From Muriicola soli (lineage in GTDB: Bacteria > Bacteroidota > Bacteroidia > Flavobacteriales > Flavobacteriaceae), in the NCBI RefSeq assembly GCF_004139715.1, contig NZ_CP035544.1, positions 1,488,001-1,552,000 of the forward strand: DNA of 64,000 nt, read 5' to 3'. Positions 1-64,000 of this stretch are shown here, one piece after another. The notes beneath the pieces were generated by a model, which was given only the letters and a program-made list of their open reading frames with translations, did no database searches and was not told where the DNA came from. The position numbers and the translations under genes are program-made. Position 1 is the stretch's first letter. Each line of letters starts with the position of its first letter.

Positions 1-818
1 CTAAAGCTTTTATTGTGTTTTTCATTTACAAAATCCGACTTCTGATCATTCCCCCTTTTTGTTAATTCCTTGGTCAACAATTGCTGGGGGAAAGATTTAC
101 GAAGTAAAATTCTGTCCTGAATGATCGTATACCTGAACAGGCCCTGGTATCCGATCCAGTAAAGTATAAAAGAGGTTGCTAGACGCAGAGGGTAGTAGGC
201 AGTCTCATTTCCGGTACTGTTAAATACAACCATGGCAATAATCCACAAAAGGAAAACCGCACTACCCAGTATGAGAAAGGCTTTTATCCATTTAATGTCA
301 TCAAAACTCAATATCTCGGAATAGAGCGAAGTTTTTTTAAAAACCAGGATGATCGCCTTACTAAAAATAATCAGGGAAAAGATCGCATTAATCACCTCCT
401 CCATGGCAGTATAGCCTTCAATAACAGAAACATCTTTTGAAGGTTCTAAATAATAGACATAAGCAATTAGTATTGTTCTGATGACTAGTTCAGCAAGCAA
501 TATCCATAAAGCCAGATTGATAAACGATTTGAGCTTTTCATCCACCTTCAGATAGTACAAGAGAAAGGAGTAAAAGCAAGGTAAGATCAGCAGGTACCAG
601 GGAACCAGCATGTGTTTTAAATAAAAAAGCCCTGTTGAATATCCGCTATCTATAAGCCAGGCCTGAAGGTTATTAAGTGAAATAAATAAAACGGTAAGGA
701 TAAGGAATAATATGGCCGGACCTATTTTCTTTTTTAATAGGAAGGTAACACCAAAGAAAATAAAACCCTGAATGGCCCCGGCAATAAGCAAGAAGTTAAT
801 AATGGCAATCCAGTTCAT
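1..818 (-). CDS. Membrane-sensor protein, probable AraC-type regulator (3' part cut off by window edge)
   Basis: Reading the minus strand from the ATG ending at 818 gives 272 open codons that run off the window edge. The product is strongly hydrophobic with about seven predicted membrane segments. It ends in a charged cytoplasmic stretch after a WIGYQGLF motif (encoded around 150). This N-terminal layout, with the WIGYxG motif at the end of the last helix, is typical of Bacteroidota membrane-anchored AraC-family regulators, whose DNA-binding HTH domain would lie beyond position 1. The HTH itself is not visible, so the regulator call is inference; the membrane protein call is secure. The next gene on the same strand lies 88 bases upstream. 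Confidence 0.65.
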   Translation of the reverse strand, partial: MNWIAIINFLLIAGAIQGFIFFGVTFLLKKKIGPAILFLILTVLFISLNNLQAWLIDSGYSTGLFYLKHMLVPWYLLILPCFYSFLLYYLKVDEKLKSFINLALWILLAELVIRTILIAYVYYLEPSKDVSVIEGYTAMEEVINAIFSLIIFSKAIILVFKKTSLYSEILSFDDIKWIKAFLILGSAVFLLWIIAMVVFNSTGNETAYYPLRLATSFILYWIGYQGLFRYTIIQDRILLRKSFPQQLLTKELTKRGNDQKSDFVNEKHNKSF

Positions 819-906
819 CAAGGGTCAGGTTGGTCGATTATAAAGATATAAAAGAATCTTTCCCCTGAGTAATATAGCGGGCTGCATTTGCTTCGCTCAG
901 GGAACC

Positions 907-2073
907 CTATATTTTTCTTCTCTTTCTTTCTTTTTTCAGCAACTCCAGTTCCCGGTTGGTCTGCCCTGCCACAGAGGTGTTTTCTTCCGCTCTTCTTATT
1001 AAATAAGGCATGACATCTCTTACAGGACCAAAAGGAAGGTACTTGGCCACATTATAGCCTTCTGCCGCCATATTAAAAGTGATATGGTCACTCATGCCGT
1101 ACAATTGCCCGAACCAAACCCTGGGATCGTCCTTTTTAATTTGGTGCTTTTCCATGAGCTGCATCAACAGATAGGTGCTTTTTTCATTATGAGTTCCCGC
1201 AAAGAGGGAAATAGAGTCCAGATGTTCCAGAATAAAAGAAATGGTCTTGTTGAAATTTTCGTCCGTTTCTTCCTTAGTCGAGCAAATTGGAGTTTTATAG
1301 CCCTTTTCTTCAGCCCTTTCATTCTCTTTCTCCATGTACGCGCCCCTGACTGCCTTAACGCCCACTTTAAAGCCTTCACTTTCCGCCCTTGTCATCAGGC
1401 CTTTCAGATAATCGAGTCGGTCCCAGCGGTACAACTGTATTGTGTTGAGTATTATCGCTTTTTTCTTATTGTATTTCTTCATCATTTTCTCTACCAGCTC
1501 GTCAGCAGCGTCCTGCATCCAACTTTCTTCGGCATCGATAAGCAAGCAGACATCCAGATCGTAGGCTTTTTTACAAGTGGCGTCGAATCGCCTAACCACC
1601 CTGCCCCATTCTTCCTCTTCTAGCTTCGTTAGCTTTTTACCCGCACTGATTTTCTCAAAGAGATAAAAACGGCCATATCCTGTTGGTTTAAAGACAGCAA
1701 AAGGAATAGCATCCTTAGCCTTTACAAAATCAAGGATATTCAGGGTTACTTCCAGGGCGTCGTCCAGCGGATCTTCTGAGTCCTTCCCTTCAACCGAGTA
1801 ATCCAGCACAGAACACACCCCCGCTTCCCATAGCTTGTCTACTGTAGGCATACAATCCTTTTCGTTGACTCCCCCGCAAAAGTGATCAAAAACCGTAGCC
1901 CTGATGAGTCCTTCCACCGGCAGATGAGACTTGATGGCGAAATTGGTCACTGCTGTGCCTATACGTACCAGAGGCTGATTGGCGATGAGCTTAAAAAGAA
2001 AGTACGCCCTTTCCAGTTCAGCATCAGTTTTTAAAGCAAAGGCAGTTTGGGTGTTTTCAAAAAGTTGTGGCAT
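907..2073 (-). CDS. Proline dehydrogenase (monofunctional PRODH)
   Basis: Oxidises L-proline to delta-1-pyrroline-5-carboxylate using FAD and passes electrons to the respiratory chain. The 388-residue protein carries the PRODH barrel motifs: LIDAEESWMQ (178-187), VKAVRGAYMEKE (239-250), GTHNEKS (293-299), GQLYGMSD (322-329) and the C-terminal substrate/FAD motif YLPFGPVRDVMPYLIRRAEEN (345-365). There is no P5C dehydrogenase domain, so this is the monofunctional form usual in Bacteroidota. A TANNTTTG element lies about 22 bases upstream of the ATG. It is divergent from aroB. Function is secure from the motifs. Confidence 0.95.
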   Translation of the reverse strand: MPQLFENTQTAFALKTDAELERAYFLFKLIANQPLVRIGTAVTNFAIKSHLPVEGLIRATVFDHFCGGVNEKDCMPTVDKLWEAGVCSVLDYSVEGKDSEDPLDDALEVTLNILDFVKAKDAIPFAVFKPTGYGRFYLFEKISAGKKLTKLEEEEWGRVVRRFDATCKKAYDLDVCLLIDAEESWMQDAADELVEKMMKKYNKKKAIILNTIQLYRWDRLDYLKGLMTRAESEGFKVGVKAVRGAYMEKENERAEEKGYKTPICSTKEETDENFNKTISFILEHLDSISLFAGTHNEKSTYLLMQLMEKHQIKKDDPRVWFGQLYGMSDHITFNMAAEGYNVAKYLPFGPVRDVMPYLIRRAEENTSVAGQTNRELELLKKERKRRKI

Positions 2074-2095
2074 TTAAGTACATTTATCAATGCAT

Positions 2096-2103
2096 CAAAT
2101 ATA
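2096..2103 (-). promoter_or_regulatory. TANNTTTG -7 element for proline dehydrogenase
   Basis: TATATTTG on the minus strand, 22 bases before the start codon, an exact match to the Bacteroidota -7 consensus. No clear -33 TTG at standard spacing was seen. Confidence 0.5.
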
Positions 2104-2181
2104 ATCACTGAAATTATATCCATATGCTAAAAAATTGGCTTTAATTTGTGTGTCTTTATACTACATTAATCCCTTTTATTT

Positions 2182-3243
2182 ATGGAATCGATACTGACCG
2201 AAACCTATTCCATTTATTTTAATGAAGCGGCCTATATGGCCCTTAATGAGCACCTTAATAAAGAAAGGTATTCTAAGATCTTTATCCTGGTTGACGAAAA
2301 TACGCATCGGGATTGCCTCCCCATTTTTCTTTCTTCCCTGGAAACAAACTCAGATGTGGAAATTATTGAAATGGAAGCGGGTGAAACGAATAAGACCGTA
2401 GAAACCTGCATTCAAATCTGGCATGCACTTTCAGAACTGGGTGGTGACAGGAGAAGCCTTATGATCAATTTAGGAGGGGGTGTAGTTACAGACCTGGGGG
2501 GCTTTGTAGCCTCTACCTTTAAGCGCGGGATCGATTTTATCAATGTACCTACCAGCCTTCTTGCCATGGTAGACGCATCCATTGGAGGAAAGACGGGTGT
2601 GGATCTAGGCGTTTTAAAAAATCAGGTGGGGGTGATCAACCAGCCACGAATGGTGTTGGTTATGGTCAGCTTTTTAAGCACCCTGGACAAGCGGCAGATG
2701 AGTAGTGGTTTTGCCGAAATGCTGAAACATGGCCTGATCACCAGTGAGGCGTATTGGAGTCAGCTCAAGGAAACCCGGCTGCAAGATCCTATGGATGGTT
2801 ATATCTACCAGTCGATCCGGATTAAAAATGAGATTGTACTACAGGATCCAAGAGAAAACAATCTTCGGAAGATTCTCAATTTTGGTCATACTTTGGGCCA
2901 TGCCATTGAATCCCATTTCTTGCAAAAAGGCGAAAAGCATGCCCTGCTGCACGGAGAAGCCATCGCTATCGGCATGATTCTGGAGGCCTATCTGTCTAGC
3001 AAACTCAGCGGGATGGGAACTCATCAGTTGGAGGATATCAAGCACACCCTTCTGGAACGTTACAAAAAAGTAAAGCTTAGTGAAGAAGATAAAAAAGGAA
3101 TCCTTTCCCTATTGATTTTTGATAAGAAGAATACGCACGGACTGGTCAATTTTGTTTTGCTGAAACGCATTGGTGATTCGGTAATTGATCAACGTGTCCC
3201 GGAACATCTTTTTATGGAAGCCTTTGCATACTACGAGGAATAG
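2182..3243 (+). CDS. aroB: 3-dehydroquinate synthase
   Basis: Second step of the shikimate pathway: NAD- and Zn-dependent cyclisation of DAHP to 3-dehydroquinate in the cytoplasm. The 353-residue protein has the NAD-binding GGGVVTDLGGFVA (98-110), the PTSLLAMVDASIGGKTGVD block (123-141) and the metal ligands E179 (GFAEMLKHG), H236 (FGHTLGH) and H257 (LLHGEA). Length and motif order are normal for AroB. It stands alone, divergent from proline dehydrogenase with about 108 bases between, so it probably has its own promoter. Confidence 0.96.
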   Translation: MESILTETYSIYFNEAAYMALNEHLNKERYSKIFILVDENTHRDCLPIFLSSLETNSDVEIIEMEAGETNKTVETCIQIWHALSELGGDRRSLMINLGGGVVTDLGGFVASTFKRGIDFINVPTSLLAMVDASIGGKTGVDLGVLKNQVGVINQPRMVLVMVSFLSTLDKRQMSSGFAEMLKHGLITSEAYWSQLKETRLQDPMDGYIYQSIRIKNEIVLQDPRENNLRKILNFGHTLGHAIESHFLQKGEKHALLHGEAIAIGMILEAYLSSKLSGMGTHQLEDIKHTLLERYKKVKLSEEDKKGILSLLIFDKKNTHGLVNFVLLKRIGDSVIDQRVPEHLFMEAFAYYEE

Positions 3244-3310
3244 GCCTTTCGCATACTAAAAATCGGCTTTTACAACTCTTTCCCTTTTCGACGATAAAAA
3301 TATTCTAGCT

Positions 3311-3318
3311 TAGGTTTG
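3311..3318 (+). promoter_or_regulatory. TANNTTTG -7 element upstream of acidic small protein
   Basis: TAGGTTTG, exact consensus, 38 bases before the ATG of the 105-residue gene. Confidence 0.4.
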
Positions 3319-3356
3319 ACTAAAGCGCTTTTCTTTAAAGCATTAATAACCAACCT

Positions 3357-3674
3357 ATGAAACGAATATTGATCGACCACAAGAAATTAAACCAAACCCT
3401 GGCTATTCTATTGGTAGAAACCTATCCGGATGGCTATGGGGACGATGATATCATCGCCTTTAAAACCCCTAAAGGAGAGTATATTGAAGCCGTGGAACTC
3501 CGAACAGAAGAAGCGCTTTACCTGGTAAAAATAAGTCAAAGCCTGTCGCATTTTATCGCCAATTTTGAGGAGAACGGGGAGATAGAAATGGAAGAGCGTG
3601 CCAAACCGATTACGGAAGAGCCTGAACTGGAACTGAATATGGAGACGGAGTTTGAGGAGGAAGAGTTCGATTAA
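3357..3674 (+). CDS. Small acidic conserved hypothetical protein
   Basis: A 105-residue soluble protein not assigned to a family. The N-terminal two thirds look like a folded alpha/beta domain (MKRILIDHKKLNQTL, then DGYGDDDIIAF). The tail from about residue 75 is almost entirely Glu/Asp and Met/Leu, ending EFEEEEFD. Such tails suggest an electrostatic partner or a flexible terminus. The ATG is preceded by a good -7 element. The stop overlaps the facing DinB-like gene by 4 bases, so the two are convergent. No function can be given. Confidence 0.7.
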   Translation: MKRILIDHKKLNQTLAILLVETYPDGYGDDDIIAFKTPKGEYIEAVELRTEEALYLVKISQSLSHFIANFEENGEIEMEERAKPITEEPELELNMETEFEEEEFD

Positions 3675-4192
3675 TCCTTCAGATAACGCTCCCGGAGAAT
3701 GTTGCGATGATGTTTCTGGTGACCGCAAATAATAAAGCCGAGGGCGGCCACACTCATATTAGAATTACTCGCTACCCCTTTACGCTTAAGAATTCCTTCT
3801 TCAAATGACTCGTATAAAGTGATCGTAGACTGCCTGATCGCCTTATACTCTTCAATAATAGATTCAATATTTCTGTTACTAGCCCCTGATTGCGGGACAT
3901 ATAAGTCCTGATCAAAACCCGGAAGAGGAGTTTTGTCCTTCCTCGCAAATCTCAATGCCCTGTATTGGAAAACCCTTTCCGTATCGAGTACATGTAACAA
4001 TACTTCCGCAACGGTCCATTTTCCTTCTGCGTATTGATAGTTGAGTTTGTCTTCAGGGATGCTTGCCAAAAACTGTGGATAATTCTTTATTTGCCTTTTC
4101 AGCGTTTCCATTAAATCAACTTCCCCAAGGGCTTCAACATAAGTCTTGTAAAAAGGATTGTATTCGTGGTCCTTAAGTTCAGATGTCTTCAT
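3671..4192 (-). CDS. DinB-family (DUF664-like) metal-binding protein
   Basis: A 173-residue four-helix-bundle protein of the DinB superfamily. It has the motif WTVAEVLLHVLDTER (59-73), with H67 as first metal ligand, and a C-terminal GHQKHH (157-162) supplying the other histidines. Family members bind a divalent metal and include thiol (bacillithiol/mycothiol) transferases and uncharacterised stress proteins. Flavobacterial copies have no known substrate. The gene is followed by convergent overlap and preceded by the Lrp-type regulator on the same strand, about 40 bases away. Confidence 0.8.
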   Translation of the reverse strand: MKTSELKDHEYNPFYKTYVEALGEVDLMETLKRQIKNYPQFLASIPEDKLNYQYAEGKWTVAEVLLHVLDTERVFQYRALRFARKDKTPLPGFDQDLYVPQSGASNRNIESIIEEYKAIRQSTITLYESFEEGILKRKGVASNSNMSVAALGFIICGHQKHHRNILRERYLKD

Positions 4193-4233
4193 ATTACGGC
4201 TAAAAAGTAAGCTGGTATTCCTTTATTCGAGGA

Positions 4234-4713
4234 TTAGAGCTCATTAAAAATAGTATGCATCAACCTTTTTTTGTCGTTGATACTCTCTTCAAGGGAAATC
4301 ATTGTTTCTGTACGGCTGATTCCTTCGATGTCATCGATCTTAAAGATGATATTCTTCGCGTGGTTGGTATCCTTTGCACGGATTTTACAAAAAATGTTGA
4401 ATTTGCCTGTGGTGATATGTGCAACAGTTACATTGGGAATTTGATTTAAACGCTCCATCACAAATTTGGTCTGATGTGTCTTTTCCAGAAAGATCCCAAC
4501 ATAAGCGATAAAGGCGTAGCCCAGTTTTACATAATCCAGAGTTAAGGAAGACCCCTGTATGATACCTGCTTCTTCCATCTTTTTTACTCTTACATGCACT
4601 GTTCCTGCAGAGATGAGAAGCTTTTTGGCTATATCCGTAAAGGGAGTCCTGGTATTGTCAATGAGCATATCCAGGATCTGGTGATCAATTTCGTCTAATT
4701 TAACTTTTCCCAT
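4234..4713 (-). CDS. Lrp/AsnC-family transcriptional regulator
   Basis: A 159-residue regulator. An N-terminal winged HTH begins KLDEIDHQILDMLIDN and continues FTDIAKKLLISAGTVHVRVKKM. It is followed by the RAM (AsnC-type) ligand-binding domain, recognisable from GYAFIAYVGIFLEK, HITTGKFNIFCKIRAKD and IEGISRTETMISLEE. I chose the ATG at 4713 (MGKVKLDE); an in-frame ATG 10 codons earlier adds non-conserved residues. Regulators of this family usually respond to amino acids. Proline dehydrogenase nearby is a possible but unproven target. Confidence 0.9.
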   Translation of the reverse strand: MGKVKLDEIDHQILDMLIDNTRTPFTDIAKKLLISAGTVHVRVKKMEEAGIIQGSSLTLDYVKLGYAFIAYVGIFLEKTHQTKFVMERLNQIPNVTVAHITTGKFNIFCKIRAKDTNHAKNIIFKIDDIEGISRTETMISLEESINDKKRLMHTIFNEL

Positions 4714-4813
4714 AATAAGAATATTTTCGGCTAAAATAATCAATTATGAAAATATATGTAATAAATATGCGCTTTTTTTGAAATATACGCAATATCAGAC
4801 CTTTTTTTAACGC

Positions 4814-5926
4814 TTATGCGTTTAAGAATAAATGTGTGATCTCCTGGTTTTTTCGCAGTCGCTCCAAATCGTTTACATCTGAACAATCAAAAGTCTTATG
4901 GCCAAAAAACCCGGCTAAATCTCCCTGCTTTTCTATATAGGGCCTGAACCGGATGCCGGCAGAAGTCAATACTTCCTGAAACAGGATTCCGGCGGAATAG
5001 GAAGGTTGTTTTTCACTCACCAGTTCATGAGCATTGTGAATTAATACATCGAAAAAGAGTTTTTCATTTTCCGGCATATCAAAATAATCACTTTCTGTTT
5101 CAGCCTGATATTCATTAAAGGCAATAGAACTTACAGCTGTCCAAAGCGCTTGAAATACATACTTCCGCGTCTGCTCCCGTTGGTAGTCGCCCTGATGGTG
5201 ACCCGCCTCAACTAATACGGTTGGTGTCCCCCTCATCTGGAAAGCGTCACCAACACAATTTGGATTAAAAGCATCGTCATAACGTCCCAGCTGTTGCGGA
5301 ATCTGCTTTTGCAACTCCTTATTCATTGTCGATATAAGCTTCATTGCTGCGAGTCGACTCGGAGTAACGTCCCTGGCAGAGTTGGCAGAAGGTGAAAGGA
5401 ATGAAAGGGTAGCCGGATTGGGAAATGGTCCTGCACTGTATATGGTTCGCTGGTCATGGAGGTTAAAACAGAAATCAGGGGAACACGCTTCGTATTCCTG
5501 CCTTAAGATTTGACTTTCGGCCTGGGACAGATTTTCAGCATCCCGGTTCAGATCTACTTTATTGGCATTTTCCCTAGTATAGGCTAAAGCTCCATCAGGA
5601 TTAAGCATCGGGATGATTACCAGAGTAATTCGGTCTAAAATTTCCTCAGATCTGTCGAACTCCAGAAAAAAAGCGTTCAGCATGTCGAGCACCGCCTTCG
5701 TTGTAGTAGATTCATTTCCGTGCATCTGTGACCACATCAGTATTTTTATTGCGCCTTTTCCCAAGGTCACTTTTTCGATAGGGATATGTTGAACAGAAGA
5801 ACCGACCTCTGCGATAGAGAACCGACTTTTGAATTTATTAAACAGGGGAAGAAGGTGATCGCGATGCAGGTAACGACCGCTCACAGAATCTACCTTAATA
5901 TCCTTATAGGCACTCTTAAAATTCAC
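4814..5926 (-). CDS. M14-family zinc carboxypeptidase
   Basis: Carboxypeptidase-A-type metallopeptidase. Numbering from the upstream ATG at 5983, zinc ligands are H88 and E91 in MHGNE and H176 in NLHDQ. The catalytic Glu is E259 in VLVEAGHH, and the specificity motif DLNRD is at 144-148. No signal peptide is visible, so it may be cytoplasmic. Start choice: the ATG at 5983 would put a TANNTTTG promoter inside the gene. The GTG at 5926 (reading MNFKSAYKD) lies 23 bases after that element, the same geometry as other genes here. Sequence before it looks unconserved. The natural substrate is unknown. Confidence 0.85.
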   Translation of the reverse strand: MNFKSAYKDIKVDSVSGRYLHRDHLLPLFNKFKSRFSIAEVGSSVQHIPIEKVTLGKGAIKILMWSQMHGNESTTTKAVLDMLNAFFLEFDRSEEILDRITLVIIPMLNPDGALAYTRENANKVDLNRDAENLSQAESQILRQEYEACSPDFCFNLHDQRTIYSAGPFPNPATLSFLSPSANSARDVTPSRLAAMKLISTMNKELQKQIPQQLGRYDDAFNPNCVGDAFQMRGTPTVLVEAGHHQGDYQREQTRKYVFQALWTAVSSIAFNEYQAETESDYFDMPENEKLFFDVLIHNAHELVSEKQPSYSAGILFQEVLTSAGIRFRPYIEKQGDLAGFFGHKTFDCSDVNDLERLRKNQEITHLFLNA

Positions 5927-5949
5927 TGTACACTTTCTCTGGGTTGCCA

Positions 5950-5957
5950 CAAAAGTA
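5950..5957 (-). promoter_or_regulatory. TANNTTTG -7 element for the M14 peptidase
   Basis: TACTTTTG on the minus strand, 23 bases before the GTG at 5926. It lies inside the longest possible reading frame and therefore favours the shorter GTG start. Confidence 0.5.
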
Positions 5958-5998
5958 AGTCCAATTTTATTTACAATTGTCATAAGAATAGTTACATT

Positions 5999-6050
5999 TG
6001 TAAACAGATTATAAGCGGATTTTCAGGTTTTTTATATACATCTGTAAACA
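5999..6050. promoter_or_regulatory. Paired TGTAAACA direct repeats, candidate operator
   Basis: TGTAAACA occurs at 5999-6006 and again at 6043-6050, 44 bases apart (about four helical turns). It lies in the AT-rich space between the divergent M14 peptidase and XRE regulator genes. The first copy also overlaps a short dyad TTACA-TT-TGTAA (5992-6003). This is a possible binding site for the adjacent XRE regulator; the assignment is inference. Confidence 0.35.
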
Positions 6051-6198
6051 AATCTTAACAAAAATATAAAAATAATATTATAATACTACATATCAGTATT
6101 TTATATTACTTTATATGATCTAATAGTTTATAGTATTTGAATTGTTTTCTTTTATATTTTAAGAAATTTTAAGCACGGGAGGGTATTAGAAGTATACA

Positions 6199-6564
6199 AT
6201 GGTAAACACGGAGGGATTTATCGCAAGACTCGAGAAGGTGCTCGACTTTTACAGTCTGTCGGCAGCCGCATTTGCCGATAAGATTGGGGTGCAACGATCC
6301 AGTATTTCTCATCTTTTGACGGGGAGAAATAAGCCGAGTCTTGAATTCGTCATGAAGGTGGTTCAGTCCTACCCCGAGGTAAATCTTTATTGGCTGCTCA
6401 ACGGAAAGGGAAATTTTCCTGCTAAAGTGAAAACAGAAAATCTTACTGTATCACAAGCCGATGAGAACCCACCAACCTCTTCTGCGAAAAAAGAAATAAA
6501 AAAAATTCTGGTACTCTACGAGGACGGCAGCTTTGAAGCCTTTGAACAATTTCCTGAAATCTGA
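6199..6564 (+). CDS. XRE-family helix-turn-helix regulator
   Basis: A 121-residue protein. The N-terminal HTH_XRE domain covers about residues 8-70 (FADKIGVQRSSISHLLTGRNKPS, then VNLYWLLNGKGNFP), a form common in flavobacteria. A variable linker follows, then a short C-terminal KKILVLYEDGSFEAFEQFP element that may mediate dimerisation. It is preceded by a very AT-rich intergenic region with repeated TGTAAACA boxes that could be its operator. Targets are unknown. The HTH call is firm. Confidence 0.88.
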   Translation: MVNTEGFIARLEKVLDFYSLSAAAFADKIGVQRSSISHLLTGRNKPSLEFVMKVVQSYPEVNLYWLLNGKGNFPAKVKTENLTVSQADENPPTSSAKKEIKKILVLYEDGSFEAFEQFPEI

Positions 6565-6609
6565 CCAATACTTCAACTCGCCAAATTCATCCAAATGGTG
6601 ATTATTCGT

Positions 6610-6617
6610 TATTTTTG
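6610..6617 (+). promoter_or_regulatory. TANNTTTG -7 element, almost touching the lipoprotein start
   Basis: TATTTTTG ends only 5 bases before the ATG at 6623. Transcription starting at the usual distance would give a leaderless or nearly leaderless message. Confidence 0.45.
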
Positions 6618-6622
6618 TGGGC

Positions 6623-7000
6623 ATGAAAAACACAAGGTATTTATTGTTGCTCATACTCATAGCCTGTTCGGCTTGTTATAATCCTCCACGAGATTGTACA
6701 GCATATAAGGAAGGTACCTTCCGCTTTACCGCCATCATCGACGGGGAAGAAAAAACTACGACCTTTGAGAGGTCAAAAGATCAGGAAATTGATTACTTTG
6801 AGGGCAAAGCAGACACATCCTCCATTCGGTGGATCAATGACTGCGAATACATCGTAAAGAAAATTAGGCCAAGGGATGCCGCTGAGGAAAAATCGATCCA
6901 CATGAAAATCCTGACAACAACTGACAGTTCCTATACCTTTGAATACGGCCTGGTAGGCAGCGCTAATAAGTCGAAAGGAATTGCCTACAAAGTAAACTGA
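6623..7000 (+). CDS. Small lipoprotein of the parC-linked family (often mislabelled topoisomerase IV)
   Basis: A 125-residue lipoprotein with signal MKNTRYLLLLILIACSAC; a lipobox cysteine lies in the CSAC region. The mature part carries GTFRFTAIIDGEEKTTTFERS, then SIRWINDCEYIVKK and HMKILTTTDSSYTFEYGLVG, motifs I recognise from a Bacteroidota family. That family is frequently labelled 'DNA topoisomerase IV' only because it sits near parC, as here. It has no topoisomerase features. I chose ATG 6623 over the GTG two codons earlier. It ends 2 bases before the terC-like gene, so the two are probably co-transcribed. Confidence 0.8.
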   Translation: MKNTRYLLLLILIACSACYNPPRDCTAYKEGTFRFTAIIDGEEKTTTFERSKDQEIDYFEGKADTSSIRWINDCEYIVKKIRPRDAAEEKSIHMKILTTTDSSYTFEYGLVGSANKSKGIAYKVN

Positions 7001-7002
7001 AC

Positions 7003-7830
7003 ATGTTCGACATTCTCACTAGTCCGGATGCCTGGGTTGCCTTACTCACCCTGACCTTCCTTGAGATCATCCTCGGAATTGACAATATTGTTTTTATTTC
7101 TATCGCCGCCAATAAACTCCCCGAACAAGAACAGAAAAAAGCTACGTTCTGGGGCCTGGTCCTGGCCATGGTTCAGCGAATTCTCCTGCTTTTTGCCGTT
7201 TCCCTGCTCATTGGCCTAAAAAAACCTTTTTACTATGTTGAAAGCTCGTGGTTTACAGCAGGTATAAGCGGGCAGGCGCTTATTTTGTTGTTGGGCGGAC
7301 TCTTTCTGCTCTATAAAAGTACTTCTGAAATTCACGAAAAAGTTGAATTACCTGAGCATGATGAGGAAGAACTCAAATCGAAAAATCTCGTTACGCTGCC
7401 CAAAGCATTATTTCAAATCCTGATCATCGATTTTATCTTTTCCATAGACTCTATCCTGACGGCGGTGGGAATGACGAACGGAATTGGTGACCATCCCAAC
7501 GACGCCTTAATCCTGATGATTATTGCCGTTGTCATTTCCATTATTATTATGATTGTTTTTGCCAACGCAATACGGGTTTTTATCAACAAGCATCCCTCTA
7601 TGCAGCTGCTTGCACTTTCTTTCCTCATTCTGATTGGTTTTATGCTGATCGCGGAAGCCGCACACCTGAGTCACGCCAGTTTCTTTGGTTCTGAAGTTGG
7701 AACGATCCCAAAAGGTTACCTTTACTTCGCCATCTCTTTCTCCCTGCTGGTGGAATTCCTGAATATGAAATACAGAAAAAAGGAGGAGATCATAGATGAT
7801 ATGGAAGAAGAGGAAGAATCAGCCAAATAA
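7003..7830 (+). CDS. TerC-family integral membrane protein
   Basis: A 275-residue inner-membrane protein with about seven to eight membrane segments. It shows the TerC signatures FLEIILGIDNIVFISI (19-34, acidic residues within the membrane) and IDFIFSIDSILTAVGMT further on. The family is linked to metal (manganese) export and tellurite-associated phenotypes. The specific substrate here is unknown. It follows the small lipoprotein directly and faces parC, with 44 bases between the stops. The C-terminus is Glu-rich and probably cytoplasmic. Confidence 0.92.
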   Translation: MFDILTSPDAWVALLTLTFLEIILGIDNIVFISIAANKLPEQEQKKATFWGLVLAMVQRILLLFAVSLLIGLKKPFYYVESSWFTAGISGQALILLLGGLFLLYKSTSEIHEKVELPEHDEEELKSKNLVTLPKALFQILIIDFIFSIDSILTAVGMTNGIGDHPNDALILMIIAVVISIIIMIVFANAIRVFINKHPSMQLLALSFLILIGFMLIAEAAHLSHASFFGSEVGTIPKGYLYFAISFSLLVEFLNMKYRKKEEIIDDMEEEEESAK

Positions 7831-7874
7831 GGTATTACGGGAATCTTTATTTAAGGTTGTGCCCGTCTAGAAAA

Positions 7875-10526
7875 TCAAAACAATTTAGTTTGACTCTCAT
7901 CGTCCTTTGAGCCTTTTTTGCCTTTTGATTTTTGTTCAGGAGTTTTTTTCTGATCCGCCTCCACATTTTCTTCATCTACAACTTCGATATCCACGGCCTC
8001 GTGCTTCTCAGGTTCATCGTAAGGTAAAGGCTGTTTGGAATTAATTTCCAGGACTTTCTCTTTAGTTAGCTGGTTGCCCATAGCAGTGATGCCTTTGAGC
8101 CCGATAAACTCCTCTAAATTGATCTCTAAATTATCTTTGCGGTCCTGCCCTCTTTTCTTGGCAAAGACCACCTCGGCCACCGGCCGGTAGTCTGTAAATA
8201 CTTTTTCGAGATAAGATTTCGGATGTGCTGTAATAATGACCTCTTCTTTGTCCGGATTTTCGATCAGAAATCGTTTTACGTAGAACAATTCTTTCTCTCC
8301 TTCCCAATAAATGGCCGTTAGAGGCTTGTTAGGCACCCATTTCTCCAAAACAATCATGTCATCATCAAACCTCATGATCAGATCCGGTATTGCGGTCTTT
8401 ACGACCCCCTTTTGACTGATCATCAACAAGCGATCTTCACTGGTGAATTCACCTAACAACTCGCCCCTACCATCAACGTTGAGTCGCTGTATCGTATCGT
8501 CGAACCAAATTTTTCTGGGCTTGAGTGTAGAGAGGCCTTTTTCCTTGAGTTCTATCCTTTTAACTGAGTATTTGGTGACAATATTTCCTTTAGAACCCCT
8601 TCCCTTGATCAGCACGTCTGCAAAATCGAGCTCCCACTTCAGTTTTTTAATATTCCCCGCCTGCCGTAAAATTACAGTAACCACCTCTGCTTCCCCATTT
8701 GGATTAGCGGAGAAATAGAGGACATCAGACTGAGCTTTCCCGGAAGTAAGATCGTACATCTTATCTCTGGTTACGGCCGTTACGTTAAAACGCTTTACAT
8801 AGCTCGCACCTCCTCTGCCATCTTTGTAAATCATGTTATAAGTGGTTCGCTTATCTTTTTTCTTGAAGACAGCGACATGAATGATGTTCTTTTCAACAAA
8901 AGTCTTGCTGTCTACCTTAGTGATCATCATGTGGCCGCTTTTCGTAAAGACAATGATGTCATCGATATCACTGCAGTCGGTAACATATTCATCCCTTTTG
9001 AGTGAAGTCCCGATAAACCCTTCCTCCCGGTTTACGTAGAGCTTTGTATTTCTTATTACAACCTTGGTAGCTTCAATTTCGTCAAAGATGCGGATCTCCG
9101 ACTTGCGCTCCCGTTCTTTCCCGTATTTGCTTTTCAGCTCTTTAAAATAATCGATGGCATAATCCACCAGGTTGGCCAGATTATTCTTAATCTGGGCGAT
9201 CTTATCCTCAAGACTGTCAATTAATTGCTGGGCCTTATCTATATCAAACTTAGAGATCCTTTTAATCCTGATCTCAGTAAGCCTTACAATATCCTCTTGG
9301 GTTACCGCCCTTTTTAAATTGGCTGTATGGGGCTTAAGGCCTTTGTCGATCGCACTAATAACCCCTTCCCAGGTCTCCTCTTCCTCTATATCTCGGTAAA
9401 TGCGGTTTTCAATAAAGATGCGTTCCAGGGAGGCAAAATGCCACTGCTCTTCCAGTTCCCCCAATTGTATTTCCAGTTCTGCCTTAAGGAGCTCAACTGT
9501 ATGCTCGGTGGATCGCTCCAACATTTCCTGTACGCCAATAAACAAGGGCTTATTGTCTTCTATAATACAGCCCAAAGGAGATATGGAGCTCTCACAGGCT
9601 GTAAATGCGTAAAGGGCATCGATGGTTTTGTCAGGAGAAATCCCCCCGGGCAAGTGGATCAATATTTCAACGTCGGCTGCGGTGTTGTCTTCAATCTTTT
9701 TGATCTTGATCTTCCCTTTGTCATTGGCCTTAAGGATAGAATCAATTAAAGAGGAAGTATTGGTTCCATAAGGAATCTCATTGATTACCAAAGTATTCTT
9801 ATCCAACTGAGAAATCCTGGCCCTGATACGAATCTTACCGCCACGCATCCCATCGCTGTAATTGGTAACATCTATGATCCCGGCAGTGGGAAAATCAGGA
9901 TATAATTTAAATCGCTGTCCTTTCAAATGTTTTATGGAGGCGTCTATAAGTTCGTTGAAGTTGTGGGGTAATATCTTTGTCGATAGTCCAACTGCAATAC
10001 CTTCAGCTCCCTGAGCAAGAAGTAGGGGAAATTTTACGGGCAGATTTACCGGCTCCTTTTTTCTGCCGTCATAAGAAGCCTGCCACTCTGTAATCTTAGG
10101 ACTGAAAACTACGTCAAGGGCAAATTTGGAAAGACGCGCCTCGATATAACGAGATGCGGCAGCTCCGTCTCCGGTAAGAATGTTTCCCCAGTTGCCCTGG
10201 GTATCGATTAGCAGATCTTTTTGCCCAATTTGAACCATGGCATCAGCAATACTTGCATCCCCATGAGGGTGATACTGCATGGTATGGCCCACTACATTAG
10301 CTACTTTGTTGTAACGCCCGTCATCCAACTCTTTTAAGGCGTGCATGATCCTGCGTTGCACAGGCTTAAATCCGTCTTCGATTGCCGGGACTGCCCGTTC
10401 CAGAATTACATAAGAAGCGTAATCCAGAAACCAGTCCTTGTACATGCCTGTGACCCTGGTAAGCGCCTCCTGTTGTCCTTCCTGGCTCTCCTCTGTCCCT
10501 AATTGCCCATCTTCATGTTCCTCCAT
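7875..10526 (-). CDS. parC: DNA topoisomerase IV subunit A
   Basis: The DNA-cleaving subunit that decatenates daughter chromosomes. The 883-residue protein begins the breakage-reunion domain near residue 35 (DYASYVILERAVPAIEDG). The catalytic tyrosine is Y127 in AASRYIEARLSK. HTMQYHPHGDASIADAMV (81-98) is the conserved winged-helix region containing quinolone-determining positions. The C-terminal third is a beta-propeller-like DNA-wrapping domain with a low-complexity charged tail. It starts 31 bases after the stop of parE on the same strand, so the pair is an operon. The lack of a canonical GyrA box and the pairing with a 617-residue ParE favour ParC over GyrA. Confidence 0.95.
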   Translation of the reverse strand: MEEHEDGQLGTEESQEGQQEALTRVTGMYKDWFLDYASYVILERAVPAIEDGFKPVQRRIMHALKELDDGRYNKVANVVGHTMQYHPHGDASIADAMVQIGQKDLLIDTQGNWGNILTGDGAAASRYIEARLSKFALDVVFSPKITEWQASYDGRKKEPVNLPVKFPLLLAQGAEGIAVGLSTKILPHNFNELIDASIKHLKGQRFKLYPDFPTAGIIDVTNYSDGMRGGKIRIRARISQLDKNTLVINEIPYGTNTSSLIDSILKANDKGKIKIKKIEDNTAADVEILIHLPGGISPDKTIDALYAFTACESSISPLGCIIEDNKPLFIGVQEMLERSTEHTVELLKAELEIQLGELEEQWHFASLERIFIENRIYRDIEEEETWEGVISAIDKGLKPHTANLKRAVTQEDIVRLTEIRIKRISKFDIDKAQQLIDSLEDKIAQIKNNLANLVDYAIDYFKELKSKYGKERERKSEIRIFDEIEATKVVIRNTKLYVNREEGFIGTSLKRDEYVTDCSDIDDIIVFTKSGHMMITKVDSKTFVEKNIIHVAVFKKKDKRTTYNMIYKDGRGGASYVKRFNVTAVTRDKMYDLTSGKAQSDVLYFSANPNGEAEVVTVILRQAGNIKKLKWELDFADVLIKGRGSKGNIVTKYSVKRIELKEKGLSTLKPRKIWFDDTIQRLNVDGRGELLGEFTSEDRLLMISQKGVVKTAIPDLIMRFDDDMIVLEKWVPNKPLTAIYWEGEKELFYVKRFLIENPDKEEVIITAHPKSYLEKVFTDYRPVAEVVFAKKRGQDRKDNLEINLEEFIGLKGITAMGNQLTKEKVLEINSKQPLPYDEPEKHEAVDIEVVDEENVEADQKKTPEQKSKGKKGSKDDESQTKLF

Positions 10527-10557
10527 ATAGAAAGACTCCTATTTACTTGATAATTAA

Positions 10558-12411
10558 TTACTCTTGATCAATAAGATCAACTTCTACTTTAAGATTGTTT
10601 ATAATGAACTGTTGACGATTGGGTGTGTTTTTTCCCATATAAAACTGCAATAATTCCTCAATGGAAAGTGCCTTATCCAGCATTACAGGCTCCAGACGGA
10701 TATCATCGCCTATAAAATGTTTGAATTCATCAGGAGAAATTTCCCCAAGACCCTTGAAACGGGTAATCTCAGGTTTACCACTTAGCTTTTCGATAGCTGC
10801 TCTTTTCTCGTCCTGACTGTAGCAATAGATAGTCTCCTTTTTATTCCGAACCCTGAATAATGGCGTTTGCAAGATGTACAAATGGTTTTCTTTGATCAAT
10901 TCGGGAAAGAATTGCAGAAAGAAAGTAATCAGTAAAAGCCTGATGTGCATCCCGTCTACATCCGCATCCGTAGCGATGACTATATTGTTGTACCGAAGAT
11001 CCTCCATGGATTCTTCGATGTTCAGTGCAGCTTGAAGAAGATTAAATTCCTCATTCTCGTACACGATTTTTTTAGACATGCCGTAGGAGTTCAGAGGCTT
11101 ACCTCTGAGACTGAAAACCGCCTGGGTGTTAACGTCCCTGGATTTTGTAATAGAACCCGATGCAGAATCTCCCTCAGTGATAAACAGAGTGCTCTCGAGC
11201 CGCCTTTCACTTTTCATATCTGCCAAATGGATACGACAATCGCGTAATTTCTTATTGTGAAGACTGGCTTTCTTTGCCCTCTCCCTGGCGAGCTTGCGGA
11301 TTCCCGAAAGTTCTTTGCGTTCCTTTTCGGCCGTCATGATCTTGCGTTGGATCTTTTCTGCCGTCTCGGGATTCTTGTGAAGATAGTTGTCTAACTGCTT
11401 GCCAATAAAATCGTTGATATAGGTGCGGACTGTGGGTAGCTCACCACCCATATCAGTTGACCCGAGTTTGGTTTTGGTCTGACTCTCAAAAACAGGCTCC
11501 ATAACCTTAATCGAAATCGCTGAAATAATACTCTTTCTTATATCTGAAGCATCGTAATTCTTGCCGTAAAAGTCGCGTATCGTTTTTACCAGGGCCTCGC
11601 GAAAAGCCGACTGGTGTGTTCCGCCCTGAGTGGTATGCTGCCCGTTCACAAATGAATGGTATTCCTCACTGTACTGGGTCTTGCTATGTGTTATGGCCAC
11701 TTCAATGTCTTCTCCTTTCAAATGAATAATAGGATATAAGAGATCTTCAGGACTGTTGTTATCCTCCAATAGGTCTTTCAGTCCGTTCTCTGAGAAGAAT
11801 TTTTCTCCATTGAAGACGATAGTCAGGCCGGGATTGAGATATACGTAATTTCTGAGCATGCGTTCTACATACTCATTTCGGTATTTGTACTTTTTAAAGA
11901 TGTTCTCATCGGGGGTGAAAACCACCTTGGTCCCCCTTCTGCGCGAGGTTTCTTCCAGGAATTCCTCAGTGACAAGATTACCGTATTCAAAGTCGGCAGA
12001 TTTCGACTTCCCATCTCTGGTCGATTCGACCCTAAAAAAGGAAGAAAGGGCATTTACGGCCTTTGTTCCAACTCCGTTGAGTCCGACCGACTTCTTAAAC
12101 GCACGAGTGTCATACTTGCCGCCCGTATTCATTTTAGAAACCACATCAACCACTTTTCCCAGGGGTATCCCCCTTCCAAAATCACGAACGATGACACGGT
12201 CACCGGGAATAGAGATCTCTATGGTCTTACCGGCGCCCATCACAAATTCGTCAATGCAATTATCTATAACTTCTTTGAGGAGGATATAAATGCCGTCATC
12301 GGCCGAGGAGCCGTCGCCCAATTTCCCTATATACATCCCAGGGCGCAAACGTATGTGCTCCTTCCAGTCGAGAGACCTGATATTCTCTTCAGTATATTGG
12401 GTTTGTGCCAT
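10558..12411 (-). CDS. parE: DNA topoisomerase IV subunit B
   Basis: ATPase subunit of topoisomerase IV, 617 residues. GHKL ATP-binding motifs are EVIDNCIDE (47-55), GRGIP (79-83) and [14 protein letters not shown] (110-123). The TOPRIM domain shows TEGDSASGS (412-420) and, about 75 residues on, [10 protein letters not shown], both metal-binding. The C-terminus has the [10 protein letters not shown]-like motif [15 protein letters not shown]. Length is typical of ParE and shorter than GyrB. It is the first gene of the parE-parC operon. Confidence 0.96.
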
Positions 12412-12555
12412 TTATTTGGGGTATTCCTTGCTAATATAAAATTTCGGGGCAGAAATCAAAATGCACCAAAAAGAAAGTAATTAACAATACCGGAGGCATA
12501 TTTGTTAATAGCCCCACACTTACTGCATGCCAGCTAGCGGGCTGGAATAACTATT

Positions 12556-13650
12556 CTAGACATTAAATCGAAAATGCATCACATCTCCGTCCTTAACCAC
12601 ATATTCTTTTCCTTCCACCCGCATTTTTCCGGCTTCCTTCACCTTGATTTCACTCCCAAAGGTAACATAATCGTTATAGGAAATTACCTCAGCCCTGATA
12701 AATCCTTTTTCAAAATCGGTGTGGATTACTCCGGCAGCCTGAGGTGCAGTGGCACCTACAGGTATAGTCCAGGCCCTTACCTCTTTCTCCCCGGCGGTGA
12801 AATAGGTGTGGAGATTCAGAAGCGTATATGCCGCCCTGATAAGCTTTGAGGACCCGGGCTCATCGAGGCCTAAGTCTTCTAAAAACAGTTGGCGTTCTTC
12901 ATAGGTTTCCAACTCTGAAATATCAGCTTCAGTACCTACCGCCAAAACAAGGATCTCAGCATTTTCAGCGGCTGTGGCCTTTTTTACCTGCTCAACATAG
13001 GCATTGCCTGAAACGGCTGCCGACTCGTCTACATTACACACATAAAGCACGGGCTTGTCTGTGATCAATTGCAGGGGGGAAATAAACTCTTTTTTATCTT
13101 CTTTACCAATTTCTATTGCCCTCACAGATATACCGGCTTCCAGATTTTCCTTGACCTTTAATAGAACAGCTTCTTCTTTGATGGCTTCTTTGTTTCCTGT
13201 TTTTGCTGCCCGTTTTACCTTGTCTAATTTCTTTTCCACGCTTTCCAGGTCTTTTAGCTGTAGTTCCATATCTATAGTTTCCTTATCGCGTATGGGGTCT
13301 ACAGAGCCGTCCACATGTACTACATTGTCATCGTCAAAGCACCGAAGCACGTGCAGAATTGCATCAGTTTCCCGAATATTGCCCAGAAATTGATTTCCCA
13401 ATCCTTCACCCTTACTGGCTCCTTTAACGAGTCCGGCTATATCCACAATGTCAACAGTAGCAGGAATTACTCTTTCGGGATTGACCAATTCTTCGAGCTT
13501 TTCCAGGCGTTGATCGGGTACGTTTACGACTCCTATGTTAGGCTCGATGGTACAAAATGGAAAATTGGCGCTCTGGGCTTTCGCATTGGACAAACAATTA
13601 AATAAGGTCGATTTACCTACATTGGGTAGTCCTACTATACCTGCTTTCAT
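12556..13650 (-). CDS. ychF: Ribosome-binding, redox-regulated ATPase YchF/OLA1
   Basis: A universally conserved Obg-related P-loop protein that prefers ATP and binds ribosomes. The 364 residues match the family length exactly. Motifs are GLPNVGKSTLFN (7-18, Walker A), DIVDIAGLVKGASKGEGLGNQFL (switch II/G3 region) and a C-terminal TGS domain ending VKDGDVMHFRFNV. It is single in the locus with its own TANNTTTG promoter. It is convergent with nothing and divergent from the agmatinase gene. Confidence 0.96.
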   Translation of the reverse strand: MKAGIVGLPNVGKSTLFNCLSNAKAQSANFPFCTIEPNIGVVNVPDQRLEKLEELVNPERVIPATVDIVDIAGLVKGASKGEGLGNQFLGNIRETDAILHVLRCFDDDNVVHVDGSVDPIRDKETIDMELQLKDLESVEKKLDKVKRAAKTGNKEAIKEEAVLLKVKENLEAGISVRAIEIGKEDKKEFISPLQLITDKPVLYVCNVDESAAVSGNAYVEQVKKATAAENAEILVLAVGTEADISELETYEERQLFLEDLGLDEPGSSKLIRAAYTLLNLHTYFTAGEKEVRAWTIPVGATAPQAAGVIHTDFEKGFIRAEVISYNDYVTFGSEIKVKEAGKMRVEGKEYVVKDGDVMHFRFNV

Positions 13651-13675
13651 GCTATTGTATCTGTTTTACGGGCTG

Positions 13676-13683
13676 CAAATATA
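13676..13683 (-). promoter_or_regulatory. TANNTTTG -7 element for ychF
   Basis: TATATTTG on the minus strand, 25 bases before the ychF ATG. Confidence 0.5.
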
Positions 13684-13729
13684 CTTTTTACTAGTATATT
13701 TAGAACACTAAAAGTCTACGGAAATAAAG

Positions 13730-14521
13730 ATGTCAAACACAATACGCCTCCAGGGGTTTTTATTCGACGAAAAATCGTCCTTTCTAAGAGGGGCTGCTAA
13801 GGCACCACCGGAAATTAGGGCAGCTTATCACAGTTCATCGGCAAATTATTTTTCAGAAAACGGCAAAGAAGTACAGCCCGGGATTTTTGAGGACAAGGGC
13901 GATTATAAAATTGATGAATACTTTGATATAGAAAGTATTACTGCTGCCAATATCAATGATAACCAAAGGGTAATAAGTCTGGGAGGGGATCATTCCATCA
14001 GTTATCCTGTGATTAAAGCTGTTCATCAACAATTCGGGCCGATGGAGATCCTGCATATAGACGCCCATGGCGATCTGTACGATAATTTTGATGGAGACCC
14101 CTACTCCCATGCATGCCCTTTTGCAAGAGTGATGGAAGACAAACTGGCCAGCAGGCTGGTACAAATTGGTGTTCGGACTTTAAATACGCATCAGCGGGAG
14201 CAGGCAGAGAAATTTGGTGTGCAGATCATCGAAATGAAGGACTTTAAAGTGGACGCCATACCTGCATTTACCAAGCCTCTATATCTCTCTGTGGATATTG
14301 ATGCGCTTGATCCGGGCTGCGCCCCGGGTGTTTCACACCAGGAACCGGGAGGTTTAACCACCCGGGAATTACTTCATATCATTCAATCTATAAAAGGGCC
14401 AATTATTGCGGCTGATATCGTTGAATACAATCCCGATCGGGATCAGAATAAAATGACCGCCATGGTTTGTGCAAAGATTTTTAGGGAAATACTTTCAAAA
14501 ATGACAACGGATCTCCCATAA
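13730..14521 (+). CDS. speB: Agmatinase-like ureohydrolase
   Basis: Arginase/agmatinase superfamily hydrolase of 263 residues. All binuclear manganese ligands are present: H88 (GGDHSISYP), D111, H113 and D115 (DAHGDLYD), and D189 and D191 (SVDIDALDPG). The substrate loop GVSHQEPGGLT follows. The protein is some 30-40 residues shorter than typical agmatinases. Agmatine hydrolysis to putrescine plus urea is the likely reaction, but proclavaminate- or formimidoglutamate-type activity cannot be excluded by motif. It is divergent from ychF, with no polyamine genes adjacent. Confidence 0.88.
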   Translation: MSNTIRLQGFLFDEKSSFLRGAAKAPPEIRAAYHSSSANYFSENGKEVQPGIFEDKGDYKIDEYFDIESITAANINDNQRVISLGGDHSISYPVIKAVHQQFGPMEILHIDAHGDLYDNFDGDPYSHACPFARVMEDKLASRLVQIGVRTLNTHQREQAEKFGVQIIEMKDFKVDAIPAFTKPLYLSVDIDALDPGCAPGVSHQEPGGLTTRELLHIIQSIKGPIIAADIVEYNPDRDQNKMTAMVCAKIFREILSKMTTDLP

Positions 14522-14536
14522 TGGAATAAATCAAAG

Positions 14537-14544
14537 TATTTTTG
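14537..14544 (+). promoter_or_regulatory. TANNTTTG -7 element upstream of the secreted regulatory-domain protein
   Basis: TATTTTTG, exact consensus, 93 bases before the TTG start. The leader would be unusually long for this window. Confidence 0.3.
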
Positions 14545-14637
14545 GATCTTCATTAAAAATTAATCCTGAGGTATCATTTTCGCTTTGCCAGTAACAATTT
14601 TATCTGCAGGTCGTCTTATCAATCAAATCAGCATCTT

Positions 14638-16116
14638 TTGAATCCATTACGTTTCCTCCCCTTTTTTATATTTCTTTTTTTATGTCTCTCAGCCAGTGCC
14701 CAGAGTTTGAGGGGTACCATTTTGGACAAAGACACCGGTGAAGCTATTCCCTATGCCACGGTACAAATTGGATTGGGCAAAGGAACCATTGCAAATGAAG
14801 AAGGTGTTTTTGGACTAAACCTCAATTATACAGCGACAGACAGCCTGCTTATCTCATCCATGGGGTACAAACAAAAGAGAATTTTGGCAAGTTCCTTAAC
14901 TGATGGTGTGATCATCTACATGGTACCCTCAACCATTGAACTCAGCGAAGTGCTGCTGAGAAACCGAATGCCAACGGCTGAGGAGATCATCAGGGAAGTG
15001 CGGGCTGCATTGCCCACAAACTATGCAGCCGAGGAGCAAAAGTATCAGATGTTCTACCGTGCAACGAATTACATGAATTTCAACGACCTGGAAGTTGAAA
15101 TTAAAAAAGCAACAGCAATACCCAAATCGCAGGTAGCCAAGGCGAGTAAACAACTCGATTCACTGGCGAAGGCCATCATGGCCAGCCGATTGATCGAATT
15201 TCAGGATTACAGCGGCTCCATTCTTTTAAAGGACAAAGACTCCAGCAAAATTGTCATCGACAGGGCTACCAAATTAATTGACAGCAGAAAGGATTTCTCC
15301 CTGGACAACGTCCAGGAAAAAGCTCAGAATATCATCCTTCAGTATTTAGATACTACCCTGACATATAAGTTAAAAACAGGGCTATTTAAAATTGAAGACT
15401 CGCTTAATTTTGATCAGGACGACTTTGATAATGACAAAAAACTGGTTTTTGGCAACAAGGAAGTGAAGTCATCGCTGCTGAGAACACTCAAAACATCTCA
15501 GTGGTTTGAATTCTCTTTTCTGGACAAAATATTGAATACCGATTCTTATCGATTTTCTCTTGACGGGGCTTCGTATTTCCAGGACAATCCCATCTATGTG
15601 GTCTCCTTTCGTCCCCGCAGGTCGAAATCAAAGTTTAGCGGAAAATTGTACATCTCTTCCTATGATTTTGCCGTCTTAAAGGCTGATTATGCCTTTAGCG
15701 AAGGTAAAGAAGGAAAAAAATTCAACATGAAGCTTCTGTTAGGGGTTAAGTTTGTGGAAAATAAAAATGAGGGCACCATTTTGTACAAACAGAACCCTGG
15801 TGGTACATACCATCCCTATTACATCAAGAGGGATTTTGGAAATTATGTTTATCTGAGCAGGCCGCTAAAATTTATAGAAAACAGCGAAGAACGCGAAAAA
15901 GTTATTTTCGATTTTACTTTTGAAGGAGAGGGCCGGGAAAAAAAGGAATTGCTGATCCTTTCGAGCGGCCCCCTGGATATGATGGAATTTACAAAGCTCG
16001 AAGAACCTAAGACAATACCCTATACACTCCTGGAACAGTATGAAGCGTCTGTGTGGGAGAACAGCCAGATCATTGAACCTCTGGAGGAAATGAAGAATTT
16101 TAAAGTAAGTAATTAG
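14638..16116 (+). CDS. Secreted protein with carboxypeptidase-regulatory-like (CarbopepD_reg) domain
   Basis: A 492-residue exported protein. A signal peptide (FLPFFIFLFLCLSASAQ) is followed at once by the CarboxypepD_reg-like beta-sandwich (LRGTILDKDTGEAIPYATVQ, then GTIANEEGVFGL). This module usually begins TonB-linked or cell-surface proteins in Bacteroidota. The remaining roughly 380 residues are a conserved but uncharacterised region with many aromatic/basic residues (FRPRRSKSKFSGKLY). There is no TonB receptor barrel. The start is a TTG at 14638; no better ATG keeps the signal peptide. It faces the ferredoxin gene. Role unknown. Confidence 0.8.
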   Translation: MNPLRFLPFFIFLFLCLSASAQSLRGTILDKDTGEAIPYATVQIGLGKGTIANEEGVFGLNLNYTATDSLLISSMGYKQKRILASSLTDGVIIYMVPSTIELSEVLLRNRMPTAEEIIREVRAALPTNYAAEEQKYQMFYRATNYMNFNDLEVEIKKATAIPKSQVAKASKQLDSLAKAIMASRLIEFQDYSGSILLKDKDSSKIVIDRATKLIDSRKDFSLDNVQEKAQNIILQYLDTTLTYKLKTGLFKIEDSLNFDQDDFDNDKKLVFGNKEVKSSLLRTLKTSQWFEFSFLDKILNTDSYRFSLDGASYFQDNPIYVVSFRPRRSKSKFSGKLYISSYDFAVLKADYAFSEGKEGKKFNMKLLLGVKFVENKNEGTILYKQNPGGTYHPYYIKRDFGNYVYLSRPLKFIENSEEREKVIFDFTFEGEGREKKELLILSSGPLDMMEFTKLEEPKTIPYTLLEQYEASVWENSQIIEPLEEMKNFKVSN

Positions 16117-16121
16117 AAGGT

Positions 16122-16475
16122 CTAACCGTCAGGATGCATAAAGCTCTGCTTGGAAAGCAGTGTTTCCTCGCTCTCTACGTGGTCTTCATCCGGAACACAA
16201 CAATCAACAGGACAAACAGCTGCACATTGCGGTTCTTCGTGAAAGCCCATACATTCTGTACATTTATCGGGAGCGATATAATATATCTCATCGCTCACAG
16301 GCTCCTGTACTTCATCGGCATTGACCTTTTTTCCGTCAGGCAGGACAACATCCCCTGTCAATGAAGTTCCGTCACTATAGCGCCATTCTTCCGCTCCTTC
16401 GTAAATAGCTGTATTAGGGCACTCTGGTTCACAGGCACCGCAATTGATACACTCGTCGGTAATAATAATGGCCAT
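16122..16475 (-). CDS. 2[4Fe-4S] ferredoxin
   Basis: A 117-residue small electron carrier. The first cluster motif is C9-x2-C12-x2-C15-x3-C19-P. The second is C72-x2-C75-x8-C84-x3-C88-P, with an 8-residue spacing typical of the YfhL/Allochromatium-type ferredoxins. An insert of about 50 residues separates the clusters. A further C92-C93 pair could provide an alternative ligand. It is divergent from the acyl-CoA reductase gene, an arrangement I recall as common in flavobacteria. Confidence 0.92.
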
Positions 16476-16551
16476 ATTTCTCTTTTTCTTTTAGCAATTT
16501 ACAGGACCTACGCCTGATAAAAACTTAGGTACAACTTCCCTCTCAGTTTTA

Positions 16552-16559
16552 TACTTTTG
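16552..16559 (+). promoter_or_regulatory. TANNTTTG -7 element for acyl-CoA reductase
   Basis: TACTTTTG, exact consensus, 38 bases before the preferred ATG at 16598 and 14 bases before an alternative TTG at 16574. Confidence 0.45.
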
Positions 16560-16597
16560 CGGCAAAGGTACACTTGAAACCTATTTTGTACAAATAT

Positions 16598-17638
16598 ATG
16601 GCGACACTGGAAGAAAGATTTAAAGCATTTGTTAAACTTGGTGAATTTCTCAGGAATTTCAGGCCGGCTGAAAATACAGGGAACGAAGCATACGAGGAGT
16701 TAAAGCAAGTGCTCCGGCAAGCAAGACTAAAAAATGGCTGGTTTAGCGAGGATAATTTGCATCATGCAATTGCCGCCTGGGGAGATTTACTCACTCCGGA
16801 AAATCTCAATACCTGGATTTCTTCATACCCGGTGCAAGATGAGGCTTCAGGGGAGATTGCTATTATCATGGCAGGGAATATTCCGCTGGTAGGCTTTCAC
16901 GATCTGCTTTCCGTTTTGATTACAGGACATACGGCAAAGGTGAAATTGTCGTCAAATGACAAGGACCTCCTTCCCTTCTTAATGCGAAAACTCACAGAGT
17001 TTGAACCTCGATTGGAGGGTCAGGTACAGTTTGTGGAAGGCATCCTAAAAGACTTTGACGCCGTAATTGCCACTGGCAGCGACAATACCTCCCGTTATTT
17101 CGAATACTACTTCGGACATAAACCCCATATTATCCGAAAGAATCGCAATAGTGTTGCCGTCCTACAGGGGAATGAAACTCAGCAGACCCTTAGCGCCCTG
17201 GGAGAAGATATCTTCCATTACTTTGGGCTGGGATGCAGGAGTGTTAGCAAATTATTTGTTCCTGAATCTTACGATTTTAAGAAATTCTTTCAGGCCATCG
17301 AACCCTATAAAAAGCTGATAGACCATCATAAATACCACAATAATTACGATTACAACAAGGCGGTTTATCTGATGAGTGAATTCCCCTTCCTGGATAATGG
17401 ATTCCTTTTACTAAAACCCGATGAAAACTACGCCTCCCCCATTGGAACCCTGTTTTACGAAACCTATGACTCCAAAACTCAAATAAAGGACAAACTCACT
17501 GCAGATCAGAATAAGATTCAATGTGTGGTTGCGGAGGGCATCAGTCCCGTAGAAGTAGCGTTTGGCCAGACTCAAAAACCTTCGCTGACAGACTATGCAG
17601 ATGGGGTGGATACTGTTGAATTCCTGTTAAAAACATGA
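16598..17638 (+). CDS. LuxC-like acyl-CoA reductase
   Basis: NAD(P)H-dependent reduction of an acyl-CoA or acyl thioester to aldehyde is the expected reaction. The 346-residue protein belongs to the LuxC/aldehyde-dehydrogenase-fold group. It has IIMAGNIPLVGFHD (nucleotide-binding start), VIATGSDNTSRYFEYYF and the catalytic cysteine (C213 in the 346-residue form) in GLGCRSVSKLFVP. I chose ATG 16598 (MATLEERFKAF); a TTG eight codons earlier is possible. No LuxE-type synthetase is adjacent. serC follows after 78 bases on the same strand. The natural acyl substrate is unknown. Confidence 0.88.
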   Translation: MATLEERFKAFVKLGEFLRNFRPAENTGNEAYEELKQVLRQARLKNGWFSEDNLHHAIAAWGDLLTPENLNTWISSYPVQDEASGEIAIIMAGNIPLVGFHDLLSVLITGHTAKVKLSSNDKDLLPFLMRKLTEFEPRLEGQVQFVEGILKDFDAVIATGSDNTSRYFEYYFGHKPHIIRKNRNSVAVLQGNETQQTLSALGEDIFHYFGLGCRSVSKLFVPESYDFKKFFQAIEPYKKLIDHHKYHNNYDYNKAVYLMSEFPFLDNGFLLLKPDENYASPIGTLFYETYDSKTQIKDKLTADQNKIQCVVAEGISPVEVAFGQTQKPSLTDYADGVDTVEFLLKT

Positions 17639-17716
17639 TGTAATTAATCGGGATTTACGCCTCCTATCTCGTCTTAATTTTCGACCTTTACAGCTGCAAA
17701 AAATGCACCGTATCTT

Positions 17717-18781
17717 ATGAAAAAACACAATTTTAGCGCCGGACCCTGTATTCTTCCTGCCGAGGTTATGCAAAAAGCTGCCGAAGCGGTTCTCGAACTC
17801 GATGGAATAGGTCTTTCCTTGATTGAAATTTCACATCGAAGTAAAGAGTTTGTAGCCGTGATGGAAAAAGCGAGATCACTGGCGCTCGAACTCCTGAATT
17901 TGGAAGGAAAAGGATATCAGGCATTGTATCTGCAAGGTGGAGCCAGCCTCCAATTTGCGATGGTGGCCTATAATCTGTTAGAAAATAAAGCCGGGTATCT
18001 CAACACCGGTACCTGGAGCGACAAAGCCCTCAAAGAGGCCAACATCATTGGCAGTGGCATTGAGGTGGCATCCTCCAAGGATAAGAATTACAATTATATT
18101 CCCAAAGGTTACACCATTCCTGAAGGTCTAGACTACCTGCACCTGACTTCCAACAATACCATTTTTGGAACGCAGATCAAGGAATTTCCCAAGTCTGATG
18201 CCCCTCTGGTATGTGATATGAGTTCTGATATCTTTTCGAGGCAACTCGACTTTTCCAAATTTGATCTGATCTACGCCGGGGCTCAAAAGAATATGGGACC
18301 CGCAGGGACCACCCTTGTTATTGTAAAGGAAGATTTGCTAGGGAAAGTCAGCAGGAAGATCCCTTCCATGCTCAATTACAAAACGCATATTAGCAAGGAC
18401 AGTATGTTCAATACCCCGGCAGTGTTTCCGGTTTATGTAAGCATGCTTACGTTGCAATGGCTGAAAGACCTGGGAGGAATTGACGCTATTGAGGAAGTGA
18501 ACGAGAAAAAAGCAAAACTCATATATTCCGAGATCGACCTTAACCCCCTGTTTAAAGGTTTTGCTGCTAAAGAAGACCGTTCTAACATGAATGCGACTTT
18601 CTCATTAACCGATGAGAAGCTGAAAGATACCTTTGATGCCATGTGGAAAGAAGCCGGGATCAATGGGCTCAACGGGCACAGGTCTGTTGGGGGATACCGG
18701 GCCTCTATGTACAATGCCCTCACTCTGGAGAGTGTAGGCGTCCTGGTTGATGTAATGAGTGATCTGGAAAGAAAAGCATAA
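17717..18781 (+). CDS. serC: Phosphoserine aminotransferase
   Basis: PLP-dependent transamination of 3-phosphohydroxypyruvate to O-phosphoserine, the second step of serine synthesis, and also the analogous step in PLP synthesis. The 354-residue protein starts with HNFSAGPCILPAEV and has the substrate loop LQGGASLQFAM (72-82). The PLP lysine is K191 in YAGAQKNMGPAGT. GHRSVGGYRASMYN is at the C-terminus. It is followed 35 bases later by serA in the same direction, so the pair forms a serine-biosynthesis operon. Confidence 0.96.
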   Translation: MKKHNFSAGPCILPAEVMQKAAEAVLELDGIGLSLIEISHRSKEFVAVMEKARSLALELLNLEGKGYQALYLQGGASLQFAMVAYNLLENKAGYLNTGTWSDKALKEANIIGSGIEVASSKDKNYNYIPKGYTIPEGLDYLHLTSNNTIFGTQIKEFPKSDAPLVCDMSSDIFSRQLDFSKFDLIYAGAQKNMGPAGTTLVIVKEDLLGKVSRKIPSMLNYKTHISKDSMFNTPAVFPVYVSMLTLQWLKDLGGIDAIEEVNEKKAKLIYSEIDLNPLFKGFAAKEDRSNMNATFSLTDEKLKDTFDAMWKEAGINGLNGHRSVGGYRASMYNALTLESVGVLVDVMSDLERKA

Positions 18782-18816
18782 TCAATCCTTAAGTATTAAA
18801 GAGAATTAACAGCATA

Positions 18817-19773
18817 ATGAGTAAAAAAATTCTAGCCAACGACGGCATATCAGATAGCGGAATACAGGCATTAGAAAAAGCTGGATATGAAGTATTGACT
18901 ACCAAAGTAGCCCAGGAACAACTGGTAAACTTTATTAATGAAGAGCAGGTTTCAGGCTTGCTGGTAAGAAGTGCAACACAGGTGAGAAAGGAATTGATAG
19001 ATGCCTGCCCAAGTCTTAAACTCATAGGCCGTGGTGGCGTAGGTATGGACAATATAGATGTGGAATACGCGAGGGAAAAAGGCATACATGTCATCAACAC
19101 TCCTGCCTCTTCCTCTGCTTCAGTTGCAGAACTCGTATTCGCGCATTTATTCGGTGGTGTCAGGTTTTTATACGATGCCAACAGAAATATGCCCCTGGAA
19201 GGAGATAAGAATTTTAAGGGCCTCAAGAAAAATTACGGGAAAGGTACTGAATTGCGGGGCAAAACACTGGGAGTCCTTGGATTTGGAAGGATAGGTCAGG
19301 CTACCGCTAAAATAGCCCTTGGTATTGGAATGAAGGTTATCTATCACGATCCCTATATGGAGGATGCGCAGGTAGATCTGTCCTTCTACGACGGTCAGTC
19401 CATATCCTTTAACTTAAAAAGTTGCAGCAAAGAGGAGCTATTGAAATCTGCCAACTTTATTACGCTTCATGTTCCAGCTCAAAAAGATTACATTATTGGC
19501 AAAGCCGAATTTGAACTTATGAAGAACGGCGTTGGTTTGGTCAACGCTGCAAGAGGCGGAGTGATAGACGAGGTTGCCCTGGTTGCCGCTATTGACAGCG
19601 GGAAGGTTGCCTTCGCCGGACTTGATGTATTTGAATCGGAGCCGGTACCGGAGGTCAGGATCCTTATGCATCCAAAAATATCTTTATCCCCTCACATTGG
19701 GGCCGCAACAGACGAAGCACAGGACAGGATCGGAACGGAACTTGCAGATCAAATCATCCGACTCTTAAACTAA
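18817..19773 (+). CDS. serA: D-3-phosphoglycerate dehydrogenase, short form (no ACT domain)
   Basis: D-2-hydroxyacid dehydrogenase, first step of serine synthesis. The Rossmann motif GVLGFGRIGQATAK is at 152-165. Catalytic Arg lies in NAARGGVIDE, Glu in the FESEPVPE stretch, and His in SPHIGAATDEAQDR. At 318 residues it ends after the catalytic core, without the ACT or ASB regulatory domain, so it should not have classic serine feedback inhibition. Pairing with serC supports the substrate assignment over other hydroxyacids. Confidence 0.93.
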   Translation: MSKKILANDGISDSGIQALEKAGYEVLTTKVAQEQLVNFINEEQVSGLLVRSATQVRKELIDACPSLKLIGRGGVGMDNIDVEYAREKGIHVINTPASSSASVAELVFAHLFGGVRFLYDANRNMPLEGDKNFKGLKKNYGKGTELRGKTLGVLGFGRIGQATAKIALGIGMKVIYHDPYMEDAQVDLSFYDGQSISFNLKSCSKEELLKSANFITLHVPAQKDYIIGKAEFELMKNGVGLVNAARGGVIDEVALVAAIDSGKVAFAGLDVFESEPVPEVRILMHPKISLSPHIGAATDEAQDRIGTELADQIIRLLN

Positions 19774-19821
19774 AATAATAATAAGAATTTACGCGTAACA
19801 GAATAATTAAAAACTAAGAAT

Positions 19822-20454
19822 ATGTCAGGACTTTTGGATTTATTAGGTGGCCCAATGGGCAAGGAACTTATCAACGGTGTCGCTCAGCAGACAGGACAAC
19901 CGACAGACAAAACAGCCGATGTGCTGAGTATGGCCATGCCCCTATTGTTGGGTGCCATGAAGAAAAATGCCTCGAATCCTCAGAATGCAGAAGGACTCAT
20001 GAATGCTCTTTCTTCAAAACACAACGGCGGGATCCTGGACAATCTCGGAGGTTTATTTCAGGGAGGTGTGAATGATTCTGTAATAGCTGATGGCGCAGGG
20101 ATTTTAGGACATGTCCTGGGTAACAAACAACCAGCCGTAGAGAATGCCCTTAGTCAGAAATCAGGTATAGATGCCGGAAGCGTTGCACAAATTCTAAAGA
20201 TTGCTGCCCCAATCGTAATGGGGTATTTGGGAAGACAAAAAGCGCAGAGTAATGTAAGTGATGCCAACGGCTTGAGTTCTCTTTTAGGCTCGATGCTCGG
20301 TGGGCAACCAAAACAAAATCAAAGTCTTATCACAAGTCTTATCGATTCTGACGGAGACGGCAGTGTTCTGGATGATGTAGCAGACATGGTCTTAGGAAGC
20401 AAGAAGAAGAAAGGTGGCCTTGGCGGTATGCTGGGCGGGCTATTTGGAAAGTAG
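19822..20454 (+). CDS. DUF937-domain protein (YidB-like)
   Basis: A 210-residue Gly/Leu/Met-rich protein. The repeated DUF937 pattern is visible (MSGLLDLLGGPMGKELI, VLSMAMPLLLGAMKKNA, then ILKIAAPIVMGYLGRQK). The C-terminus is very glycine-rich (KKGGLGGMLGGLFGK), and a DSDGDGSVLDDVADM segment looks like a calcium-binding or dockerin-like loop. No signal peptide is seen. Function of the family is unknown. It closes the serC-serA run and is followed by a strong terminator. Confidence 0.85.
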   Translation: MSGLLDLLGGPMGKELINGVAQQTGQPTDKTADVLSMAMPLLLGAMKKNASNPQNAEGLMNALSSKHNGGILDNLGGLFQGGVNDSVIADGAGILGHVLGNKQPAVENALSQKSGIDAGSVAQILKIAAPIVMGYLGRQKAQSNVSDANGLSSLLGSMLGGQPKQNQSLITSLIDSDGDGSVLDDVADMVLGSKKKKGGLGGMLGGLFGK

Positions 20455-20481
20455 ATAAGAGGTTACCTAAGGATTTTTAAC

Positions 20482-20513
20482 AAAACCATCGGAAAAAGCC
20501 CGATGGTTTTTTT
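20482..20513 (+). terminator. Rho-independent terminator after DUF937 gene
   Basis: Stem AAAACCATCGG / CCGATGGTTTT with a 7-base loop and a run of T. It ends the serC-serA-DUF937 transcription unit. Confidence 0.85.
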
Positions 20514-20528
20514 GTATCTTAAGGTGTC

Positions 20529-21002
20529 ATGAAAAGAAGATTATATTATTTGTCAATGTCCGTCAGACTGCTGTTCATCATTAGTTTGTCTGTGCTGATA
20601 TGGAGTTGTTCCAGCACCAGGATTGATCCCGTGATCGCTGCTAAGGAAAAGGAAGCATTTAATTCCTCCAGCGCCGATACTGTGGAAATATCAGATGAAG
20701 AATCCAATTACGAGATCATTATCATAGAACCGGGATTTAACGTATGGTTACAGGCCGTTGCACGTCCACCGGGATATTATTCAAAAACCTTTCTGGAAAA
20801 CAGGAACCAGTTTTTAGTCATCGAATGGAATAATCGCGTCATAAACAATTTACAGTATGATCCACAACTGTATCAACTACAAATAGATTATGATCCGCGC
20901 ATCGACTACGGTTACGAGGTAAACTACAAACTCTACAATTACTTTGTCTATTTCCAGCGCAAGTACAATCAAAGGTTAGGACCCTTTGCGGCACGCATCT
21001 AA
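20529..21002 (+). CDS. DUF6146-type lipoprotein
   Basis: A 157-residue exported protein with signal LLFIISLSVLIWSCSS and a lipobox cysteine at the WSC position. The mature domain reads YEIIIIEPGFNVWLQAVARP and ends FVYFQRKYNQRLGPF. I recognise this pattern from the DUF6146 family, which is confined to Bacteroidota. No function is known. It overlaps nothing; the DUF6787-type gene starts 31 bases after its stop with its own promoter. Confidence 0.78.
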   Translation: MKRRLYYLSMSVRLLFIISLSVLIWSCSSTRIDPVIAAKEKEAFNSSSADTVEISDEESNYEIIIIEPGFNVWLQAVARPPGYYSKTFLENRNQFLVIEWNNRVINNLQYDPQLYQLQIDYDPRIDYGYEVNYKLYNYFVYFQRKYNQRLGPFAARI

Positions 21003-21007
21003 TTATT

Positions 21008-21015
21008 TACCTTTG
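21008..21015 (+). promoter_or_regulatory. TANNTTTG -7 element for the DUF6787-type gene
   Basis: TACCTTTG, exact consensus, 18 bases before the ATG at 21034. It fixes that start against a longer in-frame reading. Confidence 0.5.
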
Positions 21016-21033
21016 CGGCTTCAAAATAGGAGA

Positions 21034-21360
21034 ATGACAAATCGCCTGAAAAAACATTGGGGAATAACATCGACCTGGCAACTTATAGTCATTTTCTGGG
21101 TGTTTGCCATTACCGGGTCTTCATCAGTATATGTGGCAAAACCATTTTTAAACTGGATCGGACTCTCACGCGAAGCTTTTCCGGATAGCTGGTGGAGTGG
21201 AACGGTCTACTGGACCTTGCGCCTGCTATTGATTTTTCCTTTCTACCAGGTCTTGCTCATTATTTTTGGATGGCTGTTTGGGCAGTTTAAGTTTTTTTGG
21301 AATTTCGAGAAGAAAATGCTTAGCAGACTCGGATTTAGACGACTTTTCCAGGAACCGTAA
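21034..21360 (+). CDS. DUF6787-type small membrane protein
   Basis: A 108-residue protein with two membrane segments (QLIVIFWVFAITGSSSVYVA and LRLLLIFPFYQVLLIIFGWLF) and a C-terminal FKFFWNFEKKMLSRLGF. This matches a Bacteroidota-only family with conserved Trp/Phe residues. Database copies are sometimes wrongly called prolipoprotein diacylglyceryl transferase; the catalytic residues of Lgt are absent. The start is chosen from the -7 element 18 bases upstream. Confidence 0.75.
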   Translation: MTNRLKKHWGITSTWQLIVIFWVFAITGSSSVYVAKPFLNWIGLSREAFPDSWWSGTVYWTLRLLLIFPFYQVLLIIFGWLFGQFKFFWNFEKKMLSRLGFRRLFQEP

Positions 21361-21483
21361 TCACCTTTTTACACTCGCATATTCGCAGTTATTGACGAGC
21401 TGTCATCACCAATACCATCTATTGGCAATGGCGGAGAGCACGCTTTGGACAACTACCGTACTTTTTTAATATATTTCGTTAAT

Positions 21484-21777
21484 TCAGGATTCAATTGCCT
21501 TTTGCGAAGATCTTTTGGCTGTAATAAATGTGTATAACCACATTAAAGTAAAGCTGGGGATTAGGTCGAATCCCGGAACCAATTCCTCAATGAAGGTAAT
21601 TACACCTGCTATTTGTCCGGTCTTCCCTTTGTACATTCGTGTCATTAGCCAAGCGGCAACAGGAGCCCAGATCACGTCGGAAAATTCACCTATCCCCGGA
21701 ATTAAAAATGACAGCATCCCGATACCATCGAAGAGTAATCCCAGCAGCAGGTATTTAATTTTTGGCGTTTCCTTCAT
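21484..21777 (-). CDS. Small membrane protein, unassigned
   Basis: A 97-residue protein with two or three hydrophobic segments. The first is YLLLGLLFDGIGMLSFLIPG, and near the C-terminus comes LIPSFTLMWLYTFI. Gly/Pro at the turns and a conserved-looking EELVPGFDLIPSF suggest a real membrane protein. I do not recognise a named family. It is isolated between the DUF6787-type gene and folE. Function cannot be assigned. Confidence 0.65.
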   Translation of the reverse strand: MKETPKIKYLLLGLLFDGIGMLSFLIPGIGEFSDVIWAPVAAWLMTRMYKGKTGQIAGVITFIEELVPGFDLIPSFTLMWLYTFITAKRSSQKAIES

Positions 21778-21848
21778 TTCCCGTAAAAATACAGAAATCC
21801 TTCGGCTAGCTGCAAATGAGTAAATAAAGAAATAAAAATAAGATGTGA

Positions 21849-22448
21849 CTAGGAGAGTCTGGAACTGATCAGCTTAAGAAACTCATTACGCGTCTCAATT
21901 TTTTCAAACTGCCCGCGGAAACCTGAAGTAGTAGTTACCGAATTTTGTTTCTGTACCCCTCGCATCATCATACACATATGTGAGGCTTCAATCACCACCG
22001 CAACGCCTTTGGGTTGCAGGGTCTTGTTGATACATTCCAAAATATCGTGTGTGAGTCGTTCCTGTACCTGCAATCTGCGGGCAAATACGTCAACAACCCT
22101 CGGAATCTTGCTGAGTCCAACTATATGGCCGTTGGGAATATACGCTATATGCGCCTTGCCATAAAAAGGCAACATGTGGTGCTCGCATAGGGAGTACACT
22201 TCAATGTCCTTAATAATGACCATTTCGTCATATTCTTCAGCAAACATGGCACTTTTCAAGATTTTAACAGCATCCTGCTTGTAACCTTGGGTAAGAAATA
22301 ACATTGCTTTGGCCGCTCGCTCAGGTGTCTTGGCCAGACCTTCGCGTTTAACGTCCTCCCCTATTTCGTCTATTATTTTTTCGTAGCGTTCTTTAACCTC
22401 GTTGGTGATGCTTAAATTGTATTCTTCTAAATTCTGATATGGTGCCAT
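21849..22448 (-). CDS. folE: GTP cyclohydrolase I
   Basis: Converts GTP to dihydroneopterin triphosphate for folate (and possibly pterin) synthesis. The 199-residue form starts at the ATG at 22448 ([11 protein letters not shown]). Zinc ligands are C88, H91 and C159, in [11 protein letters not shown] and SHMCMMMRG. The GTP-binding segments [25 protein letters not shown] and TTTSGFRG are intact. An upstream in-frame ATG adds 13 unconserved residues and was not used. Encoded alone. Confidence 0.95.
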
Positions 22449-22697
22449 ACTGGAGTAAATAAAATGAGCGTTTTCTGTTAAGCTCAAATATTGTTTATTA
22501 TTTCTACGTTAAACTTAAACAAAATTAATGAATTCTCGTAGCTCCCCATAACTTTAACGAATTATTAGCATGGTGAGGCCCGGATCAGAATTTCGCAACA
22601 AATTTATTCAGCTTAGTTCTTCTTATTGCTTTCCCTGCTTAGATGTATTTTGTATTCAGGTGGCTTATGTGTACTTTCGAACTTCAAAATTTACGGG

Positions 22698-23363
22698 ATG
22701 ATATCCGCAAAAAATCTTCAAAAATTCTACGGGAATTTACAAGTTCTTAAAGGTGTGGATTTGCACATCGATAAAGGTGAGATCGTTTCCGTTGTCGGAG
22801 CTTCAGGGGCCGGTAAAACGACCTTGCTACAAATACTTGGCACGCTTGATCATCAGTCCAATACCAAAGAAAGCGAATTGATGATCAACGAGGTTGAAGT
22901 AACTCAGCTCAATGACAAAGAATTAGCCGTGTTTAGGAATGAACACATCGGATTTATCTTTCAATTCCATCAATTACTTCCCGAATTTACGGCTTTGGAA
23001 AATGTCTGTATCCCTGCGTTTATCAAACGGACAGATCCTAAGGATGCAGAAAAAAAGGGGATGGAACTACTCAATTTTCTGGGCCTTAAAGAACGTTATC
23101 ACCACAAACCCAGTGAACTTTCCGGCGGAGAGCAACAACGGGTGGCAGTTGCCAGAGCACTGATCAATAACCCCTCAGTTATTCTTGCCGACGAGCCCAG
23201 TGGAAACCTCGATTCGGAAAGTGCAGATATCCTCCACAAATTATTTTTTCAACTCCGAGAGGAATATGGACAGACCTTCGTCATTGTAACCCATAACGAA
23301 GAACTGGCTGATATGGCCGACCGAAAACTCACCATGGTAGACGGACTTATTGTAAATGCATGA
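22698..23363 (+). CDS. ABC transporter ATP-binding protein, LolD/MacB-like
   Basis: A 221-residue ATPase. Motifs are GASGAGKTT (Walker A), [14 protein letters not shown] (signature) and [14 protein letters not shown] (Walker B). The NLDSE ending is typical of the LolD/FtsE/MacB group that powers lipoprotein release or peptide export. No permease gene is adjacent. ATG 22698 was chosen ([12 protein letters not shown]). A one-mismatch -7 element (TACTTTCG at 22672) lies 18 bases before it. Its stop overlaps the CPBP start (ATGA), so the genes are translationally coupled. Confidence 0.9.
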
Positions 23364-23908
23364 TGTTACGACGCCTTTGGTCTTTTTGCCGTAAACCGGA
23401 ATACGTCCCTTATAAAAACTTGTCTTTGACATTGCGGTTGAAAATCGTGTATTCCCTTGTATTCTGGAATTTTATTGTAGGTATTGGAATTGTAATGCTT
23501 GCAGAAGGATTATTTCAATGGCTTGATATTGATATGGGGAAACACAAAACTGAAGACATGTTCCTGAAGTACTCTTATTTTCAGGTTTTTGCCTTAATGG
23601 TGCTTATGGCACCTATCCTTGAAGAAATTATTTTCCGGGGTCCGCTTATTTTTTTTAAACGATCCTCCTTTTTTCCTATTGCGTTTTATCTTTCATGCCT
23701 GCTCTTTGGCCTAGTGCATCTCAGCAATTTTGAAGAAGGCGCCTCCCTCTTAATGTGGGCACCTCTCCTGGTAGCACCCCAGGCCCTAATGGGATTATTC
23801 TTGGGCTTTCTCAGGGTAAAGTTAGGCTTGCGTTATGCCATTCTCATGCATATGAGCCACAATGGTATCTTATTTCTATTGATTAGTTTAATAGAACTGG
23901 TAGAATGA
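23360..23908 (+). CDS. CPBP-family intramembrane metalloprotease
   Basis: A 182-residue protein with about four membrane helices. The CPBP (Rce1/Abi) motifs are EEIIFRG (88-94), FGLVHLSN (116-123, H120) and HMSHNG (164-169, with H164/N168). The family includes prenyl-protein endopeptidases and bacterial self-immunity proteins; the bacterial substrate here is unknown. It overlaps both neighbours by 4 bases, so it belongs to a coupled three-gene unit with the ABC ATPase and the TIGR02757 protein. Confidence 0.88.
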
Positions 23909-24681
23909 AAACAAAGCTAAAGCGGGAAACCCTGCGAGATTTTCTCGACCAGAAAGTTTTGGAATACAATAGACCTGAATTCCTTTCCTCAGATCCTATA
24001 CAGATTCCTCACGGTTTTACCCGTAAAGAGGATATTGAAATCAGCGGATTTCTCACGGCTACCATTGCCTGGGGCAACAGAAAAAGTATTATCAATAATG
24101 CCCGCCTGATGATGGAACTGCTAGATAATGCCCCATACCAGTTCGTAAAAGATCATTCGGAGTCGGACTTAATTACGCTTAAGGACTTTGTACACCGGAC
24201 TTTTAATGGGGTGGATTTCGCTTATTTTATCAGAGCACTGCGGTTTATCTACACCCAAGAGGGAGGTCTTGAATCGGTTTTCACGAGGAATGCTGAGGAG
24301 GCCTCCCTGCAAAGCTCCATTTCCAGCTTCAAAGCCCTTTTTTTCAAATTGGAGCATCCGGCGAGAACAGAAAAACACATTTCCGATCCTGCTCGGGGAT
24401 CCGCTGCCAAAAGGATAAATATGTTCCTGCGATGGATGATTCGCGATGCCAACTCAGGCGTCGATTTCGGGTTATGGAAATCCCTTAGTCCGGCTCAATT
24501 ATCATGTCCTCTGGACGTGCATTCCGGCAATGTTGCACGAAAATTAGGTCTGCTTAGGCGGAAACAAAATGACGCAAAAGCGGTAGCAGAACTTGATGCC
24601 AACCTCCGTCTTTTAGACCCTAGAGACCCTGTGAAATATGACTTTGCCCTATTTGGCCTGGGAGTCTTTGAGAAATTCTGA
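23905..24681 (+). CDS. TIGR02757 (DUF2400) family protein
   Basis: A 258-residue soluble protein matching the TIGR02757 pattern. It has FLTATIAWGNRKSIINNARLM, HRTFNGVDFAYFIRAL, FLRWMIRD with following CPLDVHSGNVARKLGL, and the closing DPRDPVKYDFALFGLGVFE. Conserved Trp, Asp and His residues and a weak helix-hairpin-helix-like region suggest nucleic-acid chemistry, but the function is unproven. It is the last gene of the coupled operon. Family call is firm, function is not. Confidence 0.85.
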   Translation: MKTKLKRETLRDFLDQKVLEYNRPEFLSSDPIQIPHGFTRKEDIEISGFLTATIAWGNRKSIINNARLMMELLDNAPYQFVKDHSESDLITLKDFVHRTFNGVDFAYFIRALRFIYTQEGGLESVFTRNAEEASLQSSISSFKALFFKLEHPARTEKHISDPARGSAAKRINMFLRWMIRDANSGVDFGLWKSLSPAQLSCPLDVHSGNVARKLGLLRRKQNDAKAVAELDANLRLLDPRDPVKYDFALFGLGVFEKF

Positions 24682-25044
24682 ATTGCGATTTCAGGGATAG
24701 GCGGTAAGACCTCTTTATAATTGACAATATCTGTAATTATTTCCTCCTAAGAATTAAGTCGTACCATCGAATAGTGATAAATCACCATAACGTTACCTAA
24801 TTATGAAAATTGGGTTAAGTAGGCTTTAAAACTATTTATCAATTTAAAGAAATCATTAAGATTCCATCCAAATTCAGAATTTAAATCAATAAAATTTATC
24901 TTTTATAATCAAATACATAACAGTATTAGTTATTTGTTAAATAAATGATAATTGAAGGTGAGATCAAGTGTTCCTGAGGGAAATTTCCTATCTTTAATTA
25001 CAACCTAACTAGTTACTGTCACCCATAGGAAAGTTGAGAAGGGA
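24682..25044. other. 363-base AT-rich intergenic region
   Basis: I see no ORF of coding character, no tRNA and no strong hairpin. A near-consensus -7 element TATCTTTA lies at 24989-24996, 48 bases before the next start. AGTTGAGAAGGGA just before that ATG is one of the few purine-rich Shine-Dalgarno-like leaders here. Confidence 0.6.
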
Positions 25045-25410
25045 ATGGTAAGTAGTTTTTCAGTAGAAAATAAAAAAGATCACCTGGTAATAATTGTGGA
25101 AGGCAATTACGATTACTGGGAATTCCTGGAATATCCCCAACAGATTTTAAATACTTGTAAAGAGCACGATTGCGATAAGGTTCTTGTAGACCTTAGCTCC
25201 GTTAAATCGGAGGAAATTGCGCTCATTGAACTTTTCTTTCTGGGCGAAAAGATCGCTAAAATTTTGGGTAAAAAGATAATGCTGGCCTTGATCTGGAAAC
25301 GGGAATCTCTGTCCGACTTCCTGGTAGACGTCGCTACAAATCGTTCAGCACGACTCAAAGTATTCGATACGGTTAAAAGAGCGGAATACTGGTTACTTCA
25401 CCAATATTAA
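25045..25410 (+). CDS. STAS-like domain protein
   Basis: A 121-residue soluble alpha/beta protein. The pattern VIIVEGNYDYWEFLEYP, then CDKVLVDLSSVKSEEIALIELFFLGEKIA and a closing amphipathic helix fits a STAS (anti-sigma-antagonist or SpoIIAA-like) fold. The key conserved serine of classic SpoIIAA cannot be located with confidence, so a phospho-switch role is not shown. It is isolated, facing the oxidoreductase gene with a single base between stops. A long AT-rich region upstream could hold regulation. Confidence 0.6.
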   Translation: MVSSFSVENKKDHLVIIVEGNYDYWEFLEYPQQILNTCKEHDCDKVLVDLSSVKSEEIALIELFFLGEKIAKILGKKIMLALIWKRESLSDFLVDVATNRSARLKVFDTVKRAEYWLLHQY

Positions 25411-25411
25411 A

Positions 25412-26557
25412 TTAATTACTTTCGGAAACTAAGCCCATCTTCCCCAGATCGAGTGCTATTTTCCTATTCCCTTCAGCAATAGATTGGTAGATCGCCTCTA
25501 CGATGATCATATCTCTCTTCCCCATCTCCCCAGGTGCCCTGTTTTCTGTCCCGTACAAAATATGACTCGCAAAATCATCCATCTGTAATTTCTGTTGAGA
25601 TTCGTGCGGAAACTGAATGGGTCCACGCGATGTTTCACCTGCCAGGGGTCCGTAATTATTGGCGGGTTTCAAAGAGAACCAGCCCTTGTTGCACGATGCG
25701 TATAAGCTATTGGCGTTGGCATTGTGGGAAGTAAATATACTTCCTGTAGCCCCGCCGGGAAATTCGAACTGAGCGGTTATGGTCTCATCGGTTTCCTTGA
25801 AATAGTCGGGTCGGGTACTAAATTCCTGAGCTGTAACACTTACAGGGTTTTCTCCTGTTCCGTAAATCGAACTTTGAATACTGTAGACACCCATGTTTAC
25901 GAGGGCTCCTCCTCCGGAAAGCGCTTTGTTGAGCCTCCACTGTGCAGGATTTCCATTAGAGCGATAAGCCGCTTCTGCCATAATATAAGAGACTTCACCA
26001 AAGGTTTTCTCCTTCACATATCTCTTGATCTCCTGAGTATAAGGTTCGGAATGCAGACGATAGCCCATACCAAGTTTTACCCCTGCAATTTTGCACGCCT
26101 CTATGATCGCATCACATTCTGCTACAGAAATTCCCATGGGTTTTTCACAAATGACATGCTTTCCGGCTTTGGCAGCCCTGATTGAGAATTCTGCATGCAT
26201 ACTGTTGGGTAATACTACATATACAATATCAATGTCCTCATTGTTGGCAATGGTATCAAAGTTCTGGTAGTTGTAAATATTTTTTGTTTCAATATTGTAT
26301 TTTGAAGCCCATACTTGTTCTTTGGCCCTGGAGCCAGTTACGATTCCGGCAAGGTGACAATGCTTTGTATTTTGCAAGGCCGGAGCCAGCTGATAAGTGC
26401 TGTAACTTCCCAGTCCAACCAGGGCAATTCCCAGGGAGCGACCCTGTCCTTCCTTTCCTCCCATGGCGCATGCCAGAGGAGCATGCGCCAGAACAGCGGT
26501 TCCGAGAAGGCCCTCCGATAACCTGCGATTAAAATATCTTCTCGTGATTTTTTTCAT
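25412..26557 (-). CDS. Tat-exported Gfo/Idh/MocA-family oxidoreductase
   Basis: A 381-residue NAD(P)-dependent oxidoreductase, probably acting on sugars. The N-terminus has twin arginines (TRRYFNRR) before a hydrophobic stretch and an Ala/Cys-rich end, so it is a Tat signal or lipoprotein anchor. Then come the Rossmann start GIALVGLGSYSTYQLAPAL, the family motif VICEKPMGISVAECDAII and a catalytic-region GGGALVNMGVYSIQS. This resembles glucose-fructose oxidoreductase. Export with tightly bound cofactor is known for that enzyme; substrate is unknown here. Confidence 0.88.
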   Translation of the reverse strand: MKKITRRYFNRRLSEGLLGTAVLAHAPLACAMGGKEGQGRSLGIALVGLGSYSTYQLAPALQNTKHCHLAGIVTGSRAKEQVWASKYNIETKNIYNYQNFDTIANNEDIDIVYVVLPNSMHAEFSIRAAKAGKHVICEKPMGISVAECDAIIEACKIAGVKLGMGYRLHSEPYTQEIKRYVKEKTFGEVSYIMAEAAYRSNGNPAQWRLNKALSGGGALVNMGVYSIQSSIYGTGENPVSVTAQEFSTRPDYFKETDETITAQFEFPGGATGSIFTSHNANANSLYASCNKGWFSLKPANNYGPLAGETSRGPIQFPHESQQKLQMDDFASHILYGTENRAPGEMGKRDMIIVEAIYQSIAEGNRKIALDLGKMGLVSESN

Positions 26558-26694
26558 GCCTCAACAATTGAAGTGATTAGTGGATGATTTCAACAGATTT
26601 AATGTACAAAAAACTCTTCATTCCTTTTAAAGGGTGGCTTTTTAGCTGAATCGACATTATTTCCTATTTTTAGCTCTCTAAAAATGTACCTCAG

Positions 26695-28182
26695 ATGAAA
26701 AATTACTCTACGCTTTCCTTTCTTGCTTTTTTTCTATTTTCCTATACTTTTTCACAAAACAGATCGATTCCTGTTGATACTACTGTTATCACACAGCACA
26801 GTGTTACGGTAAACGGGACGAGTTTTAATTACACCGCAGAGACGGGCACACAACCTGTATGGGACGAAGCAGGAAAGCCTATTGCAGCCCTGCATTACAC
26901 CTATTATACGCGCAATGGCGTGAAAGACAGAAAATCGCGACCATTATTGATCTCATTCAATGGAGGACCCGGTTCAGGATCAGTATGGATGCACCTCGCC
27001 TATACCGGACCCAGGGTACTTAATATCGATGACGAAGGTTACCCCGTACAGCCCTATGGTGTAAGTCAGAACCCCTACTCCGTTCTGGACGTTACGGATA
27101 TCGTTTACGTTAATCCCGCCAATACCGGGTATTCTCGGACCATTCCCGAAACCGGTGAAAAAGTAGACCGCAGTAAATTCTTTGGGATCAATGCCGATAT
27201 CAAATATCTGGCTGAATGGCTGAATACCTTTGTGACCAGGCATAACCGCTGGAGATCTCCTAAATACATTGTGGGTGAAAGTTATGGGGGCACACGGGTA
27301 ATGGGGTTATCCCTGGCACTTCAGAATCAGCAATGGATGTACCTCAATGGAGTAATCATGGTTAGTCCGGCCGATTACAAGGTAATCAGAGTTGGTGGCC
27401 CTGTAAGTGAAGCATTAAACCTTCCTTATTACACCGCCGCAGCATGGCACCACAAAGCTCTGCCTGCCGCATTGCAAAGCAAAGACCTTCTGGATATCTT
27501 ACCTGAGTCTGAAGCGTATACCATCAACACCCTTATTCCGGCTTTGGCCAAAGGTGGATTTATCAGCGAGACGGAACGCAATGAAGTCGCCGAGCGAATA
27601 GCCTACTACTCGGGTTTAAGCAAGGAAGAGGTGTTGTCCCGAAACCTTTCAATTCCTACCTCCTACTTTTGGAAAGCACTTTTAAGAGACAGAGGTTATA
27701 CTGTGGGCAGGTTAGATAGCCGATATCTGGGGATGGATCGCGAAATAGCCGGAGAACGACCGGATTACAATTCGGAAATTACCTCATGGCTCCATAGCTT
27801 TACTCCTGCCATCAACTACTATTTGCAGGAAGAACTCAACTTTAAAACCGACATGAAATACAATATGTTCGGGCCCGTCAGACCGTGGGATAATGACAAT
27901 GACAATACCAGGGAAAACCTGAGGCAGGCCATGGCCCAAAACCCGTATTTAAATGTTTTGATTCAAAGCGGATATTACGACGGTGCCACAACTTATTTTA
28001 ACGCGAAATACACCATGTGGCAAGTAGATCCCAGTGGACGCATGAAAGACAGGTTTCAGTTCAAGGGATATCGCAGTGGCCATATGATGTACTTGCGAAG
28101 GGAAGACCTCAAACAGGCCAATGACGACATTCGGACATTTATTCTGGATACCCAGGCCAAGGGAAAAAGTGCAAAGTACTAG
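26695..28182 (+). CDS. S10-family serine carboxypeptidase, secreted
   Basis: A 495-residue alpha/beta-hydrolase peptidase. The signal peptide (TLSFLAFFLFSYTFSQ) is cleaved near residue 20. The catalytic triad is S196 (VGESYGGTR), D429 (SGYYDGATTYF) and H463 (SGHMMYL). The oxyanion motif SFNGGPGSGSVWMHL is at 87-101. Bacterial S10 enzymes remove C-terminal residues at acidic pH in other organisms. Likely periplasmic or secreted. It is divergent from the Gfo/Idh gene by 137 bases. No obvious operon partner. Confidence 0.93.
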   Translation: MKNYSTLSFLAFFLFSYTFSQNRSIPVDTTVITQHSVTVNGTSFNYTAETGTQPVWDEAGKPIAALHYTYYTRNGVKDRKSRPLLISFNGGPGSGSVWMHLAYTGPRVLNIDDEGYPVQPYGVSQNPYSVLDVTDIVYVNPANTGYSRTIPETGEKVDRSKFFGINADIKYLAEWLNTFVTRHNRWRSPKYIVGESYGGTRVMGLSLALQNQQWMYLNGVIMVSPADYKVIRVGGPVSEALNLPYYTAAAWHHKALPAALQSKDLLDILPESEAYTINTLIPALAKGGFISETERNEVAERIAYYSGLSKEEVLSRNLSIPTSYFWKALLRDRGYTVGRLDSRYLGMDREIAGERPDYNSEITSWLHSFTPAINYYLQEELNFKTDMKYNMFGPVRPWDNDNDNTRENLRQAMAQNPYLNVLIQSGYYDGATTYFNAKYTMWQVDPSGRMKDRFQFKGYRSGHMMYLRREDLKQANDDIRTFILDTQAKGKSAKY

Positions 28183-28359
28183 GCCTTGTATCAATTTTTA
28201 ATGTAGTGATCAGACTTCCCAAGAGAACTCTTAGGCAAGGGGTACATCCTCTTTAGGCTCTTTAAGGGCTTTGCAGGAACTCTGAAAACCAATTCAGTGT
28301 ATACTTTTATCGGCATATGAGCGTTATAACGTACGTATAATCTCGATAAAAATTACCCC

Positions 28360-29220
28360 ATGAAAAAATTGAAACGCACAGGTTTGTTTCTAATGATGAT
28401 CGCCTTCATCGCAGTGTCTTGTGAAAAATCTACAGACTACTCAGAACAATCTTTGTCTCCACAACTGCCCCCGGCTGAATCCATGGCCATCGACTTTGAG
28501 GCATTTGAAGAAGATGGAACCTCAGGAAAATCGGCCAATTTGGTCTATGATGACAAGGCTCCCAATGGAAATTGGGTCTTCTCCCGAGTTGTAGTAGGAG
28601 TATGGAGCTCTGCCTTGTATACTACGCTGGCAGTGCCCGTAGCCTCATTCCGGGCTGCTTTTACACAAAATCCAGAAAAAATTTCGGATGACACCTGGCA
28701 ATGGAGCTATAGTGTTGACGGATTTACCAGTGAATATACAGCGCGACTCACAGGACAGCTCACTGCAGATGCCATACTGTGGAATATGTATGTCACAAAA
28801 GAAGGCATTGAAGGATTTGATGAATTCTTATGGTTTTCAGGTAGTTCTGCTATTGACGGTAACAGTGGTTTCTGGGTCTTAAATCAAGGACCAGAACGCC
28901 CTGATCCTATGTTGCGTATCGACTGGGAGAAGTCAGGTGATGAAATTGGAAGTATTCGTTATACCTGGGTAAGGGAATTAGACGATCAGCAAAATGATGA
29001 TGTCTTTAGAAACAGCTATCTTGAGTACGGATTACAGGATGCGTACTACAATGCGTATTTTGAAGCCTATGTCTACGACTCCAATCTAGAGGCCTTTGTT
29101 GATGTCGATATCGAATGGAGCAGAAGCACTTACGAAGGTCGAGTGCGAGCTTTTGCCTATTTCGAAGACGAAATGTGGCATTGCTGGGATGCCAACGGTG
29201 ACGATGTTGCCTGTGAGTAA
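28360..29220 (+). CDS. Orphan lipoprotein, unknown function
   Basis: A 286-residue exported protein. The signal MKKLKRTGLFLMMIAFIAVSC ends in a lipobox cysteine. The mature part is acidic and aromatic, with repeated Trp/Tyr motifs (NGNWVFSRVVVGVW, DTWQWSYSVDGFTSEYTARL, WFSGSSAIDGNSGFWVLNQGP). It ends EMWHCWDANGDDVACE, which has two cysteines able to form a disulfide. I do not recognise a family. It may be a beta-sandwich surface lipoprotein. It is monocistronic with a terminator after it. Confidence 0.7.
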   Translation: MKKLKRTGLFLMMIAFIAVSCEKSTDYSEQSLSPQLPPAESMAIDFEAFEEDGTSGKSANLVYDDKAPNGNWVFSRVVVGVWSSALYTTLAVPVASFRAAFTQNPEKISDDTWQWSYSVDGFTSEYTARLTGQLTADAILWNMYVTKEGIEGFDEFLWFSGSSAIDGNSGFWVLNQGPERPDPMLRIDWEKSGDEIGSIRYTWVRELDDQQNDDVFRNSYLEYGLQDAYYNAYFEAYVYDSNLEAFVDVDIEWSRSTYEGRVRAFAYFEDEMWHCWDANGDDVACE

Positions 29221-29244
29221 AACCCAATTCTAATAAAAAACATA

Positions 29245-29272
29245 CCCCGCCCAATAAAGGCGGGGTTTTTTT
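29245..29272 (+). terminator. Rho-independent terminator after the orphan lipoprotein
   Basis: CCCCGCC / GGCGGGG stem with a 7-base AT loop followed by a seven-T run. It overlaps an in-frame upstream extension of the next gene, so that extension is not coding. Confidence 0.9.
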
Positions 29273-29329
29273 ATGAATGTGGTGCATCTAATTCTTATCT
29301 TTTGGATTTCAAAGACTTTGCACCCTCCT

Positions 29330-29989
29330 ATGAAGAAATTACTTTTACTTCTTTTTTTACTCTCTTTTTTTTCCGTGAGTACGATCGCACAGGATTGGGC
29401 TCAACTGGGTGAATATCAGCAAGCCAATAAATTGTTAGTACAAAACAAATCCATGGAAAAACAGATCGTATTTTTTGGAAATTCAATTACTATAGGCTGG
29501 TTGCACACCCAACCTTCCTTTTTTAAGGACAAACCTTATATTAATAGGGGTATCGGAGGTCAAACAACGCCACAGATGCTGGTCCGGTTCAGGCAGGATG
29601 TTATTGATCTTAAACCCACTGTAGTTGTAATTCTGGCAGGCACCAACGATATCGCCGGAAATACCGGCCCTATGACTCTGGAAGAGACACTTGCAAATTT
29701 AAAATCCATGACGGAACTGGCGCAAGCCAATAATATATCTGTGATTTTATGCTCGGTTCTCCCAGCCTCCGATTATCCATGGAGACCCGGTTTGCGCCCC
29801 GATCTTAAAATTCCGAAACTCAATGCGATGATCAAAAAATACGCTGAAGAAAATGATGTTATTTATCTGGACTACTTCACAGCCATGGTCAATGATCAAA
29901 AGGGATTAGATCCTGATCTGGCCGAGGACGGTGTTCATCCCACAAAAAAGGATATGAAATTATGGCGCCACTTGCTGAAATGGCAATAA
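29330..29989 (+). CDS. Secreted SGNH/GDSL-type hydrolase
   Basis: A 219-residue SGNH-fold esterase/lipase. The signal MKKLLLLLFLLSFFSVSTIAQ is at the start. Blocks are GNS (50-52, nucleophile S52) in FFGNSITIGW, RGIGGQT (73-79), GTND (104-107, N106) and DGVHP (200-204, D200/H203). The ATG at 29330 is preferred because a terminator overlaps the longer reading. Members deacetylate glycans or hydrolyse lipids; substrate unknown. Followed by a GT2 after about 110 bases. Confidence 0.92.
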   Translation: MKKLLLLLFLLSFFSVSTIAQDWAQLGEYQQANKLLVQNKSMEKQIVFFGNSITIGWLHTQPSFFKDKPYINRGIGGQTTPQMLVRFRQDVIDLKPTVVVILAGTNDIAGNTGPMTLEETLANLKSMTELAQANNISVILCSVLPASDYPWRPGLRPDLKIPKLNAMIKKYAEENDVIYLDYFTAMVNDQKGLDPDLAEDGVHPTKKDMKLWRHLLKWQ

Positions 29990-30100
29990 AAAATGCCCTG
30001 CGCAAATCACCTTGAAATTCGGAAGGCATTGCTCATTAATTAGTGTCTCCTCCGCTGTGCTGATAAAAGAGTGTGATACTTCTAAAATTATACATCCAAA

Positions 30101-31111
30101 ATGAACATTGAGATCATCAGTATATTGATGCCTTTCAGGAATACAGAAAAGTATTTAAAGGAATGTTTGGACTCTGTCTTATCTCAAACCTATCCTCATT
30201 GGGAACTCATTGCCGTGGATGACCACTCGCGCGACTCTAGCTACGCCTTGGTTTCAAAGTATAGCCATGCAGACTCCAGAATTAAACTGATAAAAAATAA
30301 GGGTGAAGGAATTATTATGGCTTTGAGAACTGCCTTACAAGTCGCATCAGGAGGCATGGTGAGCAGAATGGATTCTGACGATGTAATGGTCCCGGACAAA
30401 CTAGAGATCATGCAGCAGCAGCTGCATACTGCAGGTAAAGGACATATTGCCCTCGGCCTGGTAAATTATTTCTCGGCTAAGGGAATCGGAAACGGCTATT
30501 TAAGGTATCAGAATTGGCTGAACGGCCTTACGATGAAGGGCAGGAATTTCGAAGAACGATACAAAGAATGCGTGATCCCATCTCCCTGTTGGATGGTGTT
30601 TAAAGAAGACCTTTATAAATGTAGTGCTTTTGATGAGAACCGATATCCCGAAGACTACGATCTTGCTTTTCGGATGTACGAAGCAGGATTAAAATGTCTC
30701 CCATCGCAAAAAGTGCTGCACCTTTGGAGGGATTACGCCTCCCGCACTTCCCGCACAAGTCCGGATTACGCCAATAACAGCTTCTTGAAGATCAAAAGCC
30801 ACTATTTCCTGAAGCACGATAGAATTGAGAATCGGCCTTTATTGTTATGGGGAGCAGGAACCAAGGGAAAAACCACGGCGCGATTGCTTTTAGAGAACGA
30901 CTGCGAATTTCATTGGGTTTGCGACAACCCTAAAAAAACCGGAAAGAAAATATACGGTCAAAAACTCAGGCCTTACGAGGCACCGGCAAATTGGAGTGAA
31001 TCCCCGCAGAGTATTATCACAGTTGCCAATTCAAAGGCCCAACTTCAAATTAGAAATTATTTGAATGGAAAGTCACATGTCGAAATGACAGACTACTTTT
31101 TCTTCTGCTAA
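30101..31111 (+). CDS. GT2 glycosyltransferase with extra C-terminal Rossmann-like domain
   Basis: A 336-residue protein. The N-terminal GT-A fold starts ISILMPFRNTEKYLKECLDS (7-26) and has VDDHSRDSS (39-47). The metal-binding DSDD is at 91-94. The catalytic acidic region is YPEDYDLAFRM (182-192). Residues 245-336 form an extra region starting RPLLLWGAGTKGKTTARLL, a nucleotide-binding-like glycine motif GAGTKGK (251-257). It probably moves a sugar onto an envelope glycan. Acceptor and donor are unknown. No glycan genes are adjacent. Confidence 0.85.
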   Translation: MNIEIISILMPFRNTEKYLKECLDSVLSQTYPHWELIAVDDHSRDSSYALVSKYSHADSRIKLIKNKGEGIIMALRTALQVASGGMVSRMDSDDVMVPDKLEIMQQQLHTAGKGHIALGLVNYFSAKGIGNGYLRYQNWLNGLTMKGRNFEERYKECVIPSPCWMVFKEDLYKCSAFDENRYPEDYDLAFRMYEAGLKCLPSQKVLHLWRDYASRTSRTSPDYANNSFLKIKSHYFLKHDRIENRPLLLWGAGTKGKTTARLLLENDCEFHWVCDNPKKTGKKIYGQKLRPYEAPANWSESPQSIITVANSKAQLQIRNYLNGKSHVEMTDYFFFC

Positions 31112-31177
31112 GTACTCCTCATTTAAAATTTATATACGATCTCCCTGCACGGTTCCAAATTGCTGAAAATCTTTGAT

Positions 31178-31185
31178 TATATTTG
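31178..31185 (+). promoter_or_regulatory. TANNTTTG -7 element for the BatA-domain gene
   Basis: TATATTTG, exact consensus, 17 bases before the ATG at 31203. Confidence 0.5.
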
Positions 31186-31202
31186 CGGTATGATTTCAGG
31201 AC

Positions 31203-33122
31203 ATGCTGTTTAAATACCCGCAATTCCTCTGGTTTCTCTGGCTGCTCCTCATCCCTATTTTTATACATCTTCTTCAATTGCGCAGGTTTAGGCCAACACC
31301 TTTTACCAATGTTAGGTTGTTACAACGTGTTCAGGCCAAATCACAAAAGAGTCAGTCTTTAAAAAGATGGCTGCTCTTATTAACAAGGATGGCCCTGTTT
31401 ACCGCATTGATTATCGCTTTCGCTCAACCTTTTACCGCGAATCCAACCGCTTTTCAGGAACAGGAATTAGCCATATATCTCGATAATTCTTTCAGCATGC
31501 AAGCCAGAAATGATAATAGCACACTTCTGGACGATGCCATTCAAGAGCTAATTACCTCCGCACCTGAAGATGTTTCTTTCTCATTGTTTTCCAATACTAC
31601 TGAATACAAGGATGTAACCTTAGGAGAAATTCGCAATACCATTTTACAACTGCCCCATTCTTCAAATCAACTAACCCTTGAAGAAATAATTCTAAAGGGA
31701 CAGACGCTTTTTAATGAGCGGGAAAATAGTCTTAAAAACCTCATACTGATCTCAGATTTTCAGAAATCGATGGGCATTGATTCTATTATACCCCCCGGTG
31801 ATTCAGAACTTGTACTTGTACCTTACAGGGCTGATGATCTCGTGAATGTTGCTATTGATTCTGTTTACATTCAAGACCCTTCGGCATCTGATAATAAGCT
31901 CGTTATCAGTATTTCCGGAAATACCGACTTTGGTTCTATTCCTGTATCCCTTTTCGATCGTGGGAATCTCATTGCAAAATCGGCTGTAAGTTACAAGCCT
32001 GAAGAAAACTCCGAATTGGTGTTTTCATTACCAGACGGGCAATTCATTGAAGGCGTTGTCAGCGTATCGGATCAAGGCCTGGAATATGACAACGAACTCT
32101 ATTTTAACATCAATACGCGAGAGAAGATCAAAATACTGGCCGTGGGGAATGCGGAAGGTGAATTTCTCAGCAGGTTATTTGGAGATGAACTAACCGAATT
32201 CCAAAACGTTAGCTCCCTGGATCAGGGAATTGCAACTTTAAAAGATCAGGATTTGGTCATACTCAACCAAATCACCGGCCTACCCCCTGCTATGGCAGAA
32301 TCCCTGAAGGAATTTATCACCCAGGGGGGAAGTTTGGTTCTCATTCCTTCAAGGGAGATGGTGATTTCCGATTTTAACCTTCTATTGAGTTCTTTTGGCA
32401 TTTCCTTCGGGCCCAGGTCAGACATCCCTGTCGATATTAACGAGATCAATTATGCTCATCCTCTGTATTCCGAGGTTTTTGAGGAAAGAGCGGATAATTT
32501 CGAATACCCCACAGTTCAGGAACATTTCAGGCTCAACGGACGAAGGAGTACCATCTTAAAATACGCCAACGAGCAACCCTTTTTAGCCAACAAAGACAAA
32601 TTGTATGTCTTTACAGCTGCACTAGATCCGGGCAACACTAATTTTACCAGTTCTCCGCTCATTGTCCCCACCATATATGCAATGGCGCTTCGAAGCAGAA
32701 GTTTACCACAACTTTATTATCAACTGGGAAGGAATAGCTCCGTTGATATTGCAGAGGTGCCGGATGAAGATCGAATACTGAGTTTAAAGAAAGAAGAGTT
32801 GGAATTTATCCCCAGACAGCAACTGGCAGGAGAAAAAACCAGACTATGGTTTGAAGAGAGTCCGACTGATCCGGGCATATATTCTTTGGAAAATGCAGAA
32901 ATACCACGGTCATTCAGTTTTAATTACAAAAGGGATGAAAGTGAGCTTACCTACCTTGATCTGGGGAAACTGCAGGAAACTGCTGAGGTGAGTAATTCAA
33001 TTTCTGAATTCTTTGAAGAATTTGAAAATATGAGGGCAGTTAACAGCCTTTGGAAATGGTTTGTTATTTTAGCACTGCTTTTCATTCTCGCAGAGATAAT
33101 CATTCAAAAAGCACTTAAATGA
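31203..33122 (+). CDS. BatA-domain / von Willebrand-like membrane protein
   Basis: A 639-residue protein. The N-terminal BatA domain has two membrane helices (LWFLWLLLIPIFIHLLQLRRFRP and LLLTRMALFTALIIAFAQPF). Next comes a vWA-like domain starting IYLDNSFSMQ, a degenerate MIDAS motif (DxSxS reads DNSFS). A large periplasmic region follows, then a C-terminal membrane helix (WFVILALLFILAEIII). Bat-type proteins in Bacteroidota are linked to envelope stress or oxygen tolerance. Its stop overlaps the next gene by 4 bases. Confidence 0.85.
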   Translation: MLFKYPQFLWFLWLLLIPIFIHLLQLRRFRPTPFTNVRLLQRVQAKSQKSQSLKRWLLLLTRMALFTALIIAFAQPFTANPTAFQEQELAIYLDNSFSMQARNDNSTLLDDAIQELITSAPEDVSFSLFSNTTEYKDVTLGEIRNTILQLPHSSNQLTLEEIILKGQTLFNERENSLKNLILISDFQKSMGIDSIIPPGDSELVLVPYRADDLVNVAIDSVYIQDPSASDNKLVISISGNTDFGSIPVSLFDRGNLIAKSAVSYKPEENSELVFSLPDGQFIEGVVSVSDQGLEYDNELYFNINTREKIKILAVGNAEGEFLSRLFGDELTEFQNVSSLDQGIATLKDQDLVILNQITGLPPAMAESLKEFITQGGSLVLIPSREMVISDFNLLLSSFGISFGPRSDIPVDINEINYAHPLYSEVFEERADNFEYPTVQEHFRLNGRRSTILKYANEQPFLANKDKLYVFTAALDPGNTNFTSSPLIVPTIYAMALRSRSLPQLYYQLGRNSSVDIAEVPDEDRILSLKKEELEFIPRQQLAGEKTRLWFEESPTDPGIYSLENAEIPRSFSFNYKRDESELTYLDLGKLQETAEVSNSISEFFEEFENMRAVNSLWKWFVILALLFILAEIIIQKALK

Positions 33123-34381
33123 ACATACTCCTTAAATCGGCGAAAATCCTCGATGAAGACAACAAGGGATTACACAAGAAAGTAAGGGATATTTGGATAA
33201 AAGATGGCCTAATTGAAAAAATAGGAGCCTCTGTAAAACCTGACTCGCGAACCAAAATAATTGAACTGCCCAACCTGCACGTATCCAGAGGTTGGATGGA
33301 CAGTAGTGTGAGTTTTGGCGAGCCTGGTTACGAAGAAAGGGAAACTCTTGCCAATGGTGTTAGAGTGGCTGCCTTAAGTGGATTTACGGATATTTTATTG
33401 AATCCAAATACCAACCCGGTACCCGATAGCAGTGGAGATATTATATTTCTGAAGAAAACCGCTGCGGGGAAAGGTGCCAGAGTTCACCCCTTAGGCACTT
33501 TAACCAGAGGTGCAAAAGGAATAGACCTGGCAGAATTATTCGATATGAAGAACTCGGGGGCCGTTGCCTTTTACGATTTTAAGAGTCCGGTTACCAATTC
33601 AAACCTTCTGAAGATTGCACTGCAATACGCGCAGGGTTTTAACGGCCTGGTATTATCGTTTCCCCTTGATATGTCTATAGCGGGGCGTGGAAGTGTTAAT
33701 GAAGGAAATATCTCAACCAAGCTAGGCCTGGGTGGGGTTCCCGCCCTGGCAGAGGAAATTCAGATATCGAGAGACTTATTCATCCTGGATTACGCAGGAG
33801 GCAAATTGCATATTCCAACGATTTCTACTGCTGCTGCAGTAGACCTGGTTGCCAGTGCAAAAAAGAAAGGTCTTAACGTAAGTTGTAGTGTTGCCATGCA
33901 CAATTTATTTTTTACCGATGATGTTCTGGAAGAGTACGACACTAATTACAAAGTGATGCCGCCTCTTAGAACTTCAAAGGATCGGGAGGCCCTTCGTAAA
34001 GGACTGCGGTCTGGGGTAATTGATATGGTCACTACAGACCACATCCCAATGGATATTGAAGAAAAACGCATCGAGTTTGACCGTGCTGCTTTTGGCTCTC
34101 TCGGACTTGAATCGGCCTATGGCATCTTAAATTCAATTTTTGGTACTGAAATAGCTGTCCAACTATTGACTAAAGGGAGAGAGCGATTCAATATTCCCAC
34201 TGTCACCATTAAAGAAGGAGAACCTGCCTGCCTCAGCTTATTCAATCCTGAAGAGGACTATGTAAACAGCAAGGAGAATATAAAATCCATTTCTAAAAAC
34301 AGCATGTATCTAGGAAAGAAAATAAAGGGACGGGCTTATGGAGCTGTAATCAATGATCAAATATTTACTAATCCTGAATAG
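33119..34381 (+). CDS. Dihydroorotase-like protein lacking metal ligands, likely non-catalytic
   Basis: A 420-residue amidohydrolase homologue of class I dihydroorotase. Overall motifs are clear: the LREPG-like segment at 66-70, TDHIP (306-310) and EFDRAAFGSLGLE. However, the metal-binding HxH of the family motif DxHxHLREPG reads D61-S-S63-V-S65-F-G-E-P-G here. Both histidines and the substrate arginine are gone. The later HxST histidine is T234; H231 and D307 remain. So catalysis is unlikely; a structural or ATCase-associated role is possible by analogy with non-catalytic PyrC' proteins. It overlaps the BatA gene. Confidence 0.82.
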   Translation: MNILLKSAKILDEDNKGLHKKVRDIWIKDGLIEKIGASVKPDSRTKIIELPNLHVSRGWMDSSVSFGEPGYEERETLANGVRVAALSGFTDILLNPNTNPVPDSSGDIIFLKKTAAGKGARVHPLGTLTRGAKGIDLAELFDMKNSGAVAFYDFKSPVTNSNLLKIALQYAQGFNGLVLSFPLDMSIAGRGSVNEGNISTKLGLGGVPALAEEIQISRDLFILDYAGGKLHIPTISTAAAVDLVASAKKKGLNVSCSVAMHNLFFTDDVLEEYDTNYKVMPPLRTSKDREALRKGLRSGVIDMVTTDHIPMDIEEKRIEFDRAAFGSLGLESAYGILNSIFGTEIAVQLLTKGRERFNIPTVTIKEGEPACLSLFNPEEDYVNSKENIKSISKNSMYLGKKIKGRAYGAVINDQIFTNPE

Positions 34382-34391
34382 CTAATCTGGC

Positions 34392-34721
34392 ATGACCGCA
34401 ACGGAAATAAAGGAAGGAAAAACAACTGCCATCGTCGCTTACCTCACCATGGTTGGGGCGCTTATCGCCGTTACCATGAATTTAGAACCCAAGAACAACT
34501 TTGCCCGCTTCCACATCCGACAGGCATTTGGCTTACATCTCATCTTCCTGGGATGCGCAATATTCTTAAGCGTTTGGTTCTCAAAATACGCCTGGATGGC
34601 CCTTTACCTGTTTTATTTTGTGACCTGGATCTACGGCTTTATCGGTGCCATTAGTGGTAAACTAAATCCGATACCGGTTCTGGGGAAATACTTTCAGCAA
34701 TGGTTTACATTTATTCAATAG
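34392..34721 (+). CDS. Small membrane protein, DUF4870-like
   Basis: A 109-residue protein with three hydrophobic segments (TAIVAYLTMVGALIAVTMN, then LHLIFLGCAIFLSVWF, then MALYLFYFVTWIYGFIGAI) and a conserved FHIRQAFGLHLI. The layout matches the DUF4870 kind of tripartite membrane protein. No function is known. It sits 10 bases after the dihydroorotase homologue and 1 base before the esterase, in one operon. Confidence 0.75.
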   Translation: MTATEIKEGKTTAIVAYLTMVGALIAVTMNLEPKNNFARFHIRQAFGLHLIFLGCAIFLSVWFSKYAWMALYLFYFVTWIYGFIGAISGKLNPIPVLGKYFQQWFTFIQ

Positions 34722-34722
34722 T

Positions 34723-35382
34723 ATGACTCCTCACCTCCTAAGTCTTGAGCACCTGATAAGGCCTCCCAAACAAACTCCCGAAAAAGCAGCTGCGATATTT
34801 CTCTTTCACGGTTATGGCAGCAATGAGGAAGATTTATTTTCTTTTGCCCCTGAACTCCCTGAAAACTTGTGTGTAATTTCCGTCAGGGCACCGCATTCCC
34901 TTCCTCCATATGGATTTGCCTGGTACTCCATTGATTTTGACGCAGATTTTGGTAAATGGAGCAACACTGAACAAGCAAAGGAGTCAGTACAGCTAATGAA
35001 AAACTTTATTGAGGAAGCCATAGAGGCTTATTACCTGGATGCTGATAAAATTTCCCTGCTGGGCTTTAGTCAGGGAACGGTCCTGAGTTTCGCCTTAGCC
35101 CTCTCCTACCCTGAAATGATAAAGAACGTTCTGGGATTAAGCGGACACATCGATCAAAAAACGCTTAAGTCAGGATATGAAGATAAAGACCACAGTCATT
35201 TAAATATATACGTCTCACATGGCGAATACGACCAGGTAATTCCATTTAGCTGGGCAGAAAAGACACCGGCCATTTTAGACCGTTTGGGCATTAAGTACGT
35301 CTTTGAACAGTTCCCTACAGGACATGGTGTTTCTAGGGATAACTTCTACGGCATGCGCAGTTGGCTGGAGAAACACATCTAA
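34723..35382 (+). CDS. Phospholipase/carboxylesterase-family alpha/beta hydrolase
   Basis: A 219-residue esterase. The nucleophile elbow is GFSQG (114-118) with S116; acid D170 (GEYDQVIP) and H201 (GHGVS) complete the triad. The oxyanion-type HGYGSNEED is at 29-37. The size and motifs match the YpfH/carboxylesterase group of bacterial serine hydrolases. Substrate is unknown. It is the last gene of the BatA operon and overlaps the facing coiled-coil gene by 4 bases. Confidence 0.9.
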   Translation: MTPHLLSLEHLIRPPKQTPEKAAAIFLFHGYGSNEEDLFSFAPELPENLCVISVRAPHSLPPYGFAWYSIDFDADFGKWSNTEQAKESVQLMKNFIEEAIEAYYLDADKISLLGFSQGTVLSFALALSYPEMIKNVLGLSGHIDQKTLKSGYEDKDHSHLNIYVSHGEYDQVIPFSWAEKTPAILDRLGIKYVFEQFPTGHGVSRDNFYGMRSWLEKHI

Positions 35383-35876
35383 TTACTTCGGGTATAAAGC
35401 AAGTGTTCTACCATCGTAAAATCTACGGATAAATCATCCTTTAGCTCATAACGGATAAAGAGTTCCCCCCAGTATTTACCGTCTGAAAAGTCGGCAACAA
35501 TCCAACGATGATTTAAAACTTTGATTTTATTTATTTTAAAATCACTTTCCATGCCCTCATAAGGAATCAGGGGGTTGTCGCCTTTTCTCTCATTGGTTTC
35601 CAAAAGTTTATCTGCTACGTACCGCGATGGATCTTTTAATGACAGATGATCATAATAAGTCAATGCATCATCGTTATTTTCAAGCGCGAAGTACTGCAGG
35701 TCGAAAACCTTGAGTTCTGTGGTCCTTAAGGAGTCTTGTGCCTTCTCTAACTGCAGTTGTAGATCTTGCACTTTTTCCCCACTGGCAGCCAGCTGCTTAG
35801 AGCCACTGACGTATAAATACAAAGCAATTAGGGCAGTAAATATAAACAGGTACAAAAATATTCTAGTTCGCATCAA
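35379..35876 (-). CDS. Membrane-anchored coiled-coil protein, unassigned
   Basis: A 165-residue protein. A single N-terminal membrane helix (RIFLYLFIFTALIALYLYVSG) is followed by a short coiled coil (KVQDLQLQLEKAQDSLRTTELKV). A C-terminal beta-rich domain contains WIVADFSDGKYWGELFIRYEL. Such proteins are conserved in flavobacteria but unnamed. It is translationally coupled to the MBL hydrolase upstream by a 4-base overlap. The partner relation suggests a shared role, not identifiable here. Confidence 0.7.
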   Translation of the reverse strand: MMRTRIFLYLFIFTALIALYLYVSGSKQLAASGEKVQDLQLQLEKAQDSLRTTELKVFDLQYFALENNDDALTYYDHLSLKDPSRYVADKLLETNERKGDNPLIPYEGMESDFKINKIKVLNHRWIVADFSDGKYWGELFIRYELKDDLSVDFTMVEHLLYTRSN

Positions 35877-36661
35877 TCGATAGTTACAATTAAATTATCA
35901 TAGGCCAGGTGAACATTATCGGGCAGGGTTTTCTCAATCTCATCGTGAAACCCCATGTGATGGCTGATATGAGTAAAGTACGCTTTATCAGGTTGTACTT
36001 TCTCTACAAAGTGGAGTGCCTCTTCCAAATTAAAATGAGAATGATGTGGTTCTATCCTCAAAGCATTAACGCACAACACTTTAACACCTTTTATTTTTTC
36101 AATTTCTTTATCATCAACCGATTTTACATCGGTAAGGTATGCCACCTCACCTACCCGATATCCAAAAACCTGTAAACGGTTGTGAAATCCTTCTACGGGA
36201 TGAGCTTTTAAGTTTCCGATTTGAAAGGGATGATCATTCTCAACGACATTGACTTTGACTGCAGGGGCGCCCGGGTAGCGATTATCGTCTGAAAAGATAT
36301 AATCAAATCTCCTGCTCAGGTTATCGATAACACGCTGATGTCCGAAAATCGGAATATCCCCCTGGCGAAAGAAAAACGGACGGATATCATCTATTCCTGC
36401 AGTGTGGTCTGCGTGCTCATGTGTAAATAGGATGCCGTCCAATTTGCTGATATCGTGCCGCAGCATCTGCTGTCTGAAATCTGGACCGCAATCTATCACA
36501 TAATTGAAATTATCCCAGGAAATCAGAACCGAAACCCTCAGTCTTTTGTCTTTGCTATTCTCACTCAGGCACACCGGATGGGTACTCCCAATAACGGGGA
36601 TTCCCTGAGAAGTACCAGTTCCCAAAAAAGTTAATTTCAACGGCTCATCTATTTTATTCAA
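35873..36661 (-). CDS. MBL-fold hydrolase, PhnP/RNase Z-like
   Basis: A 262-residue metallo-beta-lactamase-fold enzyme. The start TFLGTGTSQGIPVIG (11-25) and the zinc motif THEHADHTAGID (80-91, H81, H83, D85, H86) are intact. The later His (HSHFNLEEALHFVEK) and the C-terminal TH and DN elements are also present. The N-terminal GTGTSQGIP is typical of the PhnP/RNase Z branch acting on phosphodiesters. The exact substrate is unknown. It is co-transcribed with the coiled-coil gene. Confidence 0.9.
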   Translation of the reverse strand: MNKIDEPLKLTFLGTGTSQGIPVIGSTHPVCLSENSKDKRLRVSVLISWDNFNYVIDCGPDFRQQMLRHDISKLDGILFTHEHADHTAGIDDIRPFFFRQGDIPIFGHQRVIDNLSRRFDYIFSDDNRYPGAPAVKVNVVENDHPFQIGNLKAHPVEGFHNRLQVFGYRVGEVAYLTDVKSVDDKEIEKIKGVKVLCVNALRIEPHHSHFNLEEALHFVEKVQPDKAYFTHISHHMGFHDEIEKTLPDNVHLAYDNLIVTID

Positions 36662-36700
36662 ATTTATGACTTATTTATTTAAAAGATGTCCCATTCTTAT

Positions 36701-36708
36701 TAACTTTG
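36701..36708 (+). promoter_or_regulatory. TANNTTTG -7 element for the 485-residue protein
   Basis: TAACTTTG, exact consensus, 18 bases before the ATG at 36727. Confidence 0.5.
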
Positions 36709-36726
36709 AGACGTAAACCCTGAGGA

Positions 36727-38184
36727 ATGACTTCCGTTTTAAAACAAGATCCCGCTTTCGAAAATATCCCTTCGATTAAGGCGAAAACACTTCGAATTAA
36801 TCTCAATCCGGTCATCTACGGAACTTTTGCGGAGATCGGTGCCGGACAAGAAACTGCAAGGCACTTTTTTAGATCAGGGGGTGCCTCCGGAACCATAGCC
36901 AAGGCTATGAGTGCTTATGACAAGAATTTTAGCGATGCCATCTACGGCATTGAGAAAGACGGGAGGTATGTTACCCAGAGCCGCTTAAAGAAAATGCTCA
37001 CCCACGAAATAAAATTGATGGAAGAGCGGATCACGAGGGATGATCATCCGGATAGATTGTTTTTCACTTATGCCAATACGGTGGCCACAATTGATTTCTC
37101 AAAAAGGTATAAAGGCCATGGCTGGGTGGGAATCATGTTTCAGCTCGATCCCAATCAGAAAGAATACGATGAGATCATCCTGCACCTTCGGTTTAAGCAA
37201 AACGAAGCGAGATTACAGCAGGAAACCCTTGGTATCGTTGGGGTTAACCTGATCTATGGAGCATTTTATAAATACAACAAGCCAAGGAAACTATTAAAAT
37301 ATCTTTACGACCATATAGATAAAGACGTTGTAGAAATAGATATGGTCAATTTTTCCGGCCCTAATTTCAAAAATGTAGACAACAGATTGATGAGTCTGCA
37401 GCTTATTAAAAATGACATGACCGATGCGGTGATGTTTGGGCCTGACGGAAATAACTTATTACCTGCGGCCGTTCTCTACAAGAAAAATATCCTGGCACTC
37501 AGGGGAAGTTTCCGGCCTGTGACCAAGGTTAACATGGATATGTTCCAGAAGTCCTACGATATTTTTATTCGCGAACAAACCGTGGAAGAAGAGAATACCG
37601 TGGTGATGTTTGAAATTACCCTGGCCAACCTGAAAGCTTCCGGTGAGATCGATGAACAGGATTTTATGGATAGAGCGGAACTGCTGTGTTCGTTGGGTCA
37701 TACCGTTTTGATCTCTAAATTTCAGGAATACTACAAGTTAGTAGAATACCTCGGGAATTATTCCAAGGCGAGAATCGGGCTTACCATGGGGGTCAACAAC
37801 CTCATAGAGATATTTGATGAAAAGTACTACAGGCACTTAAGTGGTGGAATACTCGAAGCCTTCGGAAAACTGTTCTTTAAAGATCTGAAAGTGTACCTCT
37901 ACCCCATGAAGAATCCTGAAACCGGGCAAATCATGACCAGCAACAACATCAAAGTTCATCCGAGGATGAAAGAACTCTACAAGTTCTTTAAATACAACGG
38001 CAAGGTCATGGATATTATCGATTACGATCCTGAGATCATGCATATTTTCTCCCGAGACGTTCTGAAAAAGATCATGAATGGAGAAGATGGCTGGGAGGAA
38101 ATGCTTCCTGAGGGTATAGCTGACATCATTAAAAAGAAAAAGCTTTTTACACGAAACGAGGTTGTTCTAAAAGAAAAGGTTTAA
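36727..38184 (+). CDS. Conserved 485-residue protein of unknown function
   Basis: I do not assign a family. The N-terminus reads RINLNPVIYGTFAEIGAGQE, followed by HFFRSGGASGTIAKAMSAYD, TYANTVATIDF and GWVGIMFQLDPN. The C-terminal half contains TLANLKASGEI, LTMGVNNLIEIFDEKYYRHL and FFKDLKVYLYPM. No signal peptide or membrane helix is apparent, so it is probably cytoplasmic. Database copies sometimes carry unrelated labels such as nicotinate-nucleotide adenylyltransferase or TonB receptor; the sequence supports neither. It has its own promoter and terminator. Confidence 0.8.
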   Translation: MTSVLKQDPAFENIPSIKAKTLRINLNPVIYGTFAEIGAGQETARHFFRSGGASGTIAKAMSAYDKNFSDAIYGIEKDGRYVTQSRLKKMLTHEIKLMEERITRDDHPDRLFFTYANTVATIDFSKRYKGHGWVGIMFQLDPNQKEYDEIILHLRFKQNEARLQQETLGIVGVNLIYGAFYKYNKPRKLLKYLYDHIDKDVVEIDMVNFSGPNFKNVDNRLMSLQLIKNDMTDAVMFGPDGNNLLPAAVLYKKNILALRGSFRPVTKVNMDMFQKSYDIFIREQTVEEENTVVMFEITLANLKASGEIDEQDFMDRAELLCSLGHTVLISKFQEYYKLVEYLGNYSKARIGLTMGVNNLIEIFDEKYYRHLSGGILEAFGKLFFKDLKVYLYPMKNPETGQIMTSNNIKVHPRMKELYKFFKYNGKVMDIIDYDPEIMHIFSRDVLKKIMNGEDGWEEMLPEGIADIIKKKKLFTRNEVVLKEKV

Positions 38185-38189
38185 AAAAA

Positions 38190-38215
38190 CCCTGACGGGT
38201 GTCAGGGCTTTTTAT
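38190..38215 (+). terminator. Rho-independent terminator after the 485-residue protein
   Basis: CCCTGAC / GTCAGGG stem with GGGT loop, then CTTTTTAT. It also lies just beyond the stop of the facing bcp gene, so it may serve both. Confidence 0.85.
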
Positions 38216-38223
38216 ACCAGATA

Positions 38224-38673
38224 TCAGAGGATCTGAGCTGCGTGATCCTTAGTTTTTACCTTATCTATTACTTTAGATACTATTCCTTTTTCATTGATAA
38301 TGAAAGTTTTACGGTGAATACCGTCGTACTCTTTCCCCATAAACTTTTTTGGACCCCACACGCCAAAGGCATTAATTACGGTATGGTCCTCGTCTGCCAA
38401 TAAGGGAAAAGGGAATTCATACTTATTTCTAAAATTTGCCTGTTTCTTTTCGGAATCCTCACTCACGCCTAACAGAGAATATCCTTCAGCCTGCAAAGCG
38501 GCATAATTATCCCTTAAATTGCAAGCTTCGGCCGTGCATCCTGGAGTGTTTGCTCTTGGATAGAAAAAAACAACCAGTTTTTTACCCTGGTAATCGGACA
38601 ACTTAATTTCGTTTCCGTCTTGGTCTTTTGAAGTAAATTGGGGTACTTTGTCCCCTTCTTTTAGTGTTTTCAT
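38224..38673 (-). CDS. bcp: Thioredoxin-dependent thiol peroxidase
   Basis: A 149-residue peroxiredoxin of the BCP/PrxQ group. It reduces peroxides in the cytoplasm. The active site is FFYPRANTPGCTAEACNL with peroxidatic C46 and resolving C51, separated by four residues as in this group. The canonical N-terminal start EGDKVPQFT is present. It has its own -7 element and is divergent from nth. Confidence 0.95.
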   Translation of the reverse strand: MKTLKEGDKVPQFTSKDQDGNEIKLSDYQGKKLVVFFYPRANTPGCTAEACNLRDNYAALQAEGYSLLGVSEDSEKKQANFRNKYEFPFPLLADEDHTVINAFGVWGPKKFMGKEYDGIHRKTFIINEKGIVSKVIDKVKTKDHAAQIL

Positions 38674-38692
38674 AGCCTATTTTTTACAATCG

Positions 38693-38700
38693 CAAAAGTA
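38693..38700 (-). promoter_or_regulatory. TANNTTTG -7 element for bcp
   Basis: TACTTTTG on the minus strand, 19 bases before the bcp ATG, lying directly beside the nth start. Confidence 0.5.
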
Positions 38701-38707
38701 ATGAACT

Positions 38708-39370
38708 ATGACCAAATCTGAAAAGGTAGAATTTGTCGTCAATAAACTCAACGAGTTATATCCTGAAATTCCTGTACCACTGGAACACAAGGATCCTTAT
38801 ACCCTGCTTATTGCCGTATTACTTTCTGCGCAAAGTACAGATGTCAGGGTAAATAAGATCACACCGCTGCTTTTTGAAAGGGCCGATAATCCTTTTGATA
38901 TGGTTAAACTCACCGTGGAAGAAATCAGAGAGATAATAAAACCCGTGGGTTTATCCCCCATGAAATCCAAAGGGATCCACGGCCTGTCTGAAATTCTCCT
39001 GGAAAAGTATTCAGGAAAAGTACCTACGGATATTAAATTACTGGAAGAATTACCGGGAGTTGGCCATAAAACAGCAAGTGTAGTAGTCTCACAAGCTTTT
39101 GGAATCCCCGCTTTTCCGGTAGACACTCATATTCACCGCCTAATGTACCGTTGGTGTTTCTCTACGGGAAAAAATGTAGTACAAACTGAGAAAGATGCAA
39201 AACGTTTATTTCCTAAAGAACTCTGGAATGACCTTCATTTACAGATCATCTGGTATGGCAGGGAATATTCTCCAGCACGTGGGTGGGATCTCGATAAAGA
39301 TGTGATCACCAAAACAATTGGCAGGAAAAAAGTGATTAATGAATATTTGAAGAAGAAAAAAGCCCGCTAA
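38708..39370 (+). CDS. nth: Endonuclease III, Fe-S-cluster-less form
   Basis: A 220-residue DNA glycosylase/AP lyase for oxidised pyrimidines. The helix-hairpin-helix LEELPGVGHKTASVV has the catalytic lysine K121, and the catalytic Asp is D139 (VDTHIHRL). The usual C-terminal Cys-rich [4Fe-4S] loop is absent. The end reads WYGREYSPARGWDLDKDVITK, and the only cysteine in the protein is C150. So no cluster can form, though catalytic residues are intact. The stop codon sits in the loop of a terminator used by the facing sigma-factor unit. Confidence 0.93.
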   Translation: MTKSEKVEFVVNKLNELYPEIPVPLEHKDPYTLLIAVLLSAQSTDVRVNKITPLLFERADNPFDMVKLTVEEIREIIKPVGLSPMKSKGIHGLSEILLEKYSGKVPTDIKLLEELPGVGHKTASVVVSQAFGIPAFPVDTHIHRLMYRWCFSTGKNVVQTEKDAKRLFPKELWNDLHLQIIWYGREYSPARGWDLDKDVITKTIGRKKVINEYLKKKKAR

Positions 39371-39378
39371 TGCGGGCA
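39355..39378 (-). terminator. Rho-independent terminator for sigma-factor unit 1, inside the nth 3' end
   Basis: On the minus strand GCCCGC / GCGGGC with a 4-base loop is followed by a U-run. The hairpin includes the last codons and the stop of nth, so a single sequence is both coding end and terminator. Confidence 0.8.
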
Positions 39379-39385
39379 GAGTATT

Positions 39386-39529
39386 TTAGTTCAGAATAGT
39401 ATCAAATCTGAATTTACGGTGTTTTGTAACCCTGAAGGCTTTGGAGTATGACATAAGAAATCGTATAGTTTCTGGTCCTACTTTATGGGCTTCATAGGCA
39501 TTTTCCTTCGTTGAGTAAATTTTTTCCAT
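39386..39529 (-). CDS. 47-residue microprotein paired with ECF sigma factor 1
   Basis: A 47-codon gene 67 bases after the sigma-factor stop. It encodes MEKIYSTKENAYEAHKVGPE, continuing TIRFLMSYSKAFRV and ending FRFDTILN. A second gene of exactly the same length stands in the same place after the other sigma gene. The two products share the start ME-x-IY, a central P-x-T/E-T-x-x-FL-x-x-YSK block and a terminal asparagine. This paralogy is strong evidence that it is translated. It is basic, without membrane segment. Role unknown; regulation of the partner sigma factor is a guess. Confidence 0.78.
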   Translation of the reverse strand: MEKIYSTKENAYEAHKVGPETIRFLMSYSKAFRVTKHRKFRFDTILN

Positions 39530-39596
39530 ATGATTGCTGTGACGTTATGTTAAGATAACGCAACCTATATGGAAATATTGTAACTATTGTTGTGAA

Positions 39597-40181
39597 CTAA
39601 GAATTAGTTAGTACAATATTGTTACGATCAATGATCTTTCTCAGGTTGATTAGTGCGTAGCGCATCCTACCTAAAGCGGTATTTATACTTACACCTGTAT
39701 TTTCAGAAATTTCCTTAAAACTCATATCCTTATAGATACGCATCAGGAGTACTTCTTTCTGATCGTCTGGTAATTCCTCTATGAGAAGACTGAGATCACT
39801 ATCGATCTGGTCTTTTATCAATTGTTTTTCTGCATTCAATTTATCATCTCCGATGACGGAAAATATATTGAAGTCGTCATTCCCTTCAAACTTGGGCATT
39901 CTTTTGTTCTTCCTGAAATGATCGATGATAAGGTTATGTGCTATTCGCATTACCCAGGGAAGGAATTTCCCTTCTTCGCTGTAATTCCCTTTCTTTAAAG
40001 TCTTGATCACTTTAATAAAGGTATCCTGGAAGATATCTTCAGTGACATCGCGGTCTAAAACCTTGGAATAGATAAAGCTGCTTATTCTTTGGTTGTGGCG
40101 GTTTATTAAAACCTCTAATGCCTTTTCATCCCCGCTGATGTAATCGGTAACTAGTAGTGAGTCGTCCCTTTTTGGTTCCAT
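39597..40181 (-). CDS. ECF-type sigma factor 1
   Basis: A 194-residue sigma-70-family factor. Region 2 spans NRHNQRISSFIYSKVLDRDV with following FQDTFIKVI and LPWVMRIAHNLIIDHFR. Region 4 is the HTH DMSFKEISENTGVSINTALG with RMRYALINLRKI. There is no extra C-terminal domain. It is close to the second copy (by eye about two thirds identical), and both end in an IVLTN motif. No anti-sigma gene is adjacent; a 47-residue gene takes that place. The regulon is unknown. Confidence 0.92.
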   Translation of the reverse strand: MEPKRDDSLLVTDYISGDEKALEVLINRHNQRISSFIYSKVLDRDVTEDIFQDTFIKVIKTLKKGNYSEEGKFLPWVMRIAHNLIIDHFRKNKRMPKFEGNDDFNIFSVIGDDKLNAEKQLIKDQIDSDLSLLIEELPDDQKEVLLMRIYKDMSFKEISENTGVSINTALGRMRYALINLRKIIDRNNIVLTNS

Positions 40182-40503
40182 AGTTAGATTTGCTTTTGGT
40201 TACTTGTTAGTTCATCAGCTGGGCTGCGGAACTAAGGTTATTAGATTTATTTGAGTTACTTGTTTTTTAATGACATTCTAAAAGTACCCAAACACCTATC
40301 CTCAGTAAAAACTATGTTGTAAAATGGCCAATTCTTGATGTGAACGAACAATTTCCCAGTTGGAACCCATTTTATCACCACAGAACACGGCTATTTGTAA
40401 CTGTATAAGTCCTGTTAAAAAAAAAAGACACCTTCAAACGAAGGTGTCTTTTTGGCTGCTGTTAGTACGTATCAGTGAATCCCTTTAGAAAAAGGCAAAG
40501 CTT
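40182..40503. other. Spacer between the two sigma-factor units
   Basis: About 320 bases holding the terminator of unit 2 at 40423-40453 and, presumably, the promoter of unit 1. I see no ORF of coding character and no clean -7 element before the sigma 1 start. Confidence 0.55.
40423..40453 (-). terminator. Bidirectional-looking terminator for sigma-factor unit 2
   Basis: AAAAGACACCTTC / GAAGGTGTCTTTT stem with a 4-base AAAC loop; A-run on one side and T-run on the other. It lies 51 bases after the second microprotein gene. Confidence 0.85.
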
Positions 40504-40647
40504 TTAATTCATGTTATTCTCTATAGTCATCCCTTTTACTTTCTGAATGTTCAGGGATTTTGAATAAGCTAGAAGAAAATCAACAGTTTCCTTAGGAGTT
40601 GAAATAAGTTTGCAATGCGTTGCAGGTCTTGTGTAAATCTGTTCCAT
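40504..40647 (-). CDS. 47-residue microprotein paired with ECF sigma factor 2
   Basis: A 47-codon gene 69 bases after its sigma-factor stop. It encodes MEQIYTRPATHCKLISTPKE, then TVDFLLAYSKSLNI and a terminal NNMN. The start ME-x-IY, the FL-x-x-YSK block and the identical length match the other microprotein. It differs in that it contains one cysteine (C12) and a less basic end. A terminator follows. Function unknown; conservation of place argues for a shared function with the sigma factor. Confidence 0.78.
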   Translation of the reverse strand: MEQIYTRPATHCKLISTPKETVDFLLAYSKSLNIQKVKGMTIENNMN

Positions 40648-40716
40648 AATATCTCTTGTTACCTCTAAATAACGTGAGATATAGGGGATCGATGGAATAT
40701 ATCGACCTAAAACGGA

Positions 40717-41298
40717 TTAATTCGTTAAAACAATCTGATTTTTCTCAATGATCTTCCTCAGGTTGATCAATGCATAGCGCATACGGCCTAGAGCGGTATT
40801 AATGCTGACCTCCGTATTTTCCGCAATTTCATTAAAACTCATGTCCTGGTAGATCCTCATGATAAGGACATCCCGCTGGTCTTTGGGTAGTTGTTCAATC
40901 AAAATTTCAAGATCCTGATCTATCTGATCGCTTATCAACTGTTTTTCAGCGTTCAACTTATCATCGGTTAGAACAGAAAAAATATTGAACTCCTTATTCC
41001 CTCTGTATTTTGGCATACGCTTATTACGGCGGAAATGGTCGATGATCAGGTTATGAGCTATTCGCATCACCCAGGGAAGAAATTTACCTTCTTCGTTATA
41101 GGCCCCTCTTTTTAAAGTGCTGATCACTTTAATAAAGGTGTCCTGGAAGATATCTTCGGTAATGGACATGTCCTGTACCTTGGAATAGATATAACTACTG
41201 AGGCGTTGATTGTGTTTGTTGATAAGTTCTTCAATGGCTCGCTCATCTCCGTCGATGTACTGGCGAACAAGGGTAGCGTCGTTAATCGTAGAATGCAT
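40717..41298 (-). CDS. ECF-type sigma factor 2
   Basis: A 193-residue sigma factor. Region 2 shows NKHNQRLSSYIYSKVQDMSI, then FQDTFIKVI and LPWVMRIAHNLIIDHFRRN. The region 4 HTH reads DMSFNEIAENTEVSINTALG with RMRYALINLRKI. I chose the ATG at 41298 (MHSTIND), because an earlier ATG adds 11 residues not shared with copy 1. The two factors keep the same length, strongest in regions 2 and 4. It is divergent from uvrA. Confidence 0.92.
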   Translation of the reverse strand: MHSTINDATLVRQYIDGDERAIEELINKHNQRLSSYIYSKVQDMSITEDIFQDTFIKVISTLKRGAYNEEGKFLPWVMRIAHNLIIDHFRRNKRMPKYRGNKEFNIFSVLTDDKLNAEKQLISDQIDQDLEILIEQLPKDQRDVLIMRIYQDMSFNEIAENTEVSINTALGRMRYALINLRKIIEKNQIVLTN

Positions 41299-41516
41299 AC
41301 AATTACTTTTTTGGTTCAATTCAGGGGCCACAAGGGTACTGTAGGATGTGGCGATTAAAATTCTAAGTCAAAAAAGTAATGTTGCTGTATAGGCAGAATT
41401 GTAATGGATTAACTATCCAAAGATAGAAAAATTCTAAGTCTTCCAACCTGTCGTTTAATTTTTAACATATTTAGAATTGCAGATTAGGCAGACTGGTTAT
41501 TGACTCTTACATATCG

Positions 41517-41524
41517 TATCTTTG
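41517..41524 (+). promoter_or_regulatory. TANNTTTG -7 element for uvrA
   Basis: TATCTTTG, exact consensus, 17 bases before the ATG at 41542. It favours that start over a longer reading beginning at 41500, which would overlap the promoter. Confidence 0.55.
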
Positions 41525-41541
41525 CAACTTTCCAAAGTAAT

Positions 41542-44325
41542 ATGGCAACCATCACAGAAGTAAATCCAAAGGACAATATTGTCATTAAAGGGGCTAAACT
41601 CCACAATTTAAAGGATATTGATGTAGTCATTCCCAGAAATCAACTTGTGGTCATCACGGGCTTATCGGGTTCAGGAAAATCGAGTCTGGCCTTTGACACG
41701 CTTTATGCGGAAGGACAGCGCCGTTATGTGGAAAGCCTTTCGTCTTATGCCCGGCAATTTCTAGGGAAATTAGATAAACCCAAAGTAGATTCTATCAAAG
41801 GAATCGCACCTGCCATTGCCATTGAGCAAAAAGTAAATTCCACAAATCCGAGATCAACGGTAGGAACCAGCACCGAGATCTACGACTATCTAAAGTTATT
41901 ATTTGCCAGGATTGGCAGGACCTATTCGCCCGTCTCAGGCAAGGAAGTAAAAAAACACACGGTCACTGATGTTGTTTCTTTTGTAAAAGGGTTTGAAGAA
42001 AATACAAAATTACTCCTGCTCGCGCCTATAACCATCCCTGAGAACCGGGATAAGAAAAAAACACTACAACTCCTTGCATTACAAGGATACGCCCGCGTCA
42101 AATACGGCGGGGAAGTACATCGTATTGATGAAGATTTGCACGAAACAGTTGGGGATCAGCTTTACCTGGTGGTAGACAGGATCATCAAAAAAGAAGACGA
42201 GGATTTTTTCAATCGGCTGGCCAATGCCGTGGATTCTGCCTTTTTTGAGGGAAAGGGAAATTGCATTATCGAAGATTTGTCCACCGGCAAGCAGACCTCA
42301 TTCAGCAATGCCTTTGAATTGGACGACATCACGTTTCTGGAACCGAATGTCCACTTATTCAGCTTTAACAACCCTTATGGAGCCTGTCCCAAATGTGAGG
42401 GATATGGCGATATTATTGGGATCGATGAAGACCTTGTGATCCCTAAAACCTCCCTTTCTGTCTATGAGAATGCTATTTTCCCCTGGCGGGGCGAAAGTAT
42501 GGGGTGGTACAGGGATCAACTTGTCAATTCGGCTTATAAATTCGATTTTCCCATCCATAAACCCTGGTTTGAACTTACTGAGGAGCAAAAGGAACTGGTA
42601 TGGGAAGGTAACAGTCACTTTATTGGGATCAATAAATTCTTTAAGCAGCTCGAGGACAAGAGCTACAAGATTCAAAATCGGGTAATGCTTTCCAGATACA
42701 GGGGAAAGACGCGTTGTCCGGAATGCAAGGGGAAGCGTCTGCGCAAGGAAACAAGTTACGTTCGAATTAACGGCCATTCTATTTCAGACCTGGTGGAACA
42801 GCCCATCACATTTTTAAAGGACTTTTTTGAAGATATGCCCCTGTCCGATCACGACAGGCAGATTGCGAAGCGCCTCCTTAAAGAAATTAATAGCCGACTA
42901 GGGTTTCTGCTTAAAGTAGGCTTGGGCTATCTCACCCTGAACAGAAAATCGAATACCTTATCAGGAGGTGAAAGTCAGAGAATTAATCTAGCCACCTCCC
43001 TGGGCAGCAGTCTCGTAGGGTCTATGTACATACTTGATGAACCCAGTATTGGCCTGCACCCAAGGGATACGGAAAATTTAATTGACGTACTCTGCTCTTT
43101 ACGTGATCTTGGAAATACAGTTATCGTAGTAGAACATGATGAGGACATTATGAAAGCTGCAGACCGTATTATTGATATTGGTCCTGAGGCAGGGACCTTT
43201 GGCGGGGAGGTAGTCGCCAGTGGTTCCTATGAAGAGATCCTTAAGGCCGACTCCCTTACAGCTTCCTACCTCAACGGAGAAAAGGAGATCTCAGTCCCGG
43301 GAACAAGAAGGAATAGTCCTAATTATGTAAAAGTCTCCGGGGCCAGAGAGCACAACTTAAAAAATATCGATGTGACATTTCCTTTGAATATGCTCACTGT
43401 GGTTACAGGTGTGTCGGGAAGCGGGAAGAGTACCCTTGTAAAGAAAATCCTCTACCCTGCCCTGCTGAAAGAATTGGGAGGTTATGGCAATAAGGCCGGG
43501 CAGCATTCTGGAATTGAAGGTAAGTACAAGGAAATCAAGCAAATTGAATTCGTTGATCAGAACCCTATAGGAAGATCTTCCCGATCGAATCCCGTGACTT
43601 ATATTAAGGCTTATGACGATATTCGAAGCCTTTTTGCAGCTCAGAAACTCAGTAAACTAAGGGGATATCAGGCCAAGCACTTCTCCTTTAACGTAGACGG
43701 CGGGCGCTGTGAAAAATGCAAGGGAGAAGGCGAAATCACTGTAGAAATGCAGTTTATGGCAGATGTGCACCTGGAATGCGATACTTGCAAAGGCAAACGC
43801 TTTAAAAAGGAAGTCCTCGAAGTTCAATTTGAAGGAGTCAATATTGACGATGTACTGAACATGACCATTGATAATGCTTTAGACTTCTTTAAAGAACATC
43901 AGCAAAAAAAGATCATTGCAAAACTTAAACCACTACAGGATGTAGGATTAGGTTATGTGACCCTGGGACAGTCTTCTTCTACCCTGTCAGGTGGGGAAGC
44001 ACAACGGATTAAACTAGCTACTTTCCTTGTTAAAGGGGCCTCAAAGGAGAAAGCGCTTTTTATTTTTGATGAACCCACTACGGGTTTGCATTTCCACGAC
44101 ATTCAAAAACTTCTCAATTCCTTTGATGCGCTTTTAAAGGCCGGCCATTCGGTTTTGGTTATCGAACACAACCTGGAAATGATCAAATCTGCAGATTATC
44201 TCATCGATCTCGGCCCTGAAGGTGGTGATGCAGGAGGCTACCTTGTGGCGGAAGGAACACCTGAAGAAGTTGTCGCTTCCGGAAAGGGTTATACAGCCGG
44301 ATATCTCAAATCTAAACTAGGTTAA
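41542..44325 (+). CDS. uvrA: Excinuclease ABC subunit A
   Basis: DNA damage recognition ATPase of nucleotide excision repair. The 927-residue form starts MATITEVNPKD. Two ABC modules are present. The first Walker A is GLSGSGKSSLAF (40-51), with signature LSGGESQRINLATSLGSSL and YILDEPSIGLH. The second has GVSGSGKSTLVKK with signature LSGGEAQRIKLA and FIFDEPTTGLHF. Zinc-binding pairs are CPKCEG and CPEC in the first half and CEKC with CDTC in the second. Length is normal. Single gene, divergent from sigma factor 2. Confidence 0.96.
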   Translation: MATITEVNPKDNIVIKGAKLHNLKDIDVVIPRNQLVVITGLSGSGKSSLAFDTLYAEGQRRYVESLSSYARQFLGKLDKPKVDSIKGIAPAIAIEQKVNSTNPRSTVGTSTEIYDYLKLLFARIGRTYSPVSGKEVKKHTVTDVVSFVKGFEENTKLLLLAPITIPENRDKKKTLQLLALQGYARVKYGGEVHRIDEDLHETVGDQLYLVVDRIIKKEDEDFFNRLANAVDSAFFEGKGNCIIEDLSTGKQTSFSNAFELDDITFLEPNVHLFSFNNPYGACPKCEGYGDIIGIDEDLVIPKTSLSVYENAIFPWRGESMGWYRDQLVNSAYKFDFPIHKPWFELTEEQKELVWEGNSHFIGINKFFKQLEDKSYKIQNRVMLSRYRGKTRCPECKGKRLRKETSYVRINGHSISDLVEQPITFLKDFFEDMPLSDHDRQIAKRLLKEINSRLGFLLKVGLGYLTLNRKSNTLSGGESQRINLATSLGSSLVGSMYILDEPSIGLHPRDTENLIDVLCSLRDLGNTVIVVEHDEDIMKAADRIIDIGPEAGTFGGEVVASGSYEEILKADSLTASYLNGEKEISVPGTRRNSPNYVKVSGAREHNLKNIDVTFPLNMLTVVTGVSGSGKSTLVKKILYPALLKELGGYGNKAGQHSGIEGKYKEIKQIEFVDQNPIGRSSRSNPVTYIKAYDDIRSLFAAQKLSKLRGYQAKHFSFNVDGGRCEKCKGEGEITVEMQFMADVHLECDTCKGKRFKKEVLEVQFEGVNIDDVLNMTIDNALDFFKEHQQKKIIAKLKPLQDVGLGYVTLGQSSSTLSGGEAQRIKLATFLVKGASKEKALFIFDEPTTGLHFHDIQKLLNSFDALLKAGHSVLVIEHNLEMIKSADYLIDLGPEGGDAGGYLVAEGTPEEVVASGKGYTAGYLKSKLG

Positions 44326-44529
44326 ACTTCCCGTACGCATTCCCTAAATATTCTATCTATTTAAGAGCTGAAGCAACTTTTTGAATCTTCTATTCTAGGG
44401 ATTCAATTTTCAATTGCGTTTTATTTTACTGATATTCAGTTATTTATATAATTATCTGATTTTTGGCACGCTGTTTGGTTATTACTAGCTGAATGTAAAT
44501 AGTTGCATTCAGAATTTAAATTATTTGTC

Positions 44530-45771
44530 ATGAAAAATCTATTACTCATTATCGGAGCCTTTGCACTGAGCAGCTCAGTGGGGGCTACTACTTTGGATAC
44601 TGATGTAGCCATCAGCAATGTATTTCGCTCTAACAATTCAGTGATATTTGTAGAAAACGGAGTTACGTTTTCTGTCTTCCCTGATGGTGAGTTCGATTTT
44701 TATATTGACAACCGTGTAAATGTCGGGGCAAATATCAATTTCCGCCGAAGTAATATCACATTTAATACGGGGTTTGATTACAACCCATTTGTACAGTATG
44801 ATGATTACGGTGCTGTAATTCAGGTTGAGAATGTACCTGTGTTCTACGACTATTACGGAAGGGTATCACAGATTGGTGGTATCAATATATGGTATAATAA
44901 CGGCAGGCTGAGACGTGTAGGCGGTCTTTACGTTTCCTACAACAACAGGGGCTTTTTTAACCCTTTCAATGGCTTTGTCAACGTGTATAACAGACATTAT
45001 ATATACAGCCCGTTCCACAGCTATTTTGCAAGACCTGCCCTTGGTTTCTGCCTGGTGTTCAACAGACCTTACAGAAGGTTTTATAGCCCGATTCGATACA
45101 CCTTTTACAGGCCTTACAGAAATAACGCAAGGAGGTTCTATGCCAGAGTAGGAAAGTCTTATAGATACAATCACAGGCCTGAAAGAGCCAGGGTTTATCG
45201 AAACGACAGACGCGTGGTTGCCCGAAACAACAATACCAGAAGAGACAATGGTGTTGTTCGAAATGACGGAAGGCTTAGGAATTCTAATAAAGGAGTGCGT
45301 TCTAACAGCTATACAACAAATGGCAGAACAGCCTCTCGTACGGAAAGAGCCAGGTCAGTTAGGTCTACGGACAAGGTGAGGTCTCCGGAAAGAAGAAACA
45401 ACCGTTCTTCTAATGTAACCCGGAAATCTACCGCCTCTACTAATAAGAGGACTGCAACCAGGTCTACAGTGAACAGAAATGAAGGTAGAAGTGTATCGCG
45501 CTCAGTAGGTAAGCGAAATGATGTTAGGACTGTATCACGATCAGTAGGCAAGCGAAATGATGCCAGGACCGCTTCCCGATCTGTGGGCAAACGAAAAGAA
45601 GTAAGAACTGCACCGAGATCAAAAACGGTAAAGCGAAGTACTTCAGTAACCAAGAGGCCCAAAGTAACAAGCAGGTCTACGGTTAGCAGGAAGAAAGCGA
45701 GTACGCCTCGCACGAGTAAAGGCAGGTCGACAAATAGGACCTCTTCAACTCGAAGCAGAAGGGTACAATAA
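44530..45771 (+). CDS. Secreted Arg-rich protein with tandem-repeat tail
   Basis: A 413-residue exported protein; signal MKNLLLIIGAFALSSSVGA. The first half is Tyr/Asn/Phe-rich with repeated short motifs (FPDGEFDFYIDNRVNVG, then FYDYYGRVSQIGGINIWYNN), a pattern seen in flavobacterial secreted proteins. From about residue 190 the sequence becomes extremely Arg/Ser/Lys/Thr-rich. Within this lies a three-copy 13-residue tandem repeat based on SRSVGKRNDVRT. The tail is probably disordered and strongly basic, so it may bind polyanions such as nucleic acid or polysaccharide. Function unknown. Confidence 0.75.
   Translation: MKNLLLIIGAFALSSSVGATTLDTDVAISNVFRSNNSVIFVENGVTFSVFPDGEFDFYIDNRVNVGANINFRRSNITFNTGFDYNPFVQYDDYGAVIQVENVPVFYDYYGRVSQIGGINIWYNNGRLRRVGGLYVSYNNRGFFNPFNGFVNVYNRHYIYSPFHSYFARPALGFCLVFNRPYRRFYSPIRYTFYRPYRNNARRFYARVGKSYRYNHRPERARVYRNDRRVVARNNNTRRDNGVVRNDGRLRNSNKGVRSNSYTTNGRTASRTERARSVRSTDKVRSPERRNNRSSNVTRKSTASTNKRTATRSTVNRNEGRSVSRSVGKRNDVRTVSRSVGKRNDARTASRSVGKRKEVRTAPRSKTVKRSTSVTKRPKVTSRSTVSRKKASTPRTSKGRSTNRTSSTRSRRVQ
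45493..45609 (+). repeat. Three tandem 39-base repeats in the Arg-rich tail
   Basis: Copies at 45493-45531, 45532-45570 and 45571-45609 each encode a 13-residue unit of the form VSRSVGKRNDVRT. Third-position differences between copies show the protein unit, not only DNA slippage, is retained. Confidence 0.85.
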
Positions 45772-45801
45772 GAATAGTTTTTAGGTTGGTTAGTTGGTTA
45801 G

Positions 45802-45833
45802 CCCCGTAGTGGATCCGTCCCTGCGGGGTTTTT
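45802..45833 (+). terminator. Rho-independent terminator after the Arg-rich gene
   Basis: CCCCGTAG / CTGCGGGG stem with one G-U pair, an 11-base loop and a five-T run. Confidence 0.75.
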
Positions 45834-45854
45834 CCATTCCCTAAAAAAAGTTAT

Positions 45855-47315
45855 TTACTTCTTGGGATTTAAATATTTAGACAGAATTCCATAAACATCA
45901 TCAGAGATCCGGAAGCGATACAATACCCCAACATACATCAGAGTGATAAGCAAACTCTTTAGCGCTATATTCAGGATAGGATGAAAGGGGAATTGAAGCG
46001 CGAAGAAAACAGCACCCACAATTATCAATAGAAATACAACCTTAAAGGTCTCCCTGCTGAAAGGCTGTAGGCCTAATTTTATTTTCACGTAGAGTAGTTT
46101 CAGGATATTATAGATAAATACTGCGATAAAGGTAGCCAGGGCGGCCCCGTTGATCCCTATCTCGGGAATGAGGTATAAATTCAGTAAGATCGTGAAACAC
46201 GCCAGGAGAACGCCCATAAAAAGTATAGCCTTGTAGTGATCAGAGTTGTACAAAATGGCGTTGTTGTTTCCCAGCAAGGCATCAAATAATTTAGCCAGGC
46301 CAATCAGGAAAACTACATAAAACCCTCCACGGTAATTCTCCGGAAGAAGACGGTAGAGATCCTCCAGGTTCAGCAGTATCAGGATAAACAATAATCCCGC
46401 AGTTATAAATAACGTAAGAGAGCTTTTCTGATAAAGAATCGCGAGCCCCTTTTGGTCTTGGCTATTCAGCAGGGCCGCCGTCATGGGATATGTAATCTGA
46501 TGCATTGCTCTGGAGGGTACAGCGATCACCGTAGCAATAAATACAGCTACTGAGTAGTAGGCTACTTTTTCAATTTCGATAAACTGATTGATCATAAATT
46601 TATCTACTTCCAGAAGAATAACTGCGGTAGAACCCCCTAGAATAATAAGAACACTATACGTTAAAATACTTTTTAAATTAGAGGGAAACTTGAGCGTAAG
46701 CCTCGGCATTCTCAATCGATATGCATAAAGTTTCATGACGGCGGTCCGCAAAAGGTATACTCCTACCAGGGCCTGTAAAAAAGTATCTACAGAAATTAAA
46801 TTAAAATACACGGCAAAGAGTAAAAGCATGATAGCGAGACGGGCAAAAATCTCTTTCATAAAATTGCCGAAAACAGAACGCAGATGAATCCTGGACCAGG
46901 AATAAAACACTTCAAAATACGCCATCGCCAGAGCGATAAGAAAGATATGCCATACGTAATTCTCGGCGATCTCATTTCGCTGACCGATAAATGCCCCAAT
47001 CAAATCATTGGCAAAATAGCTGAATATCGCAAGGGGCACTATAAGGATCATGGGTAATAATAACATTAGGGCCAGAAATTTATCCTGGGTATTCTTATCG
47101 CTGTAACTGCTGTAAAACTTAATCATAGTGTTGGGTACACCCAATGCCAGAAGCGGCATAAGGATGGCTGAAGTGGCCAGGATCACACCGACCAACCCAA
47201 AATAGGTATCAGACAGAAAACGGGCATAGAGAAAGAGGGTATTAATAGCCCCAATGGCAAAACCTACGTAGGTGATCACCATATTGCTCAGCGACTGTTT
47301 AAATACTATTCCCAT
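45855..47315 (-). CDS. Polysaccharide flippase (Wzx/MATE-like)
   Basis: A 486-residue inner-membrane protein with about twelve to fourteen hydrophobic helices. It starts VITYVGFAIGAINTLFLYARFL and has the family arrangement of the oligosaccharide flippase/polysaccharide biosynthesis C-terminal group, including GNNNAILYNSDHYKAILFMG in the second half. It should move lipid-linked sugar units across the inner membrane. The start shares its base with the GT4 stop, so expression is coupled. Substrate unknown. Confidence 0.88.
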   Translation of the reverse strand: MGIVFKQSLSNMVITYVGFAIGAINTLFLYARFLSDTYFGLVGVILATSAILMPLLALGVPNTMIKFYSSYSDKNTQDKFLALMLLLPMILIVPLAIFSYFANDLIGAFIGQRNEIAENYVWHIFLIALAMAYFEVFYSWSRIHLRSVFGNFMKEIFARLAIMLLLFAVYFNLISVDTFLQALVGVYLLRTAVMKLYAYRLRMPRLTLKFPSNLKSILTYSVLIILGGSTAVILLEVDKFMINQFIEIEKVAYYSVAVFIATVIAVPSRAMHQITYPMTAALLNSQDQKGLAILYQKSSLTLFITAGLLFILILLNLEDLYRLLPENYRGGFYVVFLIGLAKLFDALLGNNNAILYNSDHYKAILFMGVLLACFTILLNLYLIPEIGINGAALATFIAVFIYNILKLLYVKIKLGLQPFSRETFKVVFLLIIVGAVFFALQFPFHPILNIALKSLLITLMYVGVLYRFRISDDVYGILSKYLNPKK

Positions 47316-48586
47316 CAGATATATGCTGCTAATTTTTTAGTCAGAGCCTTTCTGCTGTACTGTTCCATGTTTTCAGAGGTCAACTTTAAAGAATTCCCTT
47401 TATAGGCCTTATACCACTTTAGTAAGCTGGTTTTTAATTCTGCCTCCATATTATAAGTGAAAACCTCCCCACAAGCCGACTCCCTGACCATGGAGCCTGC
47501 CTCCCATGATTTTGGACCTATAGCCAGAATAGGGCGTTGGGCCGCCATATACTCAAAAAGCTTCCCGGGGATGATCCCTCTTGTCTCTTCTGAATCAATC
47601 TCCACCAACAAAAGAATCTGAGACTTCCTCTGGGAGAGAACCGCCTCCTTATGCGGAAGATAGCCCGTAACCTCCAAATTAGAGCCCAGACCGAAGCCCT
47701 GGATGTCATTGACAATTTCGTCACTGACCACACCAGTGAATTTAATTCTTAAATCCATTGCGAATTCATCTTCTTCTGAAACCAGATCGGCCAAGACCTT
47801 CCACAACACGTAGGGGTTCCTTTCAGAAAGCAGTGATCCGATATGTGAAATGGTAAAATGAGTATCGGGTATTATTTTTCCCTCTGCAGCCTGATCATAC
47901 CCGTTAGTTATGGTAATCACCGGCTTATGGGTAATTGCTTCAAACTCTTGTTTGGTAGTATTGCTGGTGACGAGGATTTGATCTGCCGAATGTAGCACTT
48001 CCTGTTCCAGTTCTTTGTGTTTTTTCTGTGATTGCCTTGTAAGTCTGAGTGCTTTGTGGTAACCGATACTCGTCCACGGATCCCTGAAATCGGCAATCCA
48101 TTTGATGTTTGTGCGCTCTTTCAGCCGTTTCCCAATGAGGTGAAGACTATGTGGCGGTCCGGTGGTGATCACGGTTTCTATCTCTTCTGATTCAAGGATC
48201 TCAGTTAATACCCGCACAGAAGGGCCAATCCAGTACTTTCTTGCATCGGGGATAAATAGATTACCTCTTACCCATAAGAATACCTTGTCGAGAAAGGACG
48301 GATTATTAGAAGGCACTATTCCAGAACTGATTTTTTTGGTTTTCTTTTTTGAAAATATTGAGGCAATCTGATAAGGTTCCCAGATGGGTTGACGATAAAT
48401 GGTAAGCTGATCTGGCACTTCTTCCTTTAAACTGTGATCAAGGATCGGGTAATGTGGGTTTTCAGGTATATAGAGTACGGGTTGTATTTCAGAATCCGGG
48501 AGATATTTTACAAAATTAAGCCATCGTTGTACCCCGGGTCCACCTGCCGGTGGCCAATAATAAGTAACGATGAGCACTTTTTTCAT
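47315..48586 (-). CDS. GT4-family glycosyltransferase
   Basis: A 423-residue GT-B enzyme. The N-terminus KKVLIVTYYWPPAGGPGVQRWLNF is the donor-fold start of family GT4. The central ADFRDPWTSIGYHKAL is typical of this branch. The C-terminal GIIPGKLFEYMAAQRPILAIG carries the acidic/hydrophobic elements for the nucleotide-sugar site. It should add a sugar during envelope glycan synthesis. The start overlaps the YfhO stop by 4 bases and its stop touches the flippase start. Confidence 0.92.
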   Translation of the reverse strand: MKKVLIVTYYWPPAGGPGVQRWLNFVKYLPDSEIQPVLYIPENPHYPILDHSLKEEVPDQLTIYRQPIWEPYQIASIFSKKKTKKISSGIVPSNNPSFLDKVFLWVRGNLFIPDARKYWIGPSVRVLTEILESEEIETVITTGPPHSLHLIGKRLKERTNIKWIADFRDPWTSIGYHKALRLTRQSQKKHKELEQEVLHSADQILVTSNTTKQEFEAITHKPVITITNGYDQAAEGKIIPDTHFTISHIGSLLSERNPYVLWKVLADLVSEEDEFAMDLRIKFTGVVSDEIVNDIQGFGLGSNLEVTGYLPHKEAVLSQRKSQILLLVEIDSEETRGIIPGKLFEYMAAQRPILAIGPKSWEAGSMVRESACGEVFTYNMEAELKTSLLKWYKAYKGNSLKLTSENMEQYSRKALTKKLAAYI

Positions 48587-51021
48587 TCTTCCCGTTGCTT
48601 TTTCCTCGACTTGAAAAAGGTAAAAAAACCGCCTCCCAATAAAATTACAGCAAATAAGATAGAACTTATATTGGTAATCATACTGCCCCTGGCAATAACT
48701 TCCGGTTCAAATTTAAATTTGATTTTATGATTTCCGCTTGGGACTTCTAATGCTCTAAGCCCGTAATTCACCCTGAAATGAGAAACTTTTTTCCCGTCTA
48801 AATAGGCGTTCCAGCCTAGAGGGTAGTAAAGCTCTGAAAATACCACCACCCCTTCATGGTCATTCTCCGATCGATATTCCAATTGATTGGGTTGATAGTT
48901 AACTAAGCGAACCATGGAGGTTGAATCAACTTCGTAACGAAATTGATTGACCAGTGGAAAATCTGAGCGATTAAAAACCGCTTCCGAATCGAGATTTACA
49001 CTGTCCAGGGCCATAATTTCTTCGTCCGCTGTCCGCACTGGTAACAGGAGATCAACAAACCAGGCATTGCCTTGTGCTTCCGGGTTAATGGAAGCTACTT
49101 TTTGCCCCTCTTCATTTTGCTGAATGACATATTTTACATTGAGCATATTGAGAACCTGTCTGTTGTTGCGGTAAATATGATAGTCGAACAGATCCTGAAT
49201 CACCGCCGGTTTCGCAGCGTGATATCCTCCAATCGATTTGTGGAAATAGGATGTCCTGGCCCCGTTGAGTCCTTCTGACGTATCATAGACCCGGTATACC
49301 GTTGTATCTTCAAGTATTTGCTTATCCGTATTCGAAATCTGAAAAGGCTGGTTCATCCTTCTTTTCGATACAAAATCGTCCTGATCTACATACCGGAGAG
49401 CAACCCCAACTAGGTCAACACAAATCAGCACCGCCAGAAAAACAAGCATTATTCGTTCCTTGATCTTGTCCTTTATAAAAAACCAAAGAAGAACGGCAGT
49501 AAGTAAAACAAATACAAGAGATCTCAGGGTATCATTAATATAGACGGCCTCACGGTCTCTTTTGATCATTGTCAGGACCTCATCGCCAAAATATCTCTGG
49601 TAAACCTCGTCGTTAAGCCCGTTGAAGTTAAAAATTCCCTTTGCCAGTAAGAGGCCAACACCAATCGCGGCGCAGATAAAGAAAGACAGTTTTAAGGCCT
49701 TTAATTTTTCTTCCCGACTCCATCTGGAGTTGAGTAACTCCGCTATGGCCAGAACACCGAGAATGGGAACACAAAGTTCCAGTACTATTTGAATTGACGA
49801 TACTGCCCTGAACTTGTTGTAAAGAGGAAAATAATCGATCATAAAATCGGTGAGTAAACCAAAATTCTTTCCCCAGGAAAGCATTAAGGATAAGATCACC
49901 CCTCCCAGCAGCCACCACTTTGTTCTGCCTTTGACTAAAAACAAACCGAGGATAAACAAAAAGACTAGGATGGCCCCTACATAAGCCGGACCGGCAACTA
50001 TGGGCTGTGATCCCCAGTATAGCGGAAGTCCGCTTGCAAATTCCAGCGCTTTACTCCTGGGTACGCCCTGTTCTGTTAAGTAATCATAGGCTTTTGATTT
50101 CGTGCCGAGATCCTCATTATTTGACCCGCCAAAAAGTCTGGGAACAAAAAGATTCAGGGATTCTGCGAGCCCGTAACTGTACTCGGTGATATAGTCTCGG
50201 CTCAATCCCTGAGCAGATACCTTTGGAGAGCCGTCCGGATTTACCGTGAGTTCAGAAGTTCCCCTCGTACTCCAGTCGGCATATTCCTTGGTTGCCATCA
50301 AAGCGGTTGCATTTACGGCTATTCCCAGCAATACAGCCATAAAGAGAACCCCCACGGCTTTAAAATAGGAAAGCAGGGCCTTCTTTTTAATTGAATCGAT
50401 CAATACTACCAGTCCAACAACTAATACCAGAAGCATAAAGTAATAGGTCATCTGATAGTGATTGGCATTTATTTCAAGCGCCATGGCCAACGCAGTAAGA
50501 ACAAAGCCCCAGAAATATTTCTTTCTGAAACTCAGTAGGATACCTCCGAGGATGGCAGGTAAATAGGCTATGGCATGAGCTTTGGCATTATGTCCTACCC
50601 CGAGAATAATGATGAGATAGGTAGAAAACCCAAAGGCCAGCGCCCCTACAACGGCCAGCTTATAATCGATTTTCATACAACTCAGCAGAATATAGAAACC
50701 CAGGAAATACAAAAAGAGATAATCAGCAGGTCTGGGCAAAAATCTCAGGACCTTATCGATTTTTTTTATGTAGTTATTTGGGTAATTAGCCCCCAGCTGA
50801 TAAGTAGGCATACCTCCAAACGCGCCATTAGTCCAGTATGGTTCTTCATCATAGGATTTTCTGAAATCATTTTGTTCTTTGGCCATACCGGTATACTGCA
50901 TGATATCCGATTGGAAGATGACCTTTCCCTGTAAAACGGGGTGGAAGTAAGCCAATGCCACCACCATAAAGAAAGTAATCGTGAAAAAATGAGTAAAAAA
51001 TGATTTGAAGACTCCCTTCAT
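48583..51021 (-). CDS. YfhO-family membrane protein
   Basis: An 812-residue membrane protein with about twelve helices and a large extracytoplasmic domain in the C-terminal half. The pattern FHPVLQGKVIFQSDIMQYTGMAKEQ, then GGMPTYQLGANYPNN and the C-terminal VVFSELYYPLGWNAYLDGKKV match YfhO. In Firmicutes YfhO is linked to glycosylation of lipoteichoic acid; in Bacteroidota it is a probable GT-C-fold glycosyltransferase. Coupling with GT4 and flippase supports a role in surface-glycan decoration. Confidence 0.92.
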   Translation of the reverse strand: MKGVFKSFFTHFFTITFFMVVALAYFHPVLQGKVIFQSDIMQYTGMAKEQNDFRKSYDEEPYWTNGAFGGMPTYQLGANYPNNYIKKIDKVLRFLPRPADYLFLYFLGFYILLSCMKIDYKLAVVGALAFGFSTYLIIILGVGHNAKAHAIAYLPAILGGILLSFRKKYFWGFVLTALAMALEINANHYQMTYYFMLLVLVVGLVVLIDSIKKKALLSYFKAVGVLFMAVLLGIAVNATALMATKEYADWSTRGTSELTVNPDGSPKVSAQGLSRDYITEYSYGLAESLNLFVPRLFGGSNNEDLGTKSKAYDYLTEQGVPRSKALEFASGLPLYWGSQPIVAGPAYVGAILVFLFILGLFLVKGRTKWWLLGGVILSLMLSWGKNFGLLTDFMIDYFPLYNKFRAVSSIQIVLELCVPILGVLAIAELLNSRWSREEKLKALKLSFFICAAIGVGLLLAKGIFNFNGLNDEVYQRYFGDEVLTMIKRDREAVYINDTLRSLVFVLLTAVLLWFFIKDKIKERIMLVFLAVLICVDLVGVALRYVDQDDFVSKRRMNQPFQISNTDKQILEDTTVYRVYDTSEGLNGARTSYFHKSIGGYHAAKPAVIQDLFDYHIYRNNRQVLNMLNVKYVIQQNEEGQKVASINPEAQGNAWFVDLLLPVRTADEEIMALDSVNLDSEAVFNRSDFPLVNQFRYEVDSTSMVRLVNYQPNQLEYRSENDHEGVVVFSELYYPLGWNAYLDGKKVSHFRVNYGLRALEVPSGNHKIKFKFEPEVIARGSMITNISSILFAVILLGGGFFTFFKSRKKQREE

Positions 51022-51040
51022 AAATTACGTAGTACGGTTT

Positions 51041-51304
51041 TTATTCGATTTCCTCAAAATCAATATACTCCCCTAGCTGTTCAGAGGAATCCTTTTTTTG
51101 ATTTCCGGGCGATTTTCTGTCTAAATCATTGCCCCTTGATTGCGATGACTGGTAACCTGGATTTGCCCTTTCAAAAGCCTCTTTAAATCGGTCTTCCGTT
51201 TTTTTTACTGCGTATTTAAAAAGTCGGGGAGCCAGTAACCTCCATACGATTCGCAACAGGAAGTACACTAGCAGAATTATCAGTAGTGTCTTTAAAAAGC
51301 CCAT
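51041..51304 (-). CDS. DUF4834-family small membrane protein
   Basis: An 87-residue protein. One N-terminal helix (LKTLLIILLVYFLLRIVWRLLAPRLF) is followed by a basic and acidic tail ending EYIDFEEIE. This matches the Bacteroidota family DUF4834. It begins the four-gene operon with YfhO, GT4 and flippase, 19 bases before YfhO. Its function is unknown. Confidence 0.82.
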   Translation of the reverse strand: MGFLKTLLIILLVYFLLRIVWRLLAPRLFKYAVKKTEDRFKEAFERANPGYQSSQSRGNDLDRKSPGNQKKDSSEQLGEYIDFEEIE

Positions 51305-51324
51305 AATTTATTTACTAATTATAT

Positions 51325-51332
51325 CAAAAGTA
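51325..51332 (-). promoter_or_regulatory. TANNTTTG -7 element for the DUF4834-YfhO-GT4-flippase operon
   Basis: TACTTTTG on the minus strand, 20 bases before the DUF4834 ATG. Confidence 0.5.
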
Positions 51333-51391
51333 CAATTCCAGCGTTGTAATAGCAGTACAAATGTCATAAAAGTTTAATAAAATAGCAGCTG

Positions 51392-52426
51392 ATGGATGCA
51401 TGCCTAAACTCCAATAGAAACCTCTTTTTAATTATTCTCTGCTGTCTTGCAGTCCCTTATTTAGGCCTTGCTCAATACACCGAAGTGATCAACTCGAACA
51501 GGCCCGGACTGTCAGTTAGCGCTTATGCCGTAGGGAAAGGGGTTGTACAATTGGAAACTGGATTCTTATACGAACAAAGAGACCACATTCCTCTAAACCA
51601 AGAATCAACTCTTATGGGAGGCGATTTTGTTCTCCGGTACGGATTCTTTAAGGAAATGCTCGAAGTGATTTATGAAGGCACATATGTAAATCAAGACATA
51701 ACTTTCACTTCTTTTGATATCAATGAAACGAGGACAGATTTTTCAAGGAATAGGTTAGGATTTAAATATTTGTTGTTTGATCCGTTTAAGGATCCCGAGA
51801 GAGCCAAGCCCAATTTATACAGTTGGAGAGCCAATAACAAATTTCAGCTTCGCGACCTGGTTCCGGCTATTTCTGTCTATGCCGGGGCAACCTTTAATCT
51901 TGGAGATAACCCTTTTTATCCTGAGGATCCTATCGTGTCTCCGAGGGCTATGATCGCTACCCAGAGTCATTTGGGGCCTCGACTGGTTTTGATCTCCAAT
52001 CTGATTTACGACAGGATAGGAACAGATTTTCCGGAAATGCAATACGTGATTTCCGTATCCCATGCCTTAAAAAACCCCAAATGGAGTGTTTTTGTTGAGA
52101 ATCAAGGGATAAAAAGTGACAGATATGCCGACAACCTTTTCAGGACTGGTATAGCTCATCTATTTAGCAAGTCATTTCAGGCCGATCTCAATGTAGGGGC
52201 GAGTATTAAAAATTCTCCTCGCAGAATATTTGGTGCGCTGGGCTTTTCGTATCGTCTTGACTTCCACCAGGATGAGGCGATATCAATTGATGATCAAAAA
52301 GCAGGGCAGAATGGCGATTTTATTAAAAAGAATGCCTTTAAGGACGATTCGAATAATACGCTCCCGGGAATATCTAAGAAGAAAATGCGTAAACTACAAC
52401 GCAAAGCCAAGAGAAAAAAGAACTGA
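51392..52426 (+). CDS. Putative outer-membrane beta-barrel transporter
   Basis: A 344-residue exported protein with a signal peptide (LFLIILCCLAVPYLGLAQ). It opens with NSNRPGLSVSAYAVGKGVVQLETGF and alternates hydrophobic and polar residues through the body, as in outer-membrane beta-barrels of the MetA-pathway (phenol-degradation) transporter type. From about residue 300 it departs from barrel pattern into a basic tail (ISKKKMRKLQRKAKRKKN). Substrate is unknown. The lipid-type acyltransferase gene follows after 120 bases on the same strand. Confidence 0.72.
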   Translation: MDACLNSNRNLFLIILCCLAVPYLGLAQYTEVINSNRPGLSVSAYAVGKGVVQLETGFLYEQRDHIPLNQESTLMGGDFVLRYGFFKEMLEVIYEGTYVNQDITFTSFDINETRTDFSRNRLGFKYLLFDPFKDPERAKPNLYSWRANNKFQLRDLVPAISVYAGATFNLGDNPFYPEDPIVSPRAMIATQSHLGPRLVLISNLIYDRIGTDFPEMQYVISVSHALKNPKWSVFVENQGIKSDRYADNLFRTGIAHLFSKSFQADLNVGASIKNSPRRIFGALGFSYRLDFHQDEAISIDDQKAGQNGDFIKKNAFKDDSNNTLPGISKKKMRKLQRKAKRKKN

Positions 52427-52545
52427 TTATAAAAGGCCGGATCCTCTAAACATTTTTAAAAAGTCTTTGTCAGGCTTTTAAAACCTTCACTTAGTTTTAT
52501 TCTGTGCGCAATTATTCCTAATATTGGCTCAATAAAGCAGCTAAT

Positions 52546-53664
52546 ATGGTAAGTGTACAACAGGCGGTTAGCAAATCGGATCTGAAGAAATTCGTCACCT
52601 TTCCTTTCTCACTATACAAAGACTCCCCTTATTGGGTTCCACCATTGATCAAGGATGAAATGGAAACCTTCGATTCCGAAAAGAATCCTGTTTTCGAAAA
52701 TGCCGATGCCTGGTTTTTTCTGGCCTATAAAAATGGTGAGATTGCAGGACGTGTGGTTGCCATGATCAACTGGATTGAGGTCAATCAGCAAAAATTGCGG
52801 AAGATGCGTTTTGGCTGGTTCGATTTTATAGATGACACAGAGGTATCAGAAGCTTTGATTGCAAAAGTTGAGGAACTCGCCAGAGAGAATAAGATGGATT
52901 TTATGGAAGGCCCGGTTGGCTTCTCTAACCTCGACAAGGTCGGAGTCCTGATTGAGGGCTTTGATCACATAGGGACCATGATCACCTGGTATAATTACCC
53001 CTATTACCAGTCGCATTACGAACGCCTGGGCTTTGTAAAGGAAAAGGGCTATGAAGAAAACAAGTTTCCCAACAGCAATGTAGATCCGGCCTTGTTTAAG
53101 CGCGTCCACGTTTTGATCAAAAAGCGCTACGGCTTGAAAGAAATGAACTTTAGAAAGGCGAGTGAAATTATGCCCTGGGTAGATCAGATGTTTGATCTTT
53201 TCAACGAATCCTACGCCAAATTATCTTCTTTTGTTCCCATTACCCCAGTTCAAAGAGAATATTTCAAAAAGAAATACATCAGTTTTATCAATCCTGAATA
53301 CATTAAATTCATCGTTGATTCTTCAGACAAAGTAATTGCTTTTGCCATTGTTATGCCCTCCTTTTCTGAAGCCATGCAAAAAGCAAAGGGAAAACTCTTC
53401 CCGTTTGGATGGTATCACCTACTGAAGGCGAGGAAACACAATAAAGACGTTATATTTTACCTCATAGGAATTCACCCTGAATATCAGAATAAAGGGGTTA
53501 CTTCCATTATTTTTAATGAGTACTACGAAACTTTTAAAGAAAAGCAAGTGCGAACCTGCTACAGAACTCCCGAATTGGAAGATAATCTCGCAATCAAGCA
53601 GCTTTGGAAGCACTTTGATCCCAAAGTCTACAAAAGGCGCCGTACCTACAAGAGGGACTTATAA
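52546..53664 (+). CDS. GNAT-fold acyltransferase, candidate lipid N-acyltransferase
   Basis: A 372-residue protein. The N-terminus is KFVTFPFSLYKDSPYWVPPL (15-34), with GEIAGRVVAMINW. The acyl-CoA-binding GNAT motif is near the end: GIHPEYQNKGVTSI (308-321). I recognise this as the long two-domain GNAT group. Bacterial ceramide synthases described in Caulobacter are GNAT-like proteins of this size, an analogy from memory. It faces the AONS-type enzyme with 29 bases between stops. Some database copies are mislabelled GTP cyclohydrolase. N-acylation of a long-chain base is inference from location. Confidence 0.75.
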   Translation: MVSVQQAVSKSDLKKFVTFPFSLYKDSPYWVPPLIKDEMETFDSEKNPVFENADAWFFLAYKNGEIAGRVVAMINWIEVNQQKLRKMRFGWFDFIDDTEVSEALIAKVEELARENKMDFMEGPVGFSNLDKVGVLIEGFDHIGTMITWYNYPYYQSHYERLGFVKEKGYEENKFPNSNVDPALFKRVHVLIKKRYGLKEMNFRKASEIMPWVDQMFDLFNESYAKLSSFVPITPVQREYFKKKYISFINPEYIKFIVDSSDKVIAFAIVMPSFSEAMQKAKGKLFPFGWYHLLKARKHNKDVIFYLIGIHPEYQNKGVTSIIFNEYYETFKEKQVRTCYRTPELEDNLAIKQLWKHFDPKVYKRRRTYKRDL

Positions 53665-53693
53665 ACAGGAAGTAAGTAAATCCAAAAAGGATT

Positions 53694-54953
53694 TTATTCC
53701 CCCATGGCCGCTGCCACTGCTGCGGATAACCTCTTATACGTTCCGTTTTCAAGACGATCCCTGATAGCCGAGAAAGCGTCGAGAGTAATGGATATATCTT
53801 CCATAGTGTGAGTAGCGGTTGGAATCATCCTGAGTAAGATCAGACCTTTGGGGATGACCGGATAAACCACAATAGAACAGAAAATACCGTAATTTTCACG
53901 TAAATCCTTCACCAATGCCATAGCTTCGGGAATACTACCGTTGAGATATACTGGGGTAACACAACTAGATGTAGTTCCAATGTCGAAGCCCCTTTCTTTC
54001 AATCCCTCCTGCAGTGCATTTACATTTTCCCAAAGTTTCGCCTTTAATTCCGGCATGCTGCGCAACATATCAAGGCGTTTCAAGGCACCTTTGACATAAA
54101 TCATCGGTAGGGATTTGGCAAACATCTGAGACCTGAGATTGTACTTAAGGTAGTCAATGATCTCCTGATCAGCAGCCAGAAATGCTCCAATTCCTGCAAG
54201 GGACTTGGCAAAAGTGGCAAAATAAACATCTATATCATCCTGGATGCCTTGCTCTTCACCGGCTCCGGCTCCGGTCTTACCCAGAGTTCCAAAACCGTGG
54301 GCGTCGTCAACCAGTAATCGAAATTTAAATTTCTTTTTCAGGGCTACGATTTCCTTCAATTTTCCTTGTTCACCACGCATTCCGAAAACACCTTCAGAAA
54401 TCACAAGAATCCCTCCTCCGGTTTGCTCGGCCATCTTTGTGGCGCGTTCAAGGTTTTTTTCAAGGCTTTCTATATCGTTGTGCTTAAACGTAAATCGTTT
54501 TCCCATGTGTAACCTCACCCCGTCGATAATACAGGCATGTGAATCTACATCGTAAACAATGATATCGTCTTTTGAAACAAGGGCGTCTACAGCCGACATA
54601 ATCCCCTGGTAACCAAAATTCAGCAGGTAGGATGCCTCTTTACTGACAAAGGATGCGAGTTCTTTCTCAAGTTGTTCGTGGTAGACCGTCTGTCCACTCA
54701 TCATTCTGGCACCCATCGGATAGGCTGCTCCGTATTCAAGAGCGGCTTCCCCATCAACTTTTTTGATCTCGGGCAGATTCGCTAATCCGAGATAATCGTT
54801 TATACTCCAGGTAATTACTTCCTTTCCCTGGAATTTCATTCTGTTAGAAATAGGACCTTCCAATTTTGGAAAAACGAAATAGCCTTCAGCCTGTGAAGCC
54901 CAACGTCCTAAAGGGCCTTTATTCTCTATAATTCTGTCAAATAAATCTCTCAT
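53694..54953 (-). CDS. AONS/SPT-family PLP-dependent acyltransferase, candidate cysteate acyltransferase
   Basis: A 419-residue fold-type I enzyme of the alpha-oxoamine synthase group, which condenses an amino acid with an acyl thioester and releases CO2. The PLP lysine is K250 in ATFAKSLAGIGAFLA. The substrate/PLP histidine lies in YDVDSHACIIDG (H139), and LVDDAHGFGTLG (214-225) gives the PLP Asp/His. The pattern ARMMSGQTVYHEQLEKELA is intact. Amino acid partner may be serine (sphingolipids) or cysteate (sulfonolipid capnine); the motifs do not separate these. A cysteine-synthase-type gene next to it favours cysteate. Confidence 0.82.
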   Translation of the reverse strand: MRDLFDRIIENKGPLGRWASQAEGYFVFPKLEGPISNRMKFQGKEVITWSINDYLGLANLPEIKKVDGEAALEYGAAYPMGARMMSGQTVYHEQLEKELASFVSKEASYLLNFGYQGIMSAVDALVSKDDIIVYDVDSHACIIDGVRLHMGKRFTFKHNDIESLEKNLERATKMAEQTGGGILVISEGVFGMRGEQGKLKEIVALKKKFKFRLLVDDAHGFGTLGKTGAGAGEEQGIQDDIDVYFATFAKSLAGIGAFLAADQEIIDYLKYNLRSQMFAKSLPMIYVKGALKRLDMLRSMPELKAKLWENVNALQEGLKERGFDIGTTSSCVTPVYLNGSIPEAMALVKDLRENYGIFCSIVVYPVIPKGLILLRMIPTATHTMEDISITLDAFSAIRDRLENGTYKRLSAAVAAAMGE

Positions 54954-54973
54954 TTACCCCTGTTTGGTTTGTG

Positions 54974-54981
54974 CAAAACTA
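54974..54981 (-). promoter_or_regulatory. TANNTTTG -7 element for the PLP acyltransferase
   Basis: TAGTTTTG on the minus strand, 20 bases before the ATG. It shows an independent promoter, downstream of the terminator of the neighbouring gene. Confidence 0.5.
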
Positions 54982-55021
54982 TGGATTTTTACCCACGATT
55001 CATAACTTTATTTCGGGCGAC

Positions 55022-55052
55022 AAAAAAAGGCGGCGAGTTTACACCCGCCGCC
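55022..55052 (-). terminator. Rho-independent terminator after the cysteine-synthase-type gene
   Basis: On the minus strand GGCGGCG / CGCCGCC with a roughly 10-base loop and a seven-base U-run. It separates the cysteine-synthase-type gene from the acyltransferase gene. Confidence 0.85.
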
Positions 55053-55076
55053 TGCTGTCTTTTCTAATTCGGTCTT

Positions 55077-56117
55077 TTAAATTACGATCCCGGCTTTTTT
55101 CTGCTTACTCGATTGCATTTCATTGAGGAATCCCTGAGCCTCCATCCACTTATCACTGTAGACTTTACTCATATATCTGGAACCGTGGTCCGGGAAAATT
55201 ACGACCACTTTACTATCCTTATTGAACTCTCCTTGTTCATTCAATTGCTTTACTGCTTGCATTACAGCTCCTGAAGTATATCCTGCAAAGATCCCTTCAG
55301 TCCTGGCAATCTCCCTAGCCGTATGCGCACTATCCTTGTCTGTTACCTTTAAAAACGTATCGATGATCTTAAAGTCCGTTGCATCCGGGATCAGGTTTTT
55401 GCCCAATCCTTCGATCCTGTACGGATAGATTTCGTTTTTGTCAATCTTTCCCGTTTCGTGGTATTTTTTCAAAACAGAGCCATACGCATCAACACCGATG
55501 ACCTTTACTTCGGGATTCATTTCCTTCAAATACCTTGCTGTCCCTGAAATTGTCCCTCCGGTACCGCTACAGGCTATAAAGTGAGTGAGTTGCCCCTTGG
55601 TCTGCTCCCAGATTTCAGGACCTGTTGTTCTGTAATGAGCCTCAATATTCAATTCATTGAAATACTGATTGATATATATAGAATTCTCCGTCTCCTGATG
55701 CAGGCGTTTGGCCACTTCGTAATAAGAACGAGGATCATCAGCGCTTACATGTGCCGGGCAAACATATACTTCTGCCCCCATACATCTAAGCATATCAATT
55801 TTATCCTGTGAAGATTTAGAACTAACAGCGAGAATGCATTTATATCCTTTTACGATACTTACCATGGCCAGGCTAAAACCTGTGTTACCTGAGGTAGTCT
55901 CGATAATGGTACTGTCCTTTTTCAGTAATCCCTTCCGTTCTGCCTCTTCTATAATAAATGCGGCAATACGGTCCTTGGCTGAATGCCCGGGGTTAAAAGC
56001 TTCGATCTTTGCATAGAACTCCCCTTCCATAGCAGAAGTGATCTGGTTTAATTTTACCAGCGGGGTTTTACCAATAAGATCGAGGATTGAATTATGGGCG
56101 TCTATCGTTTGTTCCAT
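55077..56117 (-). CDS. Cysteine-synthase/CBS-type PLP enzyme, candidate cysteate synthase
   Basis: A fold-type II PLP enzyme of 346 residues from the ATG at 56117. The PLP lysine is in [14 protein letters not shown]. The phosphate cup is [11 protein letters not shown] with [14 protein letters not shown]. These place it with O-acetylserine sulfhydrylase/cystathionine beta-synthase. It lacks a CBS regulatory domain. Cysteine, cystathionine or cysteate formation are possible. A GTG seven codons upstream (56138) is an alternative start: the distance from the -7 element would then be closer to other genes. The neighbouring AONS-type enzyme raises the cysteate possibility. Confidence 0.83.
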
Positions 56118-56162
56118 AAGGTCTGTTTGTTGAAACACCTCCTATAAACGGTATTTCAGGGG

Positions 56163-56170
56163 CAAAATTA
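56163..56170 (-). promoter_or_regulatory. TANNTTTG -7 element for the cysteine-synthase-type gene
   Basis: TAATTTTG on the minus strand, 24 bases before a GTG at 56138 and 45 bases before the ATG at 56117. Confidence 0.45.
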
Positions 56171-56184
56171 CTACTTTTTTTTAA

Positions 56185-58320
56185 TTATTGATCAAGCCCT
56201 TCTAAATCGAGAAGAAATGCGAATTCTTTAGCGGTCTCCTTAAGCGCCTCAAAACGACCAGAAGCCCCTCCGTGACCGGCATCCATATTGGTATCTAAAA
56301 AGAGTTCGTTCTTATCTGTTTTGTACTCTCTGAGTTTGGCTACCCATTTGGCAGGTTCCCAGTATTGGACCTGTGAATCGTGGAGTCCTGTGGAAACATA
56401 TAAATTGGGGTAGTCCTGAGCTTTTACATTGTCATAAGGGGAGTAAGACAACATGTAATCGTAGTATTTCTTTTCATTAGGATTGCCCCATTCATCGTAT
56501 TCTCCGGTTGTCAGCGGAATGGTGTCATCGAGCATGGTCGTAACCACATCTACAAACGGAACAGCAGCTATGACGCCGTTGTAGAGCTCCGGAGCCATGT
56601 TGACCACTGCGCCCATCAACAATCCCCCTGCAGAGCCTCCAAGGGCATAAAGATGGTCTGAACTGGTGTAATTCTCCGCAATGAGATATCGGGAGCAATC
56701 GATAAAATCGGTAAAGGTGTTCTTCTTAGTAAGTAATTTACCATCTTCATACCATGGCCTGCCGAGGTATTCTCCCCCTCTCACATGAGCAATCGCGTAA
56801 ATAAAGCCTCGATCTAACAGACTGAGACGGGTGCTGGAAAAAGACGGATCTATAGTTGAGCCGTATGATCCATAGGCATACTGCAGCAGTGGAGAGCTTC
56901 CGTCCAGTGGCGTATCCTTGTGATAAACCAGGGAGATCGGAACAGCGGTACCGTCGCCGGCTTTTGCCCAGAGTCGTTTCGAACGGTAATTTCCTGAATT
57001 GAACTTTCCACCCAGGACCTCTTGTTGCTTCAGCAAGGTTTCCTCCTTAGTCTCCATATTAAAATCAAGAATCGAATAAGGTGAGGTCATCGAATTATAG
57101 ATATACCTAAATAATTTCGTATCGTAATCGAGATTGACGTAAGGATATGCCACATAGGTTTCGCTCTCAAATGGCAGGTAATAGGAATCGCTACCATCCC
57201 ATCGATTCACTTGAATTTTATTTAAGCCATTATCCCGTTCTGAAATCACCAGATAATCTTTAAAGATTTCAATATCCTCCAGCAATACATCCTCCCGGTG
57301 AGGTAAATACTCCTTCCAATTTTCTGAAGACGTAGCTTTTTCTGAAGTCTTCATCAGTTTGAAATTGGTTGCCCCATCTTTGTTGGTCAGGATATAAAAA
57401 TCAGGTCCAAAATGATAGATTGAATATTCAAGTCCCCGGGTTCTCGGAGAAAAAACCTTAAATGATCCATTGGGGTCGTCAGCAGCCAGGATTCGATATT
57501 CCGAGGTTAGTGTACTGTTAGAGCCTATTATGATATAATCCTGCGACTTGGACTTGTACACATAGGTATTAAAGGTCTCATCGGTTTCGTGGTAGACCAG
57601 TTGGTCCTCCTCAGCAGATGTTCCCAGTACATGCTTGTAAATCTTGTCAGATCGGAGGGTAACCGGGTCCTTTTTAGTGTAAAAGAAAGTTTTATTGTCC
57701 TTAGCCCAGACCGAGCCTCCGGTGGTATTTTCAATTTTATCAGGATAAACTTCACCGGTTTTTAGATTTTTAATCTGAATGTAATACTGTCTCCTGGAAA
57801 CCGTGTCTCGTCCAAATGCGGCCATGGAGTTGTCCGGACTTATAGAAATACCTGTCAATCGAAAATATTCGTGCCCTTCAGCCATTTCATTCCCATTGAA
57901 CATCACCTCTTCCTCCGCTTCAAGTACCTCCTTTTTACGGGAGTAAATTGGATACTCCTTTCCTGTCTCAAATCTTGTGATATACCAGTAACCATTGCGT
58001 TTGTAAGGTACAGAGGTGTCATCTTCTTTAATGCGCGACCTCATTTCCGTAAAAAGGCTATCCTGCAGAGGTAGTGTATGAGCAGTTTTAGCCTGGTAAT
58101 ACTCATTCTCTTTCTCCAGAAATGAAATTACCTCGGGATCTTCCCTTTCCTTCAGCCAATAATAGTTATCAACCCGAATATCCCCGTGGATCTCGAGGTT
58201 TTTAGGAATTTTTTTTGCTACCGGAGGGCTAACGTCTACCATTTCTTTGTTTTGGTTTTGACAAGAGGTTGCAAAAATAATACTTAATAGGAGAATGAGG
58301 GGTTTTTTAGATTGAAGCAT
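56185..58320 (-). CDS. ptrB: Oligopeptidase B-like S9 peptidase, lipoprotein form
   Basis: A 711-residue prolyl-oligopeptidase-family peptidase. The signal [13 protein letters not shown] has a lipobox cysteine C20. The propeller domain spans about residues 110-430. The catalytic triad is S563 ([11 protein letters not shown]), D648 (GLHDSQV) and H683 (AGHGGASG). Oligopeptidase B cleaves peptides after basic residues. Export as lipoprotein differs from the cytoplasmic enterobacterial enzyme but is common in Bacteroidota. It is divergent from ybaB. Confidence 0.93.
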
Positions 58321-58350
58321 CAGGTATGGTTTAAAATCCGGGCAAATTAG

Positions 58351-58358
58351 TAAATTTG
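58351..58358 (+). promoter_or_regulatory. TANNTTTG -7 element for ybaB
   Basis: TAAATTTG, exact consensus, 26 bases before the ATG at 58385. Confidence 0.5.
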
Positions 58359-58384
58359 AGATTCTAAAACCAAAAAATCAGTAT

Positions 58385-58711
58385 ATGTTCGGAGATATGA
58401 TGGGCATGATGGGAAAACTCAAAGAAACCCGTGCCAAAGTTGAAGCGACCAAGAAAAGATTGGACACCGTTTCACTTAACGAAAAATCAGCTGACGGTTC
58501 AGTGTCTGTAACGATCACCGCCAACAGGGAAATTAAGAGCATCGAAATAGAAGATGCATTGCTGGAAGACAAAGAACAACTGGAAGACTATCTTGTCATC
58601 ACCCTTAATAAAGCCATTGCCCAGGCCACCGGGGTTCAGGAAGCAGAATTAGCAGCAGTAGCTAAGGAAGGTATGCCTAATATTCCGGGAATGGATTCCC
58701 TTTTCAAATAG
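58385..58711 (+). CDS. YbaB/EbfC-type nucleoid-associated protein
   Basis: A 108-residue DNA-binding protein of the YbaB/EbfC family. It has the N-terminal coiled helix [20 protein letters not shown] and the central beta strands [19 protein letters not shown]. It binds DNA as a dimer and affects nucleoid structure in other bacteria. The gene is usually beside recR/dnaX in Proteobacteria, which is not the case here. It is followed by the YegP-like gene after 42 bases. Confidence 0.9.
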
Positions 58712-58753
58712 AAAAAATGTGCTGCCTCCGGCTGCGGGAACGAATATAAAGTT

Positions 58754-59068
58754 ATGATCGAAGTAAAGAAAGACAACAAAAACTACTACAGTTTTATCGT
58801 CACCGCAAAGGGTGGTAATTCTATTTTACAGAGTGTCTCTTTCCCTTCTAAAAAAGAACTCGACGCTACCCTCGAAAAGCTTCCGCCATTAGTCAGCAAG
58901 CCTTCTGTTTTTGAAAGAAAGACCGGTCATAACGGCAAATTTCACTTTACATTAAAGGATCAAAACGGAAAGACCATTGGGACCAGTAAAGAATACACTT
59001 CAGAAGCTGGAATGGAAAACGGAATTGTGAATTTCCGCAATCGTATTGCTGCTATAGATCAATCATAA
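58754..59068 (+). CDS. DUF1508/YegP-like protein
   Basis: A 104-residue soluble protein, probably a tandem of the short YegP (DUF1508) beta-hairpin unit. The first unit is YYSFIVTAKGGNSILQSVSF. The second is FHFTLKDQNGKTIGTSKEYT, followed by GMENGIVNFRNRI, a typical end of the repeat. No function is known. The stop overlaps the frameshifted threonine aldolase stop by 6 bases on the facing strand. Confidence 0.85.
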   Translation: MIEVKKDNKNYYSFIVTAKGGNSILQSVSFPSKKELDATLEKLPPLVSKPSVFERKTGHNGKFHFTLKDQNGKTIGTSKEYTSEAGMENGIVNFRNRIAAIDQS

Positions 59069-60093
59069 ATCTGTTAGCGACTGCAGTATTTTGAGGGTAT
59101 GTTCGTGCATTTCCGCTGTGTAATCCATATGGGTGACCATTCTCAATTTTCCCTGCCCCATTCCAATGATGTGAATTTCTTTTTTGGTCAGTACCTCGAG
59201 AAACTTTTCTGAAGTGCATTTTTCTTCCTCAAGCTGAAAAATGACGATGTTGGTTTCAATTGGCTCCACTTGTTTTACAAAAGGTATTTTCTCAAGTTGA
59301 GCACCGAGCTCCACTGCCTTCTGATGGTCTTCCTCCAGGCGATCTATATTATGGTCAAGGGCATAGATCCCCGCAGCAGCGAGGTATCCTGCCTGTCGCA
59401 TGCCACCGCCTAAAACCTTCCGAATTCGCAGGGCTTGATCCATATACTTCTTTTTGCCAACCAAAACAGAACCAACCGGACAACCCAGGCCTTTACTGAG
59501 ACAAATACTGATGGTGTCAAAAGAGAACCATAAGCTTTTGGGTCTTCCCCTTTCGCCACAAGGGCATTCCATAGTCGAGCCCCATCCAGGTGATATCCCA
59601 GTCCGTGCTGGTCACAAATCTTTCGTATGGCCTTTAATTCTTTATAATCCCAACAAGCCCCTCCACCCTTGTTTGTTGTGTTTTCGATACAGACGAGGGA
59701 CGTGAGCGGACTGTGATAAAAATCCGGTGGGTTGATGGCTGCTTCAACTTGTTCGGCTTTCATCATCCCTCTATGCCCGTCTACAAGTTTACAGGAAACG
59801 CCACTGTTGAAGCTGACCCCGCCTCCCTCGTAGTTGTAGACGTGAGCGTATTTATCACAGATGAGCTGATCTCCTGGCTTGGTGTGAATTTTAATCGCCG
59901 TTTGATTGGTCATAGTACCACTGGGGAAAAATAAGGCCGAATCCATGCCAAACAAGGAAGCTACTTTTTCTTCTAGGGCGTTGACCGAAGGATCGGCTTT
60001 GAATACATCGTCTCCTACTTCCGCCGACATCATCGCCTCAAGCATTTGCGGGCTTGGCTTTGTGACCGTATCACTAATGAGGTTAATCTGCAT
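59063..60093 (-). pseudogene. ltaE: Low-specificity L-threonine aldolase with frameshift
   Basis: PLP-dependent cleavage of threonine to glycine and acetaldehyde. The N-terminal part reads INLISDTVTKPSPQMLEAMM, with the frame correct to GEDPKAYGSL. Then it runs into unrelated residues. The C-terminal part resumes in another frame at FDTISICLSKGLGCPVGSVL with the PLP lysine in LSKGLG, and is normal to the end. One missing T in a four-T run (complement of 59519-59522) restores the join YGSLFDTISIC. So there is either a recent null mutation or a base-call error in a homopolymer. All other motifs are intact. Confidence 0.88.
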
Positions 60094-60108
60094 ATGATCG
60101 TTTAAAAA

Positions 60109-62502
60109 TTACTGTGAACAGGCCATACCAATTGGAGAACCATCGGGGATTTTAGGGGAGCTTATCACCTTAAATTCGTCCCTATCCTCATTAAAATCCT
60201 CTATACGCCTCGCCATTTCCCTGGCGTCGGGATCTCCTGAACCTTTTAAACGAGACTGAAGTGCCGTCAAACTGGCATTGGCCAGGGCATTCACCCGTGG
60301 ATGTACATCCTTATGTGCTGCGAGATTCATCAGGTGCATCAGCACTCTGTAGTTAATCGTATTCTGCACGGCCTGGTGATAGCTGTCTTTATGGCTTTTG
60401 CTTATAGTTCCTTGAATCACCGTATCGAACAATTCTTTCAGCCCCAACTGTGTGGGATCAAGGCTCTTTTGTTGTATGAGTCGGGACGCCCTTTCCGGAT
60501 GAAAAAGAAAGCCGAGGGTCATGTCTGCTGCGGTCTCGGTGGCCGATAAGGCATCAAAGGAAACGCCGGTCTTTCCATCGATCGATTCTCTTGTTCTGCT
60601 GTAGCCTATCGCTCTGGGCGGAAACAATGGTAATTTGTCTCTGGGAATAGCAATTACTGAAGCATCGAGGGTTTTCAATACACTTTTAACTGCTTCTTTC
60701 TGATCCCTTGCTGGCAGGGTTTCCACTACCGTTTGTCCGTCCCCTTTAACCGCGTAGTTATAATTTAACCCTCCTATACTCTTCACAGCTGCTTCGGTTT
60801 GGTATCGATGCAAAAAATACAAAGGAACAAAAACGTCTTCCAATACCGAATTAGGCTCACCGCTGCGAATGTTATCTATTGAGAAATTTTTAATAGCTGC
60901 CTCGCGCAGTTCTAAGAGTCTATCCAATTCTGTACTGGCACTGCCGCCATTATCCCAGAGATGTCCAAGGACGTGTGCACTTCCCATAGGTCGGGAATCC
61001 GAATCAGAAATGTACCGGAGTCCCTGCTGATGAGACTGTTTAAGAATTGCATTCAGGGCTTCTTTTTCATTGGTATTTACAGGGAAATCAGAATAGGAAT
61101 AACCAACTGTCACTTTATCCCACTCTCCAATTCCCGTGTCGTAAGCCTCTGAAAAATCGATCTGCCCATTTTTCAGGCTGATGTAGGGGTGCGGGTAATC
61201 CATCACCGAAGCACGAGCATTGGTACTGGCGGCAAAGTTATGTGCAAAGCCCAGTGTATGACCAATTTCATGTGCTGAAAGCTGTCTGATCCTGGCCAGT
61301 GCCATTTTGAGCATGGCCTCGTCATTATCATCCCTTTCTGCAAAAGGCTTGTCCATCAGGGCCTGAGCGATCAGAAAGTCCTGTCTTATTCTGAGGCTTC
61401 CCAGGCTAACGTGACCTTTTATTATTTCCCCGGTTCTGGGGTCAGTAATACTGCTGCCATAGCTCCATCCTCTGGTAGAACGATGAACCCATTGAATGAC
61501 GTTGTACCGTACGTCTAAAGGGTCGGCATCATCAGGTAGCATTTTAAGTTGAAAAGCGTCCTGGTAGCCAATCGACTCAAAGGCCTGATTCCACCATCGT
61601 CCTCCTTCGAGTAGTGCAGAGCGCACTGGCTCCGGAGTACCGTTGTCTAGGTAATAGATTATGGGTTCAACGGCCTGACTCATTGCCGCGTCAGGATCTT
61701 TCTTCTCCAGTCGGTGACGGGTTACAAAACGTTTGATCAATGATTCTTGTACCGGCGTAGCATAGTCGTAATAACTAAAAGGATAGGATCCCGACCGAGG
61801 ATCGAAATCCCTCATCTCAAAACCCTCATCAGGTAATGCGATAAAGGAGTGGTGTTGGGAAACTGTCACCAATTCCGGGTTGGGGGTTACTGACCGGATA
61901 TAATTGCCTGTTGGTGCCCCTTTAAAGGTGAGCATCAGGTCAAACTCAACATTCTCGGGAAATGCTTTGGTCCGCTCGAGGTCAAAGGCACTTTTCGACT
62001 TGTCTAAGCTGTAACTTCCCTGCTTCGTACGCTTTAGTCGCTCACTAACGCCATGCGCATCCTGCATGAGAAAATCGGTAAGATCAATATAATACGTACC
62101 GTCTTTCTCTTCTTCAATTTTAAAGCCGAATAGGATCGATTTGGCGAAGGCCTGTTCCACAGACCGCTTCTCTAAAGCGTTGTCTGTAAGGGCCCGGTAT
62201 CTTAGATTAGGCTGGATCAGCAGTAATTTATTTCCGGCCTTCTTAAAAAATACAACTTGCTCATTTCCAAGCTGTCCTCTATCTAAACCTATATCGTTAC
62301 TTCCAATTCCGCTGCTAAGAGAATACACATAGAGAAAATCCTTTTCCAGCTCCTTTACCTCAAGGTATACCTTGTCATTTGAAGAATCGTAATAGAATGG
62401 AAAAAAGCCATCGTATTTCTGAAAATCTTTCATTTTATCTGTGATCTGTCCAAGTGCGGTAAAGGCACTTAGAATTGCAAGTAAGAGCAGTGTTCTTTTC
62501 AT
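60109..62502 (-). CDS. Secreted zinc metalloprotease (DUF5117/DUF4953-type)
   Basis: A 797-residue gluzincin-type peptidase with a signal peptide (LLLLAILSAFTALGQ). The zinc motif HEIGHTLGFAH (411-421) gives H411, E412, H415 and H421, the HExxHxxGxxH pattern. The N-terminal region up to about 170 is a DUF5118-type prodomain and the middle a DUF5117-type region. The C-terminus includes a conserved DUF4953-like end. Acts outside the cytoplasm. The threonine aldolase gene starts 15 bases after its stop on the same strand. Substrate unknown. Confidence 0.9.
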   Translation of the reverse strand: MKRTLLLLAILSAFTALGQITDKMKDFQKYDGFFPFYYDSSNDKVYLEVKELEKDFLYVYSLSSGIGSNDIGLDRGQLGNEQVVFFKKAGNKLLLIQPNLRYRALTDNALEKRSVEQAFAKSILFGFKIEEEKDGTYYIDLTDFLMQDAHGVSERLKRTKQGSYSLDKSKSAFDLERTKAFPENVEFDLMLTFKGAPTGNYIRSVTPNPELVTVSQHHSFIALPDEGFEMRDFDPRSGSYPFSYYDYATPVQESLIKRFVTRHRLEKKDPDAAMSQAVEPIIYYLDNGTPEPVRSALLEGGRWWNQAFESIGYQDAFQLKMLPDDADPLDVRYNVIQWVHRSTRGWSYGSSITDPRTGEIIKGHVSLGSLRIRQDFLIAQALMDKPFAERDDNDEAMLKMALARIRQLSAHEIGHTLGFAHNFAASTNARASVMDYPHPYISLKNGQIDFSEAYDTGIGEWDKVTVGYSYSDFPVNTNEKEALNAILKQSHQQGLRYISDSDSRPMGSAHVLGHLWDNGGSASTELDRLLELREAAIKNFSIDNIRSGEPNSVLEDVFVPLYFLHRYQTEAAVKSIGGLNYNYAVKGDGQTVVETLPARDQKEAVKSVLKTLDASVIAIPRDKLPLFPPRAIGYSRTRESIDGKTGVSFDALSATETAADMTLGFLFHPERASRLIQQKSLDPTQLGLKELFDTVIQGTISKSHKDSYHQAVQNTINYRVLMHLMNLAAHKDVHPRVNALANASLTALQSRLKGSGDPDAREMARRIEDFNEDRDEFKVISSPKIPDGSPIGMACSQ

Positions 62503-62699
62503 CTCGAAAGTTTAGAGCCTAAATTTATACAAATTAGAAGGAAACAGAAGAGCGCTTTTCCAAATTGATTTGAAAAATCCCCACGAAGCCAATACCATTT
62601 ATTGATGATTCAGTAAATATCCCTGCGAATAATTACAGATTTAGAGTTCCGATTTTATTCATTTTAAGCTATCTTCCCTGACTCACCAAAGAAATCGAT

Positions 62700-64000
62700 A
62701 TGCCGGTCCAGGATAGTACTATTTTTTCTTCTTACGAACGAAATCACGACCTCTTTGACGAACTCTACGACAATAATGGCAAGGTGAAGGAGATTTACCA
62801 AAAGTTGTTCAACCTATACGGAGCGCATTCCATTGAAGATTATATGCGCTTAAACGAAAAGGCTAAATCTTCTTTTTTTAATCAGGGAATTACATTTCAG
62901 GTCTATGACGATAAGGAGATGCAGGAAAAGATTTTCCCGTTTGATCTCTTTCCGAGGATCATTGATGCCGGGGAGTGGGACGTTATCGAGAAGGGGGCTA
63001 TTCAGCGAAGCAGGGCCCTGAACCTTTTCCTGCACGATATTTACCACGATAAAAAGATCTTAAAACAAGGAGTAGTACCGCTTGAACTGATAAGTTCTTC
63101 GGAAAACTACTTGCATCAGATGATGGATGTTGACCCGCCGGGAGGTATCTACAACCACATATCAGGGACCGATATTATAAAGCACAAGGACGGCAATTAT
63201 TACGTTCTTGAAGATAATATAAGATGTCCGTCTGGCGTGAGTTATGTGATTTGCAACCGTACAGCACTAAAAAGAGCTTTATTTGGCGTCTTTAATCATT
63301 ACGAAACCCATACGGTCACCAATTATGCCGAGAATTTATTAGACCTCCTTGAATCGGTAAAACCAAAAGGTGTAGACAGCCCCAATACGGTAGTCATTAC
63401 TCCGGGAATGTACAATTCAGCCTTTTACGAGCACTCTTATCTTGCCAAAACCATGGGTGTGGAATTGGTTGAAGGGCGTGATCTGTTTGTGGAAAACGAC
63501 TTTGTGTATATGCGAACCATCAAGGGTCCTGTAAAAGTTGATATCATCTACCGTCGAATAGACGATAAGTTTATTGATCCACTTGAATTCAGAGCAGATT
63601 CTGCCCTGGGGGTGCCGGGATTATTCGCAGCTTACAAAAAAGGAAACGTTACCCTTGCCAATGCTCCAGGAACCGGTGTGGCCGATGACAAGGCTGTTTA
63701 CACCTACATGCCCGAGATTATAAAATACTATCTGGATGAGGCCCCTATCCTGAACAATGTACATACTTATCACTGCAGCAGGCCCAAAGAACTGGCCTAT
63801 GTATTGGAACATATCCCTGAATTGGTGATAAAACCGGTGGATGAAGCAGGGGGTTATGGAATATCCATAGGGAATCGACTTACAAAGGAGGAGATTACCA
63901 AGGTTAAAAAACAGATTCAGGAGAGTCCCCGTAAATACGTCGCTCAACCCATCATGTCGCTTTCTGTTCACCCTACCTATATAGATGAAACCAATTCGTT
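62700..64000 (+). CDS. Circularly permuted ATP-grasp protein, DUF404/DUF407-type (3' part cut off)
   Basis: 433 codons to the window edge, with no stop. The start reads MPVQDSTIFSSYERNHDLFD. Motifs of the circularly permuted ATP-grasp type 2 family are seen: LFPRIIDAGEWDVIEKGAIQ, then PPGGIYNHISGTDI, YVLEDNIRCPSGVSYVI and LVIKPVDEAGGYGISIGN. Such proteins are often found with alpha-E (DUF403) and transglutaminase-like genes that would lie beyond the window. They probably make peptide-like bonds, product unknown. Confidence 0.88.
   Translation, partial: MPVQDSTIFSSYERNHDLFDELYDNNGKVKEIYQKLFNLYGAHSIEDYMRLNEKAKSSFFNQGITFQVYDDKEMQEKIFPFDLFPRIIDAGEWDVIEKGAIQRSRALNLFLHDIYHDKKILKQGVVPLELISSSENYLHQMMDVDPPGGIYNHISGTDIIKHKDGNYYVLEDNIRCPSGVSYVICNRTALKRALFGVFNHYETHTVTNYAENLLDLLESVKPKGVDSPNTVVITPGMYNSAFYEHSYLAKTMGVELVEGRDLFVENDFVYMRTIKGPVKVDIIYRRIDDKFIDPLEFRADSALGVPGLFAAYKKGNVTLANAPGTGVADDKAVYTYMPEIIKYYLDEAPILNNVHTYHCSRPKELAYVLEHIPELVIKPVDEAGGYGISIGNRLTKEEITKVKKQIQESPRKYVAQPIMSLSVHPTYIDETNS

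Follow-up and report, generated by a model that had tools for sequence, protein, structure and literature searches.

Two ECF sigma factor genes in the window, the 64,000-nucleotide stretch of the Muriicola soli genome analysed here, are each followed by a 47-codon gene whose product belongs to a conserved family of microproteins, and both the linkage to this sigma factor and a promoter-like element ahead of the small gene recur across the class Bacteroidia. Based on sequence comparison and structure prediction we propose, with moderate confidence, that the microprotein is a reduced anti-sigma factor, composed of a counterpart of helix 4 and a beta-hairpin, which would act in negative feedback with its own sigma factor.

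The layout described in the original prediction, two minus-strand sigma genes each trailed by a 47-codon ORF and a terminator, was confirmed for both cassettes, which measure 796 and 795 bases. In cassette A, the gene of sigma A (194 aa; 39597..40181) is separated by 67 nt from that of microprotein A (47 aa; 39386..39529), and in cassette B the gene of sigma B (193 aa from ATG; 40717..41298) is separated by 69 nt from that of microprotein B (47 aa, with a predicted helix and beta-hairpin core; 40504..40647). The minus-strand terminators comprise six G-C pairs and a T-run in A (39362..39377, also detected on the other strand) and a 14-pair stem and a T-run in B (40422..40453), the consensus scan having returned five terminators in all against 2.5 expected from shuffles. 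Pfam regions 2 and 4 are present in both sigma factors and the region 3 model is absent, as befits ECF sigma factors (Sigma70_r2 at 5.4e-14 for sigma A; Sigma70_r2 at 1.2e-13 and Sigma70_r4_2 at 1.7e-9 for sigma B, scanned as a 204-aa form as the ORF list begins at an upstream GTG). The two sigma factors are 76% identical and thus closer to one another than the third by which they had been thought to differ, and the two microproteins share 28% identity. Neither microprotein has a Pfam or NCBIfam match at E<=1; microprotein B is matched at 1.4e-20 in its own genome by an HMM search in whose query alignment it is itself a row. On the plus strand, the ORF list places a convergent neighbour at 38708..39370, presumably nth-like (endonuclease III), and a divergent neighbour starting from TTG at 41500..44325, which we take to be uvrA-like. 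By eye, a candidate primary-sigma promoter, TTGG-N17-TATCTTTG, can be placed 5' of sigma B on the minus strand (41418..41446). Its downstream box fits the flavobacterial -7 box TAnnTTTG as given in PMC9723704.

Conservation argues firmly that the 47-codon ORFs are genes. A single-query search with microprotein A matched 133 of the 149 genomes of the window's own family at E<=1, its own genome included, which bears out the expectation that similar small proteins exist in other flavobacteria; 126 of these genomes are represented in the set of family loci, two (G127 and G131) in the class set, and five weak matches lie outside both. Two chance matches under 25 bits (L087 and L096) and two copies of the window's own locus (L002 and L032) were left out before counting. 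A recognisable member is present at 124 of the 126 family loci with content (L196 and L197 being those without a recognisable microprotein). Each of these 124 has a sigma gene no more than 400 nt upstream, so that the microproteins do accompany the sigma factors as had been suggested, and a short ORF is indeed conserved behind the sigma gene. The class set comprises 69 loci, of which 67 were used, drawn from 102 matched genomes and with eight of the 69 from the window's own family; here the sigma gene adjoins the microprotein gene in 51 of the 67 loci. An ECF gene in the neighbourhood, as expected of a class I anti-sigma factor (ASDI), is therefore seen in 124/124 family and 51/67 class loci.

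The family microproteins, as delimited by script, are 46-54 aa long, and in 80 Flavobacterium loci every ORF stops at codon 47. Across these 80 loci, codon third positions are the most variable, and the dN/dS ratio, for which the original prediction had named a value near 1 as telling against it, has a median of 0.16 with none above 1 (2,167 of 3,160 pairs used, with dS between 0.15 and 1.2), compared with 0.76 and 1.45 in the shifted frames. Conservation, sigma context and dN/dS together rule out a chance ORF. Class-wide, the microproteins of the 67 loci measure 44-68 aa, with five of 89 aa in addition and further loci reaching approximately 80 aa, and they share a core of approximately P-x-x-x-T-I-x-x-I-L-N-Y-S-K-A-L-x-V, followed in most by L-N at the end.

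What the microproteins may do is suggested by longer relatives in two other families, labelled f4 and f16. An 89-aa form was matched in 10 of 10 f4 genomes, nine at full length and one over the last 39 residues, and a 77-aa form in 56 of 60 f16 genomes, those read out being 72-81 aa long. Overlap of this gene with the sigma gene is seen in 31 of 32 f16 rows (30 genomes) and amounts to 26 nt in 22 of them. Compared by hhalign, the microprotein profile of the family set falls on the C-terminal end of the f16 profile (72.6%, E 3.2e-5), and that of the class set, with f4 included, falls there too (97.2%, E 4.6e-11). When 38 f4 and f16 proteins were compared with NCBIfam, the families matched more than once were three, all of them anti-sigma, matching 8, 5 and 2 of the 38 members with a best E of 2.1e-5, below the curated cut-offs; one member had a weak SigM-family match. 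The Pfam scan of the same proteins returned singletons only and no anti-sigma match, and no anti-sigma factor came up when PDB sequences were searched by profile. No match above a curated cut-off, as would mark an ASDI, was obtained, there being none for the 47-aa proteins and sub-threshold ones for the longer homologues. Judged from their sequences, the f4 and f16 proteins (72-89 aa) look like an anti-sigma-like part placed before the helix that forms the microprotein core. The earlier statement that no anti-sigma factor is present here is accordingly probably wrong, given the anti-sigma-like N-terminal part of these homologues.

Structure prediction points in the same direction. The AF2 model of an f4 protein (mean pLDDT 87.8, pTM 0.56) has helices at residues 7-14, 20-30, 34-53 and 59-71 and strands at 73-79 and 82-88, so that the modelled fold follows the class I anti-sigma plan of helices 1-3, a linker and helix 4 (PMC7406223), to which a hairpin is added. 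Among the 50 of 333 Foldseek matches listed for this model, the top probabilities belong to RslA, RskA and ChrR (0.51-0.54), no E-value is below 0.65, the anti-sigma matches stand at 1.3 or worse, and the best E-values go mostly to ribosomal chains. The helix 1-3 part was modelled in this f4 homologue alone, to which the f16 proteins align. For cassette B, a read-through of sigma factor and microprotein was modelled; after a low-confidence start, the microprotein forms a helix at 236-248 and strands at 249-254 and 257-262, with block pLDDT values of 92, 97, 93 and 88 from residue 231 on. This fold (pTM 0.56) carries no interface measure, and Foldseek aligned it with sigma factors, among which several were taken from complexes with an anti-sigma factor. 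Read against the helix plan of the f4 model, the helix and hairpin of the microprotein would correspond to helix 4 and the added hairpin. The helix 1-3 bundle that precedes helix 4 in an ASDI is absent from modelled microprotein B, which consists of one confident helix and the hairpin; given the missing bundle and scores that all stay below the curated cut-offs, membership of class I is not claimed.

The distribution of the microprotein follows that of the sigma factor closely. With an 86-row alignment as query and a limit of E<=0.01, 160 of the 295 Bacteroidia genomes sampled proved to contain relatives, most of them a single match. In a phylum sample of 198 genomes, for which class labels were given for all but 147 non-matching ones, 31 had a match at E<=0.01; 30 of these are of the same class or nearer, and the sole match marked outside the class is a weak frame with a stop. 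No plasmid copies were found by tblastn of microprotein A against 72,556 plasmid records. At E<=1e-45 the sigma factor itself has a match in 259 of the same 295 genomes, with rare exceptions just one, and on these sequence matches appears to be a near-universal, mostly single-copy ECF factor of the class. As many as 158 of the 160 microprotein genomes also carry the sigma factor, the two exceptions being 80-84% complete, in a count that ignores shared ancestry. Where the sigma gene is not adjacent, it is found elsewhere in the genome, in 16 of 16 class loci; ten of these sigma-distant microprotein genes (L052, L058, L062, L065, L072, L076, L084, L089, L090 and L093) lie beside an ORF that we take to be nth-like, and seven of the ten also have a presumably bcp-like ORF in the stretch. 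ORFs of both kinds also lie near the window cassette, which suggests one ancestral neighbourhood.

In the other direction, the microprotein went undetected in 101 of the 259 sigma-bearing genomes, so that the sigma factor either dispenses with it or is accompanied by a version beyond the reach of the model; some of these genomes may carry f16-like forms that escaped detection. This asymmetry bears on the possibility that the microprotein is a positive partner required by the sigma factor and forming a positive loop, by analogy with RsoA, which SigO needs in Bacillus. The gene order and the ECF-type element described below would fit such a loop equally well, and the part with anti-sigma helices 1-3 is missing from the short forms. 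However, a required partner sits poorly with the 101 genomes without a detected microprotein and with a sigma factor that already has regions 2 and 4, and the longer homologues resemble anti-sigma rather than sigma proteins, the weak SigM-family match being one of 38; we therefore regard a positive partner as improbable. It is likely, judging from the sequence data, that the microprotein regulates the sigma factor, as the original prediction had proposed; in our favoured reading it would do so as an anti-sigma factor.

The gap between the sigma and microprotein genes holds a promoter-like element that had previously been missed. Ahead of microprotein A it reads CAATA-N15-CGTT (39557..39580, minus strand), with CGTT beginning 31 nt before the ATG. 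The same motif occurs within 90 nt upstream of 143 of 208 microprotein genes, and the looser form (C/T)A(A/C)TA-N15-CGTT upstream of 176 of the 208, with 0.2 expected from shuffles. The CGTT mostly lies 28-38 nt before the microprotein ATG, and the spacer is kept in length and variable in sequence, with the same spacing class-wide. At 13 of the 16 microprotein genes without an adjacent sigma gene the element is retained with N15 or N16, which indicates that it goes with the microprotein gene rather than with the sigma mRNA. Just 3 of the 32 rows of f16 genes have it, a rarity that would fit co-transcription of the f16 gene with that of the sigma factor. From its sequence and position, the element is probably a promoter read by the cognate sigma factor.

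An alternative is that the intergenic element acts as an RNA hairpin controlling the sigma mRNA or translation of the microprotein, the peptide being secondary. Segments from the element to the ATG do fold somewhat more stably than shuffles, with a mean z of -1.45 in 103 family segments and -0.77 in 53 class segments against +0.50 and +0.14 in coding-segment controls. Nevertheless, the folds differ widely between loci, the element precedes those 13 genes that lack an adjoining sigma gene, and selection at the protein level is strong, all of which makes RNA control very improbable. A known RNA family was discarded, four Rfam matches at E<=1 having been obtained and none at gathering score, and a hairpin was likewise rejected as the main conserved thing as the fold signal is modest. 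A 'regulatory RNA' of F. psychrophilum, Rfp11 (position 182564), appears under an ECF-type promoter, and as conserved and structured, in Table 2C of PMC9723704; it could be an unrecognised microprotein gene.

Within the window's own genome the strict motif shows no overall enrichment, 18 sites being found against 23 for a reversed control, which rules out a large strict regulon. Leaving the microprotein aside, 17 sites remain, and 5 of them lie 24-59 nt before an ORF of >=100 aa, compared with 0 of the 23 controls (Fisher p 0.009); these limits were chosen after the real sites were known, and a 60-aa limit gives 5 against 2. One of the five stands before L210, a 172-aa membrane-like protein without a Pfam match encoded at 1481473-1481988, approximately 6.5 kb before the window. 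In close orthologues of L210 the motif (N14-17) is kept in 3 of 7, with 0.005 expected per scanned interval, and three more have, by eye, an ACTAT-like box and CGTT; it is found in 0 of 22 distant orthologues. In several of the close orthologues the element overlaps, by eye, a terminator-like hairpin. For a second candidate gene, L213, the motif is kept in 0 of 21 rows besides L213 itself.

These observations bear on a further alternative, namely that the microprotein is made as part of the sigma regulon, makes no contact with the sigma factor and has its target elsewhere, for instance in the envelope or in core RNA polymerase; the linkage would then reflect a shared promoter only. Its gene has an ECF-type promoter element of its own and persists away from the sigma gene, and at least one other gene carries the element in close relatives, as such a reading would predict. 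The near-complete co-occurrence with the sigma factor argues against it, as does the likeness of the microprotein to the C-terminal part of longer proteins that resemble anti-sigma factors and are encoded in overlap with the sigma gene, and we consider action elsewhere unlikely.

The cassette duplication reported in the original prediction is present in the window; it proved to be a property of one lineage and not of the family. Tandem cassettes occur in at least 17 of 124 family loci, a lower bound because the fetched stretches are short. A tree was built on a short alignment of 72 rows, made up of 17 A, 15 B and 40 of 107 single copies, and leaves many forks unsettled; every A and B row belongs to a single supported group (100/99), which also takes in two single-copy rows. 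Within that group neither A nor B forms a clean clade (4 and 3 changes), and one B row sits among the A rows. From these sequences it looks like one old tandem duplication in one lineage, which is the simplest reading. CAATA-N15-CGTT is kept in 17 of 17 A copies. The B copies keep CGTT in 17 of 17, have CAATA in 0 of 17 and a looser -35 box in 5 of 17 (absent in 12 of 17), and 13 of 17 carry GGTC(G/C), in an AGGTCGA-like form, 27 or 28 nt before CGTT, compared with 3 of 124 other copies, at 26 nt. Upstream of microprotein B in the window (40671..40708, minus strand), CGTT lies at 40674-40671 and AGGTCGA at 40708-40702, with no match to the -35 consensus. The AGGTCGA-like element is possibly an activator site, and the changed -35 box and upstream element of the B copy suggest that A and B may answer to different inputs.

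Under the proposed anti-sigma mechanism, the active sigma factor would also transcribe the microprotein gene, using the ECF-type promoter that separates this gene from its own. The microprotein would then bind the sigma factor through its helix-4-like segment, most likely at sigma region 2, and so hinder it from reaching RNA polymerase; the result would be negative feedback. A tandem duplication of the cassette would have occurred in one lineage, with an altered -35 box and a changed upstream element in the second copy. We infer the binding, inhibition by binding and the use of the promoter by the sigma factor from the conservation of the genes, their linkage to and co-occurrence with the sigma factor, the promoter-like element, the selection on the microprotein and the likeness of its core to the C-terminal part of the longer proteins. 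A broader proposition, which we advance more tentatively, is that a class-wide family of very short anti-sigma factors (mostly 44-68 aa, up to approximately 80), comprising helix 4 and the hairpin, serves this near-universal sigma factor, the 72-89 aa forms being relatives that keep helices 1-3.

The short conserved protein and the recognisable promoter-like element offer a testable partner and target for a near-universal ECF sigma factor of Bacteroidia. If the proposal is true, the microproteins would represent a new structural class of anti-sigma factor, would explain part of the 'missing' anti-sigma factors of Bacteroidetes and would bear on the minimum size of an anti-sigma factor. In the open-access literature searched by title and start of abstract, no account of this family came up.

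Among known systems, SigP of Porphyromonas gingivalis (PGN_0274), according to PMC4800418, resembles the sigma factors of the window in length and class, being a 193-aa ECF factor. In NCBIfam, the profiles that fit the longer homologues best are the anti-sigma factor family NF052375 and NF047528 (LIMLP_03685), with matches over residues ~12-60, although at 13.9-24.6 bits against cut-offs of 100 and 200 and with no match for the 47-aa proteins. The class II anti-sigma factor CnrY, which has a short sigma-binding segment, resembles in this respect the role proposed for the microproteins and differs from them in being membrane-bound. The ASDI proteins (RseA, ChrR, RsiW, RslA and RskA) share with the present system a partner gene beside or overlapping the ECF sigma gene and, in the longer homologues, three helices, a linker and a fourth helix together with weak anti-sigma profile matches. 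In contrast, the window proteins are without helices 1-3, carry a beta-hairpin after the helix and, by eye, have neither a zinc motif nor a membrane helix in their 47 residues. According to a survey (PMC7406223), class I anti-sigma factors lie near just 6% of Bacteroidetes ECFs, the control of the rest being left open there. In that survey, domains under 50 aa were set aside as possible class II, so that the window proteins would also have been dropped had the survey's model found them. The same source gives helix 4 as the class I element with the most coupled contacts, made to sigma region 2, and an average ASDI of 101 aa, compared with 47 aa in the window.
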